Virus record (IMG/VR): IMGVR_UViG_3300030116_005228
Span: 1-36,171 of that record
Source: a virus
Strand: one strand, 5' to 3'
DNA length: 36,171 nucleotides
Of this stretch, positions 1 to 36,171 are shown in pieces. The notes beneath the pieces are model-generated. The model was not told where the DNA came from, did not search any database, and saw nothing but the letters and a program-made list of their open reading frames with translations. Numbering within the stretch: position 1 is the first letter of the stretch; each line of letters starts with the position of its first letter. The translations under genes were made by a program, and so were the position numbers.

Positions 1-1457
1 GCCTTGGTGGCAATATAACAGCCCCAGTGTTGAATCAAGAATACCAGATAGACGTTATAACTAGCTCAAACACTTATACGATTACCGCTAAAGATACAAG
101 CGGTTCTGCTGTAACAGCTAATAGTAGTGATTCTGGAAATGGAGGCTCTTCAACAGTTGGGGCATACCAGATAAATACTGGTCTTAATGCTTGGTTGGAA
201 AGCACAGGTTGGGGTGTTGGAGCTTGGAATGCAGGAACATGGAGTTCTAGTACAGCTCTGTCTTCAACAAACCAGTTAAGACTTTATTCTCAAGATTCGT
301 TTGCAGATGATCTTTTATTTAATGTTCGTGCTGGTGGCGTGTATTTTTGGGACGAAAGCGGAGGCACAGGAGCCAGAGCGGTTAATTTAACAGCAGTTTC
401 TGGAGCAAGTGATGTCCCTGTTGCGGCACTACAGGTCATGGTGTCAGATGTAGACAGGCATGTGATTTGTTTTGGAGCCAACCCTATAGGCAGTGGCTCA
501 CTAAATCCTTTGTTTGTCAGATGGTCAGATCAAGAAAGCGCAGTTAACTGGACACCTACAGCGACTAACTCTGCTGGAGGACAAGTATTAAGTTCTGGGT
601 CTGAAATTATAGGTGCAGTCAAAACCAGACAGGAAATACTGATCTGGACAGATATTGGCATTCAGTCCATGCGGTTCGTTGGCGCACCGTTTATATTCCA
701 GTTTGGATCTGTGGCAGAGGGCGTTTCAATGATAAGCCCTAAAGCAGCGGTTGCTGTGGGAGACTCTGTGTTCTTTATGGACAATAGGGGATTCTACGTC
801 TACAACGGCTCTGTACAAAGGCTGGAATGTGCTGTACTTGATTTTGTATTAAGTAATATAAACATAGAACAACTGGGTAAGGTGTTTGCGGCATCTAATC
901 CAGACTTTAGTGAAGTAATGTGGTTTTACCCGGTAGGCACAGGGAATACTGATATTACCAACTATGTGTCTTACAACTATGTAGAAAACCTATGGATGAT
1001 TGGAACCCTGTCTAGGGCTGCTTGGACATATGCGCCTACCAGAGACAATCCGATTGCTAGTTCGGCTGACATTGATACGCCCCTGACAAACTATTTGTAT
1101 AACCATGAGTTTGGGCATGATGACGATGGTGCAGAGATGGTGGCTTTTATCGAGTCTGGTGATCTTGAGCTTGGTGATGGAGAGCAATTCATCATGGTGA
1201 AAAGGATTATTCCAGACTTTAGTTTTGGTGGTGGATCTTCCAGCGATGCCAGTATGACCATAACTTTAAAAGGCAAAGATTTTCCTTTGAATACAGCAAC
1301 AACATTGACTACCTCTACAGTTGTGCCGACAAGCTCTCAGTCACATGTCAGGGCTAGATCAAGAGACATAATACTGAGGGTAGAAAACACAGGCACAGGT
1401 TATAGTTGGAGATTGGGAACGCCTCGATTTGATATGAGAACGGATGGCAGACGCTAA
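1..1457 (+). CDS. Tail stabilization / head-to-tail protein (P22 gp10-like), 5' end missing
   Basis: The reading frame is open to the left edge (it runs from position 3 as LGGNITAPV), so the gene starts outside the window and the GTG at 27 need not be the true start. At least 484 residues are present. The visible protein is rich in Gly, Ser and Thr with many short beta-like segments (VYFWDE, GIQSMRFVG, VFFMDNRGFYVY) and ends in GTPRFDMRTDGRR, an ending I recognise from phage tail stabilization proteins of the P22 gp10 type. Such proteins close the portal and connect it to the tail needle in short-tailed phages. The gene opens a plus-strand run in which stops and starts overlap (its TAA shares a base with the next ATG at 1457), consistent with one late operon. 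Family assignment is from pattern recognition, not a search; a T7 gp12-like tubular protein is the alternative. Confidence 0.7.
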   Translation, partial: LGGNITAPVLNQEYQIDVITSSNTYTITAKDTSGSAVTANSSDSGNGGSSTVGAYQINTGLNAWLESTGWGVGAWNAGTWSSSTALSSTNQLRLYSQDSFADDLLFNVRAGGVYFWDESGGTGARAVNLTAVSGASDVPVAALQVMVSDVDRHVICFGANPIGSGSLNPLFVRWSDQESAVNWTPTATNSAGGQVLSSGSEIIGAVKTRQEILIWTDIGIQSMRFVGAPFIFQFGSVAEGVSMISPKAAVAVGDSVFFMDNRGFYVYNGSVQRLECAVLDFVLSNINIEQLGKVFAASNPDFSEVMWFYPVGTGNTDITNYVSYNYVENLWMIGTLSRAAWTYAPTRDNPIASSADIDTPLTNYLYNHEFGHDDDGAEMVAFIESGDLELGDGEQFIMVKRIIPDFSFGGGSSSDASMTITLKGKDFPLNTATTLTTSTVVPTSSQSHVRARSRDIILRVENTGTGYSWRLGTPRFDMRTDGRR

Positions 1458-1654
1458 TGGCTGAATACAGAAGAGTTGTACTGCCTGTAGCAACACCAGA
1501 GTACAACTCTAACAATGAGCAAGTCTCAAGAGCCACAGTAACCCAGACCCTTGAAGAAATGCAAAGTGACATTGCGGCTAACACCAAGAAAACTAGCAAG
1601 GAAAGTTCTTTGGCTTTGAGAAGGTTTCAGTTCTTGTTAATGGGAGCTAGTTGA
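1457..1654 (+). CDS. Small phage protein, unknown function
   Basis: A 65-residue protein that starts on the ATG overlapping the TAA of the preceding tail gene. It has a short basic N-terminus (MAEYRRVVLP), a probable helical middle (TVTQTLEEMQSDIAAN) and a basic, hydrophobic C-terminus. I do not recognise a domain. Its tight coupling to the stabilization gene and the next virion-like gene suggests a minor structural or assembly role. Overlaps at both ends make it very likely to be a real gene rather than a chance frame. Confidence 0.75.
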   Translation: MAEYRRVVLPVATPEYNSNNEQVSRATVTQTLEEMQSDIAANTKKTSKESSLALRRFQFLLMGAS

Positions 1655-1983
1655 TGGCTGATGCAATTAAAGTTCTGGGGCAGTTGGATGTGAGTGCCAC
1701 GACCACCACAACACTTTATACGGTTCCCGATCTAACCCAGACCACAGTTAGTTCTCTGGTTGTGTGCAATAGAGGCGGTTCGGGAATCACATTTAGGGTA
1801 AGTGTCCATGTCAATGGAGCAGGGGCAGATGACAAACAATTTATTTTTTATGATGAAGACTTGGCAGCAACAACTACAAGGACGGTGGTTATAGGGATGT
1901 GTCTAGGACAAAAGGATGTAGTGAAGGTGTATTCTAGTGCTGCTAACGTAAGCTTCAACTTATTTGGTGTGGAGACAAGTTAA
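1654..1983 (+). CDS. Small beta-rich virion-associated protein (putative)
   Basis: The start is placed at the ATG at 1654, which overlaps the upstream TGA (TGATG); the TTG one codon earlier is less likely. The 109-residue product alternates short hydrophobic strands and Thr/Ser-rich turns (TTTTTLYTVPD, SSLVVCNRGG, FRVSVHVNG, NVSFNLFGVE), as expected for a single beta-sandwich domain. Small proteins of this type occur beside tail and internal virion genes in marine phages and may decorate the capsid or tail. That role is inferred from shape and position; no catalytic motif is visible. Confidence 0.75.
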   Translation: MADAIKVLGQLDVSATTTTTLYTVPDLTQTTVSSLVVCNRGGSGITFRVSVHVNGAGADDKQFIFYDEDLAATTTRTVVIGMCLGQKDVVKVYSSAANVSFNLFGVETS

Positions 1984-4900
1984 TGAATAAATATCCTATG
2001 AAACCATTTATGGATGAAATGGCAACACATGGTCGCTATGGTGACACAATGTTGGTACACATGAATCCAGCGGAGGTAGAGGGCATAGCCTCTTTAGTAC
2101 CGGGTGGGAAGCTAACCATTAACCCTGTTACAGGACAACCAGAAGCGTTTTTGCAACTGTTAGCTCCTTTTTTCTTTAAGTCGGCTTTAGGACTGACTGC
2201 TGGAAAAGCAGCCCTTGCTACAGGCGCATTAACTGCGGCAGTGGAGGGAGACCTTAAAAAAGGATTTCTTTCTGGAATTATGAGCTATGGACTTGGCAAA
2301 GGTTTGGATGCTGCCTCAGAAGCTTTTAAGGGAGCGGCTCAGACAACAGCCGAAACAGGACTTCAGACAGCAGCCGATGTAGGAAAAGAAGTTGCAACAG
2401 AAGCTGTAACGGCAGCTCCAACAACAGTAGAGCAGGCTGTTCAACAAATGTATGGTAAAACTGGTGTTGTAACGGACGCTGCTGGAAATGCTATTTCAGG
2501 GCCAGCGGGAGCAGGTTTGCAATTATCCCCTCCAGCAACAGTAGATCAGGCTGTTCAACAAATGTATGGCAAAGCCGGTGTTATAACGGACGCTGGTGGC
2601 AACCCTATCTCAGGGGCTGGGGGAGTAGGCTTACAAGCACCGCAAGTTCCAGCTTCATTTACGGATAAACTTGGAGCAGGCGCAGAAGGCTTTGCAACTG
2701 CCATGTCTAATCCTAAAAACTTTCTTCCCACTGCCATTGGCGGAAGTATGCTTGAACAAGAATACATCCAAGATGACATGAGAGCCGCAGCTAAAAAAGC
2801 TGAAGAGGAAGACCTCTCAAGTCTGCAAGCTACAGAAAACACACTTTATTCTGCATTGTCAGCAGCCCAACCGGGAACCATGCGTCAGTTCCAGAATCCC
2901 TACCAATACTCTGCTGAAGGTGGTTTAGTCTCATTAGCTGAAGGAAGGCGAGTTCCAAAAGAAATTGAAGATACAGTGTTCTATAACAAAGAAGCAACTT
3001 TAGAATATCCATATCTAGGCGAAGCAGATATGTTTGGCAGAGAAATTGATATGCAAAGAATGTCTTTGTCTGACATGACAAATATAGGTGAGCTTTTAGA
3101 GATATTAAAAGCCAATGCTAAAGCAAAAGAAAGAGCAAAAGAAAGAGTAGAAAATATGTTTGTTGGCTTTACTGATTCAGAAGATTTATTAAATACAAGG
3201 TATATGCCTGAATTAGAAAGACAAAGCGATTTATTAAAACAAAGATTGCGGTTTTTAAGAGAAAACGACCCAGTTTATTATGCTGGAGAACTAGAGTCAG
3301 ATCGTTTAGATGCATATCGAGATGACAAATATATTCCACAATCTCTTTTAGAAGCAATAGATGAAGAAGAGTTAGAAAGATTTAAAGAGCTTTATAGTCG
3401 GTCTTCTTTTGAGGGCGGAGATGATACTGGATTAGAGCGTGTGGAATACACCACTTACAGCATGCCCGACTCTGAAATAAGATCAAAATGGAAAGATAGA
3501 ATCCAGAAAGAAATGCAAGAAGGCGGGATTGTATCTTTAGCTGAAGGAGGGAATGTTCCTTTAGACCCCCAAATAGCAGCGGCAAGAGCTGCCTACGAAG
3601 CAGGAGGAGTTGGAGGCGCACTTGATTTTACAAAAGCAGAGCGAGATGCGATTACCAACTGGTATAAAACAAATTACCCAAACCTTTTTAAAGACCCATC
3701 TGCTTCAGCACAAACAGCAGATCAAGCAGAAGCTCAAGAGCCTCCCCCTCCTCCCACGTTTTCTACATTCTATGACCAGAGCAGGGGCTTTTATGGCCCT
3801 GATTCAGGACAATCAGATCCAAATGATCCTTTATCTGGTATTGCTGGCCTTGGCACAGGCATGTTTGGTTTGGGTGGCTATAGAGGTTTGAATGTTGCTG
3901 GTCCTAATCAAAGGTCTATCGCAATACAGCAGGGGCTGAGAGGAAGATACCATAGTGCGCCACCAAAGGGATATTTGGCTGGATTTGAGCCTGAATATAT
4001 GTATTTCCAAGACACTGAGGTTCCTTTGGCTCCAGACCGAAGCATGAGGCCAAGGGCTTATAATCTTCCAATGGGATTACAAGGACAGGATTATTTTGGT
4101 TCTCCTCTAAACAGAGAAGCTTATCTTTCTAACATTGCAGATTATTACGGCAATCTTGGAACAAAGCAGATGCCTCAACCAATTGAGCAGGTTGATCCTA
4201 CAGTTCAACCTCCGCTTGTCCAGACTCCACTTGTTCAGCCTAAAGTGCAACCCCCAGTACAACCTCCAGTACAACCTCCAGTGACACCGCCTGCACCACC
4301 TCCTCTGGCGGGAGTGGGTCAAGCACCGGGAGCCATCCCTTCTGCATCTAAGCCCAAGTCTTACGAGGACATGGTTACTTTTAATCCAGAAACAAAACAG
4401 TTTGAGGCAAGAGTGGTTGATCAAGACTTAGGTGACTTTTTCTTTTCAGAAGCGGTTGAAGGGGCGGGAATTGGTGTTAGCGGCATAAACAATGAGGTTG
4501 ATTCAGCAGACTTACGAGAAGCTGCCAGACAAAAAGTAATAGGTCAGGTAAGAGAGCATTCTGAAAAACAATTAATGAAGAAATACCCAGCAGATTCACC
4601 GTACTGGGATAACTATGCAAGTCAGTTTGGGTATGTTAATCCTCACACTGGCAAAAAAGGAGCAAAGAAGGAAGCGGAGTCTAAAGCCAAGGGTAAGTCT
4701 GAACGTGTAATTCCAGAACATATAAGAAGAGCAGCAGCAAGACAAGCTCAACAAACAGGCAGATCAGTCAGAGGAGGGCTTTCAGTAGCTGGACCGTCTG
4801 GAAAGACCACATATTTTCAAGAAGGCGGCATAACAGAAATGGCTCCTGACTCTATAAGACAGGGTGTTGAACAAGCTGTTGGAACGCCAGAAGCTCCTCC

Positions 4901-5423
4901 TGAAGAAGTGATGCTCAGAACGGCTGTTGGTGAAACATCTGTCCCCGGTGGAGGTATAGCGTCTGTTGAAACAGATTTTGTTGCAGAAAAAGCACCTATG
5001 CAAAAACCTCCAATAGACACAAAAGATCCGTTAGTTGCACAAACTGTTCAAGCTGTTCTTGGAAGAGTTGATCAGCCTGATGCAATTATTAATTCCTTTA
5101 TTGATAAGTATGGTGTTGAAGCATTCCGTCAACTTAGAAATGATGTGTTAAGAATGGTTGAACCAAACGCCCAAACTGAAGGCATGATTACAGGTGCTGG
5201 AGGCGGTATGGATGATCAGGTAATGGGAATGATTGGGGATCAGCAGCGAGTAGCTGTTTCACCGGGAGAATACATCGTCCCTGCTGATGTGGTTTCTGGC
5301 ATAGGAGATGGAAGCTCAGAAGCAGGAGCAGAAGAGCTTGACGAGATGTTAGACGAGGTTAGGATGGCAAGAAACGGTGGTACTATACAGCCTCAACCTT
5401 ATGAAGGAGCATTGCCTCGATGA
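1983..5423 (+). CDS. Large internal or tail-associated virion protein
   Basis: A 1146-residue protein starting on an ATG that overlaps the upstream TAA. The N-terminus has Ala/Gly-rich hydrophobic helices (about residues 55-100). Two near-identical 38-residue units follow (about 147-223, both containing QAVQQMYGK). A charged helical region spans about 280-530, and a VQPP tandem repeat with more proline lies near 735-780. Three EGG[LI] motifs occur (EGGLVSLAEG, EGGIVSLAEG, EGGITEM). The C-terminus carries SPGEYIVPADVVS followed by a Gly/Asp/Glu-rich tail, a module I recognise from marine phage structural proteins of unknown function. Position between the tail gene and the gp13/gp14-like genes suggests a protein packaged in the virion, perhaps ejected. 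No enzymatic motif is visible; molecular function is unknown. Confidence 0.8.
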   Translation: MNKYPMKPFMDEMATHGRYGDTMLVHMNPAEVEGIASLVPGGKLTINPVTGQPEAFLQLLAPFFFKSALGLTAGKAALATGALTAAVEGDLKKGFLSGIMSYGLGKGLDAASEAFKGAAQTTAETGLQTAADVGKEVATEAVTAAPTTVEQAVQQMYGKTGVVTDAAGNAISGPAGAGLQLSPPATVDQAVQQMYGKAGVITDAGGNPISGAGGVGLQAPQVPASFTDKLGAGAEGFATAMSNPKNFLPTAIGGSMLEQEYIQDDMRAAAKKAEEEDLSSLQATENTLYSALSAAQPGTMRQFQNPYQYSAEGGLVSLAEGRRVPKEIEDTVFYNKEATLEYPYLGEADMFGREIDMQRMSLSDMTNIGELLEILKANAKAKERAKERVENMFVGFTDSEDLLNTRYMPELERQSDLLKQRLRFLRENDPVYYAGELESDRLDAYRDDKYIPQSLLEAIDEEELERFKELYSRSSFEGGDDTGLERVEYTTYSMPDSEIRSKWKDRIQKEMQEGGIVSLAEGGNVPLDPQIAAARAAYEAGGVGGALDFTKAERDAITNWYKTNYPNLFKDPSASAQTADQAEAQEPPPPPTFSTFYDQSRGFYGPDSGQSDPNDPLSGIAGLGTGMFGLGGYRGLNVAGPNQRSIAIQQGLRGRYHSAPPKGYLAGFEPEYMYFQDTEVPLAPDRSMRPRAYNLPMGLQGQDYFGSPLNREAYLSNIADYYGNLGTKQMPQPIEQVDPTVQPPLVQTPLVQPKVQPPVQPPVQPPVTPPAPPPLAGVGQAPGAIPSASKPKSYEDMVTFNPETKQFEARVVDQDLGDFFFSEAVEGAGIGVSGINNEVDSADLREAARQKVIGQVREHSEKQLMKKYPADSPYWDNYASQFGYVNPHTGKKGAKKEAESKAKGKSERVIPEHIRRAAARQAQQTGRSVRGGLSVAGPSGKTTYFQEGGITEMAPDSIRQGVEQAVGTPEAPPEEVMLRTAVGETSVPGGGIASVETDFVAEKAPMQKPPIDTKDPLVAQTVQAVLGRVDQPDAIINSFIDKYGVEAFRQLRNDVLRMVEPNAQTEGMITGAGGGMDDQVMGMIGDQQRVAVSPGEYIVPADVVSGIGDGSSEAGAEELDEMLDEVRMARNGGTIQPQPYEGALPR
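2421..2651 (+). repeat. Two tandem 114-bp coding repeats
   Basis: The units begin at 2421 and 2535 and are in frame, each encoding about 38 residues with the core VEQAVQQMYGK or VDQAVQQMYGK and then VVTDAAGN or VITDAGGN. The DNA is identical over stretches such as CAGGCTGTTCAACAAATG, while the ends have drifted, so this is an older in-frame duplication inside a virion protein. Confidence 0.85.
4245..4280 (+). repeat. 12-bp tandem repeat encoding VQPP
   Basis: Three consecutive 12-mers (GTGCAACCCCCA, then GTACAACCTCCA twice) encode VQPP repeats, flanked by related degenerate copies. They form a flexible proline-rich linker in the 1146-residue virion protein. Confidence 0.85.
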
Positions 5424-5908
5424 ACAGACCCTCAAACATAGTTGATATGGAATCTGTTTTTTCTCCAAAGAAAGCTGAAAGCGTTAGCAACATTACTTTA
5501 ATTCCTCCAGATCAAATATCGTTTTTATGGAAGAAGGTAAGAGAACAGTTGCGTCCAGCAGTTGAAAGATCAAAAGGCAGGTGGACGCTTGAGCATTTAA
5601 TGGTGGTGTTGGTTACAGGTCAGCAAAATTTGTGGATTGCTTGGGATGAAAACAATAACTCTATGGGGTGTGTTACAACACAAGTTATCAGCTACCCCAA
5701 CAGCAAGATGTTGGCATTCCAGTTTTTAGGTGGTGAAAATTTTGATTTATGGTATCCAAACATGCTGAAAACGCTTGAATCATTTGCCGCAGATAGCGAG
5801 TGTGAAGGTGTAGAGGGAACAGCTAGGTTTGGTTTTTGGAAATGGCTAGAAAAAGACGGCTTTGATAAGTCTTATGCTGTCTATGAAAAGGTATTTGAAG
5901 ATGTCTAA
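5420..5908 (+). CDS. GNAT-fold protein resembling T7 gp13-type internal virion protein
   Basis: A 162-residue protein whose ATG overlaps the upstream TGA (ATGA). The C-terminal half has the arrangement typical of phage gp13-like GNAT relatives: NLWIAWDENN, a hydrophobic strand (MLAFQFLGG), FDLWYPNMLKTLESFAADSEC and finally ARFGFWKWLEKDGFDKSYAVYEK, which parallels the last helix and strand of acetyltransferase folds. The acetyl-CoA loop R/QxxGxG/A is not obvious, so activity is doubtful; in T7 the corresponding protein is needed for virion morphogenesis. It lies directly before a gp14-like gene, the same order as in T7. The fold call is from motif recognition, the role from gene order. Confidence 0.6.
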   Translation: MNRPSNIVDMESVFSPKKAESVSNITLIPPDQISFLWKKVREQLRPAVERSKGRWTLEHLMVVLVTGQQNLWIAWDENNNSMGCVTTQVISYPNSKMLAFQFLGGENFDLWYPNMLKTLESFAADSECEGVEGTARFGFWKWLEKDGFDKSYAVYEKVFEDV

Positions 5909-6944
5909 AGGTGGTGGCGGAGGCCCGACTCATACAACGTCTGATGTAACACAAAGCAACTTGCCCCCATATGCAGAACCGTATTACCGGGATCTTATGG
6001 CGCGAGTGGGTTATGAATCCGCAGTGCCTTACACTCCATACGCTGGTTCTCGTTTGGCAATGTTCTCTCCCCAAGAACAAACTGCGATGGACAGGATATC
6101 AGCACTAGGCGTAAGCGGCACTGGCCCAGAACTGGACACACAGGCAATGATTGCTGGTCAGGTCGGATCTGGAAGCCCCTATGCAGATGCAATGTTACGA
6201 TCCACACAATACGCACAATCTGTTCCGCTGAGTTATGGCGGGACTATGACATATGATGCAATTAATCCTTACATGAGTCCTTATCAGCAAGCTGTTGTAG
6301 ATGTAGAAAAAAGAGAAGCTCGTAGGCAGTCTGACATGATGGGCAGAGACATGGGATTGCAAGCTGCTGGAGCAGGTAGTCTGGGAGGCTATAGAGAGGC
6401 TCTCATGCAGTCTGAGAGGGAAAGAAATCTTGGGCAACAATTAGGCGATATACAGACCAGAGGCTCTCAGAGCGCATATGAGGCGGCTAGACAGGCATAT
6501 GAAGCAGATAGAGCGGCTAGGTTTTCAGCAGAACAGTATAATGCGGCTCTTATGCAACGTGCTGCGGAGCTTGGTCAGTCAGCTTATGGTCAGCTTCTTT
6601 CTGGAGATCAACAAAGACTTGCGGCAGCAGGAATGCTAGGAGATGTTGCTGCACAACGACAACTGATGGAGCTAGAAAGACTAAATGCCATGATGGGCGT
6701 AGGCGCACAACAGCGTGATCTATATCAAAGAAGTCTGGATCTTGGTTATCAGGATTTCTTACGTCAACAGGCATTTCCGAGAGAGCAGTTGCAGTTCTAC
6801 AGTTCTATGCTGCAAGGGGTTCCAGTCAGACCCGGAGAAACCACGGCAACTTATGGTCAAACTCCAAGCTTTGGTCAGCAAGCCATTGGTGCAGGTATTG
6901 CAGGTCTAGGACTTTATAATCAGCTACAAAGAGGTGCAGGGTAA
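5901..6944 (+). CDS. Internal virion / ejection protein (T7 gp14-like)
   Basis: The start is set at the ATG at 5901, giving MSKGGGGGPTHTT; upstream in-frame ATGs lie deep inside the preceding gene. The 347-residue product has a Gly-rich N-terminus, then LPPYAEPYYRDLMARV and YTPYAGSRLAMFSPQEQ. A long Ala/Gln-rich helical core follows (about 80-270, for example SAYEAARQAYEADRAARFSAEQYNAA as a run of short heptad-like units), and the C-terminus is hydrophobic and Gly-rich (IGAGIAGLGLYNQL). This layout matches ejection proteins that form the trans-envelope channel in short-tailed phages. It overlaps the preceding gene by 8 nt and abuts the next one (TAATG). Confidence 0.65.
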   Translation: MSKGGGGGPTHTTSDVTQSNLPPYAEPYYRDLMARVGYESAVPYTPYAGSRLAMFSPQEQTAMDRISALGVSGTGPELDTQAMIAGQVGSGSPYADAMLRSTQYAQSVPLSYGGTMTYDAINPYMSPYQQAVVDVEKREARRQSDMMGRDMGLQAAGAGSLGGYREALMQSERERNLGQQLGDIQTRGSQSAYEAARQAYEADRAARFSAEQYNAALMQRAAELGQSAYGQLLSGDQQRLAAAGMLGDVAAQRQLMELERLNAMMGVGAQQRDLYQRSLDLGYQDFLRQQAFPREQLQFYSSMLQGVPVRPGETTATYGQTPSFGQQAIGAGIAGLGLYNQLQRGAG

Positions 6945-8608
6945 TGATGAACATTCTGGAAAAAGAAGACTTAATTAAAGGTCTTCCAGATAATGTTTTA
7001 CAGCAACAGATGAAGGCTCCTACAGGAGAGCTTCCCCAGTTCCTTTTGATATCTGAAATACAACGCAGAACAGATATGCGTAAAAAGCTTCAGGAGCAGC
7101 CTAAAAAAGAAACGGTGTCCGAGCAAATTATGATGGAAGGCATCATGTCTAACAGACCTCCTATGCAACCTCAGATGCAACAGCCACAGATGCAACCCCA
7201 AATGCAGCCACAGATGCCTCCTATGGATAGCCAAGGTATAGCTGGTTTATCTGCGCCTCCAATGGGTATGGCAGAAGGCGGGATAGTCAGGATGTTTCAG
7301 GGCGGTTTGCCCGGTGCGCCTAAAGGATTTCAAGGAAATCTTTTATCAGCAGATAATATGAAAAAACAAAAAGACTTGATTTATCAAAAACTATTAAATT
7401 TAGAAAATCTAAATGATATTGCTGCTAGTGGAGAGTTTGCTCCAGAAATTATTCAGTCGGTAATTAATGAAATGGAAGGCGAGGGTTTTAGAGGAAGACA
7501 GCCTTATATAGCAACAGATGATTCAGGAGAAACGACTGTAATTCCAACATCTAGAGAGCAACAGCAAACATTTGACAGATTACAAAGAAATGTAAATAGA
7601 GGTGACAGTCAGTCAAGCCCGTTTTCATATGAAAATAATATTTTAAGGGAAAACTTGTTTGAATCTTTAGGACAAGATAGAGAGGATGGAAAAGTAGAAA
7701 GCCGAGCATTAAAAGATGTGCTGGGTGGTTTTCTCCCCGACATGTCTGGAAGCAACACGCCTGTAAAAGATTTCTTTGGTGGGATGCGTTCTTTGTTTGG
7801 ATCTGGTGATGAAGGACCAACAAAAGCAGAAGAATTAGCAAGACTAAGAAGAAATTATGAAGCTGGTCTTAGGCCTGATGGAACTGCTTCAGATGTAAAT
7901 GTAACAGGATTTAACGAAGTGCAAAAACAAGGTGTTAATTCTAACGCTCAAGAACGTGCTGAAATAGTTTTTAATAAATTTAAAAACTTGGGAGACGCTG
8001 ACTCTAGAAAAACAAAAGAAGATGATATAAAAGGATCATTGCTGGGAGACTTGATAGGTTTTGGTAGATCAGCCCTTGAAACAGATGAGGATGCCTCGCT
8101 TCTCGATTATTCTGATTTGATTGAGCAAAGCAGAAGACAATCAAAGGGAGATGCCCTGACCCAGCTTGGCCTTGGAATAATGGGTGGCAGTCTGCAAACA
8201 GGCTTAGAAAGAGCAGCCAAGTCTGTGTCGAAAGAAAGAGATCGAGAGATGAAGTTGAGATTGCAAGAACGGATGTCTGGTCAGAAAGCACTAGAAGCTG
8301 ACAGAGCAAGAGGCATTCAGGCATTGGCGGCAGCAGCCAAAGTGCAACAGTATGCAGATCGTTTTTCTACAGAAGAAACGAAGCAAACAGAAACGACAAA
8401 AAGAGCAATATTTCAAACCGCTTTAAGAGAAGCTGGAGATTACTTGAAAGACAATCCCAACCCTCCTTCCTCTTTTAAAACAAATAACAAAAATAGAAAG
8501 GACGCATGGCGAAATCATATTATAGATCGGTATTTCAACCGAATTATGCAAAGCCTTGGAGGGGGTCGTGTTGATTTTAGTGGTATAGAACTTGAAGGAG
8601 TTGGTTAG
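6944..8608 (+). CDS. Internal virion-type protein with Met/Gln/Pro repeats
   Basis: A 554-residue protein starting at an ATG that overlaps the upstream TAA; a second ATG follows at once. After a helical N-terminus it has a repetitive segment of MQPQ-type units (about residues 73-95, nt 7160-7230) leading into MAEGGIVRMFQGGLPG, the same EGG[IL] motif found in the 1146-residue protein. The remainder is charged and helical, with an Ala/Lys-rich stretch (LTQLGLGIMGGSLQTGLERA, about 405-425) before a basic C-terminal domain. No enzyme motif is visible. Its place between the gp14-like gene and the giant protein suggests an ejection or scaffold-like role, comparable in position to T7 gp15. That is an inference from order only. 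Confidence 0.7.
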   Translation: MMNILEKEDLIKGLPDNVLQQQMKAPTGELPQFLLISEIQRRTDMRKKLQEQPKKETVSEQIMMEGIMSNRPPMQPQMQQPQMQPQMQPQMPPMDSQGIAGLSAPPMGMAEGGIVRMFQGGLPGAPKGFQGNLLSADNMKKQKDLIYQKLLNLENLNDIAASGEFAPEIIQSVINEMEGEGFRGRQPYIATDDSGETTVIPTSREQQQTFDRLQRNVNRGDSQSSPFSYENNILRENLFESLGQDREDGKVESRALKDVLGGFLPDMSGSNTPVKDFFGGMRSLFGSGDEGPTKAEELARLRRNYEAGLRPDGTASDVNVTGFNEVQKQGVNSNAQERAEIVFNKFKNLGDADSRKTKEDDIKGSLLGDLIGFGRSALETDEDASLLDYSDLIEQSRRQSKGDALTQLGLGIMGGSLQTGLERAAKSVSKERDREMKLRLQERMSGQKALEADRARGIQALAAAAKVQQYADRFSTEETKQTETTKRAIFQTALREAGDYLKDNPNPPSSFKTNNKNRKDAWRNHIIDRYFNRIMQSLGGGRVDFSGIELEGVG

Positions 8609-11600
8609 TGGAGATAACTCTTCCTAATGGAACTGTTTTATACAATGTTCCAGAAGATATGGGTGCGCTTGATTTAGCCAATATTGCTATTGCGAACAAT
8701 CTTGCAGTTGAAGAAGATTTTGCCGGGCTTGGTCTTTTTCCTGAAGTTCAAGAAGTGTTTGAAGAAGAAGAGGAGGAAGATGAAGAGCTAGGGTTTTTTG
8801 AGGGTATTGGCGATGCCTTAACAAACATTGCCACTGGAACCACTACAGGAATTCAAGGCATAACAAGCGGTCTGTTTAGTGTAGATAACGCTATATCCGA
8901 TTCAATGGATGAAACAGAAAGACTGTTACAGGAATATCTTTCTGCTCAAGCAAAAAACGATCAGCAAGCTATAGCAAAAATAGCAAAAGAAGCTGAAGAT
9001 AAAGGAATAGCAGATCAGCTTTATGCGGCTGGTGAATCCCTTGCTATTGCTCCTATTGATTTAACCGCTCAAGCTGTTGGAACAATGATCCCTCAGATTG
9101 CTGCGGCTGGTATCGGAGGGTTGTTTGGCGGTCCTCTAGGCGCAATTGCAGCGAACAGAGCGGTTGCTGCGGTACAAGGAGCAGGCTTTATAAGGGAGGG
9201 TATTTATGATGCGGTATATAGTGAATACATCAAGAATAACTTTCCAGAAGAAATTGCAAAACAAAAAGCGTTAGAAGCACAAGAACTTACCGGGGACAAC
9301 TGGTATCAGCTTCTTACTGGCGGTGGGCTTGGCTTGCTTGCTGGCGGAACGGGTGTTGAAAGAGGGATTATAAATAGGATTCTAGGAAAGAAAGTAGCTC
9401 ACAAGATGTCTCAGAATGTGGCGATCCGGGCAGGGAAAGGAGCCATCGAGGAAGCGATCCCGGAAGGATTGCAGGGAGCGCATGAAGCCTTGGCTGCTAA
9501 TACAGCCTTGCGGAATGAGGGATTTGATACGCCTCTGTTCCGTGGGGTTCCTTACCAAGGAGCCTTGGAGTTTGGTGTTGGTGCGCCTCTTGGTGGAATT
9601 ACCGGGGCGTTAGGCTCCCCAGAGGAGGCCAGTGGGGATCGGTTCTATGATAGAGAGCTTGCCCTGACAGAGGAGGCAATAAAGAAAGAATTAGGACTTC
9701 GTGAAGCAGAGAACGCTGAACTGGAAGCAGGCAGGCAGAATAGACTTGCAGAACTTCTGGCAGAGGGCGTTAGCGAAGAAGAAGCCTTGAGAGAAGCAGG
9801 AGAGCCTATTCCTCTTGATAGAAGACTCCCGGCTCCCAGAATTAAAGAACCACAAACAGCAGCCCTTCGCTCAGAGCAAGAGCGTGTTGATTTTGCCAAG
9901 AATTTTGCAAAAGATGTAGAGGTTCGCCACGGAGACTCTTTTAGCTCAATCAGGGGTGTAAATCAGCAAGGTCTTAAAAATTACACTGGCGATGTAATGG
10001 ACAGGGCTGGCAATGTCATTGCTTCCTTTGATGATCCGCTTGTTGCTGCCACAGTAGCAATCGAGTTGAATGCCAAAGAGGTAGATAAAACACTAAGATT
10101 CCACACTGATACAGTCATAGACCAAACTCCAGAAAACTATTCTTTTGGGCAAAGAAATGTATTGAGGAGGTTTGCCAGAAGACTTCTTCACCCGGATGAA
10201 AAGAGATTCAGTATTGACCAGATCAACATGGCTGCTGGAACGACTGTAGAGAATGGTTTTGAGAACGAAGGATTAAGCGCAGAAGAAGCAAAAGAAGCCA
10301 TAATCAAAGGCACAATGAAAGGTGATCAGCTTTCTGCCGCTCAAAAAATTAACTTGGCAAGAATCAGGGACGGCAAGCCTGTTCTCCGCTCTTTTTCTGT
10401 AAAAGAAGCGCAAGAAGCTCTTGGCAAGAAGTTCCCTTCACTTCTGAAATATGATGTCAATTATGATGGAGCCACCTATAGCGCAGAAACCAGAGATGGT
10501 GAGCCTGTGGTCGTATCCAGCTTTGGCGATGTCATCAAGACGAGAAGACAAAACCTAGACAGGATAGGTAAAAGACTTGCCGAGGATGATCAGCGAGTAA
10601 ACTTCTCTTCAATAGAAGACGCACAACAATATGCGAATGCTTTGAATGAAGCGTCAATAGATGGCATGGGTCCGTTGCGCTTTTTCTCTGAACTGTTTGG
10701 TAAAAACGAAATCTCAGTTAGTGATATAGAAAGCATTCTTGAATTCAAAAATATTAGTTCTGATATAAACTCCCCAGAAATAAGATACATTGCTTCTCTG
10801 GCAACCGGGAAACGTAAAGCTAAAATCCCGGAGATGTCTGATATAGATAGAAGGCTTGTATACAACACGCTTAGAAATCTTCCCAAGTTCCAGAAACCCA
10901 CCAGAATCCCCTTCTTTGCTCCCAAGCCGTATTCCCCGGCTCAATACGAGTATGTTTCCAAAGAACTTATTGAAAGAGGAGCAGTTCCTGACGCAAGGGC
11001 TGTTAGCGATGGCGTTAGTGCAATCACTGAGTTCCAGTACAAAAAACTAATCAGGGATGTCGAAAAGGATATAGGCGTACAGGCTCAAGCTCAAGAAGCT
11101 GCTGCTGCCAGAAATGAAGCAGCCAAGGCTGAAGAATCAGCAAAAAAAGCTGCGGATTTAGCTGAAAAAAGAGCGGCTGAAATAGAAAAGTCAGAGCGTG
11201 AGGAAAGAAAGCGAGTGCAGGAAGCCTTGAACAAGGTAATGAAGGGCTTCGGTTTAGATAGAGTTAGAACAAATGTTGTGGACTTGATGTCCAAGGCGGC
11301 TAGAGATGCTGATGGAAATCTGATCCTTGGCAAGGATAAGCGTCCTGACAGCGTAGAGGGAGGGTATGAGCCTGCCCTCAACGAAATATTTATTGCTCTG
11401 GAATCTATAAAAGCTAACCCGGAGTACACCGGGGACAATCTGGAGCAACTGGCAATAAGCATATTGAATCATGAAGTTCTTCATGCCATGCGCCAGCTTG
11501 ACCTTATCACCCAGCAAGAGTTTGAGTTGTTAGAAAAATTAGCTTCAAGAACAGTTCGCCCGGAAGGAATGGCTGGTGCTGGTCTGACATTTACAGAGTA

Positions 11601-14600
11601 TGCCAATCAAGCTTATAAAGAAGAATCTGAAACCGTCAAGATGGAAGAAGCTGTAGCAGAACTTGTCCGGGCTGGTTTGGAGGGCAGATTAAAAGGGATA
11701 GGTGGAAAGCCTCGATCCCTGATGAAAAGAATTCTTGAGTTTATTAAAAGAATGTTTGGCTTCAAGGACACTGTTGGTTACACCAGTTTTAGTGATTTGA
11801 TTGACGGAATCAGCGGAGGCCAGATAGGGGCAAGAAGAGAAGGAACGGTTCGATCCCTGAGATTAACAGAAAAACAAAGAGCAAAAGACAAAAAAGAACT
11901 TCCTTCAACTTATAGGGGTGTAATTCGTGAGGCTGCTATTTCTCCTGTACAGGATATTGAAGAAACAGAAGAAGTACAAGAAGCCCAAGATGCAGAAGAA
12001 GCTGTGGATCAGCGTCCACCTGCCAGAGGTCCGATAGGAAAGCAGGCAGAGGCAGACTTCCTTGAATCAAGAAGACTGACCGAGCCTCTTATAGACCAGA
12101 TACAAAGTGTTGAGGAAAAAATATATCGCCTTGAATCTGAATTAAGAGTGGATGGGCCTTTCTTGTCTGAGAAGAAGGCAAACGAATTATCAAGGCAAAT
12201 TTCAGAACAACAAGCCTTATTGGATAATTTAAAAAATGAACTTGCAAGAATTGATTCAGAAATTCCTCTTGATGTGGGCAGAGTTGTACCAGAGGGCGAT
12301 CTTCGTGTTTATCATGGCGGGACTTTAGACTCACCCGGAAGACAGGCGAGCGGTTTAACATTTGTTTCTGAAGATAGAGATCAGGCAGAGTCTTATGCTT
12401 TCAGGGCAGACAGAGATATACCTCAATCAGAAGACAAGCTCTTTTCTTTTTTCATTGACTCCACAAAACTTGCTAATGAACCAGAAGCAAGGGAAGTTAT
12501 AGCCGACTTGGGCATAGAGCCTGTAAATCCAAATTTAAGTTCAAATGAGGCAAATATCTATGAGCTTTTAGACCCCTTGTTTGAGCAATTTGTCGGGGAT
12601 GAAAATGTCTCTTCTTTTAAAAATGAAATGACAAGAAGAGGCTACACCGGGGTTAAGTTTTTAGATCAGGACATGAGGCGAACCGGGACTGGAAGGCAGA
12701 CAGCAGAAAACATTGTTTTGTTTGACACTCCTTACATGGGTCAATCGGAAATGCTTTACTCTAAGAGACTTTCTGATGAAGATTTGGAAATTATAAACTC
12801 TGAAAAATTCGGTGTTACGCCCTCAGTTAAAAGAGGCTATTTGGCGTATAAGTCTGGTGTGATTACCAGACAGGAATACGATGAAATAGTTCTTGAAACC
12901 ATAAAGCCTTATACAGAAGTTCCTTTGCCAGAAACAATAGAGCAAATGGAAAAAGCATTGGCTGCTAATAAAGTCCCAAATCTTTACAAGGAGGTAAAAG
13001 TAAAGGATGGTGAGTTTGTAGGTATAAGATTAGATATCCCGGCTTACCTTAGAAAGTTTCCTGACTCAGCTTGGGTTCCAACAGTTCATTTTAAAGGTGA
13101 AGATGGGCTAGAAAAAACATCTCATAGGGCAACTGTTTATATAAAAAGCAAAGGCGATCAAAAAATAGATTTTACAAAAAGAACCTCTCAGGCAGCGGCA
13201 CAACTTGTTATGGAAGCCGAAGAGGGAATTGCTGAAATCAATCGTAAGCTTGAAGCTGGAGAAATAACAGAAGAAAAAGCAACAAAGCTAAAAAAGAGAC
13301 ACAATAAAAATTCCTTTGCTAGGATTGAAGGAGAGTTCGTAGAAAGATCGGACAGAGAAAACTACGATGCAGCAGTAGCCGCCCTTAACGATCCTGAATG
13401 GACTCAGGTTGGTTACGATCCAAAAAGACATTCTTATTTTTACGATAGAAAAACAGGAGAACCAGTTACCTCTGCGGATGAGGTGATTCAAGTAGGACCG
13501 CTTGTCTTGGCTAAAAACGCCCAGAGAGACCCAGATTATGAAACCAGATATTCAAAAAGGTTTGAGCCGAAACATGGCATTCCGGGGATGTACATTAAAA
13601 AATCCAGAGGCAAGGTGTCAGGAAAGACATTTATGCCAAAAGCACTTAATCCTCAAAATGGACAGGCGCAAGGTGAGCGTTTTGATGAGTTAGCCAGAAG
13701 GCATCCCGACCCCTTGGGCAGTGAAGCATCTTGGTTACGATTTGAAAGAGAACTTCTTGGTGATAATGAAACACCACCAGCCCCTACAGGGCTTATTTCT
13801 CTGGTCAACAACATAGAGGACTGGGAGGAAAAACATTCCCAGTTAACACCAGCGCAAGTTAAAGCAGCGAAGGAAGGCTTTGAGCTTGTTGAGGTGATGA
13901 ATAAAGCCTATGCAGATGGAGATGTAGGTCCAGATACAACAGCGAAGCTCATGCTTTGGGGGATGCTTTCAAGAATGCTTTCAGCGTATCCCCATGAAGC
14001 AGCCTTTCTTGATGTTGCGGCAACAAAAGAGTTGTCTGAGTTTATAGACAAAGCAATACAAAAAGAATGGACTCAAGAAGATGTGAACAATTATCTTTCT
14101 TGGACATCAACGGTGTTGCCAAAGTTTTCCCCATCCAAATCAGCAACGTCAAACCTCAATGATTTTGGAAAGATATTTTTAAAGAAGCTTTCAAAAAGAA
14201 TGTCCGATGGAAGGTCAGGGCTGGAAGTGTTACACGATCTTGTTTCAAACAGATCAATTCCAACATCTGAAGTCAGGCGAAGATATTATGCGCTTGGACA
14301 AGGAATGGGCATAAAAAACAAAGTGCTTTCCTTTGTGTTATTGATGACAGGAAGGAATGATGTAGTTGTGCTTGATAGAATACAAATCAATTCCATGTGG
14401 GATGCTGGTAAGTTTGGAAAGCTTATTTATGATGATGTTGCCACGTTGTTTGACGATGCTCATGGTCTGGCTAGATATGAAGCTATTGAAAGATCGTTAC
14501 AACCTAGAATACAGGAGCTTTATGATCGTGTAGGAAGGCCAAAAGATGCTTCTGTTGGAAGATATCACTGGGAAAGCTGGGTAAGAGACTCTGGGCAAGT

Positions 14601-17600
14601 GGTGTCTCATCCTTCAATCGAAGGATTGACAAATGAAATAAAAATTGATCAGCCTCTGGCGGATTCTTATGCAGATATAGGTGCATCAGAGGGAAGATTC
14701 CATCAATATTCGTTTGGCTCAGTGTATGCGAGAGACAAAAAAGGAACTCCGTATATACTTTATCCTAAAAGCGATGGTACAATTCATAAGTTTTCTCTTG
14801 ATAAATTTAAAGGTTTATTAGATAAGTTTAGAGAACAAGGTGTAAATAAAGTAGTTCCAAAAGGGTTTCTTGTAAATAAATACAGAGAAGCTGGTTATCC
14901 TTGGTATGAAGCGGAGGGAGTAAATCGTGATAAAATCAATGAACTCATCGATGCCTTCTCAGAAGGAGAAGTTGATACAGAAGAAGTTGTTTCAGGGTCT
15001 CTCGAAACTAAACAGCCTGCCGATGTCTCCAGAAGAAGAGACACTAGGTCTAGACCAAAGACACAAAGAACGCACTCCCCGGAACAGATAGAAAAAGCCC
15101 TTGCTAAGAACGCTGAAGAGGCGGAAGCAAGCAAAGGCATAGCAGTACCCCCATATAGCACTAAAGCCTCCCCAGAAGCCCAGTATGTAGCTAGAAACCC
15201 TGATGCTGGTGCTGTTGATACAGGTATGCTTGAGAGTATCAGGTTCAGGCCAGAGCAACCTGCTGATATAAAAGAAATGATGGACAGGGTGGCAGGTGAA
15301 GCTCCCCAGCCAAGAAACCAAATTGATATCTATAACGACACGGTATTGCCCTTGGGAGAGAACTCCAAGTCCAGCCGTTTCAGGTATTATTTTGACAAGT
15401 TCAGACAGGCTTTCATAGATCGTTTTTCAAGGGTTGGTTATCTCCAAGCAAAGAATCGTGACCTGTTAAGTCAAACAGCAGACTCAAGTGCTTACACTGC
15501 TTTACTGAACGCAGATAGAGCCATAGGCGTAACTGCTGGCCTAATCAAGGACGGTACGGTGTTTTACCGGGATGGCGCAGTTCAGATAGATATAACTCAA
15601 AAATCCTTAATAGAAGTCTTATCTCCTCTCCAGTCCCTCAAGTATGGAAACCTTGAAAGAGAATGGAAAACATATGCGATTATCCAGAGAGGAGTGTTCC
15701 TGAACGAACAAGGAAAGCAAACGCCTGTCACTAAGGAAGACATAGCTAAAGCAAAATACCTTGAAGAGGCTTATGTTGATGAGAATGGCGAAAGCATTAT
15801 GCGTAAGGTCTATGATGACTGGCAGACGTTCAACGGCTTTACCATACAGTTTTTGCAAGACTCCGGGGTGGTGGATGCGAAAACAGCACAAGAATTTGCA
15901 AACTCTTTTTACTATCCGTTTTACAGAGCCGCAGAGGTAGGCGGAGGAGAGGTTGAGACTTACGCTCAAAACATGTTTGGTAACATGACCAAGGCTGCCA
16001 CCTTTACCAAGCTTAAAGGCAGTGAAAGTGCTGTCAACCTAGATCCTACTGTGGCCATTACCAGAAACCTCATGGCAGCGGTCCAAATGGGGATGAACAA
16101 CATTGCACAGCAACGTGTCGTAAGAGACATGTTAAAGCTAGGTTTGGCAAGGGAAGTTCCAAAATCAACTGCAAAACAAAATGGAATCGTTGAACTAAAA
16201 GTTCAGGGAGTGTCTAGAAAATTTATTATTGATGATCCCCTTGTGTTTGAAGCGTTGATGCCTATGGATGCAATCGAGGGCGGAGCGTTTTTTACTGCGC
16301 TTAATCTGCCTTCAAACATTCTCAGGGAAACGATTACCAGAACCCCTGACTTTGTTTTAGCCAACCTGTTGAGGGATAGCTTGTCTGCCTATGTGACTAC
16401 AGGGGCAAGCGTCAGAAATGTAATTCCTATGGCTAGTACACTAAAACAGTTTTTCAAGGGAGATGTTTCTGAATTAAACAGGTTCGGTCTGGTTCAGGGT
16501 TACGATCTTAGCCGACAAGAAGCGGATATCACAAAGTATTTTGAAAAAGAAAGAAAGAGAAACGAGAAGAGCTTTGCTTCAAAACTAAATCCTTTTACAG
16601 CCATATGGGACGGGCTAGGCTCAATGACTACCAAGTCCGATGCGGCAACAAGGCTTGCTGTTTATAAAGATGTGCTTGCAAGAACGGCAAACCATGCGGA
16701 GGCGGCTTTTCAGGCGCAGGAAGTAATGAACTTCGGGAGAAGAGGTAGAAACCAGACCTTCCGCTATGTGACAGCCGCAGTGCCTTTCCTTAATGCGAGA
16801 ATACAGGGTCTGGATGTATTGTTCCGGGCATTGTCTGGAAGCCAGAGCGCGATGCAGCAGCAAACTGCAAATCAAATCAAGGCAAGGGCGTTTACCAGAT
16901 TAACGATTCTTACAGGGATAACTTTCTTATACTGGATGATGATGCACGATGAAGATGAGTATAAAGAAGAAAACTCAGTTACAAGGGAGCTTAACTTCCT
17001 TATTAAAACACCCTTTGGTGTTCCATTCAAAATGCCAACAGCATTCGAGGTTGGCTTAATCAGCAAGGTTATCCCGGAAGCACTCTTTAACGCCAATGCA
17101 GAAGCAATTAACAAGTCAATGGGTAGGGATGGAGAAGTGTTTGATTACACCGCCAAACAAACCTTTGATACATTGTTCCATCAAATATTCAATGTCGTTA
17201 AGCTCAGTCCTTTGGATATTCAGCTTGTCGGCCCTTTCATTGAAGTGTTGGCTAACTATGACGGGTTTACTGGCAGGTCTATTGTTCCTTCTTACATAAT
17301 GGAAGGCGCAGGGGGAGGAGCGAGATACCCGGAAGAACAGGTAAGCCCATATAGTTCAGAGGCTGCAAAGATTATCGGAAAGGCAATAGATATGTCCCCG
17401 ATGAAGGTAGATCACCTGATAAAAGGCTATACCGGGACAATGGGCGGTTATGTTTCCTATATTGTTGATGCAATAGTTAGAAGTCATGCAGAGACTCAAA
17501 GAGGATTGCCGCCAGCAGTTCCGATGCTAGAGATGCCTGTGATAAGACGTTTCTTTGCGAAAGAAGCTCCGTCCGGGCTACGTTCTCAGGTGTATGAATT

Positions 17601-17937
17601 GTCTAACGAAATTGCTATGGCTACGCAAGCCATGAAATCAATGGAAGAAGCTGGCAAACAAGAAGAAGCAGAAGCTTTCTTTTATGCAAGAGAAGATTTG
17701 TTTAGGGAAAAGGGCAGAGTTAAACAGGCTCGAAGAGAAGTGGATCGTGTTAGAAAGGAAATCAAAGAGCTTATTGAAAGAGATGATCTGGATCAGGACG
17801 CAAAGCTTCAAGAAAAACAACGTCTGGAACTGCTGCTTAACGATTACTTATTGAATGCGATAAACCTTCCAGAGGTTTACTCCTCGATTGAAAGCACACC
17901 AGCCACCCGGTTTTTGAGACCGGGGGGATACAGATAA
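8608..17937 (+). CDS. Giant polyvalent virion protein with zincin-like, ART-like and LPD38-like regions
   Basis: A 3109-residue protein starting at a GTG that overlaps the upstream TAG. Regions: an N-terminal LPNGTVLYNVPEDMG module (3-33); an acidic run (about 47-66); Ala/Gly-rich hydrophobic helices (about 150-260); a coiled coil (about 828-878); an HExxH motif, HEVLH at 955-959, as in zincin metalloproteases; an ADP-ribosyltransferase-like region (about 1230-1375) with VYHGG, GLTFVSEDRDQAESYA and GYTGVKFLD; an HhH-like segment (about 1900-1930, MTGRNDVVVLDR); an LPD38-like region (about 2250-2680) with TRTPDFVLANLLRDSLSAY; and a charged helical C-terminus. Phage polyvalent proteins combine such domains and are packaged and injected to act on the host early. 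It closes the internal virion cluster, where T7 encodes gp16. The HExxH is directly visible; ART, HhH and LPD38 are family-level inferences. Confidence 0.8.
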   Translation: MEITLPNGTVLYNVPEDMGALDLANIAIANNLAVEEDFAGLGLFPEVQEVFEEEEEEDEELGFFEGIGDALTNIATGTTTGIQGITSGLFSVDNAISDSMDETERLLQEYLSAQAKNDQQAIAKIAKEAEDKGIADQLYAAGESLAIAPIDLTAQAVGTMIPQIAAAGIGGLFGGPLGAIAANRAVAAVQGAGFIREGIYDAVYSEYIKNNFPEEIAKQKALEAQELTGDNWYQLLTGGGLGLLAGGTGVERGIINRILGKKVAHKMSQNVAIRAGKGAIEEAIPEGLQGAHEALAANTALRNEGFDTPLFRGVPYQGALEFGVGAPLGGITGALGSPEEASGDRFYDRELALTEEAIKKELGLREAENAELEAGRQNRLAELLAEGVSEEEALREAGEPIPLDRRLPAPRIKEPQTAALRSEQERVDFAKNFAKDVEVRHGDSFSSIRGVNQQGLKNYTGDVMDRAGNVIASFDDPLVAATVAIELNAKEVDKTLRFHTDTVIDQTPENYSFGQRNVLRRFARRLLHPDEKRFSIDQINMAAGTTVENGFENEGLSAEEAKEAIIKGTMKGDQLSAAQKINLARIRDGKPVLRSFSVKEAQEALGKKFPSLLKYDVNYDGATYSAETRDGEPVVVSSFGDVIKTRRQNLDRIGKRLAEDDQRVNFSSIEDAQQYANALNEASIDGMGPLRFFSELFGKNEISVSDIESILEFKNISSDINSPEIRYIASLATGKRKAKIPEMSDIDRRLVYNTLRNLPKFQKPTRIPFFAPKPYSPAQYEYVSKELIERGAVPDARAVSDGVSAITEFQYKKLIRDVEKDIGVQAQAQEAAAARNEAAKAEESAKKAADLAEKRAAEIEKSEREERKRVQEALNKVMKGFGLDRVRTNVVDLMSKAARDADGNLILGKDKRPDSVEGGYEPALNEIFIALESIKANPEYTGDNLEQLAISILNHEVLHAMRQLDLITQQEFELLEKLASRTVRPEGMAGAGLTFTEYANQAYKEESETVKMEEAVAELVRAGLEGRLKGIGGKPRSLMKRILEFIKRMFGFKDTVGYTSFSDLIDGISGGQIGARREGTVRSLRLTEKQRAKDKKELPSTYRGVIREAAISPVQDIEETEEVQEAQDAEEAVDQRPPARGPIGKQAEADFLESRRLTEPLIDQIQSVEEKIYRLESELRVDGPFLSEKKANELSRQISEQQALLDNLKNELARIDSEIPLDVGRVVPEGDLRVYHGGTLDSPGRQASGLTFVSEDRDQAESYAFRADRDIPQSEDKLFSFFIDSTKLANEPEAREVIADLGIEPVNPNLSSNEANIYELLDPLFEQFVGDENVSSFKNEMTRRGYTGVKFLDQDMRRTGTGRQTAENIVLFDTPYMGQSEMLYSKRLSDEDLEIINSEKFGVTPSVKRGYLAYKSGVITRQEYDEIVLETIKPYTEVPLPETIEQMEKALAANKVPNLYKEVKVKDGEFVGIRLDIPAYLRKFPDSAWVPTVHFKGEDGLEKTSHRATVYIKSKGDQKIDFTKRTSQAAAQLVMEAEEGIAEINRKLEAGEITEEKATKLKKRHNKNSFARIEGEFVERSDRENYDAAVAALNDPEWTQVGYDPKRHSYFYDRKTGEPVTSADEVIQVGPLVLAKNAQRDPDYETRYSKRFEPKHGIPGMYIKKSRGKVSGKTFMPKALNPQNGQAQGERFDELARRHPDPLGSEASWLRFERELLGDNETPPAPTGLISLVNNIEDWEEKHSQLTPAQVKAAKEGFELVEVMNKAYADGDVGPDTTAKLMLWGMLSRMLSAYPHEAAFLDVAATKELSEFIDKAIQKEWTQEDVNNYLSWTSTVLPKFSPSKSATSNLNDFGKIFLKKLSKRMSDGRSGLEVLHDLVSNRSIPTSEVRRRYYALGQGMGIKNKVLSFVLLMTGRNDVVVLDRIQINSMWDAGKFGKLIYDDVATLFDDAHGLARYEAIERSLQPRIQELYDRVGRPKDASVGRYHWESWVRDSGQVVSHPSIEGLTNEIKIDQPLADSYADIGASEGRFHQYSFGSVYARDKKGTPYILYPKSDGTIHKFSLDKFKGLLDKFREQGVNKVVPKGFLVNKYREAGYPWYEAEGVNRDKINELIDAFSEGEVDTEEVVSGSLETKQPADVSRRRDTRSRPKTQRTHSPEQIEKALAKNAEEAEASKGIAVPPYSTKASPEAQYVARNPDAGAVDTGMLESIRFRPEQPADIKEMMDRVAGEAPQPRNQIDIYNDTVLPLGENSKSSRFRYYFDKFRQAFIDRFSRVGYLQAKNRDLLSQTADSSAYTALLNADRAIGVTAGLIKDGTVFYRDGAVQIDITQKSLIEVLSPLQSLKYGNLEREWKTYAIIQRGVFLNEQGKQTPVTKEDIAKAKYLEEAYVDENGESIMRKVYDDWQTFNGFTIQFLQDSGVVDAKTAQEFANSFYYPFYRAAEVGGGEVETYAQNMFGNMTKAATFTKLKGSESAVNLDPTVAITRNLMAAVQMGMNNIAQQRVVRDMLKLGLAREVPKSTAKQNGIVELKVQGVSRKFIIDDPLVFEALMPMDAIEGGAFFTALNLPSNILRETITRTPDFVLANLLRDSLSAYVTTGASVRNVIPMASTLKQFFKGDVSELNRFGLVQGYDLSRQEADITKYFEKERKRNEKSFASKLNPFTAIWDGLGSMTTKSDAATRLAVYKDVLARTANHAEAAFQAQEVMNFGRRGRNQTFRYVTAAVPFLNARIQGLDVLFRALSGSQSAMQQQTANQIKARAFTRLTILTGITFLYWMMMHDEDEYKEENSVTRELNFLIKTPFGVPFKMPTAFEVGLISKVIPEALFNANAEAINKSMGRDGEVFDYTAKQTFDTLFHQIFNVVKLSPLDIQLVGPFIEVLANYDGFTGRSIVPSYIMEGAGGGARYPEEQVSPYSSEAAKIIGKAIDMSPMKVDHLIKGYTGTMGGYVSYIVDAIVRSHAETQRGLPPAVPMLEMPVIRRFFAKEAPSGLRSQVYELSNEIAMATQAMKSMEEAGKQEEAEAFFYAREDLFREKGRVKQARREVDRVRKEIKELIERDDLDQDAKLQEKQRLELLLNDYLLNAINLPEVYSSIESTPATRFLRPGGYR

Positions 17938-17964
17938 CGCTTCTTTTTAGAAGGTACTATCATC

Positions 17965-18339
17965 ATGAATCCATATATATATAAAGCTACCCTAGTCAAG
18001 ATCATTGATGGGGATACCTTCGATTGTGATATTGATTTGGGATTCAATGTGTGGATGCACAAACAACGTGTTCGCCTGTACAACATCGACACCCCGGAAA
18101 GCCGAACCAGAAACCTAGCGGAGAAAGCCTTGGGTCTCAAAGCCAAGCAGTTACTGACTGATCTGCTAGGGGAGAAGTTCTTCATCTCCTCTTTAGGTGA
18201 AGGAAAGTCCAGAGGGAAGTATGGAAGGATACTTGGCACACCCTATACAGCGGATGGTCAGGATATCTGCCAACTCCTAGTAGACTCAGGGCTGGCAGTT
18301 TATTATGACGGTGGCAAGAAGACTAAGGTGTGGGCTTAA
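17965..18339 (+). CDS. Staphylococcal nuclease-like (thermonuclease) protein
   Basis: This 124-residue protein is a compact SNase domain. The calcium and catalytic residues line up with staphylococcal nuclease: IIDGDTF gives D17 (SNase D21), VRLYNIDTPE gives R37, D42 and E45 (SNase R35, D40, E43), and KYGRILG gives R88 (SNase R87). It should cut DNA or RNA with Ca2+. There is no signal peptide, so it probably acts inside the infected cell, for example in host DNA breakdown, or as a packaged enzyme. An AGAAGG ribosome site lies upstream of the ATG. It is the last gene of the plus-strand late block; its TAA at 18337-18339 directly abuts the stop codon of the convergent minus-strand gene. Confidence 0.92.
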   Translation: MNPYIYKATLVKIIDGDTFDCDIDLGFNVWMHKQRVRLYNIDTPESRTRNLAEKALGLKAKQLLTDLLGEKFFISSLGEGKSRGKYGRILGTPYTADGQDICQLLVDSGLAVYYDGGKKTKVWA

Positions 18340-18570
18340 TTATTTTTGGACTAGCTTAAAGCGTTTTGTCTTCTTTTCATGGTTATTGCCTTCTGGCCTG
18401 ACCTTTCCTCCACAGGTTTCTAGCCATTGAAAGAACGCTTTGGATGGAATTACCCAGCGATGACCCATGCGAATAGAAGGGATTTCTCCCCGTTCACAAG
18501 CCTTATAAGTTTGATTAATTCCAAGTGACAGAATTTTGGAGACTTCCTTAACCTGCAAAGTTGCCTTCAT
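18340..18570 (-). CDS. Excisionase/MerR-type helix-turn-helix DNA-binding protein
   Basis: A 76-residue protein with the layout of the excisionase-type HTH_17 family: VKEVSKILSLGINQTYKACERGEIPSIRMGHRW is a helix, turn and recognition helix followed by a wing, then PSKAFFQWLE. The basic C-terminal tail (KKTKRFKLVQK) could add DNA contacts. With no integrase in view, a role as a transcription regulator or DNA architectural protein is more likely than excision. GAGGAAACG precedes the ATG. Its stop codon touches that of the nuclease gene with no intervening base. A possible promoter (GGACAA at 18649-18654 with CATATA at 18627-18632, read on the minus strand) lies just downstream of the previous unit's terminator. 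Confidence 0.82.
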   Translation of the reverse strand: MKATLQVKEVSKILSLGINQTYKACERGEIPSIRMGHRWVIPSKAFFQWLETCGGKVRPEGNNHEKKTKRFKLVQK

Positions 18571-18626
18571 TACGTTTCCTCTTTTTAGTAGTTGTCCATC
18601 ACTTTTAATGATGTTGATTTAGTTCA

Positions 18627-18654
18627 CATATAGCAAGGAAATAAGCGTGGACAA
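18627..18654 (-). promoter_or_regulatory. Possible promoter for the HTH gene
   Basis: Read on the minus strand, TTGTCC and TATATG are separated by 16 bp, each matching the sigma70 consensus at 4 of 6 positions. The site is placed sensibly between the terminator at 18661-18684 and the HTH gene, which otherwise would have no promoter. The match is modest. Confidence 0.35.
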
Positions 18655-18660
18655 ACGAAA

Positions 18661-18684
18661 TAAAAAAAGGGGCTTTCGCCCCTC
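18661..18684 (-). terminator. Rho-independent terminator
   Basis: On the minus strand the RNA is AGGGGC-GAAA-GCCCCU followed at once by seven U. The 6-bp GC-rich stem (18668-18683) has a GNRA-type tetraloop. It lies 10 bp beyond the stop codon of the 77-residue minus-strand gene and ends that unit. Confidence 0.9.
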
Positions 18685-18693
18685 TTAGAAAAA

Positions 18694-18927
18694 CTACTTA
18701 GCGTGTCTTTTATAAACATGCTTTAAGGTCTGTAAAGAAGCATAGTGTAAAACAATCTTATCTGGCTCTAGTTTGTAGTTTTTTGCAACACACTTCCAAG
18801 TGTTGCGGTTATACTTTTTACAATAGGCATCGCCTTTTTTATTTATTCGCTCAACAACCGCCACCTGCCTTCCAGTGCCATGTTGATTTGCACCTGACTC
18901 AATTATGTAACAATCTCCTACGTTCAT
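18694..18927 (-). CDS. Small basic protein, unknown, in its own transcription unit
   Basis: The 77-residue product (start MNVGDCYIIESG, end HVYKRHAK) is basic and mixed alpha/beta, with TWKCVAKNYKL near residue 45. I recognise no family. The gene is flanked by an extended -10 promoter with a stem-loop at the transcript start (18963-18993) and a strong intrinsic terminator (18661-18684), so it appears to be transcribed alone. Its ribosome site is in the ACGAAGGAG leader shared by many minus-strand genes. An independent promoter suggests a protein wanted at a different time or level from its neighbours, perhaps early host takeover; this is inference. Confidence 0.75.
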   Translation of the reverse strand: MNVGDCYIIESGANQHGTGRQVAVVERINKKGDAYCKKYNRNTWKCVAKNYKLEPDKIVLHYASLQTLKHVYKRHAK

Positions 18928-18962
18928 CTTAATACTCCTTCGTATTTTTTATTTAGATTACA

Positions 18963-18993
18963 AGGGGCTTTTGCCCCTCTGTCCATCATTATA
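18963..18993 (-). promoter_or_regulatory. Extended -10 promoter with 5' stem-loop
   Basis: On the minus strand the sequence TGATATAAT gives a perfect -10 (18988-18993) with the extended TGn motif; no good -35 is visible. About nine bases downstream, where transcription should begin, lies the hairpin AGGGGC-AAAA-GCCCCT (18963-18978). The ACGAAGGAG leader and the ATG at 18927 follow. The order matches the promoter near 33790. Confidence 0.6.
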
Positions 18994-19094
18994 TCAAACG
19001 ACTTTTTTAGAAATGTCAGAAAGCAAGCTATAGAGCCACTTTCGGAAAGGCTGCCTTCGTGAAAGGCGCATGAACACTTTGGTAATATTTACAC

Positions 19095-19122
19095 AAAAAA
19101 AGCTTTTGGTTAAAATTTAACC
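19095..19122 (-). terminator. Possible weak terminator
   Basis: The 15-bp palindrome GGTTAAAATTTAACC (19108-19122) overlaps the stop of the 35-residue ORF. On the minus strand it is followed, after six bases, by seven T (19095-19101). The stem is AT-rich and the T tract is displaced, so termination may be weak. Confidence 0.4.
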
Positions 19123-19224
19123 AGTTTGCCTTTCCTTAAACTCTTTCTCCAGACGCTTAAAATACGCCCTTCTTTTTTTCCACAAATCGAATTCTCTTTT
19201 CACTGCTTCTAATAAGTGTTTCAT
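19117..19224 (-). CDS. 35-residue charged helical peptide
   Basis: A short ORF starting MKHLLEAVKREFDLWKK and ending KEFKERQTG, predicted to be a single highly charged, basic amphipathic helix. An AGGA ribosome site sits 8 nt before the ATG, and the ATG is 11 nt after the stop codon of the 132-residue gene, so it would be the last cistron of that operon before the palindrome at 19108-19122. Function is unknown. Small size is the main reason for doubt. Confidence 0.5.
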   Translation of the reverse strand: MKHLLEAVKREFDLWKKRRAYFKRLEKEFKERQTG

Positions 19225-19234
19225 ATCATATATC

Positions 19235-19633
19235 CTAATGGGTATTGCGCTTTGTATTTAGCTGAAAGATTTCTTTTAAAAAAAGAGAATCATCTTTTTC
19301 AAAGTACAAGGCTCTGACACTTGGATGGATATCATCCTTACCAAAAATTCTTTCAGGATAAACATTGTAGACAGGAGGCAATTCTTCTTTTGTGCTTACG
19401 AGTTCTCCATCTTCATCGTATTCAAACTGCTCTTCTCCTGACAGTTCTTCCCTAAAGTTTTTTAGTTGAGTGATCCAATCATCTAACATATCAACCATGA
19501 CATCAGTATCAAAAAGTCTGTCATGACCTCCATTGATTGTCACAATGCCTTGGCTGGTTCTAAAATCATAATGAAGCTCACCTGTGTGTGCCGTAATCAG
19601 CGGCTCGTTTAATTTCTTTGTCTTAGCCATCAT
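19235..19633 (-). CDS. Unknown phage protein, acidic
   Basis: Product of 131-132 residues; two adjacent ATG codons (19633 and 19630) overlap the upstream TGA, and the second has better spacing from AAAGGAG. It has a strand-rich start (GELHYDFRTSQGIVTINGG), a helical segment (MVDMLDDWITQLKNFREEL) and an acidic middle (EEQFEYDEDGEL). No family recognised. It sits downstream of the primase-helicase with overlapping codons, so it is probably translated from the same mRNA and may serve replication; that link is positional only. Confidence 0.75.
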   Translation of the reverse strand: MMAKTKKLNEPLITAHTGELHYDFRTSQGIVTINGGHDRLFDTDVMVDMLDDWITQLKNFREELSGEEQFEYDEDGELVSTKEELPPVYNVYPERIFGKDDIHPSVRALYFEKDDSLFLKEIFQLNTKRNTH

Positions 19634-19842
19634 TCATCTCCTTTGAGTTTGCGTTCTATAAAAGCCTTTATATTTCTTGGAAGCTTTCTAGTAATGCCGC
19701 ATCTTTCATCTTCCCAGACATCAATTATCTTTTTATTCTGTAAATCAACTTGCCATTGAATTGAACCTCGATGGTCCTTGAGTTTGACAGTCCATCCGTA
19801 ATCACTGTCAGGAATGATTGTGTAGTTTTCTATTTTATACAT
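19630..19842 (-). CDS. Small unknown protein coupled to the primase-helicase
   Basis: A 70-residue protein whose ATG overlaps the TGA of the primase-helicase gene (TGATG), with MYKIENYTIIPDSDYGW at the start and a basic C-terminal helix (KLPRNIKAFIERKLKGDE). Beta-strand alternation in the first 45 residues suggests a small compact domain. The last codons (AAAGGAGATGA) double as the ribosome site for the next gene. No family recognised. Confidence 0.75.
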   Translation of the reverse strand: MYKIENYTIIPDSDYGWTVKLKDHRGSIQWQVDLQNKKIIDVWEDERCGITRKLPRNIKAFIERKLKGDE

Positions 19843-21599
19843 CAGAAATCAGACTCCCTTCCGTCCATCCAGTGTGGCTTCACTTTTGACGGATCGAATG
19901 ATTCATTAAACTCTTCTACCGGGCGATCAGAATAAATCCCAGTCGGCACATCGTAATCCAGTATTGTCATTCCCTGCTGACCCACCCATTTGAATCTGCA
20001 CTTCCAACAATGAATCTCAACTCCGTCCTTGCCTCGATGAACTGTCGCTCCAATGTCGGCCTTATTAAAGAAGTGTGCTGATCCACTGATCGACATACCA
20101 GTTGGAACTGTGTAGCTTCCATCTTCTTTCGGATACATCTTTGCAGGATGAGCGACAAACCAACAATGTAAATCGTGAGCTTTGCAGAACGTGGTTAGCT
20201 TAGTAAGTAACAGAGATACCGAACTGGTCTCATCCTCTCCCTCTCGTTCAATCATGTTATATGGATCAATAATAATTCCACGAACTCCCAGTCTCATAAC
20301 AGACTGTTTAAACCTTTCGATCAAACTGTCTATCGTGCTGACTGCGCCATCCCTTGAGTCCAAGAAAACAAAATGATTGTCGATGAATTCAAATGCTTCG
20401 TTCAGTTGAGTCTCATCCATGCGAGGATTCAATCCTTTGAAAAAAGGTCTCTCTGTAATTTTCTCTGCAAGCTTGGCGATGTGAAATGCTGGAGGATTTT
20501 CAAAGGATGCGACAGCAAACTTCCACGAATTATTTTGTGCTAGGTTAATCATAATCTGATCCAAGAATTCACTCTTCCCAGAGTTCGGCAGCCCAGTGAC
20601 GATGGTAAGTTGACCCGGTGCTACGGTAAACAATTCATCTACTGTTTTCAGCCCTGTACTGGTTCCTCGTCCCAGCCCCTCATTGTAGATGTCCTTGACC
20701 TGCATGGCGTAATCGCTTGCACCGTAAACACCTTTTAATGGGAGTGGGGAGGGGTTTTCTATAGCAGATCGTAAAATATCCTCTCCGTGATGCAATAGTG
20801 CGTCTGTAACGTCCTTACAGCCCTCTGGCAAGGAAATACTCCAACACTTAGCCCTACCTACACGCCTAGCTATCTCTTCCTGTAGAGCCTCTCCGGCCTC
20901 GTCAGCGTCTGTTGCAAGAATCACCTTTTCGACTCTTTCTATTACATGCCGAGCTTCCCATATGTAATTGAACTTGTTATCTTCAGATGGATCTATCTTT
21001 CGATTTGAAACTTTTGATGGCGCACCATTTGGGCAGCTCACCGCAGGGATTCCAATTGACGCTAAAGCAACTGCATCGGCTTCACCCTCTACTATTATCA
21101 GCGTGTCGGCATCTTCCGGGATTTGTTTTATGCCATAGAAGTCTCTGGCGTTGCCGTCTTGAGTAAATGCTTTTCCATCAATTGGTCTCCATTTGATTGC
21201 ATACGGCTCATCTGGATCTCCATAAAGAAAGCCAATTGCTTCTCTCTCTTCTTTAAACTTGGCGAAGTATTTTTTCCCGGTAGTGACAGGCATGGGGCAG
21301 TCTTCAAAAGAAATCCCGCGAGACTTAAAAAACTTTCTGATTATTTCTTTTTCTGAATTGAGTTGAGTGGGGATAGATATGACGTTGTCTTGTTCCAGAT
21401 ATTTTTCGTAGAACGGAGCCTTCTTGGGAATACATCCGCTAACGTCACAATGGAAACAATGATAAAGAGTTTCACTTGCAGTAATTGTAATCCCTAAAGT
21501 TTTTTCATTTGATTTTTTTCTTTCATGTGAACAGTTTGGACATACCACTCGGCCTGATTTGTTTTGTTCTTCCACAAATTCTCTTAACAACTCTTTCAT
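19842..21599 (-). CDS. Primase-helicase (Twinkle / T7 gp4-like)
   Basis: A 585-residue protein with the full layout of phage primase-helicases: a zinc ribbon (C20, C23, C48, C51), a TOPRIM fold with IIVEGEADAVAL (E171) and ATDADEAGE (about 230-237), and a RecA-type helicase with Walker A GLPNSGKS (336-343), Walker B IIIDPYN (D445) and a hexameric-helicase C-terminal region (WFVAHPAK). It should prime Okazaki fragments and unwind the replication fork in the 5' to 3' direction as a hexamer. An AAACGAAGGAG leader precedes the ATG. No DNA polymerase lies in this window, so it is either elsewhere in the genome or supplied by the host. It is the central gene of minus block 1. Confidence 0.95.
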   Translation of the reverse strand: MKELLREFVEEQNKSGRVVCPNCSHERKKSNEKTLGITITASETLYHCFHCDVSGCIPKKAPFYEKYLEQDNVISIPTQLNSEKEIIRKFFKSRGISFEDCPMPVTTGKKYFAKFKEEREAIGFLYGDPDEPYAIKWRPIDGKAFTQDGNARDFYGIKQIPEDADTLIIVEGEADAVALASIGIPAVSCPNGAPSKVSNRKIDPSEDNKFNYIWEARHVIERVEKVILATDADEAGEALQEEIARRVGRAKCWSISLPEGCKDVTDALLHHGEDILRSAIENPSPLPLKGVYGASDYAMQVKDIYNEGLGRGTSTGLKTVDELFTVAPGQLTIVTGLPNSGKSEFLDQIMINLAQNNSWKFAVASFENPPAFHIAKLAEKITERPFFKGLNPRMDETQLNEAFEFIDNHFVFLDSRDGAVSTIDSLIERFKQSVMRLGVRGIIIDPYNMIEREGEDETSSVSLLLTKLTTFCKAHDLHCWFVAHPAKMYPKEDGSYTVPTGMSISGSAHFFNKADIGATVHRGKDGVEIHCWKCRFKWVGQQGMTILDYDVPTGIYSDRPVEEFNESFDPSKVKPHWMDGRESDF

Positions 21600-21625
21600 T
21601 TGACCCTCTCCTTCGTTTACTGTAT

Positions 21626-21661
21626 AAACGAAATCGCTGTTTATCTAACAGCCCTTCGTTT
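21626..21661 (-). promoter_or_regulatory. Large imperfect stem-loop upstream of the primase-helicase
   Basis: AAACGAA (21626-21632) pairs with TTCGTTT (21655-21661), and GCTGTT (21636-21641) with AACAGC (21647-21652), leaving a 5-nt loop and a 3/2-nt internal bulge. On the minus strand this lies in the leader of the primase-helicase gene. It holds one copy of the AAACGAAGG leader motif, directly upstream of a second copy that serves as the real ribosome site, so it may regulate translation. Confidence 0.5.
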
Positions 21662-21667
21662 AATCTT

Positions 21668-21693
21668 AGCCCTCCATGTGAGGGCTTTTTTTT
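21668..21693 (+). terminator. Intrinsic terminator oriented against the flanking genes
   Basis: AGCCCTC (21668-21674), a 5-nt loop, GAGGGCT (21680-21686) and then seven T form a textbook terminator on the plus strand. Both neighbours are on the minus strand. It could stop plus-strand read-through from the late genes, or the stem could act in the minus-strand leader. Confidence 0.7.
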
Positions 21694-21994
21694 ACAAGGC
21701 TTTAAGCATTTTTCTAATGACGGCTTTTCTTTGTATCAAAGACAAATACTCAATCTCTTGTGCCGCTCGTTGATATCCGCTTTTTAAGCCTGACATTTCG
21801 ATCAGATCAGCAAACCTTTTTGACTGAACAAACTCTTCTGCGTCCTCTCGCATTTTCTTTTCAGACGAACATAAATCCTGAAATATTCGCCTAATCATCT
21901 TTCGATAAACTTTGTATTTTAATTTCTGATCTGGGGTTTTTTCTATCAAGTCCCCAGAAGATGTGTTTCTCTTTGACCTGTCTGTCGTTTGCAT
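21692..21994 (-). CDS. Small basic helical protein, unknown
   Basis: A 100-residue protein rich in Lys, Arg and Glu, almost certainly all-helical (KLKYKVYRKMIRRIFQDL, then AEEFVQSKRFADLIEMSG, ending IQRKAVIRKMLKAL). It overlaps the RusA-type gene by 104 nt in another frame, longer than usual, but both frames look authentic: RusA needs that C-terminus, and this protein has a sensible helical pattern and an AAGG site before its ATG. DNA or RNA binding is possible from the charge; no family recognised. Confidence 0.6.
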   Translation of the reverse strand: MQTTDRSKRNTSSGDLIEKTPDQKLKYKVYRKMIRRIFQDLCSSEKKMREDAEEFVQSKRFADLIEMSGLKSGYQRAAQEIEYLSLIQRKAVIRKMLKAL

Positions 21995-22265
21995 ATATTA
22001 AGCCTTGCATGGCATCAAGAATGACACTTTCATCAAGGTCAGGTCTCCGTGATGCGTAGTGAATGGTAATGAACACTGATAGATTTCCTTCAAACAACGG
22101 ATCACACTTTGGGCATTGTTCTTGGAAAGATTTGACGTATTTCCTAGCTTTTTCGGACTTGATAAAGGCTGGTCTGCCTTTAATTGTGACGAGCTTTCTA
22201 CTGTTTGCTTTGCTTGCGGGTTCACCTATAATCTCAAACTCAATGACGTTCTGATTGTTTGACAT
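21891..22265 (-). CDS. rusA: RusA-type Holliday junction resolvase
   Basis: A 124-residue protein of normal RusA length. The signature is clear: IIGEPASKANSRK near the N-terminus, RRPDLDES (D76, D78), LDAMQGLIYANDRQV (D84, D94) and a final basic strand. The acidic residues match the magnesium-binding Asp triad of E. coli RusA (D70, D72, D91). It should cut four-way junctions during recombination or clear branched DNA before packaging. It is the first gene of minus block 1, divergent from the plus recombination block over only about 50 bp, which fits a shared recombination module. Confidence 0.9.
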   Translation of the reverse strand: MSNNQNVIEFEIIGEPASKANSRKLVTIKGRPAFIKSEKARKYVKSFQEQCPKCDPLFEGNLSVFITIHYASRRPDLDESVILDAMQGLIYANDRQVKEKHIFWGLDRKNPRSEIKIQSLSKDD

Positions 22266-22318
22266 TATGACACCATAAGTTTACGATTCGCAAACAGATT
22301 GTAACTGAGGGCGGTCCA
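22266..22318. other. Divergent intergenic region between recombination operons
   Basis: These 53 bp separate the minus-strand RusA gene from the plus-strand recombination block, so both operons may start here. I see GAGGGCGG as a ribosome site for the plus gene but no convincing -35/-10 pair on either strand. Confidence 0.5.
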
Positions 22319-22594
22319 ATGAGCAAGATGGGACAATATTTTCTGGCTTTGCAAGAGGCCGGCATAATTCCGATGGAGGATTTTTATAATGAAGATCGAG
22401 GAGAATATGGAGATGCCTGTGACAGTTCCGAAGCTGCCACTGGATCAGATGCAGGTGGGGGCGAGTCTCTTCGTCCCGGTAAAGACAACAAAGGAAATCA
22501 ATGTGGTGCGTCAGCGAGTGAGTCGCTTTCATCAAAAGAATCCAAAGACAAACTGGAAGACGATTACTGTACCGGGTGGAATCAGGATTTTTAG
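22319..22594 (+). CDS. Possible overlapping small ORF, unknown
   Basis: The frame begins MSKMGQYFLALQEAG after a GAGGGCGG ribosome site, and the first 25 residues look like a genuine phage protein. The remaining 65 residues are Gly/Ser/Asp/Lys-rich, low in complexity, and lie in a different frame on top of the better-supported 83-residue gene. Either it is a real gene with an unusually long out-of-frame overlap, or only its start region is translated as a leader. Low confidence. Confidence 0.35.
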   Translation: MSKMGQYFLALQEAGIIPMEDFYNEDRGEYGDACDSSEAATGSDAGGGESLRPGKDNKGNQCGASASESLSSKESKDKLEDDYCTGWNQDF

Positions 22595-22640
22595 GATAGA
22601 GGACTGGGATGAAAACGACCAACCAATTCAATCTGCCTGA
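22389..22640 (+). CDS. Small conserved-type phage protein (LPLDQMQVGASLFVP motif)
   Basis: This 83-residue protein has an N-terminal LPLDQMQVGASLFVPV segment and a basic middle (VRQRVSRFHQKNPKTNWKT) followed by GGIRIFRIED. I recognise this layout from a family of small proteins found next to phage recombination genes, with unknown function. GGAGG lies 9 nt before the ATG; internal ATGs at 22407 and 22413 also follow a GAGGAG. It overlaps the nuclease gene by 32 nt, pointing to coupled translation. Confidence 0.75.
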   Translation: MKIEENMEMPVTVPKLPLDQMQVGASLFVPVKTTKEINVVRQRVSRFHQKNPKTNWKTITVPGGIRIFRIEDWDENDQPIQSA

Positions 22641-23493
22641 CCCTGTCTACAAAGCTCTCACTAACGACAGCTATTCAAAAGGCGATAGTCACAGGTCAAT
22701 TACGACTCTAATTGACTCTCCAAGAGTACGGATTCAGCGAGAACAGAATGAAGAGCATCTTGTCGAGGATGTTTCTGAAAAGATTTGGTCGATTCTTGGG
22801 ACGGCAGTCCACAATATTTTTGAGGATTGTGCAGAAGGTGACTATCTTTCTGAAGAACGTCTGTTTGTTGATATTGACGGATGGAAAGTCAGCGGTGCTA
22901 TTGATATCCAAAAAACAGAATCCGATGGCTCAATTACCATTATGGATTACAAGTGTACTTCTGTGTGGTCTGTTATCTTTGACAAAGAAGAATGGCACAA
23001 TCAACTCAACGCATACGCATATTTAGTTCGCAAAGCAAAAGGTGTGAAGGTCAATAAGCTTCAGATTGTTGCAGTCCTGAGAGACTGGAAGAAACGTGAG
23101 GCTGAGATGAAAGAGGATTATCCTAACGCTCCAATAATGATTGTAGATATCCCGTTGTGGGATGAAGCGACTACGGAACAGTATGTAGAGGGAAGGGTCA
23201 AACTTCATCAGGAAGCAGAGTTCAACAATCTCGTTGGAGATGGATTGCCTTTGTGTTCTGACAAAGAAAGATGGCTGCGTGGAGGAAAGTTTGCAGTCAA
23301 AAAGAAAACCGTGAAGAGAGCTATAAAGTTATTCGATAGCTTGGATGAGGCCCAGCAATTTTTTCAGAAAGAGGGGTTCGATAATAACTTTCTTATTGAA
23401 GAACGAAAGGGTGACCCTGTTAGATGTTCGCAAAACTATTGTAAGGTCGCAGAGTTTTGCGATCAATATCAAAAGGAAATCACACATGCGTGA
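22609..23493 (+). CDS. PD-(D/E)XK nuclease, Cas4/RecB-like, with C-terminal cysteine cluster
   Basis: A 294-residue protein with the motifs of the RecB/Cas4 exonuclease group: GTAVHNIF (H68), SGAIDI (D99), ITIMDYKC (D113, K115) and QLNAYAYL (Q132 to Y136). Near the C-terminus CSQNYCKVAEFC gives C273, C278 and C284, and C73 follows motif I, so a Cas4/AddB-like iron-sulfur cluster is possible. It should degrade or resect DNA ends, supplying single strands to the annealing protein encoded two genes downstream, as lambda Exo does for Beta. Nuclease assignment is firm; the Fe-S cluster is inferred from cysteine spacing. Confidence 0.88.
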   Translation: MKTTNQFNLPDPVYKALTNDSYSKGDSHRSITTLIDSPRVRIQREQNEEHLVEDVSEKIWSILGTAVHNIFEDCAEGDYLSEERLFVDIDGWKVSGAIDIQKTESDGSITIMDYKCTSVWSVIFDKEEWHNQLNAYAYLVRKAKGVKVNKLQIVAVLRDWKKREAEMKEDYPNAPIMIVDIPLWDEATTEQYVEGRVKLHQEAEFNNLVGDGLPLCSDKERWLRGGKFAVKKKTVKRAIKLFDSLDEAQQFFQKEGFDNNFLIEERKGDPVRCSQNYCKVAEFCDQYQKEITHA

Positions 23494-23719
23494 AGAAGAG
23501 TTGAATCAAAGCACTTCAATCATCCCAAAAGTTTTGGGAATAATTCAGCAAGCGAGGGGCGAGGCGATCAAATTCACTGTCAGTCCAGACAGTGTGAGCA
23601 TATTTAAAAACGATCAAGTTGTTTTGACTCTCGACAAAGAAGTTTTTCGTCAGCTAGATGCAAACGAAATTATCGAAATGATAAATAAAAGAGGGTTTGA
23701 AAATGTCAGAGAGGGATGA
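23486..23719 (+). CDS. Small unknown protein in the recombination operon
   Basis: The start is set at ATG 23486, which follows AAAAGGAAATC; the longer upstream frame is a shadow of the nuclease gene. The 77-residue product has helices at both ends (TSIIPKVLGIIQQARGEA and NEIIEMINKRGFENV) around a short beta meander (IKFTVSPDSVSIFKNDQVVLTL). No family recognised. It overlaps both neighbours by a few bases, so it is co-translated with the nuclease and annealing protein, perhaps as an accessory factor. Confidence 0.75.
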   Translation: MREEELNQSTSIIPKVLGIIQQARGEAIKFTVSPDSVSIFKNDQVVLTLDKEVFRQLDANEIIEMINKRGFENVREG

Positions 23720-24467
23720 AAGGTTGCAAAATGCAATAGATAGAATTAAAAATCTTGATGATTCCATGAAGGTGAACTTAAAAGGCAAGAAGTATACGAT
23801 GGTGGCGCAACGTGTACAGGCTTTTAGAGAAGCCTTTGGATGTGGAGCAAACATATCTACGGAGATTGTGGTGTGCGATGACACTAAAGTCATTGTAAAA
23901 GCCACGGTCTCTGTGCAGCGTGATGGTTCGTGGGTTCCTATCGCAACAGAGTTTGCAGAGGAGTACCGGGGTGTCGGGCCAGTTAACAAGACCAGCGCAT
24001 TAGAGAACTGTTGTACCAGCTCCATTGGCAGAGCGTTAGCTGCGTGTGGTCTCAGCGGTGGGGAGTATGCCAGTAGCTTCGAGGTTGACAATGCAATTAA
24101 CAACAAGGCTGAAGCACCAACGAGTCCGAAACCAAAAGCAGAGCCAAAGCCAAAATCAGAAGCAAAGCCAGACAAGGCATTGGATGAGTGGGTCGAGCAG
24201 AACGATTCTCCACCAGAAAACAATCTGAAAATCACTTACGATGGTGAGATAACGGATGAACACGCAGATGAGATTTTGTCTCTTTTCAATTTGATTATGA
24301 GCAAGTCCACTGCAAGTGTTGATGATTTGAATAAGATGTATCGTGACAACAAAAAGCTGATTACCGAAATTCAAGAGAACTCTAAAGCAACATACAAGAG
24401 ACTCATGGATTTATTTACTGCACAAAAGAACCTACACTTAAACCCGGAAGGAGATAAAAATGAGTGA
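23703..24467 (+). CDS. Single-strand annealing protein (Rad52/Sak/ERF-like)
   Basis: The start is the ATG at 23703 (MSERDERLQNA), with AGAGGG upstream. The 254-residue protein has a core recognisable from phage single-strand annealing recombinases: GKKYTMVAQRVQAFREAF, then VPIATEFAEE and the hallmark VNKTSALENCCTSSIGRALA followed by CGLSGGEYASSFEV. A Lys/Pro/Glu linker (about 135-165) joins it to a helical C-terminal domain. Such proteins coat resected single-stranded DNA and anneal complementary strands. The PD-(D/E)XK nuclease just upstream and the SSB-like gene just downstream make the pairing functionally coherent. The exact subfamily is uncertain. Confidence 0.78.
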   Translation: MSERDERLQNAIDRIKNLDDSMKVNLKGKKYTMVAQRVQAFREAFGCGANISTEIVVCDDTKVIVKATVSVQRDGSWVPIATEFAEEYRGVGPVNKTSALENCCTSSIGRALAACGLSGGEYASSFEVDNAINNKAEAPTSPKPKAEPKPKSEAKPDKALDEWVEQNDSPPENNLKITYDGEITDEHADEILSLFNLIMSKSTASVDDLNKMYRDNKKLITEIQENSKATYKRLMDLFTAQKNLHLNPEGDKNE

Positions 24468-24765
24468 TAACTATAACCTTGTTTCAAAGCAAAACAATGG
24501 CCTGTGGGCGAACAAGCACAAGTCAAAAGAAAACCATCCAGATTGGAAGGGTGTTCTGAATGTGACCGATGAGCAACTGAAAAAGCTCATTGAAAGAAGA
24601 AAAGAAGGCGATGTGAATGAGCATGGCAATGTTGAAATTCAGCTTGCTGCTTATGAAAATACCGCCAGAGAGAGTGGTAACAAATGGTTTGCGCTGTATG
24701 GCGAGGTTACCAACTACAAGCGTCAGGATGCTCAAGCTAAATCCACGGATGATATTCCGTTTTGA
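24460..24765 (+). CDS. SSB-like protein with acidic DDIPF tail
   Basis: A 101-residue protein beginning MSDNYNLVSKQNNGLWANK and ending AKSTDDIPF, the kind of acidic C-terminal tip by which single-strand binding proteins recruit partners. The middle (HPDWKGVLNV, VEIQLAAYENTARESGNKW, ALYGEVTNYK) fits a small beta-barrel such as an OB fold, although it is shorter than E. coli SSB. GAAGGAGATAAAAATG provides a strong ribosome site, consistent with high expression. Placed directly after the annealing protein, a role in protecting single-stranded DNA is likely. The fold is inferred. Confidence 0.65.
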   Translation: MSDNYNLVSKQNNGLWANKHKSKENHPDWKGVLNVTDEQLKKLIERRKEGDVNEHGNVEIQLAAYENTARESGNKWFALYGEVTNYKRQDAQAKSTDDIPF

Positions 24766-25124
24766 TGATTCGATCCAGAAAGCTGCTTAACGCAGCCAGA
24801 GATAAAACATGCGTAAACTGCGGTGTTGCGGATGACACCGTGGTTGCAGCGCATTACCAAGGGTTTCGGTCACAAAGTTTTGGTAAAGGCAAAAGCATAA
24901 AAGTGCATGACATTTGTTGTGCCGATTTATGTTACAGGTGTCACAATGCCTTCGATAGAAACGATCCAAGCCTTTCTCATCTCGAAAATAGTTGGTCAAA
25001 AAAGATCGACATCAGCGAACAGTTTTTATTCTGTGTAATTCAAACAATTATCAGACGCATAGGCGATGGCACAATAAAAATCGAGGGGTATGATCCAGAT
25101 GGAATTAAGAATTCAAAAAGCTGA
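24765..25124 (+). CDS. DUF1364-type putative HNH-like nuclease
   Basis: The ATG at 24765 overlaps the upstream TGA. The 119-residue product begins IRSRKLLNAARDKTCVNCG, then VVAAHYQG, and has ADLCYRCHNAFD further on. That order of RSRKL, C-x2-C, an AHxxG loop and a C-x2-CH motif is what I know from the DUF1364 phage family, thought to be zinc-binding HNH-like endonucleases. It sits between the SSB-like and NinB-like genes, so a role in processing recombination intermediates is plausible. The catalytic assignment is inferred; the zinc ligands are visible. Confidence 0.7.
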   Translation: MIRSRKLLNAARDKTCVNCGVADDTVVAAHYQGFRSQSFGKGKSIKVHDICCADLCYRCHNAFDRNDPSLSHLENSWSKKIDISEQFLFCVIQTIIRRIGDGTIKIEGYDPDGIKNSKS

Positions 25125-25521
25125 ATCAGATAAAATTGTTCAGCTATTCAGAACGGTTGTGGATATTGACCCGGATTGTTCTCAGCGACTGGTGGACGTT
25201 GGCAAGAAAGCCAAGCTTGGTGTCCGAGTATTAATTGATCCGATTGTCGCAGAGCGTACTCGGAGGCAGGAAGGATATTATCGGAAGTGGGCTAGAGAGT
25301 TTGGCAGGTTCTGTGGAATGACCCCGGACGAGATTCATGAAGAATTACTTTGCGTGACTTATGGGAGTGTTGAAGTGGAAACAAAATTTGGTGTCAGAAG
25401 GAGGCCACAGAAAAGAAGTGGCGAAACAAATCGAATCAGTTATAGCGAATTGATCGACACACTGATAAGGGTTTCATCAGAGATGGGATTTAATGTCCCC
25501 CCGGCAGAACGATGTGGATAA
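25090..25521 (+). CDS. NinB-like recombination-associated protein (tentative)
   Basis: A 143-residue protein (an alternative ATG lies at 25099 with better spacing from GAGGGG). It shows RRQEGYYRKWAREFGRFCGM, TPDEIHEELLC, a basic Arg-rich segment (VRRRPQKRSGE) and SYSELIDTLIRVSSEMGFNVP. This resembles the general layout of lambda NinB and related phage recombination mediator proteins, which bind single-stranded DNA, but similarity is only at the pattern level. It overlaps the DUF1364 gene by 35 nt and the methyltransferase gene by 29 nt. Confidence 0.5.
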   Translation: MIQMELRIQKAESDKIVQLFRTVVDIDPDCSQRLVDVGKKAKLGVRVLIDPIVAERTRRQEGYYRKWAREFGRFCGMTPDEIHEELLCVTYGSVEVETKFGVRRRPQKRSGETNRISYSELIDTLIRVSSEMGFNVPPAERCG

Positions 25522-26041
25522 TCCCGAAGACGCACCAACTGTACTCTCGCTTTGCAGCGGATATGGTGGCATCGAAAGAGGACTTGAACTTACCGGGACT
25601 AAACATCGAGTCCTCGCTCATGTGGAGATCGAAGCCTTCGCAATTGAAAACTTGGTGTCAAAGATGGAAAAGGGTCTCTTGGCTCCCTCACCTATATACA
25701 CGGATCTTAAAACCTTGCCAGCGGAAATCTTTAGAGACCGAGTTGACATCCTGTTGGGGGGCTACCCGTGTCAGCCTTTTTCGCAAGCCGGGAAACGTGC
25801 CGGAGGGGCGGACCCCAGACACCTCTGGCCGTTCATCCGGGATCACATCAGAACAATTAGACCTGTTCGATGTTTCTTTGAAAATGTCGAAGGACACATC
25901 AGCCTTGGACTCAGAGAGGTCATTGGAGATCTGGAAGAACTCGGTTACAAAAGCTCGTGGGGCATATTTAGCGCGGAAGAGGTCTATGCACCTCATCAGA
26001 GAAAACGGGTTTTTATCATGGCCCACTCCAACATCCACTGA
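25493..26041 (+). CDS. C5 cytosine DNA methyltransferase, N-terminal catalytic part (split)
   Basis: A 182-residue frame carrying the N-terminal motifs of a C5 cytosine methyltransferase: motif I LSLCSGYGGIE (about 18-27, AdoMet binding), motif IV GGYPCQPFSQAG with catalytic C93, motif VI FFENVEG (129-134) and motif VIII APHQRKRVFI (about 166-175). The frame then meets a TGA at 26039-26041. The target recognition region and motifs IX-X are missing here and appear in another frame from 25986 onwards. It cannot be a complete enzyme alone. Either it pairs with the second polypeptide, as split enzymes such as M.AquI do, or the frame shifts near 26010. Phage methyltransferases of this kind usually protect phage DNA from host restriction. 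Confidence 0.85.
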   Translation: MSPRQNDVDNPEDAPTVLSLCSGYGGIERGLELTGTKHRVLAHVEIEAFAIENLVSKMEKGLLAPSPIYTDLKTLPAEIFRDRVDILLGGYPCQPFSQAGKRAGGADPRHLWPFIRDHIRTIRPVRCFFENVEGHISLGLREVIGDLEELGYKSSWGIFSAEEVYAPHQRKRVFIMAHSNIH

Positions 26042-27170
26042 GCGAAGCGGAATCAATCCGAAAACAGGCACGGGCGGAGGCTTGAGCAAAGCGGTTAAGT
26101 CATGGCCCACTCCAAGCGTAATGGGTAACTACAATCGCAAGGGTGCAAGTAAGCACAGTGGAGATGGCTTGGCTACAGCGGTGAAGTCATGGCCCACTCC
26201 CAAAGTTGTTGATACGGAGGGTGGGATAGCCAAAAATGTTGAATTAAAAGATGGGTCGTTTAGCCGAGTAAATGCTGATGGTGTCAGGTTTGGTGTAAAA
26301 CTCAAAGATGCTGTGGATCAACAAAAGCAGTGGCCTACAGTAAGGGTGAGTTCTGCAAACGGGTCTAGCGAAAAAGAAATTGCTGAAGGCAATCCAAAAT
26401 ATCGACTTGAGACAACCGTAGATATAATTGAGCGTGAAAATTGGGCAACGCCAAATACGATGGATCATCTTCCGCAGCGTAGTGAAGAAGCCCTGATAAA
26501 ACAGGCAACAACTTCCAGAAAAGGAAGGAAAAGACCAGCCAACCTTCGTGAACAGGTAGACCCGGAAGCAGTTGAAATTTACGAGAAACAGAATCTATAT
26601 CCCACTCCATCTGCGCGAGACCACAAGGGCGGAAGCGGCACGATTGTTGAAAAAGATGGAAAGTTTTACCGAGTATCAAATACGACTTCCACAAAATTTG
26701 GAGCAAGACTGGATGCTGTTGTTGATGTTCTTGAAAAGAAAAAATATCCTACTCCCACTACAGATTCAGCGACAAACAGAAAAGACAAATACAAGCAGGG
26801 CGGAACCTCGCTATCCACCGCTGTAAATCTTAAAACGCCAACCACTTCAGACTACAAGAACATGGACACTGCCAATCAGGCAATGCTTTCTTCGCAGGTA
26901 AAAGACAAAAAAGGTTACGCACTCTCGCCTGACTGGGTAGAAAAAATGATGGGCGTTCCGCCCGGATGGACCGCGCTCGATGGAACTAGCAATGAATGGG
27001 ATGGAATTGAATCATGGGCAGATGGCTCGTGGGATTCTGGACCACGGGTTGTTCAGCACTGTGAAGACAGGATTGACAGAATCCGTCTTCTTGGGAACGG
27101 GGTGGTCCCGGCTACGGCTGCCAAGGCATGGATTATTCTGGAGCAACAGTTAGATGAAGATTCAAATTGA
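25986..27170 (+). CDS. C5 cytosine DNA methyltransferase, C-terminal part with WPTP repeats (split)
   Basis: In the +1 frame relative to the catalytic part, this frame encodes about eight W/Y-P-T-P-type segments (26019, 26103, 26190, 26331, 26442, 26598, 26745 and a weaker one near 26832). It ends with SPDWVEKMMGVPPGWT and RIRLLGNGVVPATAAKAW, the motif IX-X ending of C5 methyltransferases. Phage enzymes of this class often carry such WPTP stretches between motif VIII and the C-terminus. The frame is open from 25512, but before about 26000 it is only the shadow of the catalytic domain. An ATG at 25986 with GGAAGAGG just upstream could start a separate 394-residue subunit; a frameshift would instead fuse the parts. 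Confidence 0.75.
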   Translation: MHLIRENGFLSWPTPTSTERSGINPKTGTGGGLSKAVKSWPTPSVMGNYNRKGASKHSGDGLATAVKSWPTPKVVDTEGGIAKNVELKDGSFSRVNADGVRFGVKLKDAVDQQKQWPTVRVSSANGSSEKEIAEGNPKYRLETTVDIIERENWATPNTMDHLPQRSEEALIKQATTSRKGRKRPANLREQVDPEAVEIYEKQNLYPTPSARDHKGGSGTIVEKDGKFYRVSNTTSTKFGARLDAVVDVLEKKKYPTPTTDSATNRKDKYKQGGTSLSTAVNLKTPTTSDYKNMDTANQAMLSSQVKDKKGYALSPDWVEKMMGVPPGWTALDGTSNEWDGIESWADGSWDSGPRVVQHCEDRIDRIRLLGNGVVPATAAKAWIILEQQLDEDSN

Positions 27171-27264
27171 ACTGGATGAAGACGAGGCACTTGAGATACT
27201 CAAACTGCTTAAACAAATTGCTAGATTACTGGAGAGGCTGGATGAGACCGAAATACGAGACTAA
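27154..27264 (+). CDS. 36-residue leucine-rich helical peptide
   Basis: A short ORF (start MKIQIELDEDEALEILK, end ERLDETEIRD) whose leucines and isoleucines recur at heptad-like spacing, indicating an amphipathic helix able to form a coiled coil. It starts inside the end of the methyltransferase C-terminal gene, with GGAG upstream, and overlaps the next gene's start by 23 nt, where its own GGAGAGG serves as that gene's ribosome site. Chained overlaps support it as real. Function is unknown. Confidence 0.55.
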   Translation: MKIQIELDEDEALEILKLLKQIARLLERLDETEIRD

Positions 27265-27670
27265 GGAAGATTTGGAAAAGGAAGAAAGATTAGCTCTTGC
27301 GTTTGCACAAAAATATGGAGCCGAGGCGCATAAACTTCCTGCGCTTTATCCGCTGGACTACTGCTATACGAAGGATGGTTCAGTTGTCGCTTTTATAGAG
27401 ATTAAGATCCGAACAAACTCTTTTGCGGCTTACCCCACATATATGATTAGCCTTGGGAAAATAACGGCAGCTAGAAACATTCACATTACAACCGGGCTTC
27501 CTGTCTTACTGGCGGTCAAATGGGGCTGTGGAACCGTGGGTTTTATAGATGTGAACGCACCATTCGAGAACCTAACGATGGGCGGCAGAACAGACAGAAA
27601 CGATGAGGCAGACATTGAGCCAGTAGTTCACTGGAACATGGAAGCCTTCACCATCGTCCATCAGGCATGA
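27242..27670 (+). CDS. PD-(D/E)XK-type nuclease-like protein
   Basis: The start is placed at ATG 27242 after GGAGAGG; the longer frame upstream is a shadow of the 36-residue gene. The 142-residue protein has LDYCYTKDGSVVAFIEIKIR, in which an Asp followed by a strand carrying E-I-K matches the catalytic D-(E)xK of the PD-(D/E)XK superfamily. YPTYMISLGKITAARNI and LPVLLAVKW follow, as in restriction-like folds. It lies just after the methyltransferase, which might suggest a restriction partner, but a phage DNA-processing nuclease is at least as likely. The nuclease family is inferred from one motif. Confidence 0.6.
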   Translation: MRPKYETKEDLEKEERLALAFAQKYGAEAHKLPALYPLDYCYTKDGSVVAFIEIKIRTNSFAAYPTYMISLGKITAARNIHITTGLPVLLAVKWGCGTVGFIDVNAPFENLTMGGRTDRNDEADIEPVVHWNMEAFTIVHQA

Positions 27671-27673
27671 GCG

Positions 27674-27775
27674 ATGTTTGATTGCTCGGAAGCAGAGTTG
27701 ATTGCAGTGATGATTTTTTTTCTGATTGTGATACAGTTTTGTGAAGTTATGATTAGGAGATGTGATGAATCGTAA
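27674..27775 (+). CDS. 33-residue single-pass membrane peptide (putative)
   Basis: The ORF starts MFDCSEAELIAVM and ends MIRRCDES, with a continuous hydrophobic stretch LIAVMIFFLIVIQF (residues 9-22) flanked by acidic residues before and Arg residues after, a convincing transmembrane helix with a positive-inside C-terminus. An AGG sits 8 nt before the ATG and the stop overlaps the next gene by 11 nt. The stretch would otherwise be a 94-bp gap inside a tightly packed operon. Function is unknown. Confidence 0.45.
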   Translation: MFDCSEAELIAVMIFFLIVIQFCEVMIRRCDES

Positions 27776-28007
27776 AAGAATTCCACAACTCGTTCCTCCA
27801 CGAGAAATAAAAATCAGACCAAAAAAAGATCGAGCCGAGCTTGAAGCAGAGGTCGCAGAGTTTTTGAAAAATGGTGGCAAGATTGATTACGTCACGGACT
27901 CTTCCCGGAACAAGGGGGCAAGCATCAAGTTTACACTGGGGGTGAAGAATGTTCCTGTCTATGAAAACAAAGGAACTATCATCAGATACCGTGATGTCAA
28001 AAAGTAA
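27765..28007 (+). CDS. Small unknown protein, basic N-terminus
   Basis: The start is the ATG at 27765 with AGGAG five bases upstream. The 80-residue product begins MNRKRIPQLVPPREIKIRPKK, followed by a helix (RAELEAEVAEFLKNGGKI) and a short beta C-terminal part. The helix followed by NGGKI is common in small phage proteins with DNA-binding or regulatory roles, but I cannot assign a family. It overlaps the next gene by 14 nt if that starts at 27994. Confidence 0.7.
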   Translation: MNRKRIPQLVPPREIKIRPKKDRAELEAEVAEFLKNGGKIDYVTDSSRNKGASIKFTLGVKNVPVYENKGTIIRYRDVKK

Positions 28008-28482
28008 TTCTCCTCCTACTGAACTGGGAACTTCAGAGATCCATTCTCAACATAAGATCATGGTCGAGGGCGGCCCGGTACCCAGAGCTCGTGTACTTGA
28101 CCAGACAATGATTGATTCAATGTTAATGTCCGAGGACCGTTCCAGAGCCATTACACTGGCTCAACATCAGGCAGGCGAGTTTCTTTTAGCCCAAGCTTCT
28201 GCCGCAGGGATATATTGTGCGACCTCAAAGATGGATGGTATGCCGACAGGAGGGCCGAAAAAAACTTTTGTCCCCACGGGAATATTTCCTATGGGTAAGA
28301 CGTTAAAGTTAGTAGAAAAAGAATGCTCAGAATTTCATGCTTTCATTGTTCAGGAAGTAGTGTGTTTTAACCGGGATATCCGAGATGATCTGGACCAGAT
28401 GAAGGTGTTACGAGAAGCGTTGGATTGTATTTCAAATAGAAGAATGGCGGGAGGAATGAACCCCACTCGCCATATTGACTGA
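27994..28482 (+). CDS. Unknown phage protein, last gene of plus recombination block
   Basis: The start is uncertain: ATG 27994 (MSKSNSPPTELG) is preferred because upstream codons overlap the previous gene, but no good ribosome site is visible; 27961 is an alternative. The roughly 162-residue product contains a helical segment (DQTMIDSMLMSEDRSRAITLAQHQAGEFLLAQA) and near the end FNRDIRDDLDQMKVLREALDCISNRR. Helical composition and operon-end position resemble late regulators or recombination accessories in other phages, yet no motif confirms this. It ends at the convergent structured region 28481-28583. Confidence 0.65.
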   Translation: MSKSNSPPTELGTSEIHSQHKIMVEGGPVPRARVLDQTMIDSMLMSEDRSRAITLAQHQAGEFLLAQASAAGIYCATSKMDGMPTGGPKKTFVPTGIFPMGKTLKLVEKECSEFHAFIVQEVVCFNRDIRDDLDQMKVLREALDCISNRRMAGGMNPTRHID

Positions 28483-28583
28483 TCGGTAGTTGATTGAATT
28501 GGCTCTCTCAAATGAGAACTGGCAAAGCACTTCATTCAATCTTGGGCAGCGACACTACCGATTGCCGCGAGGGAGCCTGCCAG
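28481..28583. other. Convergent intergenic region with nested inverted repeats
   Basis: ATCGGTAGT (28482-28490) pairs with ACTACCGAT (28554-28562). Inside it, GATTGAAT (28492-28499) pairs with ATTCAATC (28534-28541). Competing pairings also exist: GGCTCTCTC (28501-28509) with GAGGGAGCC (28569-28577), and CTGGCA (28519-28524) with TGCCAG (28578-28583). No T tract follows on either strand, so it is not a standard terminator. It lies exactly between the ends of two convergent operons. Confidence 0.6.
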
Positions 28584-28586
28584 CTA

Positions 28587-28928
28587 CTACTTATCTTGCC
28601 GTGATTCAAGAACCATCGCAACCTGTTCATGGATGAACTCCAGATCAATGTTATCCTTCATCGACTGTAAGATATTCTTACCTGTCTCGGTCTCCGGGTA
28701 GAATCCGAGAACTTCATCGATCATCTCCATCACCGCATCAAAGGTTGGAACTTCATTGTCGTAATGCCAGTAGAATCGATCAATACAGGCTTCGATCAGT
28801 TGATCAGTGACGTATTCAAAATGACAAACGGTTTCTTCCGGGGTGGCCTTGATCTCTGATGATCTCCATCGATGTAAAAGCCACCTTTCAATGTTAAGCA
28901 CAGGCCAAGAATAGCGTATTGATTTCAT
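28587..28928 (-). CDS. Unknown protein, last gene of minus block 2
   Basis: The start is the ATG at 28928, which overlaps the stop of the 58-residue gene; GAGG lies 9 nt upstream. The 113-residue product has a basic N-terminus (MKSIRYSWPVLNIERWLLHRWR) and then a helical acidic body (TDQLIEACIDRFYWHYDNE, VMEMIDEVLGFYPETETGK). Trp and Tyr content is high. No domain recognised. It is the promoter-distal gene of the ArdC-containing operon. Confidence 0.7.
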   Translation of the reverse strand: MKSIRYSWPVLNIERWLLHRWRSSEIKATPEETVCHFEYVTDQLIEACIDRFYWHYDNEVPTFDAVMEMIDEVLGFYPETETGKNILQSMKDNIDLEFIHEQVAMVLESRQDK

Positions 28929-29104
28929 CACTCACACCTCGGCTGCTGGTCGTAAATGTCAGGCCATAGACCCTCGCAATACATGTAGTGGGCATGTTCT
29001 ATTTCCCATTGCTCGACAGTCAAATCCTGTGAGCCAATCCATCCGAGGCACACCATAAAAACCAGTATGCCTCCGAGATACAAAATGTGTCTCTGAGCAC
29101 TCAT
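28928..29104 (-). CDS. 58-residue membrane-anchored small protein
   Basis: A short ORF whose product starts MSAQRHILYLGGILVFM and continues VCLGWIG, giving one transmembrane helix at residues 7-24, then an outer or periplasmic tail with HYMYCEGLWPDIYD and a final Cys. ATGA overlaps join it to both neighbours, and GGAGG lies 6 nt upstream, so it is well supported despite its size. Small phage proteins with one N-terminal helix and a YC...WPD tail are common in my experience, with unknown function; effects on the membrane or on superinfection are possible but unproven. Confidence 0.75.
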   Translation of the reverse strand: MSAQRHILYLGGILVFMVCLGWIGSQDLTVEQWEIEHAHYMYCEGLWPDIYDQQPRCE

Positions 29105-29403
29105 TCCTTGCCTCCCATCATCTTGTCCACTGCTCCATCCAACTGACTAATGACATGATCAAAGTCTTTCAACTTATCCATTTCATCATCAAGCGCATCT
29201 AACTTTTCTTTTTCATCCGGGGGGATTTTCCCAGCGTTACCACCTGTCAGAAAGTCTCCAATCAATACACCAGTATCTCTATGAAACTTGATGGCGAGTT
29301 GATCACTGAGCCGCAGAAGCATCTCAGGCCAGAGTTCACCATCCTCATCAAGAATCTCACAGATATCCTGATACACATTCACTGTCTCTAATTTTGATTC
29401 CAT
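29101..29403 (-). CDS. Unknown acidic protein
   Basis: A 100-residue strongly acidic protein (start MESKLETVNVYQDICEIL, end GAVDKMMGGKE) with a helical C-terminal segment (DALDDEMDKLKDFDHVISQL) likely to form a coiled coil. Acidic small proteins are sometimes DNA mimics, but net charge is the only hint here. AAACGGAGGAAG gives the ribosome site, in the leader type shared by this strand. The GGAGG in its last codons serves the next gene. Confidence 0.7.
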   Translation of the reverse strand: MESKLETVNVYQDICEILDEDGELWPEMLLRLSDQLAIKFHRDTGVLIGDFLTGGNAGKIPPDEKEKLDALDDEMDKLKDFDHVISQLDGAVDKMMGGKE

Positions 29404-29420
29404 TTTTACTTCCTCCGTTT

Positions 29421-29819
29421 TTAGTACCAGTTCACTTCAGTTACTTCAAAGTCTTGTTTCTCAGTAACAGTCTTTTCAACTTCCGCATAGCCATAATGCG
29501 AATCGCTAAATTCAACATCAATGCAATCGACAATCTCAAACACATTCTCAGATTCCATACTGCTTATTATTTCCTCATCGCCCTCTAGAATTTCTGTGAG
29601 TTCTTTTTCTTGAGAGGCTGAAATCTTTGCAGTTGCTCTGTTACCCAAAGCCTCTTCAACATAGGAATACCACCCTGTTGGGTCACCATCTATTGTTGAA
29701 GAACATCCAGTAACTCTCATCACCTCCGCCTTGGTGACATCCACCTCACAATCATGAAGCAGTTCAGTGATAACGGTTGTGATTGTTCTGGTTCTGATTC
29801 CACTCACATTAAATTTCAT
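29421..29819 (-). CDS. Unknown acidic protein
   Basis: A 132-residue protein beginning MKFNVSGIRTRTITTVITELL and ending TEKQDFEVTEVNWY, with many Glu and Asp in the C-terminal half (EKELTEILEGDEEIISSMESE, DCIDVEFSDSHYGYAEVEK). Strand-like alternation near the end suggests a beta-rich acidic domain. GAGGG lies 8 nt before the ATG, inside the end of the upstream gene. No family recognised. Its acidic bias resembles the gene that follows it. Confidence 0.7.
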   Translation of the reverse strand: MKFNVSGIRTRTITTVITELLHDCEVDVTKAEVMRVTGCSSTIDGDPTGWYSYVEEALGNRATAKISASQEKELTEILEGDEEIISSMESENVFEIVDCIDVEFSDSHYGYAEVEKTVTEKQDFEVTEVNWY

Positions 29820-29820
29820 C

Positions 29821-30168
29821 TCAATTCCCTCTCTCTATAATGTTGAACTTTTCAATGTTGCCAAGGCAACCCTCTTTTACTTCATCAAGGTAAGCAATAT
29901 CCCATTCTGTCCTGAGATCATACTTATCTTGAAAAATACCTTTGTCTAGCATTTTCATTCGCCAGTTGTTCGCAATCTTGGTTTGCGTTTTCCATTTATC
30001 GTACTCATATGGATGCTCCATCCGCACTAATCTGTCGTTGAATTCCGCCTTCAGATAACCTTTCACTATCGGAAACTCTTCATGGCTAATAGGAATGACA
30101 TCTGCAATAGATGACATCCCACGAGGTCCACAGTCTCCACCAGTTGCTACCAAACATAAGTCGATCAT
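29821..30168 (-). CDS. Unknown protein of minus block 2
   Basis: A 115-residue protein starting MIDLCLVATGGDCGPRGMSS, then IPISHEEFPIVKGYLKAEF and a charged C-terminal half (MEHPYEYDKWKTQTKIANN). The Gly-rich start looks like a loop, but no nucleotide-binding motif is complete. The ATG overlaps the upstream TGA, and the ribosome site ACGAAGGGAGA lies in the last codons of the upstream gene. Function unknown. Confidence 0.7.
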   Translation of the reverse strand: MIDLCLVATGGDCGPRGMSSIADVIPISHEEFPIVKGYLKAEFNDRLVRMEHPYEYDKWKTQTKIANNWRMKMLDKGIFQDKYDLRTEWDIAYLDEVKEGCLGNIEKFNIIERGN

Positions 30169-30482
30169 TTTAAATCTCCCTTCGTCTTTTCATTGTATGA
30201 GTGCCACCCTTTTGTTGAAGCATTCTTGAGTTGATCAACGGCAAACGATTTTGCATCCGCCAAATTATTAAAGCTTAAACAATCGACCATCGCTCCCTTT
30301 TTTAAAATCCATGTACCAGTGGGATGAGGGAATTGATGACAGTGAAATCGAAGCATATAAACAACCTCTCCAATACCATTCCTTTTTTTCTTGATCACTG
30401 CAAGATTCCGCCCTTTGTCGGAAGCATTTCTAACTGCCCAGAAGCCTTTCGAGGCAAGTTCATTGTTAACGATAACATCCAT
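30165..30482 (-). CDS. Small basic protein, unknown
   Basis: The start is the ATG at 30482, 8 nt after AAGGAG; in-frame GTG and TTG codons just upstream are less likely. The 105-residue product begins MDVIVNNELASKGFWAVRN and contains NLAVIKKKRNGIGEVVYMLRF, with a helical LADAKSFAVDQLKNAS near the end. The mix of strands and one helix suggests a small alpha/beta domain. A perfect 7-bp hairpin (30497-30514) lies just before its ribosome site. Confidence 0.7.
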   Translation of the reverse strand: MDVIVNNELASKGFWAVRNASDKGRNLAVIKKKRNGIGEVVYMLRFHCHQFPHPTGTWILKKGAMVDCLSFNNLADAKSFAVDQLKNASTKGWHSYNEKTKGDLK

Positions 30483-30496
30483 TTTCAACACTCCTT

Positions 30497-30514
30497 GGTA
30501 GCCGTCAGGCTACC
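30497..30514 (-). promoter_or_regulatory. Intercistronic stem-loop between ArdC and the next gene
   Basis: GGTAGCC (30497-30503), a 4-nt loop and GGCTACC (30508-30514) form a perfect 7-bp hairpin. It covers the end of the ArdC-like gene, whose TGA lies in the loop, and ends two bases before AAGGAG of the next gene. It may stabilise the ArdC transcript 3' end or tune translation downstream. No T tract follows. Confidence 0.65.
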
Positions 30515-31419
30515 TTCTGTTGGGTTGATTGAAGATTGTGCAAGAACGTACACGCCTGATCTGCCTTCGCGCAAGCATCAAAAAAAGCGTGTGGAGTGAG
30601 TTTCTGAATCCACCCATTCAGGTACTTGGCATGGTCATCTCTGGTAGTACCTTCTTTGTAGATTCCCAGTTCGACTGCAAGGACTGCCGCAGAAATCTCA
30701 GCCACTAACTCTTCCATTGAATAAGCCTTGTCACCAAAAGATTTATGTTTGATCCGATTCAGTCTATGCTTAGATCCAGACCAGTGAGCCAGTTCATGTA
30801 ACAAGGTAGTGTAGAATGCTTCAATAGCTTTTGAACTATCGGTTGAGTGGAAGCTTTCAATGTTAGGCATCTGGATGAAATCACCACTAGGGCAGTAGAA
30901 CGCACGGTCTCCACCATACCTAATATCTACTTTGCAGTTCTTAATGAAAGCTTCGATAGCCTCAATGCGTTGAGCATCAGTGATCTCACCTTGAGACTCG
31001 GTAGGTAATGGATTGGCTTCTGCATACGTCACACCGTCTTTGTGGACTTGTTCTGCGCTGAAGACATTGGTGTAGGTTGCTCCGCCCTTTACCCAAACCT
31101 TCTCCCCAGACTCCTTATCTTTTTGATACTTGCCCTTGCCAAATCCCACGACTTGAGCCTCGCAAGTACAACCCTCACAAGAGTACCCCAGAGTTGCCCA
31201 CAGTCTCATGGTAGACCATCGTGGGTCATGACCATACTTTGTAAATGACAGATTCAATTGATTAAAGATGTTGTACGTCTTTCCACCTTTCATAGTCACA
31301 ATGTTTCTGTGTCCTAGTCCAAGTGAGGATGCCCATTGCTTAGTCCAATCAGAACCATTCTCTTTCATTGAATTATGGATTACCTCAAATACCTTTTCAC
31401 GATTAGTTAATTTATTCAT
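30505..31419 (-). CDS. ArdC-type antirestriction protein with zincin domain
   Basis: A 304-residue protein with both ArdC domains: an N-terminal single-strand DNA-binding part (about 1-130, with WASSLGLGHRNIV, GKTYNIFNQLNL and W-rich segments) and a C-terminal metallopeptidase-like part with LLHELAHWSGSKHRL (H208, E209, H212) and MEELVAEISAAVL as the downstream helix. ArdC proteins shield incoming DNA from type I and some type II restriction enzymes; phage relatives are likely to do the same early in infection. It is the largest gene in minus block 2. Its 84-nt leader holds three hairpins before AAAACGAAGGG. Family assignment is firm; in vivo target is inferred. Confidence 0.9.
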   Translation of the reverse strand: MNKLTNREKVFEVIHNSMKENGSDWTKQWASSLGLGHRNIVTMKGGKTYNIFNQLNLSFTKYGHDPRWSTMRLWATLGYSCEGCTCEAQVVGFGKGKYQKDKESGEKVWVKGGATYTNVFSAEQVHKDGVTYAEANPLPTESQGEITDAQRIEAIEAFIKNCKVDIRYGGDRAFYCPSGDFIQMPNIESFHSTDSSKAIEAFYTTLLHELAHWSGSKHRLNRIKHKSFGDKAYSMEELVAEISAAVLAVELGIYKEGTTRDDHAKYLNGWIQKLTPHAFFDACAKADQACTFLHNLQSTQQKVA

Positions 31420-31444
31420 TTTTATATTCCCTTCGTTTTAGTTT

Positions 31445-31500
31445 CCCAATTTGGGTCTCACTACCTCCTTGCGGAGGTTATCGGCCAATCCCCATTGGCC
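31445..31500 (-). promoter_or_regulatory. Three consecutive stem-loops in the ArdC leader
   Basis: GGCCAATCCCCATTGGCC (31483-31500, 7-bp stem), ACCTCCTTGCGGAGGT (31463-31478, 6-bp stem with a GCAA loop on the minus strand) and CCCAATTTGGG (31445-31455, 5-bp stem) lie one after another upstream of the AAAACGAAGGG ribosome site. The middle stem contains both a GGAGG and its complement. No T tract follows any of them, so they look like translational or RNA-stability elements rather than terminators. Confidence 0.7.
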
Positions 31501-31503
31501 TCA

Positions 31504-31785
31504 TCAGGTGAGTTTTTTTGCTCTTCTCAAATCTTCAAATGAAGCACCGCCAAAGGATTTTTCATCCAGATTAAACTGGACACAATTTCCATCTTCAGTA
31601 CCAACCAGTTCTGGTACAACCTCATCCAGTTCAACGTAAACAAACCATCCATCAAGTTTCTTTTCAAAGCTTTCAACTGTCCCTTGCAGAAGAGAGATAT
31701 CAATCTCATCTCTGTTTTGAACAGCCATAGTCCCCTTTGCAAATTCCAACCTATCTCCAACTTCCAACTTATCTGTTCTAATCAT
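31504..31785 (-). CDS. Small unknown protein upstream of ArdC
   Basis: A 93-residue acidic protein starting MIRTDKLEVGDRLEFAKGTM, followed by alternating strands (GTVESFEKKLDGWFVYVELDEVVPEL) and a short helix near the end (GGASFEDLRRAKKL). The pattern of LEVGD and then a strand pair resembles a small beta-barrel domain of the SH3 type, but no specific family is recognised. GGAGGGAGAGAG precedes the ATG, and the start overlaps the stop of the 53-residue gene. The ArdC leader begins directly after its stop. Confidence 0.7.
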   Translation of the reverse strand: MIRTDKLEVGDRLEFAKGTMAVQNRDEIDISLLQGTVESFEKKLDGWFVYVELDEVVPELVGTEDGNCVQFNLDEKSFGGASFEDLRRAKKLT

Positions 31786-31943
31786 GATCTCTCTCCCTCC
31801 GATTTCAAATTGCCCTTATCATTTGAAGAAACAAACTCTTCACCAAAAGCAAAGTTCATGACTTGCCTTCTCTCGTCTTCAGAACAATTATCAATCTGTT
31901 TGTTCTCTATGATTTCAATCATTTGGTTTTCAGATAATTTCAT
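31782..31943 (-). CDS. 53-residue acidic peptide
   Basis: A short ORF (start MKLSENQMIEIIENKQ, end GNLKSEGERS) with an N-terminal helix and a FAFGEEF segment. GGAG lies 7 nt before the ATG, overlapping the end of the upstream gene, and its TGA overlaps the ATG of the downstream gene, so it fills what would otherwise be a 161-bp gap in a close-packed operon. Function unknown. Confidence 0.65.
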   Translation of the reverse strand: MKLSENQMIEIIENKQIDNCSEDERRQVMNFAFGEEFVSSNDKGNLKSEGERS

Positions 31944-31946
31944 GAT

Positions 31947-32264
31947 TTAACTCCCAATGTTATTCCAGTAACCACTAGCACAAACAATATGTTTTCTAGC
32001 ATTAATGATCTCAACAACCTCTAATTCAGAACCACAAACGAAAGCGACTCCCTCCGCATAACGATTGTGATCTTTAGGATTTATTGAAGCATACAACTCA
32101 TCTTTCCAATGTAGTTGCTCAATATCGGATTTCTTTCTGCCAACTTGCCTAACTTTGTGAAAAGCATTTGCCTTCTCATAAAACTCAGAGAATGCTTCTC
32201 TCTTTTCATCTGAAGTAAGTTCAACTCTTTTTTCAAACTGTGGATTTTCGTTTAAAGTTAACAT
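31947..32264 (-). CDS. Unknown protein of minus block 2
   Basis: A 105-residue protein with a long charged N-terminal half (FEKRVELTSDEKREAFSEF, FHKVRQVGRKKSDIEQLHWK) and a more hydrophobic end (GVAFVCGSELEVVEIINARK). Its tail (HIVCASGYWNNIGS) has a Cys and aromatic residues. GGGAGAG precedes the ATG. No family recognised; it is one of about a dozen small proteins of this operon that probably act in host takeover, judged only by context. Confidence 0.65.
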   Translation of the reverse strand: MLTLNENPQFEKRVELTSDEKREAFSEFYEKANAFHKVRQVGRKKSDIEQLHWKDELYASINPKDHNRYAEGVAFVCGSELEVVEIINARKHIVCASGYWNNIGS

Positions 32265-32275
32265 TGAATCTCTCC

Positions 32276-32971
32276 CTAGTGAGGCAACTTGGTGAATGAA
32301 TTTTCAAACGTCACACTGTGGACTGTGTGTGTCTTGCTTGGCTCTAAAAGTAGAAGTTTGAACCAATCGTGCTGTTCAATGTTCCACTCTCCGTCCTCAT
32401 CAATTAACAGTTCACTGAGCAATTTCAGCTTTGGAGGTTGTTCCTCATATCCTTCGCCAAAAGTGCAAGCAATCCACTGGTAGTGTGGGTTGAACTCTCT
32501 GGGTGCGTCAGTAAAGCAAGCTTGGATCTCTTCAGTCGTGAACTCTTGATCACTGAGTGATCTGTCCAGAGTGCTTGCAAGCAACCATCGGTAGAAGCTT
32601 CTATATAAAGCCTTCTGAATGAAGTCATCATCAAATAATGAAGTCGTTTTATTTTCTGATCTAAGATGTTCGTAGGTAGACTCCAGAATCTCTAACCAGT
32701 TGTTATTGAGTTCAAGGATGAATGCCAATCCTATCTTGAATGGTGCAATGAAGAATGGATATGTTCCACGATCAGTAACATTAAATCCAAACATGCAAAC
32801 TTGAGAATCATCAGTCACATACTCCAGAATGGGTTCGCCTGAGAAACGATCAATCGGATTGATTAACCAAAATCGTTCTGAGTTGGATGTACCAACCAGA
32901 CTATGGAGGCAACCTCCGCCAGAATGATACTCGCCTACACAAGAATACTTTTTAGTGTCTTTGATTTTCAT
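32276..32971 (-). CDS. Unknown protein, 231 residues
   Basis: The second largest product of minus block 2. It begins MKIKDTKKYSCVGEYHSGGG, contains aromatic-rich segments (GTYPFFIAPFKIGLAFILEL, SFYRWLLASTLDRSLSDQEF) and ends with HTVHSVTFENSFTKLPH. An acidic stretch (LIDEDGEWNIEQHDWFKLL) lies near the C-terminus. It looks like a compact globular protein; no catalytic motif is evident. The leader carries AAAACGAAGGAGA before the ATG, one of the best copies of the minus-strand leader motif. Confidence 0.7.
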   Translation of the reverse strand: MKIKDTKKYSCVGEYHSGGGCLHSLVGTSNSERFWLINPIDRFSGEPILEYVTDDSQVCMFGFNVTDRGTYPFFIAPFKIGLAFILELNNNWLEILESTYEHLRSENKTTSLFDDDFIQKALYRSFYRWLLASTLDRSLSDQEFTTEEIQACFTDAPREFNPHYQWIACTFGEGYEEQPPKLKLLSELLIDEDGEWNIEQHDWFKLLLLEPSKTHTVHSVTFENSFTKLPH

Positions 32972-33007
32972 TTTGAATCTCCTTCGTTTTATTTAAAAAA
33001 ATTATCT

Positions 33008-33484
33008 TTAGCAAAAAGAACAACCCACTACATCAGAGATGATGGGTTCTGCACATTGAACACAAAGTTCTTCTATTGAAGAATCGTTTTCAAACCGAAC
33101 AATAGAAACATTTTTTTTGCCTTCGGAAATAAGCTTTTCTGCGAAGTCAAAAGCTTCTTCTTCAACGTCAAACATGTCTAATCCAAACGATGGAGAAGCA
33201 TCATTGTCATGTCCGACTTGCCATTGAATATTTTTTACATCTAGACCTTCTTCAGAAACACTCAACCACTCAACGTGTCTAGACTCAGTGATTCTTGGAG
33301 CAATCTCAATTTGATCACTTGGACAACCATCCCTTTCGTTTTCATTCATATGGTCTTCCAGTTCAATTGCCCAAGCCAAAAATGAATCGGAATTTAAATC
33401 CTCAAAGTAAGATGGCTTGCACTTGGCCTCAAGAATTTTTTCAATCTCCAAAATTCCAACCTTATTTATAGTGTATGTTTTCAT
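33008..33484 (-). CDS. Unknown protein with C-terminal CxxC pair
   Basis: A 158-residue acidic protein starting MKTYTINKVGILEIEKILEAK and ending CVQCAEPIISDVVGCSFC. The two CxxC pairs, 10 residues apart at the very C-terminus, form a probable zinc ribbon. The body is acidic and mixed alpha/beta (FGLDMFDVEEEAFDFAEKL). Its ATG overlaps the TGA of the preceding gene, whose last codons contain the ribosome site. No family recognised; the zinc ribbon could mediate nucleic acid or protein binding. Confidence 0.7.
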   Translation of the reverse strand: MKTYTINKVGILEIEKILEAKCKPSYFEDLNSDSFLAWAIELEDHMNENERDGCPSDQIEIAPRITESRHVEWLSVSEEGLDVKNIQWQVGHDNDASPSFGLDMFDVEEEAFDFAEKLISEGKKNVSIVRFENDSSIEELCVQCAEPIISDVVGCSFC

Positions 33485-33735
33485 TTTAAATCTCCCTTCG
33501 CCTTATTAACTTCATTGATGAATGCCAGAACTGTTTCTGCATCGCAGTCTGGAGTCTGAATGAGACCCAGTGCTTTTGCATTGTCGATTGATTTTAAAAA
33601 CTGATTAGTTGATCTCTTGGAGAGAGAAGCACGGAGGTTGGAAGTCATTTGCTTTATATAAGCAGACTGTCCGCTAGGTGTGCCACTCTTTAAATTTCTT
33701 TCGCAGTACTCAATGATCTTTGCGTTTGTAGCCAT
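33481..33735 (-). CDS. Small unknown protein, first gene of minus block 2
   Basis: An 84-residue helical protein starting MATNAKIIEYCERNLKSG and ending INEVNKAKGDLK. The basic and Ser-rich middle (SNLRASLSKRSTNQFLKSI) could bind nucleic acid. As the promoter-proximal gene of the ArdC-containing operon, it is expected to be made first and strongly; the leader has a stable hairpin at the transcript start and AAACGAAGGAG as ribosome site. No family recognised. Confidence 0.7.
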   Translation of the reverse strand: MATNAKIIEYCERNLKSGTPSGQSAYIKQMTSNLRASLSKRSTNQFLKSIDNAKALGLIQTPDCDAETVLAFINEVNKAKGDLK

Positions 33736-33765
33736 TGTGTATCTCCTTCGTTTAGTTTGATTAGT

Positions 33766-33819
33766 GGGGATTTCGATCCCCTTGGACTGTTATTATAGTC
33801 ATCTGGTATGACAATGCAA
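33766..33819 (-). promoter_or_regulatory. Promoter of minus block 2 with 5' stem-loop
   Basis: On the minus strand TTGCAT (33814-33819) and a perfect TATAAT (33792-33797) are 16 bp apart. Ten bases after the -10, at the predicted transcript start, lies the hairpin GGGGAT-CGAA-ATCCCC (33766-33781), followed by AAACGAAGGAG and the ATG at 33735. The same order occurs at the promoter near 18990. It would drive the whole operon down to 28587. Confidence 0.6.
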
Positions 33820-33830
33820 CACCCTTGCAT
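33814..33830. promoter_or_regulatory. Dyad overlapping the -35 (possible operator)
   Basis: ATGCAA and TTGCAT face each other across 5 bp (33814-33819 and 33825-33830). The left arm is the -35 element of the minus-strand promoter, so a protein bound here could control transcription of the ArdC-containing operon. Confidence 0.45.
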
Positions 33831-33993
33831 CCTTTATAACGAGTGGGTTTCAAGATCATTACAAAATGGTTTTTGCGAGACAGGAGAAAAAATCCGGTCT
33901 CAACCGGGTGGACCCCGGCAGCACCACGCGAACTTGCAAAATGACCCAATCGCACTACCTTATATAGAAGAATAAAATGTGTAGGTGAATGGA

Positions 33994-34506
33994 ATGGCAG
34001 AGAAGAAAAAAGAATTGACCAGTAAGCAGTTGGCATTCGCAAAATGCGTGGCGAAATCGCCAGAGAATAAAAGCTTGGCAGATTGCTATAGAGAGGTCTA
34101 CGACTGTTCCCCATCAGCGAGTAGTCAAAGCATCAGAACATCAGCGTCAAGGTTGATGAAGAACCCCCACGTTGCAGATACAGTAACTCGCATAAGAGCC
34201 AAGTTGGAGGACGGATTACTTGCCTCCTCCCTCTCGTCCAGAACCAAAATCCTGAAGGTGCTAGAAGATACAATTGATGGGAAGCTTTCCAAAGACCCTA
34301 ACGAAATGGATTCAGTGAGACTAAAGGCAGTCGAACTCCTCGGACGTAATTTACAAATGTGGGGATCGGATACCACTGTGAACGTAGTAGAACGAGATAG
34401 TGAGACCCTGAGAGAAGAACTGACTGAAAAGCTTGGGAAAGTTCTTGGAGTTGTTCGCAAAGAGTCTGAGACAGAGCCAGAACCAGTAGATCAGACCAAG
34501 CACTGA
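33994..34506 (+). CDS. terS: Terminase small subunit
   Basis: The start is the ATG at 33994 with AGG eight bases upstream; an earlier GTG at 33985 is less likely. The 170-residue protein begins AEKKKELTSKQLAFAKCVA, then LADCYREVYDCS, SIRTSASRLMKNPHVADTV and RIRAKLEDG, the helix-turn-helix layout of phage small terminases that recognise the packaging site. A C-terminal acidic tail follows a helical oligomerisation part (LTEKLGKVLGVV). Large and small subunits together start DNA packaging. Unusually, the large subunit gene does not follow directly but begins 616 bp later. Confidence 0.85.
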   Translation: MAEKKKELTSKQLAFAKCVAKSPENKSLADCYREVYDCSPSASSQSIRTSASRLMKNPHVADTVTRIRAKLEDGLLASSLSSRTKILKVLEDTIDGKLSKDPNEMDSVRLKAVELLGRNLQMWGSDTTVNVVERDSETLREELTEKLGKVLGVVRKESETEPEPVDQTKH

Positions 34507-34781
34507 CTTCACGTAGGGTATCAGGAGTATGGCGTATCTCCTTGATTCCCCTAATGATAGTATGCCCACCCCATTCTTTTTTTCCGAGCTCCGACCCATA
34601 ACAGGCCCCCAGCCCCCCTCGAGCGACAGGCGCATGTAATTCTATATATATACTATTCCAGACATACGATTTCCTGAAAACACCGGGTACCCCCTTTAAT
34701 TTCCCATTATGACTTTATGACACAGCTTCCGGGTAAAATTTACCAGATCGGGGTTAAGGTTCCCCTGAAGGGGGGGTATAG

Positions 34782-34797
34782 TGTAGCGGTTGTAGCG
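34782..34797 (+). repeat. TGTAGCG pair, left arm of a long inverted repeat
   Basis: Two TGTAGCG heptamers start 9 bp apart (34782 and 34791). The inverted partner pair lies at 35072-35087, so the two 16-bp blocks match at 14 of 16 positions in inverse orientation and bracket the palindromes between them. Confidence 0.8.
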
Positions 34798-34844
34798 TGT
34801 AATATGACTAACCGGGGGGGAATAATATTTATTTGAAAAATAGC

Positions 34845-34872
34845 TTGACATCCTGTCAACCCCCCCTAATAT
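34845..34872 (+). promoter_or_regulatory. Plus-strand promoter with palindromic -35, probable terL promoter
   Basis: A perfect TTGACA (34845-34850) is followed after 16 bp by TAATAT (34867-34872, 4 of 6). The -35 is the left arm of TTGACATCCTGTCAA (34845-34859), a 15-bp dyad that could be an operator. A G7 run (34814-34820) and a C7 run (34860-34866) flank the dyad and could pair. Confidence 0.5.
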
Positions 34873-34915
34873 GCTAAAATTAATGCAATGTCTTATGGAA
34901 TCGATATATTCTGTA

Positions 34916-34930
34916 TCGAATAATATTCGA
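34916..34930. repeat. 15-bp palindrome TCGAATAATATTCGA, copy 1
   Basis: Seven-bp arms around one central base. Identical to copies at 34999 and 35033. This copy is further flanked by ATCGAT sequences on both sides, extending the symmetry imperfectly. Confidence 0.9.
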
Positions 34931-34955
34931 CATCGATAACATTCCATACGAGTAT

Positions 34956-34988
34956 ATTCTTATTTTTTTTTAATAAAAAAATATGAAT
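34956..34988. repeat. AT-rich imperfect palindrome
   Basis: ATTC-T-TATTTTTTT pairs with AAAAAAATA-T-GAAT around a 5-nt loop, giving 13 bp with one mismatch. Lying between copies 1 and 2 of the 15-bp palindrome, it is a candidate DNA unwinding element. Confidence 0.7.
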
Positions 34989-34998
34989 TATATTTCAA

Positions 34999-35013
34999 TC
35001 GAATAATATTCGA
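34999..35013. repeat. 15-bp palindrome TCGAATAATATTCGA, copy 2
   Basis: Identical to copies 1 and 3; with flanking A and T the symmetry extends to 17 bp. Starts 83 bp after copy 1 and 34 bp before copy 3. Confidence 0.9.
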
Positions 35014-35032
35014 TAACGATATATAATCTAAA

Positions 35033-35047
35033 TCGAATAATATTCGA
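35033..35047. repeat. 15-bp palindrome TCGAATAATATTCGA, copy 3
   Basis: Identical to copies 1 and 2 and, like copy 2, extended to 17 bp by flanking A and T. It ends 25 bp before the right-hand heptamer pair. Confidence 0.9.
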
Positions 35048-35071
35048 TATGAGTGGTAGTCTTTTTTTTGC

Positions 35072-35087
35072 CGCTACATGCGCTACA
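35072..35087 (-). repeat. TGTAGCG pair, right arm of a long inverted repeat
   Basis: CGCTACA at 35072 and 35081, again 9 bp apart, are the reverse complement of the left pair at 34782-34797. A degenerate third unit (CGCAACAAG) continues the 9-bp period to 35098. Confidence 0.8.
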
Positions 35088-35100
35088 TACGCAACAAGCA

Positions 35101-35116
35101 TGTTTCACATGGAACA
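35101..35116. promoter_or_regulatory. parS-like 16-bp near-palindrome before terL
   Basis: TGTTTCACATGGAACA matches the bacterial ParB-binding site TGTTTCACGTGAAACA at 14 of 16 positions. It lies directly upstream of terL and contributes the GGAA that would serve as its ribosome site. Binding by a host ParB is an inference only. Confidence 0.45.
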
Positions 35117-35122
35117 TTTATT

Positions 35123-36171
35123 TTGAAAATAGATTCTGAAACCTTGGCGAAGGTGCGTGATTTACCTGTTGCCGAGCAAGAAGAGATATTAAAGCTTCTG
35201 GAAGATATAGATGAGGCTGAAAAGAAGGAAGCTGCCCAGTCCGGGTTTATTCCTTTTGCCAAGTATATGTGGCCCGCTTTTATTGAAGGCAGGCATCACA
35301 AGATCATGGCGGAAGCCTTTGAGAAGATAGCGCGGGGCGAACTGAAGCGGTTAATAGTGAATATGCCGCCTCGTCATACCAAGTCCGAGTTTGCATCTTT
35401 TTTACTCCCGGCTTGGTTTCTGGGCCAGTACCCGGACAAGAAGGTTATCCAGACTGCCCATACCGCTGAATTATCTGTTGGTTTTGGAAGAAAGGTCCGT
35501 AACCTAGTCGCTAGTGATGATTTCAAGAAGGTTTTCCCTAACCTTGCGTTGAGGGCGGATTCAAAGGCCGCAGGACGCTGGAGTACCAGCGCAGGGGGAG
35601 AATACTTCGCTATCGGGGTTGGCGGGGCAGTGACTGGTAAAGGTGCTGACCTGTTGATTATTGATGACCCTCATAGTGAACAGGAAGGACAGAGTATCGA
35701 CCCGGCTGTATTTGACCGCACCTATGACTGGTACACCTCTGGTCCTCGACAGAGATTACAGCCCGGTGGGGCGATTGTTATTGTAATGACCCGGTGGCAC
35801 ATGCGTGACCTTACGGGCAAGATTATCAAGTCTTCCACCCAGAGACAGGGAACTGATGAGTGGGAGGTAATAGAATTTCCGGCAATCATGCCATCAGGGA
35901 ATGCCCTGTGGCCTGAATTCTGGAGTCTCGCGGAACTAACCGCGCTTCAATCTGAACTGCCTGCTTCCAAATGGAATGCACAGTATCAGCAAAATCCGAC
36001 CTCCGAGGGAGGCGCACTGGTAAAGAAAGAATGGTGGAAGATATGGGAATATGACAATCCCCCGCCATGTGATTTTGTCATACAGTCTTGGGACACAGCG
36101 TTTCTCAAGACACAACGGGCAGATTACTCTGCTTGCACAACATGGGGGGTATTTTACCACCCCGATGACGA
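35123..36171 (+). CDS. terL: Terminase large subunit, 3' end missing
   Basis: The frame is open to the right edge (350 residues visible). It holds Walker A MPPRHTKSE (residues 81-89), Walker B LLIIDDPH (177-184, D181 and D182) and the start of the nuclease domain with QSWDTAF (D324). WPAFIEGRHHKIMAEAFEKI near residue 50 is typical of this terminase family. The N-terminal helix IDSETLAKVRDLPVAEQEEI fits a start at the TTG at 35123, eight bases after GGAA; no in-frame ATG occurs before 35267, which would cut into the ATPase domain. The enzyme translocates and cuts concatemeric DNA at the portal. The 616-bp gap to terS and the TTG start suggest separately controlled, moderate expression. Confidence 0.93.
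   Translation, partial: MKIDSETLAKVRDLPVAEQEEILKLLEDIDEAEKKEAAQSGFIPFAKYMWPAFIEGRHHKIMAEAFEKIARGELKRLIVNMPPRHTKSEFASFLLPAWFLGQYPDKKVIQTAHTAELSVGFGRKVRNLVASDDFKKVFPNLALRADSKAAGRWSTSAGGEYFAIGVGGAVTGKGADLLIIDDPHSEQEGQSIDPAVFDRTYDWYTSGPRQRLQPGGAIVIVMTRWHMRDLTGKIIKSSTQRQGTDEWEVIEFPAIMPSGNALWPEFWSLAELTALQSELPASKWNAQYQQNPTSEGGALVKKEWWKIWEYDNPPPCDFVIQSWDTAFLKTQRADYSACTTWGVFYHPDD

Follow-up and report, generated by a model that had tools for sequence, protein, structure and literature searches.

The multispecific C5 methyltransferases of SPbeta-type Bacillus phages carry tandem small recognition units between motifs VIII and IX, on a single chain and in one frame. The small gene of M.EcoHK31I is nested out of frame in the large gene; a long overlap of the M.AquI genes is not known. 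In M.EcoHK31I the large subunit has motifs I–VIII, motif X and the predicted recognition domain, and motif IX is in the small subunit; in M.AquI the first subunit has motifs I–VIII and part of the variable region, and the second has the recognition region and motifs IX and X (PMC3404938). An out-of-frame HNH element lies inside a phage methylase in ShiLan (PMC11855218). In a literature search of limited coverage we found no paper that presents the overlap described below as a conserved arrangement, and the passages found of the GeneTack survey of frame transitions do not discuss it.

The window, that is the whole stretch of DNA analysed here, is the IMG/VR record IMGVR_UViG_3300030116_005228 (36,171 bases of virus DNA); the features of the locus are given in Table 1. 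Frame A encodes 182 residues and its stop codon (TGA, 26039–26041) comes directly after motif VIII. It matches PF00145 over positions 3–163 of 324 (E = 4.5e-30, Pfam search) and phrog_363 (E = 1.8e-47, PHROG search) and has the catalytic Cys93 in a PCQ motif, which confirms the first-pass annotation in placing motifs I–VIII and C93 in one frame ending at 26041. Frame B is +1 relative to A, is open from ATG 25512 to 27170 (552 residues) and spans nearly all of frame A. The WPTP sequence (26019) and motif X (core RLLGNGVVP at 27084) were both located in it, as had been reported; motif X completes the core required of a C5 methyltransferase, of which frame A supplies motifs I–VIII and the PC motif. 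Frame B matches phrog_1008 (E = 1.1e-25) from residue 77 onward, well within the overlap; the library annotation of this family is ‘DNA methyltransferase’, with no mention of a second frame or subunit. Pfam and NCBIfam searches with frame B gave no match, nor did a PDB sequence search using a frame B profile.

Table 1. Features of the methyltransferase locus in window coordinates.
Feature	Position	Strand	Basis
Upstream ORF, stop (25519–25521) overlapping the starts of A and B	25090..25521	+	ORF list
Frame A, putative catalytic subunit (alpha), C5-methyltransferase motifs I–VIII	25493..26041	+	PF00145, phrog_363
Frame B, putative second subunit (beta): N-terminal overlap with A, cassette array, motifs IX and X	25512..27170	+	phrog_1008; +1 frame kept in relatives
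ATGTG: conserved ATG of frame B, sharing bases with a GTG that is in frame for A	25512..25516	+	ATGTGG in relatives
Dual-coded region, frames A and B	25512..26041	+	+1 stop depletion in 61 relatives; codon-position rates
ATG suggested for reinitiation, not kept in relatives	25986..25988	+	Alignment of relatives
T-run, suspected indel site, equal length in relatives	26010..26014	+	Alignment of relatives
Frame B array of eight W-x-T-P-type cassettes, probably for target recognition	26019..26921	+	Segments recurring in other loci
Motif IX-like LSPDWVEKMMGVPPGW in frame B	26922..26969	+	Near-invariant among relatives
Motif X (RIDRIRLLGNGVVPATAAKAW) in frame B; in frame A in most relatives	27069..27131	+	Motif positions

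We consider it likely, from the sequence comparisons set out below, that the two overlapping frames of the locus together encode an intact cytosine-5 DNA methyltransferase of two subunits. The catalytic subunit with motifs I–VIII would come from frame A; frame B, initiating at or near ATG 25512, would give a second protein with the cassettes and motif IX, to which motif X is added in this phage. Initiation would be separate for each frame, at ATG/AUGUG starts, and may be coupled to translation of the upstream gene; the alpha and beta proteins would assemble into a single enzyme, in which the cassettes would serve target recognition. The enzyme most likely marks the phage DNA against restriction; a predicted anti-restriction protein (phrog_7245, E = 3.8e-52) is encoded in the same phage at 30505–31419 on the minus strand. 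Elsewhere in the window, an ORF for a phage PDDEXK nuclease (PF24579, 27167–27670, E = 5.5e-34) starts inside the last codons of frame B, and a single ORF of 3109 codons occupies 8608–17937, with no PHROG match for its first 1131 residues.

The same layout is found in related phages. Phage C75C1 has a 480-codon methyltransferase frame and, on the same DNA, an unannotated +1 frame of 459 codons that is 28% identical to frame B of the window over residues 1–495. The +1 ORF is annotated as ‘g49 internal gene’ in Paenibacillus phage Diva and is ORF30, nested in ORF31, in coliphage K1G, and in a cultured phage, mycobacteriophage Nyxis, gp78/gp77 resemble the arrangement in the window. Nyxis gp77 also matches phrog_1008, as do the nested ORFs of K1G, epsilon15, C72C1 and ReT1v-2. 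Scanning viral sequences with frame B gave 80 further loci, and frame B was in +1 for 92 of the 93 loci then collected. A viral scan with the catalytic domain, in which frame B was not used for selection, also gave 80 loci, with motif IX in +1 for 76; motifs IX and X were both absent in three other loci, and the stored stretches of L108, L110 and L172 end at the match. Among 80 loci from bacterial and archaeal genomes, again found with frame B, motif X is in A and motif IX in +1 for 64, and both motifs are in +1 for six. The methyltransferase of Streptococcus phage IPP64 is an exception, being a canonical single chain. Three actinophages (L263, Rhodococcus ReT1v-2; L264 and L265, Gordonia Trax and SchottB) have an open +1 ORF with recognition-like modules and motif IX in frame A, which is a different distribution of the motifs across the two frames. 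L091 was dropped as a candidate for an un-nested frame B, since its B lies across a second catalytic domain; this locus (L091:133-1955) has tandem methyltransferase domains, the second without its start and with the long B ORF running over it.

In the window alone, 3.25 stops would be expected in frame B over the overlap and none is present (chance 0.014, from shuffles of synonymous codons of A). That frame B is open by chance is untenable because it is conserved across relatives. For 61 non-redundant phage loci from the catalytic-domain scan, with expected counts from synonymous shuffles of frame A, the +1 frame has five stops over motifs I–VIII versus 171.6 expected, while the third frame has 453 versus 477 expected; the +1 frame is fully open over these motifs in 56 of the 61 loci, against 4.1 expected. 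The differences between relatives follow suit. As a descriptive pattern rather than a formal test, the locus pairs being non-independent, the rates at A codon positions 1/2/3 are.181/.105/.417 before B,.219/.125/.274 in the first 330 nt of B,.319/.130/.154 in the remainder of B and.141/.068/.501 past B. The free codon position thus shifts from the third position of A to the third position of B (the first of A) and back. A refined analysis separated class 1, in which B starts around motifs II–III, from class 2, which includes the window and in which B often starts with ATGTGG beside the A start. From the modules to motif IX the rates are.336/.132/.129 in class 1 and.311/.125/.140 in class 2; at motif X they are.158/.057/.491 and.100/.078/.439. 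The window compared with its own relatives gives.50/.145/.099 over the modules and motif IX. Read in this way, constraint at the protein level is switched from frame A (motifs I–VIII) to frame B (the W-x-T-P modules and motif IX) and, in most relatives, back to A at motif X. Across motifs I–VIII the constraint on frame B is partial in class 2.

Starts for frame B can be pointed to in both classes. Of 93 class 1 B starts, 63 have a Shine–Dalgarno match of 5 nt or more upstream (gatgtaAAGGAGttagcaaATG, for example), versus 200 of 2092 control codons; in the window, a match was sought before ATG 25512 and none was found. ATGTGG is present at the B start of 55 of 124 class 2 relatives, and in 30 of these 55 the GTG is the sole possible start of A; in the window, frame A has an additional ATG (25493) upstream of the GTG within ATGTG. 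Two overlapping frames can start from AUGUG sites in E. coli (PMC9841429). Translational coupling of both frames to the upstream ORF (25090–25521) is possible. The first-pass annotation had offered two subunits resembling M.AquI, with reinitiation at ATG 25986, as one option. The two-subunit part of this proposal is supported; the reinitiation is not. GGAAGAGG does exist upstream of ATG 25986, but a methionine is aligned there in only nine of 81 rows, for which reason this start was rejected, whereas the starts of relatives do line up with the MW start at 25512. The beginning of the open frame B lies about 470 bases upstream of 25986, not near it.

In the loci with motif X in A, the A-frame residues across the modules are unconstrained filler rich in Ser, Arg and Glu. 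Over this linker, frame A of 58 representatives has no stops versus 356 expected (third frame, 714 versus 670), where the class is defined by an open frame from A to X, although few loci fail this without having X in B. In the window, whose motif X is in B, the corresponding part of frame A is full of stops. Motif X is in frame B in the window and in L016, L024, L121, L132, L163, L193, L208, L216, L223 and L238. These loci are spread over both main branches of a 115-row tree with rough support values, interspersed with others that have X in A, which suggests that motif X has switched frame several times. L046 was not counted with them, as its motif IX is in the third frame and it looks frameshifted. 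L221, from an Actinomycetota MAG, has motifs I–VIII, the W-x-T-P modules, LNPDWVEWLMGWPVGW and motif X in one frame of 730 codons, and both phrog_363 and phrog_1008 match within this one chain. In frame A of a locus from a Spirochaetaceae MAG (L241:963-3005), an intein-like insert (CFAAGTLVLTENGYKPIDEI...VHNC) is found within the catalytic Pro-Cys motif.

The stretch between motifs VIII and IX in frame B is built of cassettes of 28–52 residues, eight in the window and one to ten per locus among the loci compared. Seven listed segments of the window recur in 3–93 other loci, with best matches that are 67–93% identical, and members of the commonest family (NTMDHLPQRS type), which is present in 98 loci, are followed on the right by 40 different neighbours. 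Recognition units would be expected to be shuffled in this way between motifs VIII and IX, and the cassettes are therefore probably target-recognition units. The motif IX stretch of frame B was assigned as such by pattern and position. A read-through of the window, in which GTTT was coded as V, was built for folding only; the model has a confident core and a C-terminal motif X helix and aligns to M.HhaI 10–326 (Z of about 20), with most of the module region below pLDDT 50, i.e. a low-confidence fold between motifs VIII and IX. Frame B of L049 by itself gave a pLDDT of 59 and a pTM of 0.24 with AlphaFold2. We tentatively suggest, while thinking it somewhat less probable than its contrary, that frame B is a series of small, exchangeable recognition cassettes, one target to each, carried in a second frame of the catalytic gene, and that in most relatives frame A is only an unconstrained tether to motif X within the same DNA. 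If so, multispecific methyltransferases would arise in phages through the shuffling of cassettes that have to be free of stops in both frames, and motif X would be able to change subunit.

The T-run is located where the frames switch, as the first-pass annotation had noted in suspecting an indel there; this speaks for gene decay or for an error of sequencing or assembly. The relatives, however, align base for base through the run with the same length and the same +1 relation (CGAGTCTTTATCATGGCC versus CGGGTTTTTATCATGGCC, with the register unchanged). Frame A of the window also has 27 further stops past 26041, which is not one lesion, and frame B is conserved. The comparison with homologues thus argues against the indel, which we rejected; error or decay is extremely improbable. 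A programmed +1 frameshift near the end of motif VIII, fusing A and B into one chain, has two observations in its favour: L221 is a natural single chain with the joined order, and in several of the loci with X in B the stop of frame A comes no more than a few codons after motif VIII. Yet upstream of the junction frame B is both open and under constraint, and it is open there in the loci with X in B too, the intein-bearing L241 excepted; this counts against a frameshift, because a frameshift would not need it. The junctions read have no common slippery sequence. The open A linker of the loci with X in A is likewise unneeded for a shift into B and back, and since a double frameshift would require no open A frame, two proteins are favoured over one FRAMESHIFTED chain. 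Programmed frameshifting, also raised previously, is unnecessary here and we hold it to be unlikely.

Frame B could also be a genuine second protein that is overprinted on the methyltransferase and unrelated to it, and its want of any Pfam or NCBIfam match and of a confident fold alone is consistent with this. Against it, motif IX, the neighbour of motif X, is in frame B, which in several lineages has acquired motif X as well, and the content of frame B fills the gap from VIII to X in the single frame of L221; the lineages with X in B and L221 together are why we regard frame B as part of the enzyme. Without frame B, moreover, A would offer only an unconstrained low-complexity linker where recognition is expected. 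An unrelated protein is accordingly quite improbable, and a second subunit remains our preferred reading.

With frame B as a second subunit, many phage and prophage genes that are annotated as one or as a split methyltransferase appear to carry a second, often unannotated, +1 protein. The two would form a gene pair with a long overlap on the same strand, widespread among bacterial viruses, and this would account for the Ser/Arg-rich filler at the position of the recognition domain in many phage methyltransferases. The loci would also provide a natural series in which motif X switches subunit, and perhaps a collection of recognition cassettes.

The locus is best read, by analogy, as an overlapping-frame variant of the M.AquI/M.EcoHK31I kind, with the window splitting its motifs roughly as M.AquI does and most relatives roughly as M.EcoHK31I does. 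M.EcoHK31I resembles most relatives in having the catalytic motifs on the large polypeptide and motif IX on the second, and motif X is with motifs I–VIII in most relatives; the window differs in that its motif X and probable recognition region are in the second protein, where M.EcoHK31I has motif X and the predicted recognition domain in the large subunit. In the window, as in M.EcoHK31I, the two genes overlap in different frames. M.AquI resembles the window in having motifs I–VIII in the first subunit and the recognition region and motifs IX and X in the second, a division that the motif positions by frame reproduce in the window. Frame A of the window, however, ends right past motif VIII, whereas the first subunit of M.AquI keeps part of the variable region, and the two genes of the window share about 530 bases in different frames, a coding overlap that is conserved. 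ShiLan also hides a second frame within a phage methylase gene, but there it is an inserted homing endonuclease and not part of the enzyme. The SPbeta-type enzymes share several tandem recognition units with the window, for which the cassettes are the candidates, but have them on one chain and in one frame.

Follow-up and report, generated by a model that had tools for sequence, protein, structure and literature searches.

Facing TGTAGCG Repeats between terS and terL of a Marine Phage: A Lineage-Specific, Possibly Iteron-Type Arrangement

The control region between the terminase genes terS and terL of a marine phage carries two pairs of the heptamer TGTAGCG that face each other from the two edges of an AT-rich segment. 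The arrangement is real and goes beyond chance. It is lineage-specific among the phages compared by sequence and combines a known architecture, that of facing iterons, with an unusual place. We favour the reading, drawn by analogy and given a probability of about 40%, that the heptamers are iteron-type binding sites, probably belonging to an origin or initiator module that only this lineage has. The window, i.e. the whole stretch of DNA analysed, comprises a linear virus record 36,171 bp long, which corresponds to a partial marine phage genome whose right end lies inside terL. In G022 a homologue of the first gene of the window sits 22.6 kb past terL, indicating that a comparable stretch (>20 kb) of the window phage genome is absent from the record.

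Sequence and Setting of the Heptamer Blocks

All heptamers are contained in the gap that separates terS from terL, which measures about 600 bp (617 bp as delimited for the shuffle test; Table 1). The repeat unit is TGTAGCGNN, present in two copies on the left and in two plus one on the right, the two sets facing inwards. The TGTAGCG pairs with a 9-bp period and their inversion were found exactly as the original prediction had placed them, and alignment of the two 16-bp blocks confirmed their announced agreement at 14 of 16 positions. A 6/7 match such as the additional right copy would turn up by chance in one or another of the four flanking slots with a probability of ~0.004; a third copy in the left block is poor (2/7 match). 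The AT content of the core (73%) compares with 52% in the part of the gap left of the left block.

Table 1. Coordinates of the features of the window discussed in the text.
Feature	Position	Strand	Remark
terS (small terminase, phrog_51)	33985..34506	+	upstream neighbour of the heptamer region
Left block, two TGTAGCG at 9-bp period	34782..34797 (34782-34788, 34791-34797)	+	sequence
AT-rich core between blocks	34798..35071	.	274 bp, 73% AT
Conserved promoter, TTGACA-n3-TGTCAA inverted repeat + extended -10 TGCTAAAAT	34845..34880	+	GTCAA-n9..13-TGnTAnnnT in 51 loci
Palindromic site TCGAATAATATTCGA, cluster A	34916..34930	.	sequence
Palindromic sites TCGAATAATATTCGA, cluster B	34999..35047 (34999-35013, 35033-35047)	.	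degenerate copy between, 17-bp steps
Right block, two inverted TGTAGCG at 9-bp period	35072..35087 (35072-35078, 35081-35087)	-	faces left block
Third right-block copy, degenerate TGTTGCG	35090..35096	-	sequence; 6/7, in register
parS-like 16-mer TGTTTCACATGGAACA	35101..35116	.	5 bp past right block, upstream of likely terL start
terL (large terminase, phrog_38)	35123..36169	+	cut off by window end
TOPRIM primase / DnaB-like helicase (phrog_239)	19842..21599	-	sole replicative helicase seen in window; not D5/VapE type

TGTAGCG occurs four times in the whole 36,171 bp, always in these blocks, against 1.5 occurrences expected; the heptamer count alone is weak evidence because 7 of 100 shuffles reach at least four copies. 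To assess the geometry, a test chosen post hoc counted the dinucleotide-shuffled versions of the 617-bp gap in which some 7-mer recurs with a period of 8-12 bp and the pair also has an inverted copy; 7 of 20,000 shuffles contained such a configuration. When the entire window was scanned with the same criterion, the heptamer arrangement was the sole case.

Coding explanations of the blocks were discarded. The 39-aa ORF that covers the left block (34717-34836) is without support. The 9-bp period also corresponds to three codons of the terL frame, which is open from an ATG at 35078 and has its likely start at the TTG at 35123; this coincidence is judged incidental because TerL of the relatives starts downstream of the right block.

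Elsewhere in the window, the protein encoded at 8608-17937 is 3109 aa long and bears an LPD38 (large polyvalent protein-associated) domain close to its carboxyl terminus. A helix-turn-helix protein, one candidate for a phage protein acting at the heptamer region, is encoded at 18340-18570. An anti-restriction protein (phrog_7245) is encoded on the minus strand at 30505-31419 and is ~25-38% identical to relatives found upstream of terS in several related loci.

Promoter, Palindromes and Repeats in Related terS-terL Gaps

TerL relatives led to 51 loci of the same layout, window included. In this shared layout terS is followed by a promoter of the GTCAA-n9..13-TGnTAnnnT type, which overlaps a TTGAC..GTCAA inverted repeat, and then by terL; the window fits this order and its heptamer blocks bracket the conserved terL promoter. 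Most loci have palindromes of 10-16 bp in two clusters after the promoter, often around a hairpin. The palindrome word depends on the phage: it is TCGAATAATATTCGA in the window, TTAAATANTATTTAA in L003-L006, and GAACGTTC, GATAGCTATC, GGTAATTACC and more in others. It differs between phages with ~75-98% identical TerL, and the copy number differs between the near relatives L004 and L005. Judged from these comparisons, the palindrome arrays look like a fast-changing operator specificity.

The window thus matches the 50 related control regions in promoter and terS-terL order, and most of them in the palindrome clusters. It differs in that the AGGA[AG]TCC element, present in 31 of the 50 loci scored, is missing from it and in that it alone has the heptamers. 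None of the 50 related gaps contains them, even where TerL is 92% identical, and no analogous inverted arms flank the corresponding places. Isolated TGTAGCG words number five in 132,669 bp upstream of terL (158 loci), with ~16 expected at equal base frequencies, and the pair TGTAGC-N3-TGTAGC is absent from 21 whole related records. The heptamers are thus lineage-specific and are not the limits of the conserved element. The original prediction, which saw them as defining such limits, is not supported: related gaps keep the promoter and mostly the palindromes in the absence of heptamers, and conserved features extend to the left of the left block. It had also proposed conservation in related genomes as a check, with free variation between close relatives counting against a function. 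This refuting observation was made only in part: the heptamers are missing from all relatives, those with 92% identical TerL included, in a comparison above sibling level in which the closest TerS shares only 39% identity.

The nearest relatives by TerL (92% identity) have a TerS that is only about 30% identical, the value of 39% being the best TerS match overall, and a search for close relatives by TerS found none. No match to the exact four-heptamer pattern was found in viral contigs. TGTAGCGNNTGTAGCG alone is present in at least 120 loci, many of them repeats within long open frames, and among the matches listed none lies beside a close TerL relative, the only terL neighbour being that of L198 (TerL 21% identity). 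A literature search for the word TGTAGCGG gave unrelated matches only, mostly microbiome and rRNA-type papers.

Other elements of these gaps deserve description. In the window and in eight relatives (L003-L008, L011, L013), the parS-like 16-mer (TGTTYCAYRTGGAACA) lies at most ~25 bp from the start of terL; 1.09 Mb of related loci contain no copy elsewhere. The variable distance to the start codon suggests that the site is real, and in several loci the 16-mer also provides a GGAA before the terL start. L007 and L008 carry the perfect palindrome TGTTCCACGTGGAACA at this position, which we take to resemble the bacterial chromosomal parS. Between terS and the promoter most relatives have a run of at least six C, a variable stretch of ~20 bp and then an element like TATATACATAGTA, of which window positions 34600-34660 hold a diverged version, TATATATATACTATTCC; this segment is a candidate cos/pac region. 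In the distant named phages L253 (HTVC027P), L254 (DSL-LC04) and L255 (023Pt_psg01), A/T tracts of the AAAAAATTTTnTGCAAAATTTT type are also found just before terL with a GTCCC or GGATCC-like element upstream, and the promoter/palindrome block is not apparent.

The predicted model of TerS is helical with a confident amino-terminal four-helix region (mean pLDDT 77.5), consistent with a helix-turn-helix (HTH) protein. In the pairs L016/L019, L049/L050 and L054/L055, the amino-terminal HTH region of TerS is strongly different while its carboxyl terminus and the palindromes are nearly identical, which suggests that the DNA-binding specificity of TerS is locally diversified or swapped. Between L054 and L055 the gap diverges most strongly in a short stretch directly following the C-run, which is a candidate site for TerS. 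TerS had been suspected to read the terL-proximal palindromes, from one HTH residue that apparently matched the palindrome type (GKD, GKA, GKH), an idea dropped since the same three pairs change the HTH region and keep their palindromes.

Possible Roles of the Facing Heptamers

Inward-facing TGTAGC-N3-TGTAGC pairs separated by 71-131 bp were found at 21 viral loci, about 13 of them distinct, mostly intergenic and with AT-rich cores. Of 16 records tested by whole-record search, 13 encode a DUF5906/VapE or DUF3987 helicase; the three others are 6.6, 10 and 23 kb long. The helicase gene adjoins the array in L342, L343, L344, L349, L351, L353 and L355. Six named phages with helicases of this kind were examined; in two of them inward-facing pairs with a 9-bp period lie just downstream of the gene, with the word GTATCC in phiFL4A and CTGACG in AcaML1. 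The background is low: under a looser 6-mer rule an inward-facing pair, with period 10, was seen at one of 80 unselected loci (576 kb), and 1.65 Mb of other phage DNA contained no TGTAGC-N3-TGTAGC. The shared TGTAGC word was considered as proof of a common initiator. This was weakened by the reversed word CGATGT, used as control, which gave five facing arrays, at least one of them (L365) beside a relative of the AcaML1 primase; TGTAGC arrays are at most few-fold commoner. Since other words form facing arrays too, the shared word is weak evidence, and on present comparisons the array architecture appears to be general while its word varies. Inward-facing pairs with a 9-bp period and various words, mostly adjoining VapE/D5/DUF3987 genes, were recorded in L342-L344, L349, L351, L353, L355, L361-L365, L367 and L368. 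Such pairs, usually with an AT-rich core, could serve as a search rule for candidate origins in viral contigs.

We infer protein binding, origin function and acquisition of the module. The TGTAGCGNN iterons would be bound by a sequence-specific protein at both edges of the AT-rich segment, most likely to initiate or control replication; the protein sitting on both facing arrays would melt or bend the core, where a replicative helicase would then load, as inferred for the origins of satellites (PICI, P4-like) and of D5/VapE phages. Alternatively, an array-bound phage protein may bridge the arrays and control the terL promoter between them, and looping between the blocks is possible. The module would have been gained, or its recognition word changed, in the window phage only, and would overlap the older conserved terL promoter. 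The improbable arrangement (7/20,000), the extra in-register copy, the 73% AT core and the recurrence of the same architecture in phages with D5-type helicases all speak for an origin. Against it stand the core length of 274 bp versus roughly 50-180 bp in the comparison arrays, the position after terS and not after a rep gene, and the lack of conservation of the heptamers. Promoter and palindromes occur in relatives that have no heptamers, so their function does not need these repeats. The original suggestion that facing iterons can load an initiator is supported by analogy with the inward-facing pairs of other phages, 13 of 16 tested having D5/VapE-type helicases, and with PICI origins; the matching initiator is wanting in the window, where no D5/VapE/DUF5906/DUF3987 gene was found, nor was DUF5906 found in eight related records. 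With no D5-type gene and a longer core, origin function is proposed here in the conditional.

The explanation that comes next, possible but less probable, makes the heptamer pairs operators of a phage-specific transcription regulator that loops or bridges across the promoter to tune late (terL) transcription. The left block lies 48 bp upstream of the TTGACA element and the right block just before terL, so that the two bracket the conserved promoter; the gaps of relatives are full of phage-specific repeated sites, and L007 carries the motif CCTGATCA on both sides of its promoter. However, no other family member has analogous inverted flanking arms, no regulator was identified, and direct repeats at 9-bp spacing that face each other are the pattern of origin-like arrays. 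That the blocks are short 9-bp tandem duplications of a fast-evolving gap, inverted by accident, is unlikely in our view. The heptamers are indeed absent in all relatives, the gap evolves fast and the analysis is post hoc; moreover the right block resembles ATGCGCnTA, present in single copy at the same place in L003-L005, so that local tandem duplication could have produced it. Such an accident fits poorly with the shuffle frequency, the in-register copy and the use of one word in two separate blocks.

Lower still we rank a packaging signal, in which the repeats would be TerS-binding (pac/cos) elements. Their location between terS and terL is suitable and TerS has strongly diverged from its relatives (22-39% identity), as have the repeats. 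Yet the three TerS pairs described above change the HTH region with most of the gap nearly unchanged, which means that the repeats of the gap do not just follow the specificity of TerS, and the relatives must package too but do so without facing heptamers. It is also quite improbable that this lytic phage carries a satellite-type origin without its matching initiator, on which a D5-type Rep supplied by a satellite or a co-infecting element could act in trans; if so, the site would be a decoy, a trap or a hitch-hiking origin. The least credible proposal lets the two blocks pair into a long stem, in a cruciform or in read-through RNA, instead of serving as protein sites. The single-strand fold is better than in 100 of 100 shuffles (z -7.6) with the blocks paired, but this z-score reflects internal palindromes too, extrusion is rare when the arms are 274 bp apart, a transcript from the terL promoter contains the right block only, and a stem has no need of 9-bp tandem repetition within its arms.

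Were the heptamers an origin, a marine phage group for which we know of no described origins would have its initiation linked with the terS-terL control region, and iteron modules would change between phages that share >90% of their terminase sequence.

Comparison with PICI, P4 and D5-Type Origins

The origins of phage-inducible chromosomal islands (PICI) are described as two iteron sets on either side of an AT-rich region (PMC6092414). Like the PICI/SaPI pri-rep-ori and the P4 alpha-type origins, the window has two facing sets of 9-bp units around a 73% AT core; it differs from them by having no pri-rep (D5/VapE-type) gene, by the location of its array after terS in the packaging region, by the 274-bp core and by lack of conservation. 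Oppositely oriented sets of direct repeats and an AT-rich region between them are therefore both found, whereas the array is 3' of terS rather than immediately 3' of an initiator gene and no cognate D5/VapE/DUF5906/DUF3987 initiator accompanies it. Because both the position and the presence of the initiator gene fail, membership of the PICI/D5 origin class is not claimed.

The arrays of VapE/D5/DUF3987 phages adjoin the helicase gene, whereas the TOPRIM/DnaB-type helicase of the window, a type shared with the related records, is encoded 13 kb from the heptamers. An arrangement that works like a PICI/D5 origin is nevertheless the leading reading by analogy. Enterococcus phage phiFL4A, Acidithiobacillus phage AcaML1 and the loci L343, L344, L349 and L351 have intergenic, inward-facing repeats with an exact 9-bp period as in the window, and several arrays of this kind use the same TGTAGC word.

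Follow-up and report, generated by a model that had tools for sequence, protein, structure and literature searches.

The Q protein of phage lambda is encoded by the last gene of the early operon. KorA-type operators are palindromic and are bound by HTH dimers, and the R sites of lambda cosB, which are bound by gpNu1, lie near the terminase genes, with one of them set apart by a bendable spacer. The AlpA protein binds to an element between the -35 and the -10 box, and the polymerase then passes a terminator located downstream (PMC9371919). GafZ, described as a GTA antiterminator with a sigma-like HTH, has only one target promoter, where it binds a near-perfect palindrome (PMC11150451).

We analyzed an array of palindromes in a stretch of viral DNA of 36,171 nucleotides (the window, which means this whole stretch). 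The array is located between the terS and terL genes and next to a late-promoter-like element (Table 1). With a probability of about 0.58, we consider the palindromes to be the binding sites of a regulator that is encoded by the phage, acts as a dimer and controls the late operon, of which terL is the first gene. The product of gene X is, with a lower probability, the likeliest binder and would act either in an antiterminator-like manner or as a repressor.

The locus resembles Q21 and the Q-binding element in its promoter-like element 5' of the late genes, in the repeated element near the predicted start site and in a candidate regulator, X, encoded at the end of the early operon; the predicted fold of X also shows a weak similarity to Q21. 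The elements of Q and AlpA are, however, embedded in the promoter, whereas 2 to 7 copies are found here downstream of the start and around a hairpin. Like GafZ/GafA, the locus has a near-perfect palindrome as the single genomic target at the promoter of a head gene cluster, with antitermination as a possible function, and X is similar to DUF6456 phage proteins at the level of the fold. Unlike this locus, GafZ has only one ZBE, placed between -10 and -35; in addition, X has no sequence match to DUF6456, and neither a GafY-like partner nor an IHF site was identified here. AlpA of Pseudomonas aeruginosa gave a weak fold match to X (Z 4.9), and the promoter at which it acts is followed by a terminator, but its ABE measures 6 bp and is occupied by a single AlpA molecule. 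With lambda cosB the locus shares repeated sites near the terminase genes, one of them apart from the others; here, in contrast, the identity of the TerS HTH does not follow the palindrome. KorA has palindromic operators and is also a weak fold match to X, but here the target is a single operon, the sequence is lineage-specific and several sites are present in the leader.

Repeated dyad sites with helical spacing and a promoter-like element alongside were found, as in an operator array. In most leaders the palindromes start 10-21 bp 3' of the -10 box and not between -35 and -10. Hairpins are present in the leaders, with T-runs only in some of them. Because the array is placed downstream of the start site, we do not claim membership in the Q/AlpA/GafZ family. 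The individual parts are of known kinds, and the papers searched did not describe the combination of a fixed layout, lineage-specific palindromes and two groups of sites around a hairpin.

Palindromes in the window and in relatives

The palindromes sit between terS and terL, in a non-coding gap of 570 bp. As determined by exact match over the window, TCGAATAATATTCGA occurs three times (34916-34930, 34999-35013 and 35033-35047), with start-to-start distances of 83 and 34 bp. The palindrome measures 15 bp, with two arms of 7 bp each and an unpaired A in the center, and copies 2 and 3 widen to the 17-bp form ATCGAATAATATTCGAT. No further copies were present in the 36,171-base record when up to 2 or up to 3 mismatches were allowed. 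Both statements of an earlier sequence-only reading, three perfect copies within 132 bp at these spacings and no other copy in the window, were thus borne out. That reading had also named many scattered copies as the finding that would speak against it, and the motif was confined to the terS-terL gap in the window. The triple occurrence of TCGAATAATATTCGA is far above chance expectation: among 2000 Markov-shuffled versions of the gap, none contained any 15-bp palindrome even twice.

Table 1. Features of the terS-terL region and gene X in the window.
Feature	Coordinates	Strand	Basis
terS, terminase small subunit	33985..34506	+	phrog_51, E 2.1e-10
terL, terminase large subunit, runs off window; start uncertain (35078-35125)	35078..36171	+	phrog_38, E 9.7e-83
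Late-promoter-like element CTGTCA, 16 bp, TAAAAT directly preceded by TG	34853..34880	+	sequence match; recurs in lineage
Hairpin with A/T-only stem, between clusters	34950..34995	+	RNA fold -9.9 kcal/mol, z -2.7
Divergent copy (10/30 mismatches) of conserved terS-terL core element TATACATAGTAAAACGCTCAAACGATTACC	34645..34674	+	
Palindrome copy 1, TCGAATAATATTCGA, upstream cluster	34916..34930	.	exact match
Palindrome copy 2, 17-bp form ATCGAATAATATTCGAT, downstream cluster	34998..35014	.	exact match and extension
Palindrome copy 3, 17-bp form, downstream cluster	35032..35048	.	exact match and extension
Weak copy, +16 bp from copy 1, 8/14 positions	34932..34946	.	
Weak copy, -16 bp from copy 2, 9/14 positions	34983..34997	.	
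Weak copy at the midpoint of copies 2 and 3 (17 bp to either), 8/14 positions	35016..35030	.	
Gene X, proposed array-binding protein (start 27949 or 27994)	27994..28479	+	single copy in relatives; predicted fold

Three weaker copies, which agree at 8-9 of 14 positions, keep the register of the exact copies, at distances of about 16-17 bp from them. Since these lie beside the exact copies, the window probably holds about six sites in steps of 16-17 bp, arranged in two groups. The tandem sites fall in a stretch with 21% G+C. The region of the promoter-like element and the palindromes is bordered on both sides by doubled GTAGCG motifs in inverted orientation (34782-34797 and 35072-35087; 16 nt, 88% complementary).

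The window represents an incomplete genome, as the structural module of about 20 kb, which reaches in relatives from terL to the first gene of the window, is missing. The whole genome therefore probably comprises about 55-60 kb, and the absence of extra copies is valid for the window and not for the whole genome. Across IMG/VR, 50 other stretches contain the exact 15-mer, each of them once, and the same search did not find a second TCGAATAATATTCGA array.

Relatives were collected by means of TerL (80 loci) and of the conserved 30-bp gap element (56 contigs, many of them new). The exact consensus of this core gave no match, and its degenerate form led to the 56 contigs. A search with the TerS protein confirmed no relatives because TerS is too divergent. 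The isolates with the nearest TerL (HTVC027P, HTVC023P, DSL-LC04 and 023Pt_psg01) have no core element and were left out of the comparison.

The common order of the gap is C-run, 30-bp element, A/T tract, promoter-like element, palindromes, hairpin, palindromes and terL. The 30-bp element, which is non-coding and similar to TATACATAGTAAAACGCTCAAACGATTACC, follows the C-run about 300-480 bp 5' of terL in most relatives. The promoter-like element consists of YTGTCA, 14-17 bp and then a -10-like hexamer. By sequence match only, such a sigma-70-like element facing terL was present in 68 of 107 leaders, compared to 0.7% of shuffles. In most leaders the first palindrome begins 10-21 bp past the -10 box, the distance between the two groups is mostly about 54-98 bp, and the second group usually lies directly 5' of terL. 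As seen in alignments, the position of the hairpin between the clusters is kept in relatives, but the hairpin itself differs. When a gene is inserted 5' of terL, the array remains with the promoter (L061, L065, L109); in L061 and L065 the inserted gene lies between array and terL.

A de novo search revealed a significant repeated palindrome (cut-off of at most 3 in 100 shuffles) in 57 of 83 distinct leaders. The remaining 26 had no significant array by this strict test, and several of them carry visibly degenerate versions. The sequence of the palindrome differs from lineage to lineage, with about 15 families, among them TAAATANTATTTA, AGGTAATTACCT, GATAGCTATC, GAGAACGTTCTC, AAGGGTNACCCTT, GGAATATTCC, AGTAGNCTACT and TAGTAANTTACTA. 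The central base of TAAATANTATTTA varies in relatives and can be A, C, G or T. Among the neighbor spacings below 45 bp, 68 of 78 were 14-18 bp, which corresponds to about 1.5 helical turns; one relative (L056) has seven copies, six of them at steps of exactly 16 bp. In the long relatives that were scanned, the motif was nearly confined to the terS-terL gap. Judged by these comparisons of leaders, the palindrome array is a lineage-wide module. The dyad symmetry, the free central base and the spacing of 14-18 bp lend good support to the part of the sequence-only reading that had one dimeric protein acting at repeated sites; the HTH protein that it offered as a candidate found no support (see below).

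Gene X and the late operon

Gene X stands last in the early operon. A single copy was found in 16 of 28 relatives; the others are mostly fragments. It was not detected in L113 and L120 (60 and 43 kb), though L113 has an array. In relatives it overlaps or abuts the primase-helicase gene; in the window it is not beside the primase and is adjoined by a SutA-like gene for an RNA-polymerase-binding protein. This small gene (27762-28004; SutA RNA-polymerase-binding domain PF20661, E 3.5e-8) lies directly 5' of gene X, and a homolog is present in L055 (E 2.6e-10).

Pairs of X proteins with at least 53% identity belong to genomes with the same palindrome family, and all pairs with 52.8% identity or less belong to different families. 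The separation of palindrome classes reached an AUC of 1.0 for X, compared to 0.997-0.999 for the primase-helicase, TerS and TerL. As these linked genes separate the classes nearly as well, the covariation of X and palindrome sequences appears consistent with binding but is not diagnostic.

Two AlphaFold models of X (pLDDT 71.6) gave weak alignments to PDB structures, the best of which were the AlpA-loading complex (Z 4.9), Q21 (Z 3.7-4.8) and sigma region 4 (Z up to 5.1). KorA was also among these weak alignments (Z 2.9-3.5). When compared to viral models, the matches of X included DUF6456 proteins with a probability of 0.99. Sequence profiles linking X to Q21, AlpA or DUF6456 were not found: Pfam PF20057 (DUF6456) did not match any of 17 X homologs up to E 10, although the control, gp38 of RDJL Phi 1, matched PF20057, and the profile of X against a DUF6456 protein was not significant. 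X had no match among annotated phages or PDB sequences. We concluded that X is the best candidate for binding the array, the link being one of association only. From the sequence comparisons and the models, actual binding of X to the palindromes of this window is suggested tentatively.

For the proposed regulator of the late operon, we envisage that a sigma-70-type promoter at 34853-34880 fires toward terL. The array would then lie within the leader at the 5' end of the late transcript, its first site falling in the first few dozen transcribed bases, followed by the leader hairpin and by the second group of sites, which would reach toward the terL start. Dimers bound 14-18 bp apart would point to roughly opposite sides of the helix, and the two groups may be bridged. 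X may load onto RNA polymerase in the promoter-proximal region, so that terminators are passed, as is the case for Q, AlpA and GafZ. It may equally be a repressor that restrains a strong promoter at an early stage of infection; neither antitermination nor repression is favoured by the data.

We regard it as rather doubtful that the locus represents an undescribed type of late control in marine tailed phages, in which a Q-like antiterminator X would use 2-7 palindromes that extend from the transcription start and flank a hairpin, with a specificity changing between lineages and a layout that is kept. If true, about 15 palindrome families at one genomic position and one conserved candidate gene per genome would provide naturally diversified regulator-site pairs, and late-gene control in an uncultured marine phage lineage would be open to direct testing. 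It would also mean that a regulatory layout can outlast the replacement of its recognition sequence, and the change of the palindrome would be distinct from packaging specificity, which appears to evolve by TerS HTH swaps.

The neighborhood of X and primase-helicase in relatives also fits a different and improbable reading, by which the palindromes are iterons of a replication origin for a phage initiator, possibly X, with opening via transcription from the promoter. The tandem sites in a stretch of low G+C content would agree with this, and so would their lineage-specific sequence, as with Rep-iteron pairs. A DNA polymerase gene was not noticed in the window; the phage therefore probably uses host replication proteins, which would be in line with an origin of this kind. 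The tight, conserved distance to a promoter directed toward terL and the hairpin between the clusters argue against it, however, as does X itself, for which Pfam gave no initiator domain and which lies apart from the primase in the window. Pfam did not find an initiator domain among the early genes of the relatives either.

Packaging, other binders and RNA pairing

The TerS protein was initially favoured as the binder for its location and divergence, and was then rejected on account of natural HTH swaps. By this reading the palindromes would be recognized by TerS as part of a cos or pac region, much like the R sites of lambda cosB. They do lie between terS and terL and share the gap with the conserved 30-bp element and the C-run, and TerS is strongly divergent (21-36% identity in most pairs) compared to TerL (72-100%). 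In four pairs of relatives (L105/L106, L098/L111, L100/L101 and L069/L072), however, the TerS HTH regions have only 43-76% identity, whereas the leaders are 96-100% identical and carry the same palindromes. For the first three pairs, nucleotide identity drops to 48-76% where the HTH is encoded, compared to 94-100% for the final 250 bases of the leader; for L069/L072, identity was 43% for the HTH and 96% for the leader. The reverse was seen for L089 and L105, which have the HTH in common (82%) but differ in the palindrome. Contig ends were scattered and did not pile up at the terS-terL gap. Since HTH swaps leave the palindromes identical, and the reverse also occurs, these comparisons make it unlikely that the TerS HTH reads the palindromes, and a packaging function of the array is quite improbable.

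Within pairs such as L105/L106, L098/L111 and L100/L101, whose genomes are otherwise nearly identical, the part of terS that encodes the HTH, in its N-terminal portion, has been exchanged as a cassette. On the basis of these replacements, the sequences suggest diversifying packaging specificity, with a pac site inside or near terS.

Another regulator, such as the HTH_17 protein (18340-18570), the SutA-like protein or a host factor, is very unlikely to be the owner of these operators. HTH_17 is a genuine DNA-binding domain (E 2.8e-9), and the sequence-only reading had proposed this protein, as an excisionase-type HTH, for the role of binder. It was not retained: no homolog was found in 11 relatives that carry such leaders (several being fragments), and no similar family was found among the early genes of the relatives. 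A host factor fits poorly to palindromes that differ between close phage relatives.

Pairing of upstream and downstream palindromes in the leader RNA, which would control termination or translation of terL, is highly improbable: although self-complementary copies flank the hairpin on both sides, the last copies can abut the terL start and the hairpin stems vary with compensating changes between relatives, odd-length palindromes are common and their free central base would mismatch (A-A, C-C), L056 keeps its exact 16-bp steps, the array stays with the promoter where a gene parts it from terL, and Rfam gave no match.

A parS-like site and hints to the host

A parS-like palindrome, TGTTTCACATGGAACA, is located at 35101-35116 of the window. 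A site with at most one mismatch to TGTTYCACRTGRAACA was found exactly once in 13 of 16 relatives, the other three being short fragments, and a reversed control pattern of TGTTYCACRTGRAACA gave zero matches in the relatives checked. The position of the site differs between genomes. L058, L059 and G019 have TGTTCCACGTGGAACA, which resembles canonical bacterial parS. Going by this resemblance, the site may capture host ParB. The papers searched contained nothing relevant about parS sites of lytic phages or about terS-terL leaders of this kind.

Two relatives by TerL (L166 and L167, with 79% and 77% identity) are on contigs binned into two MAGs of Poseidoniales/Euryarchaeota, and no integrated prophage was recognized in them. 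This archaeal binning contrasts with the bacterial-looking promoter and the parS-like site.
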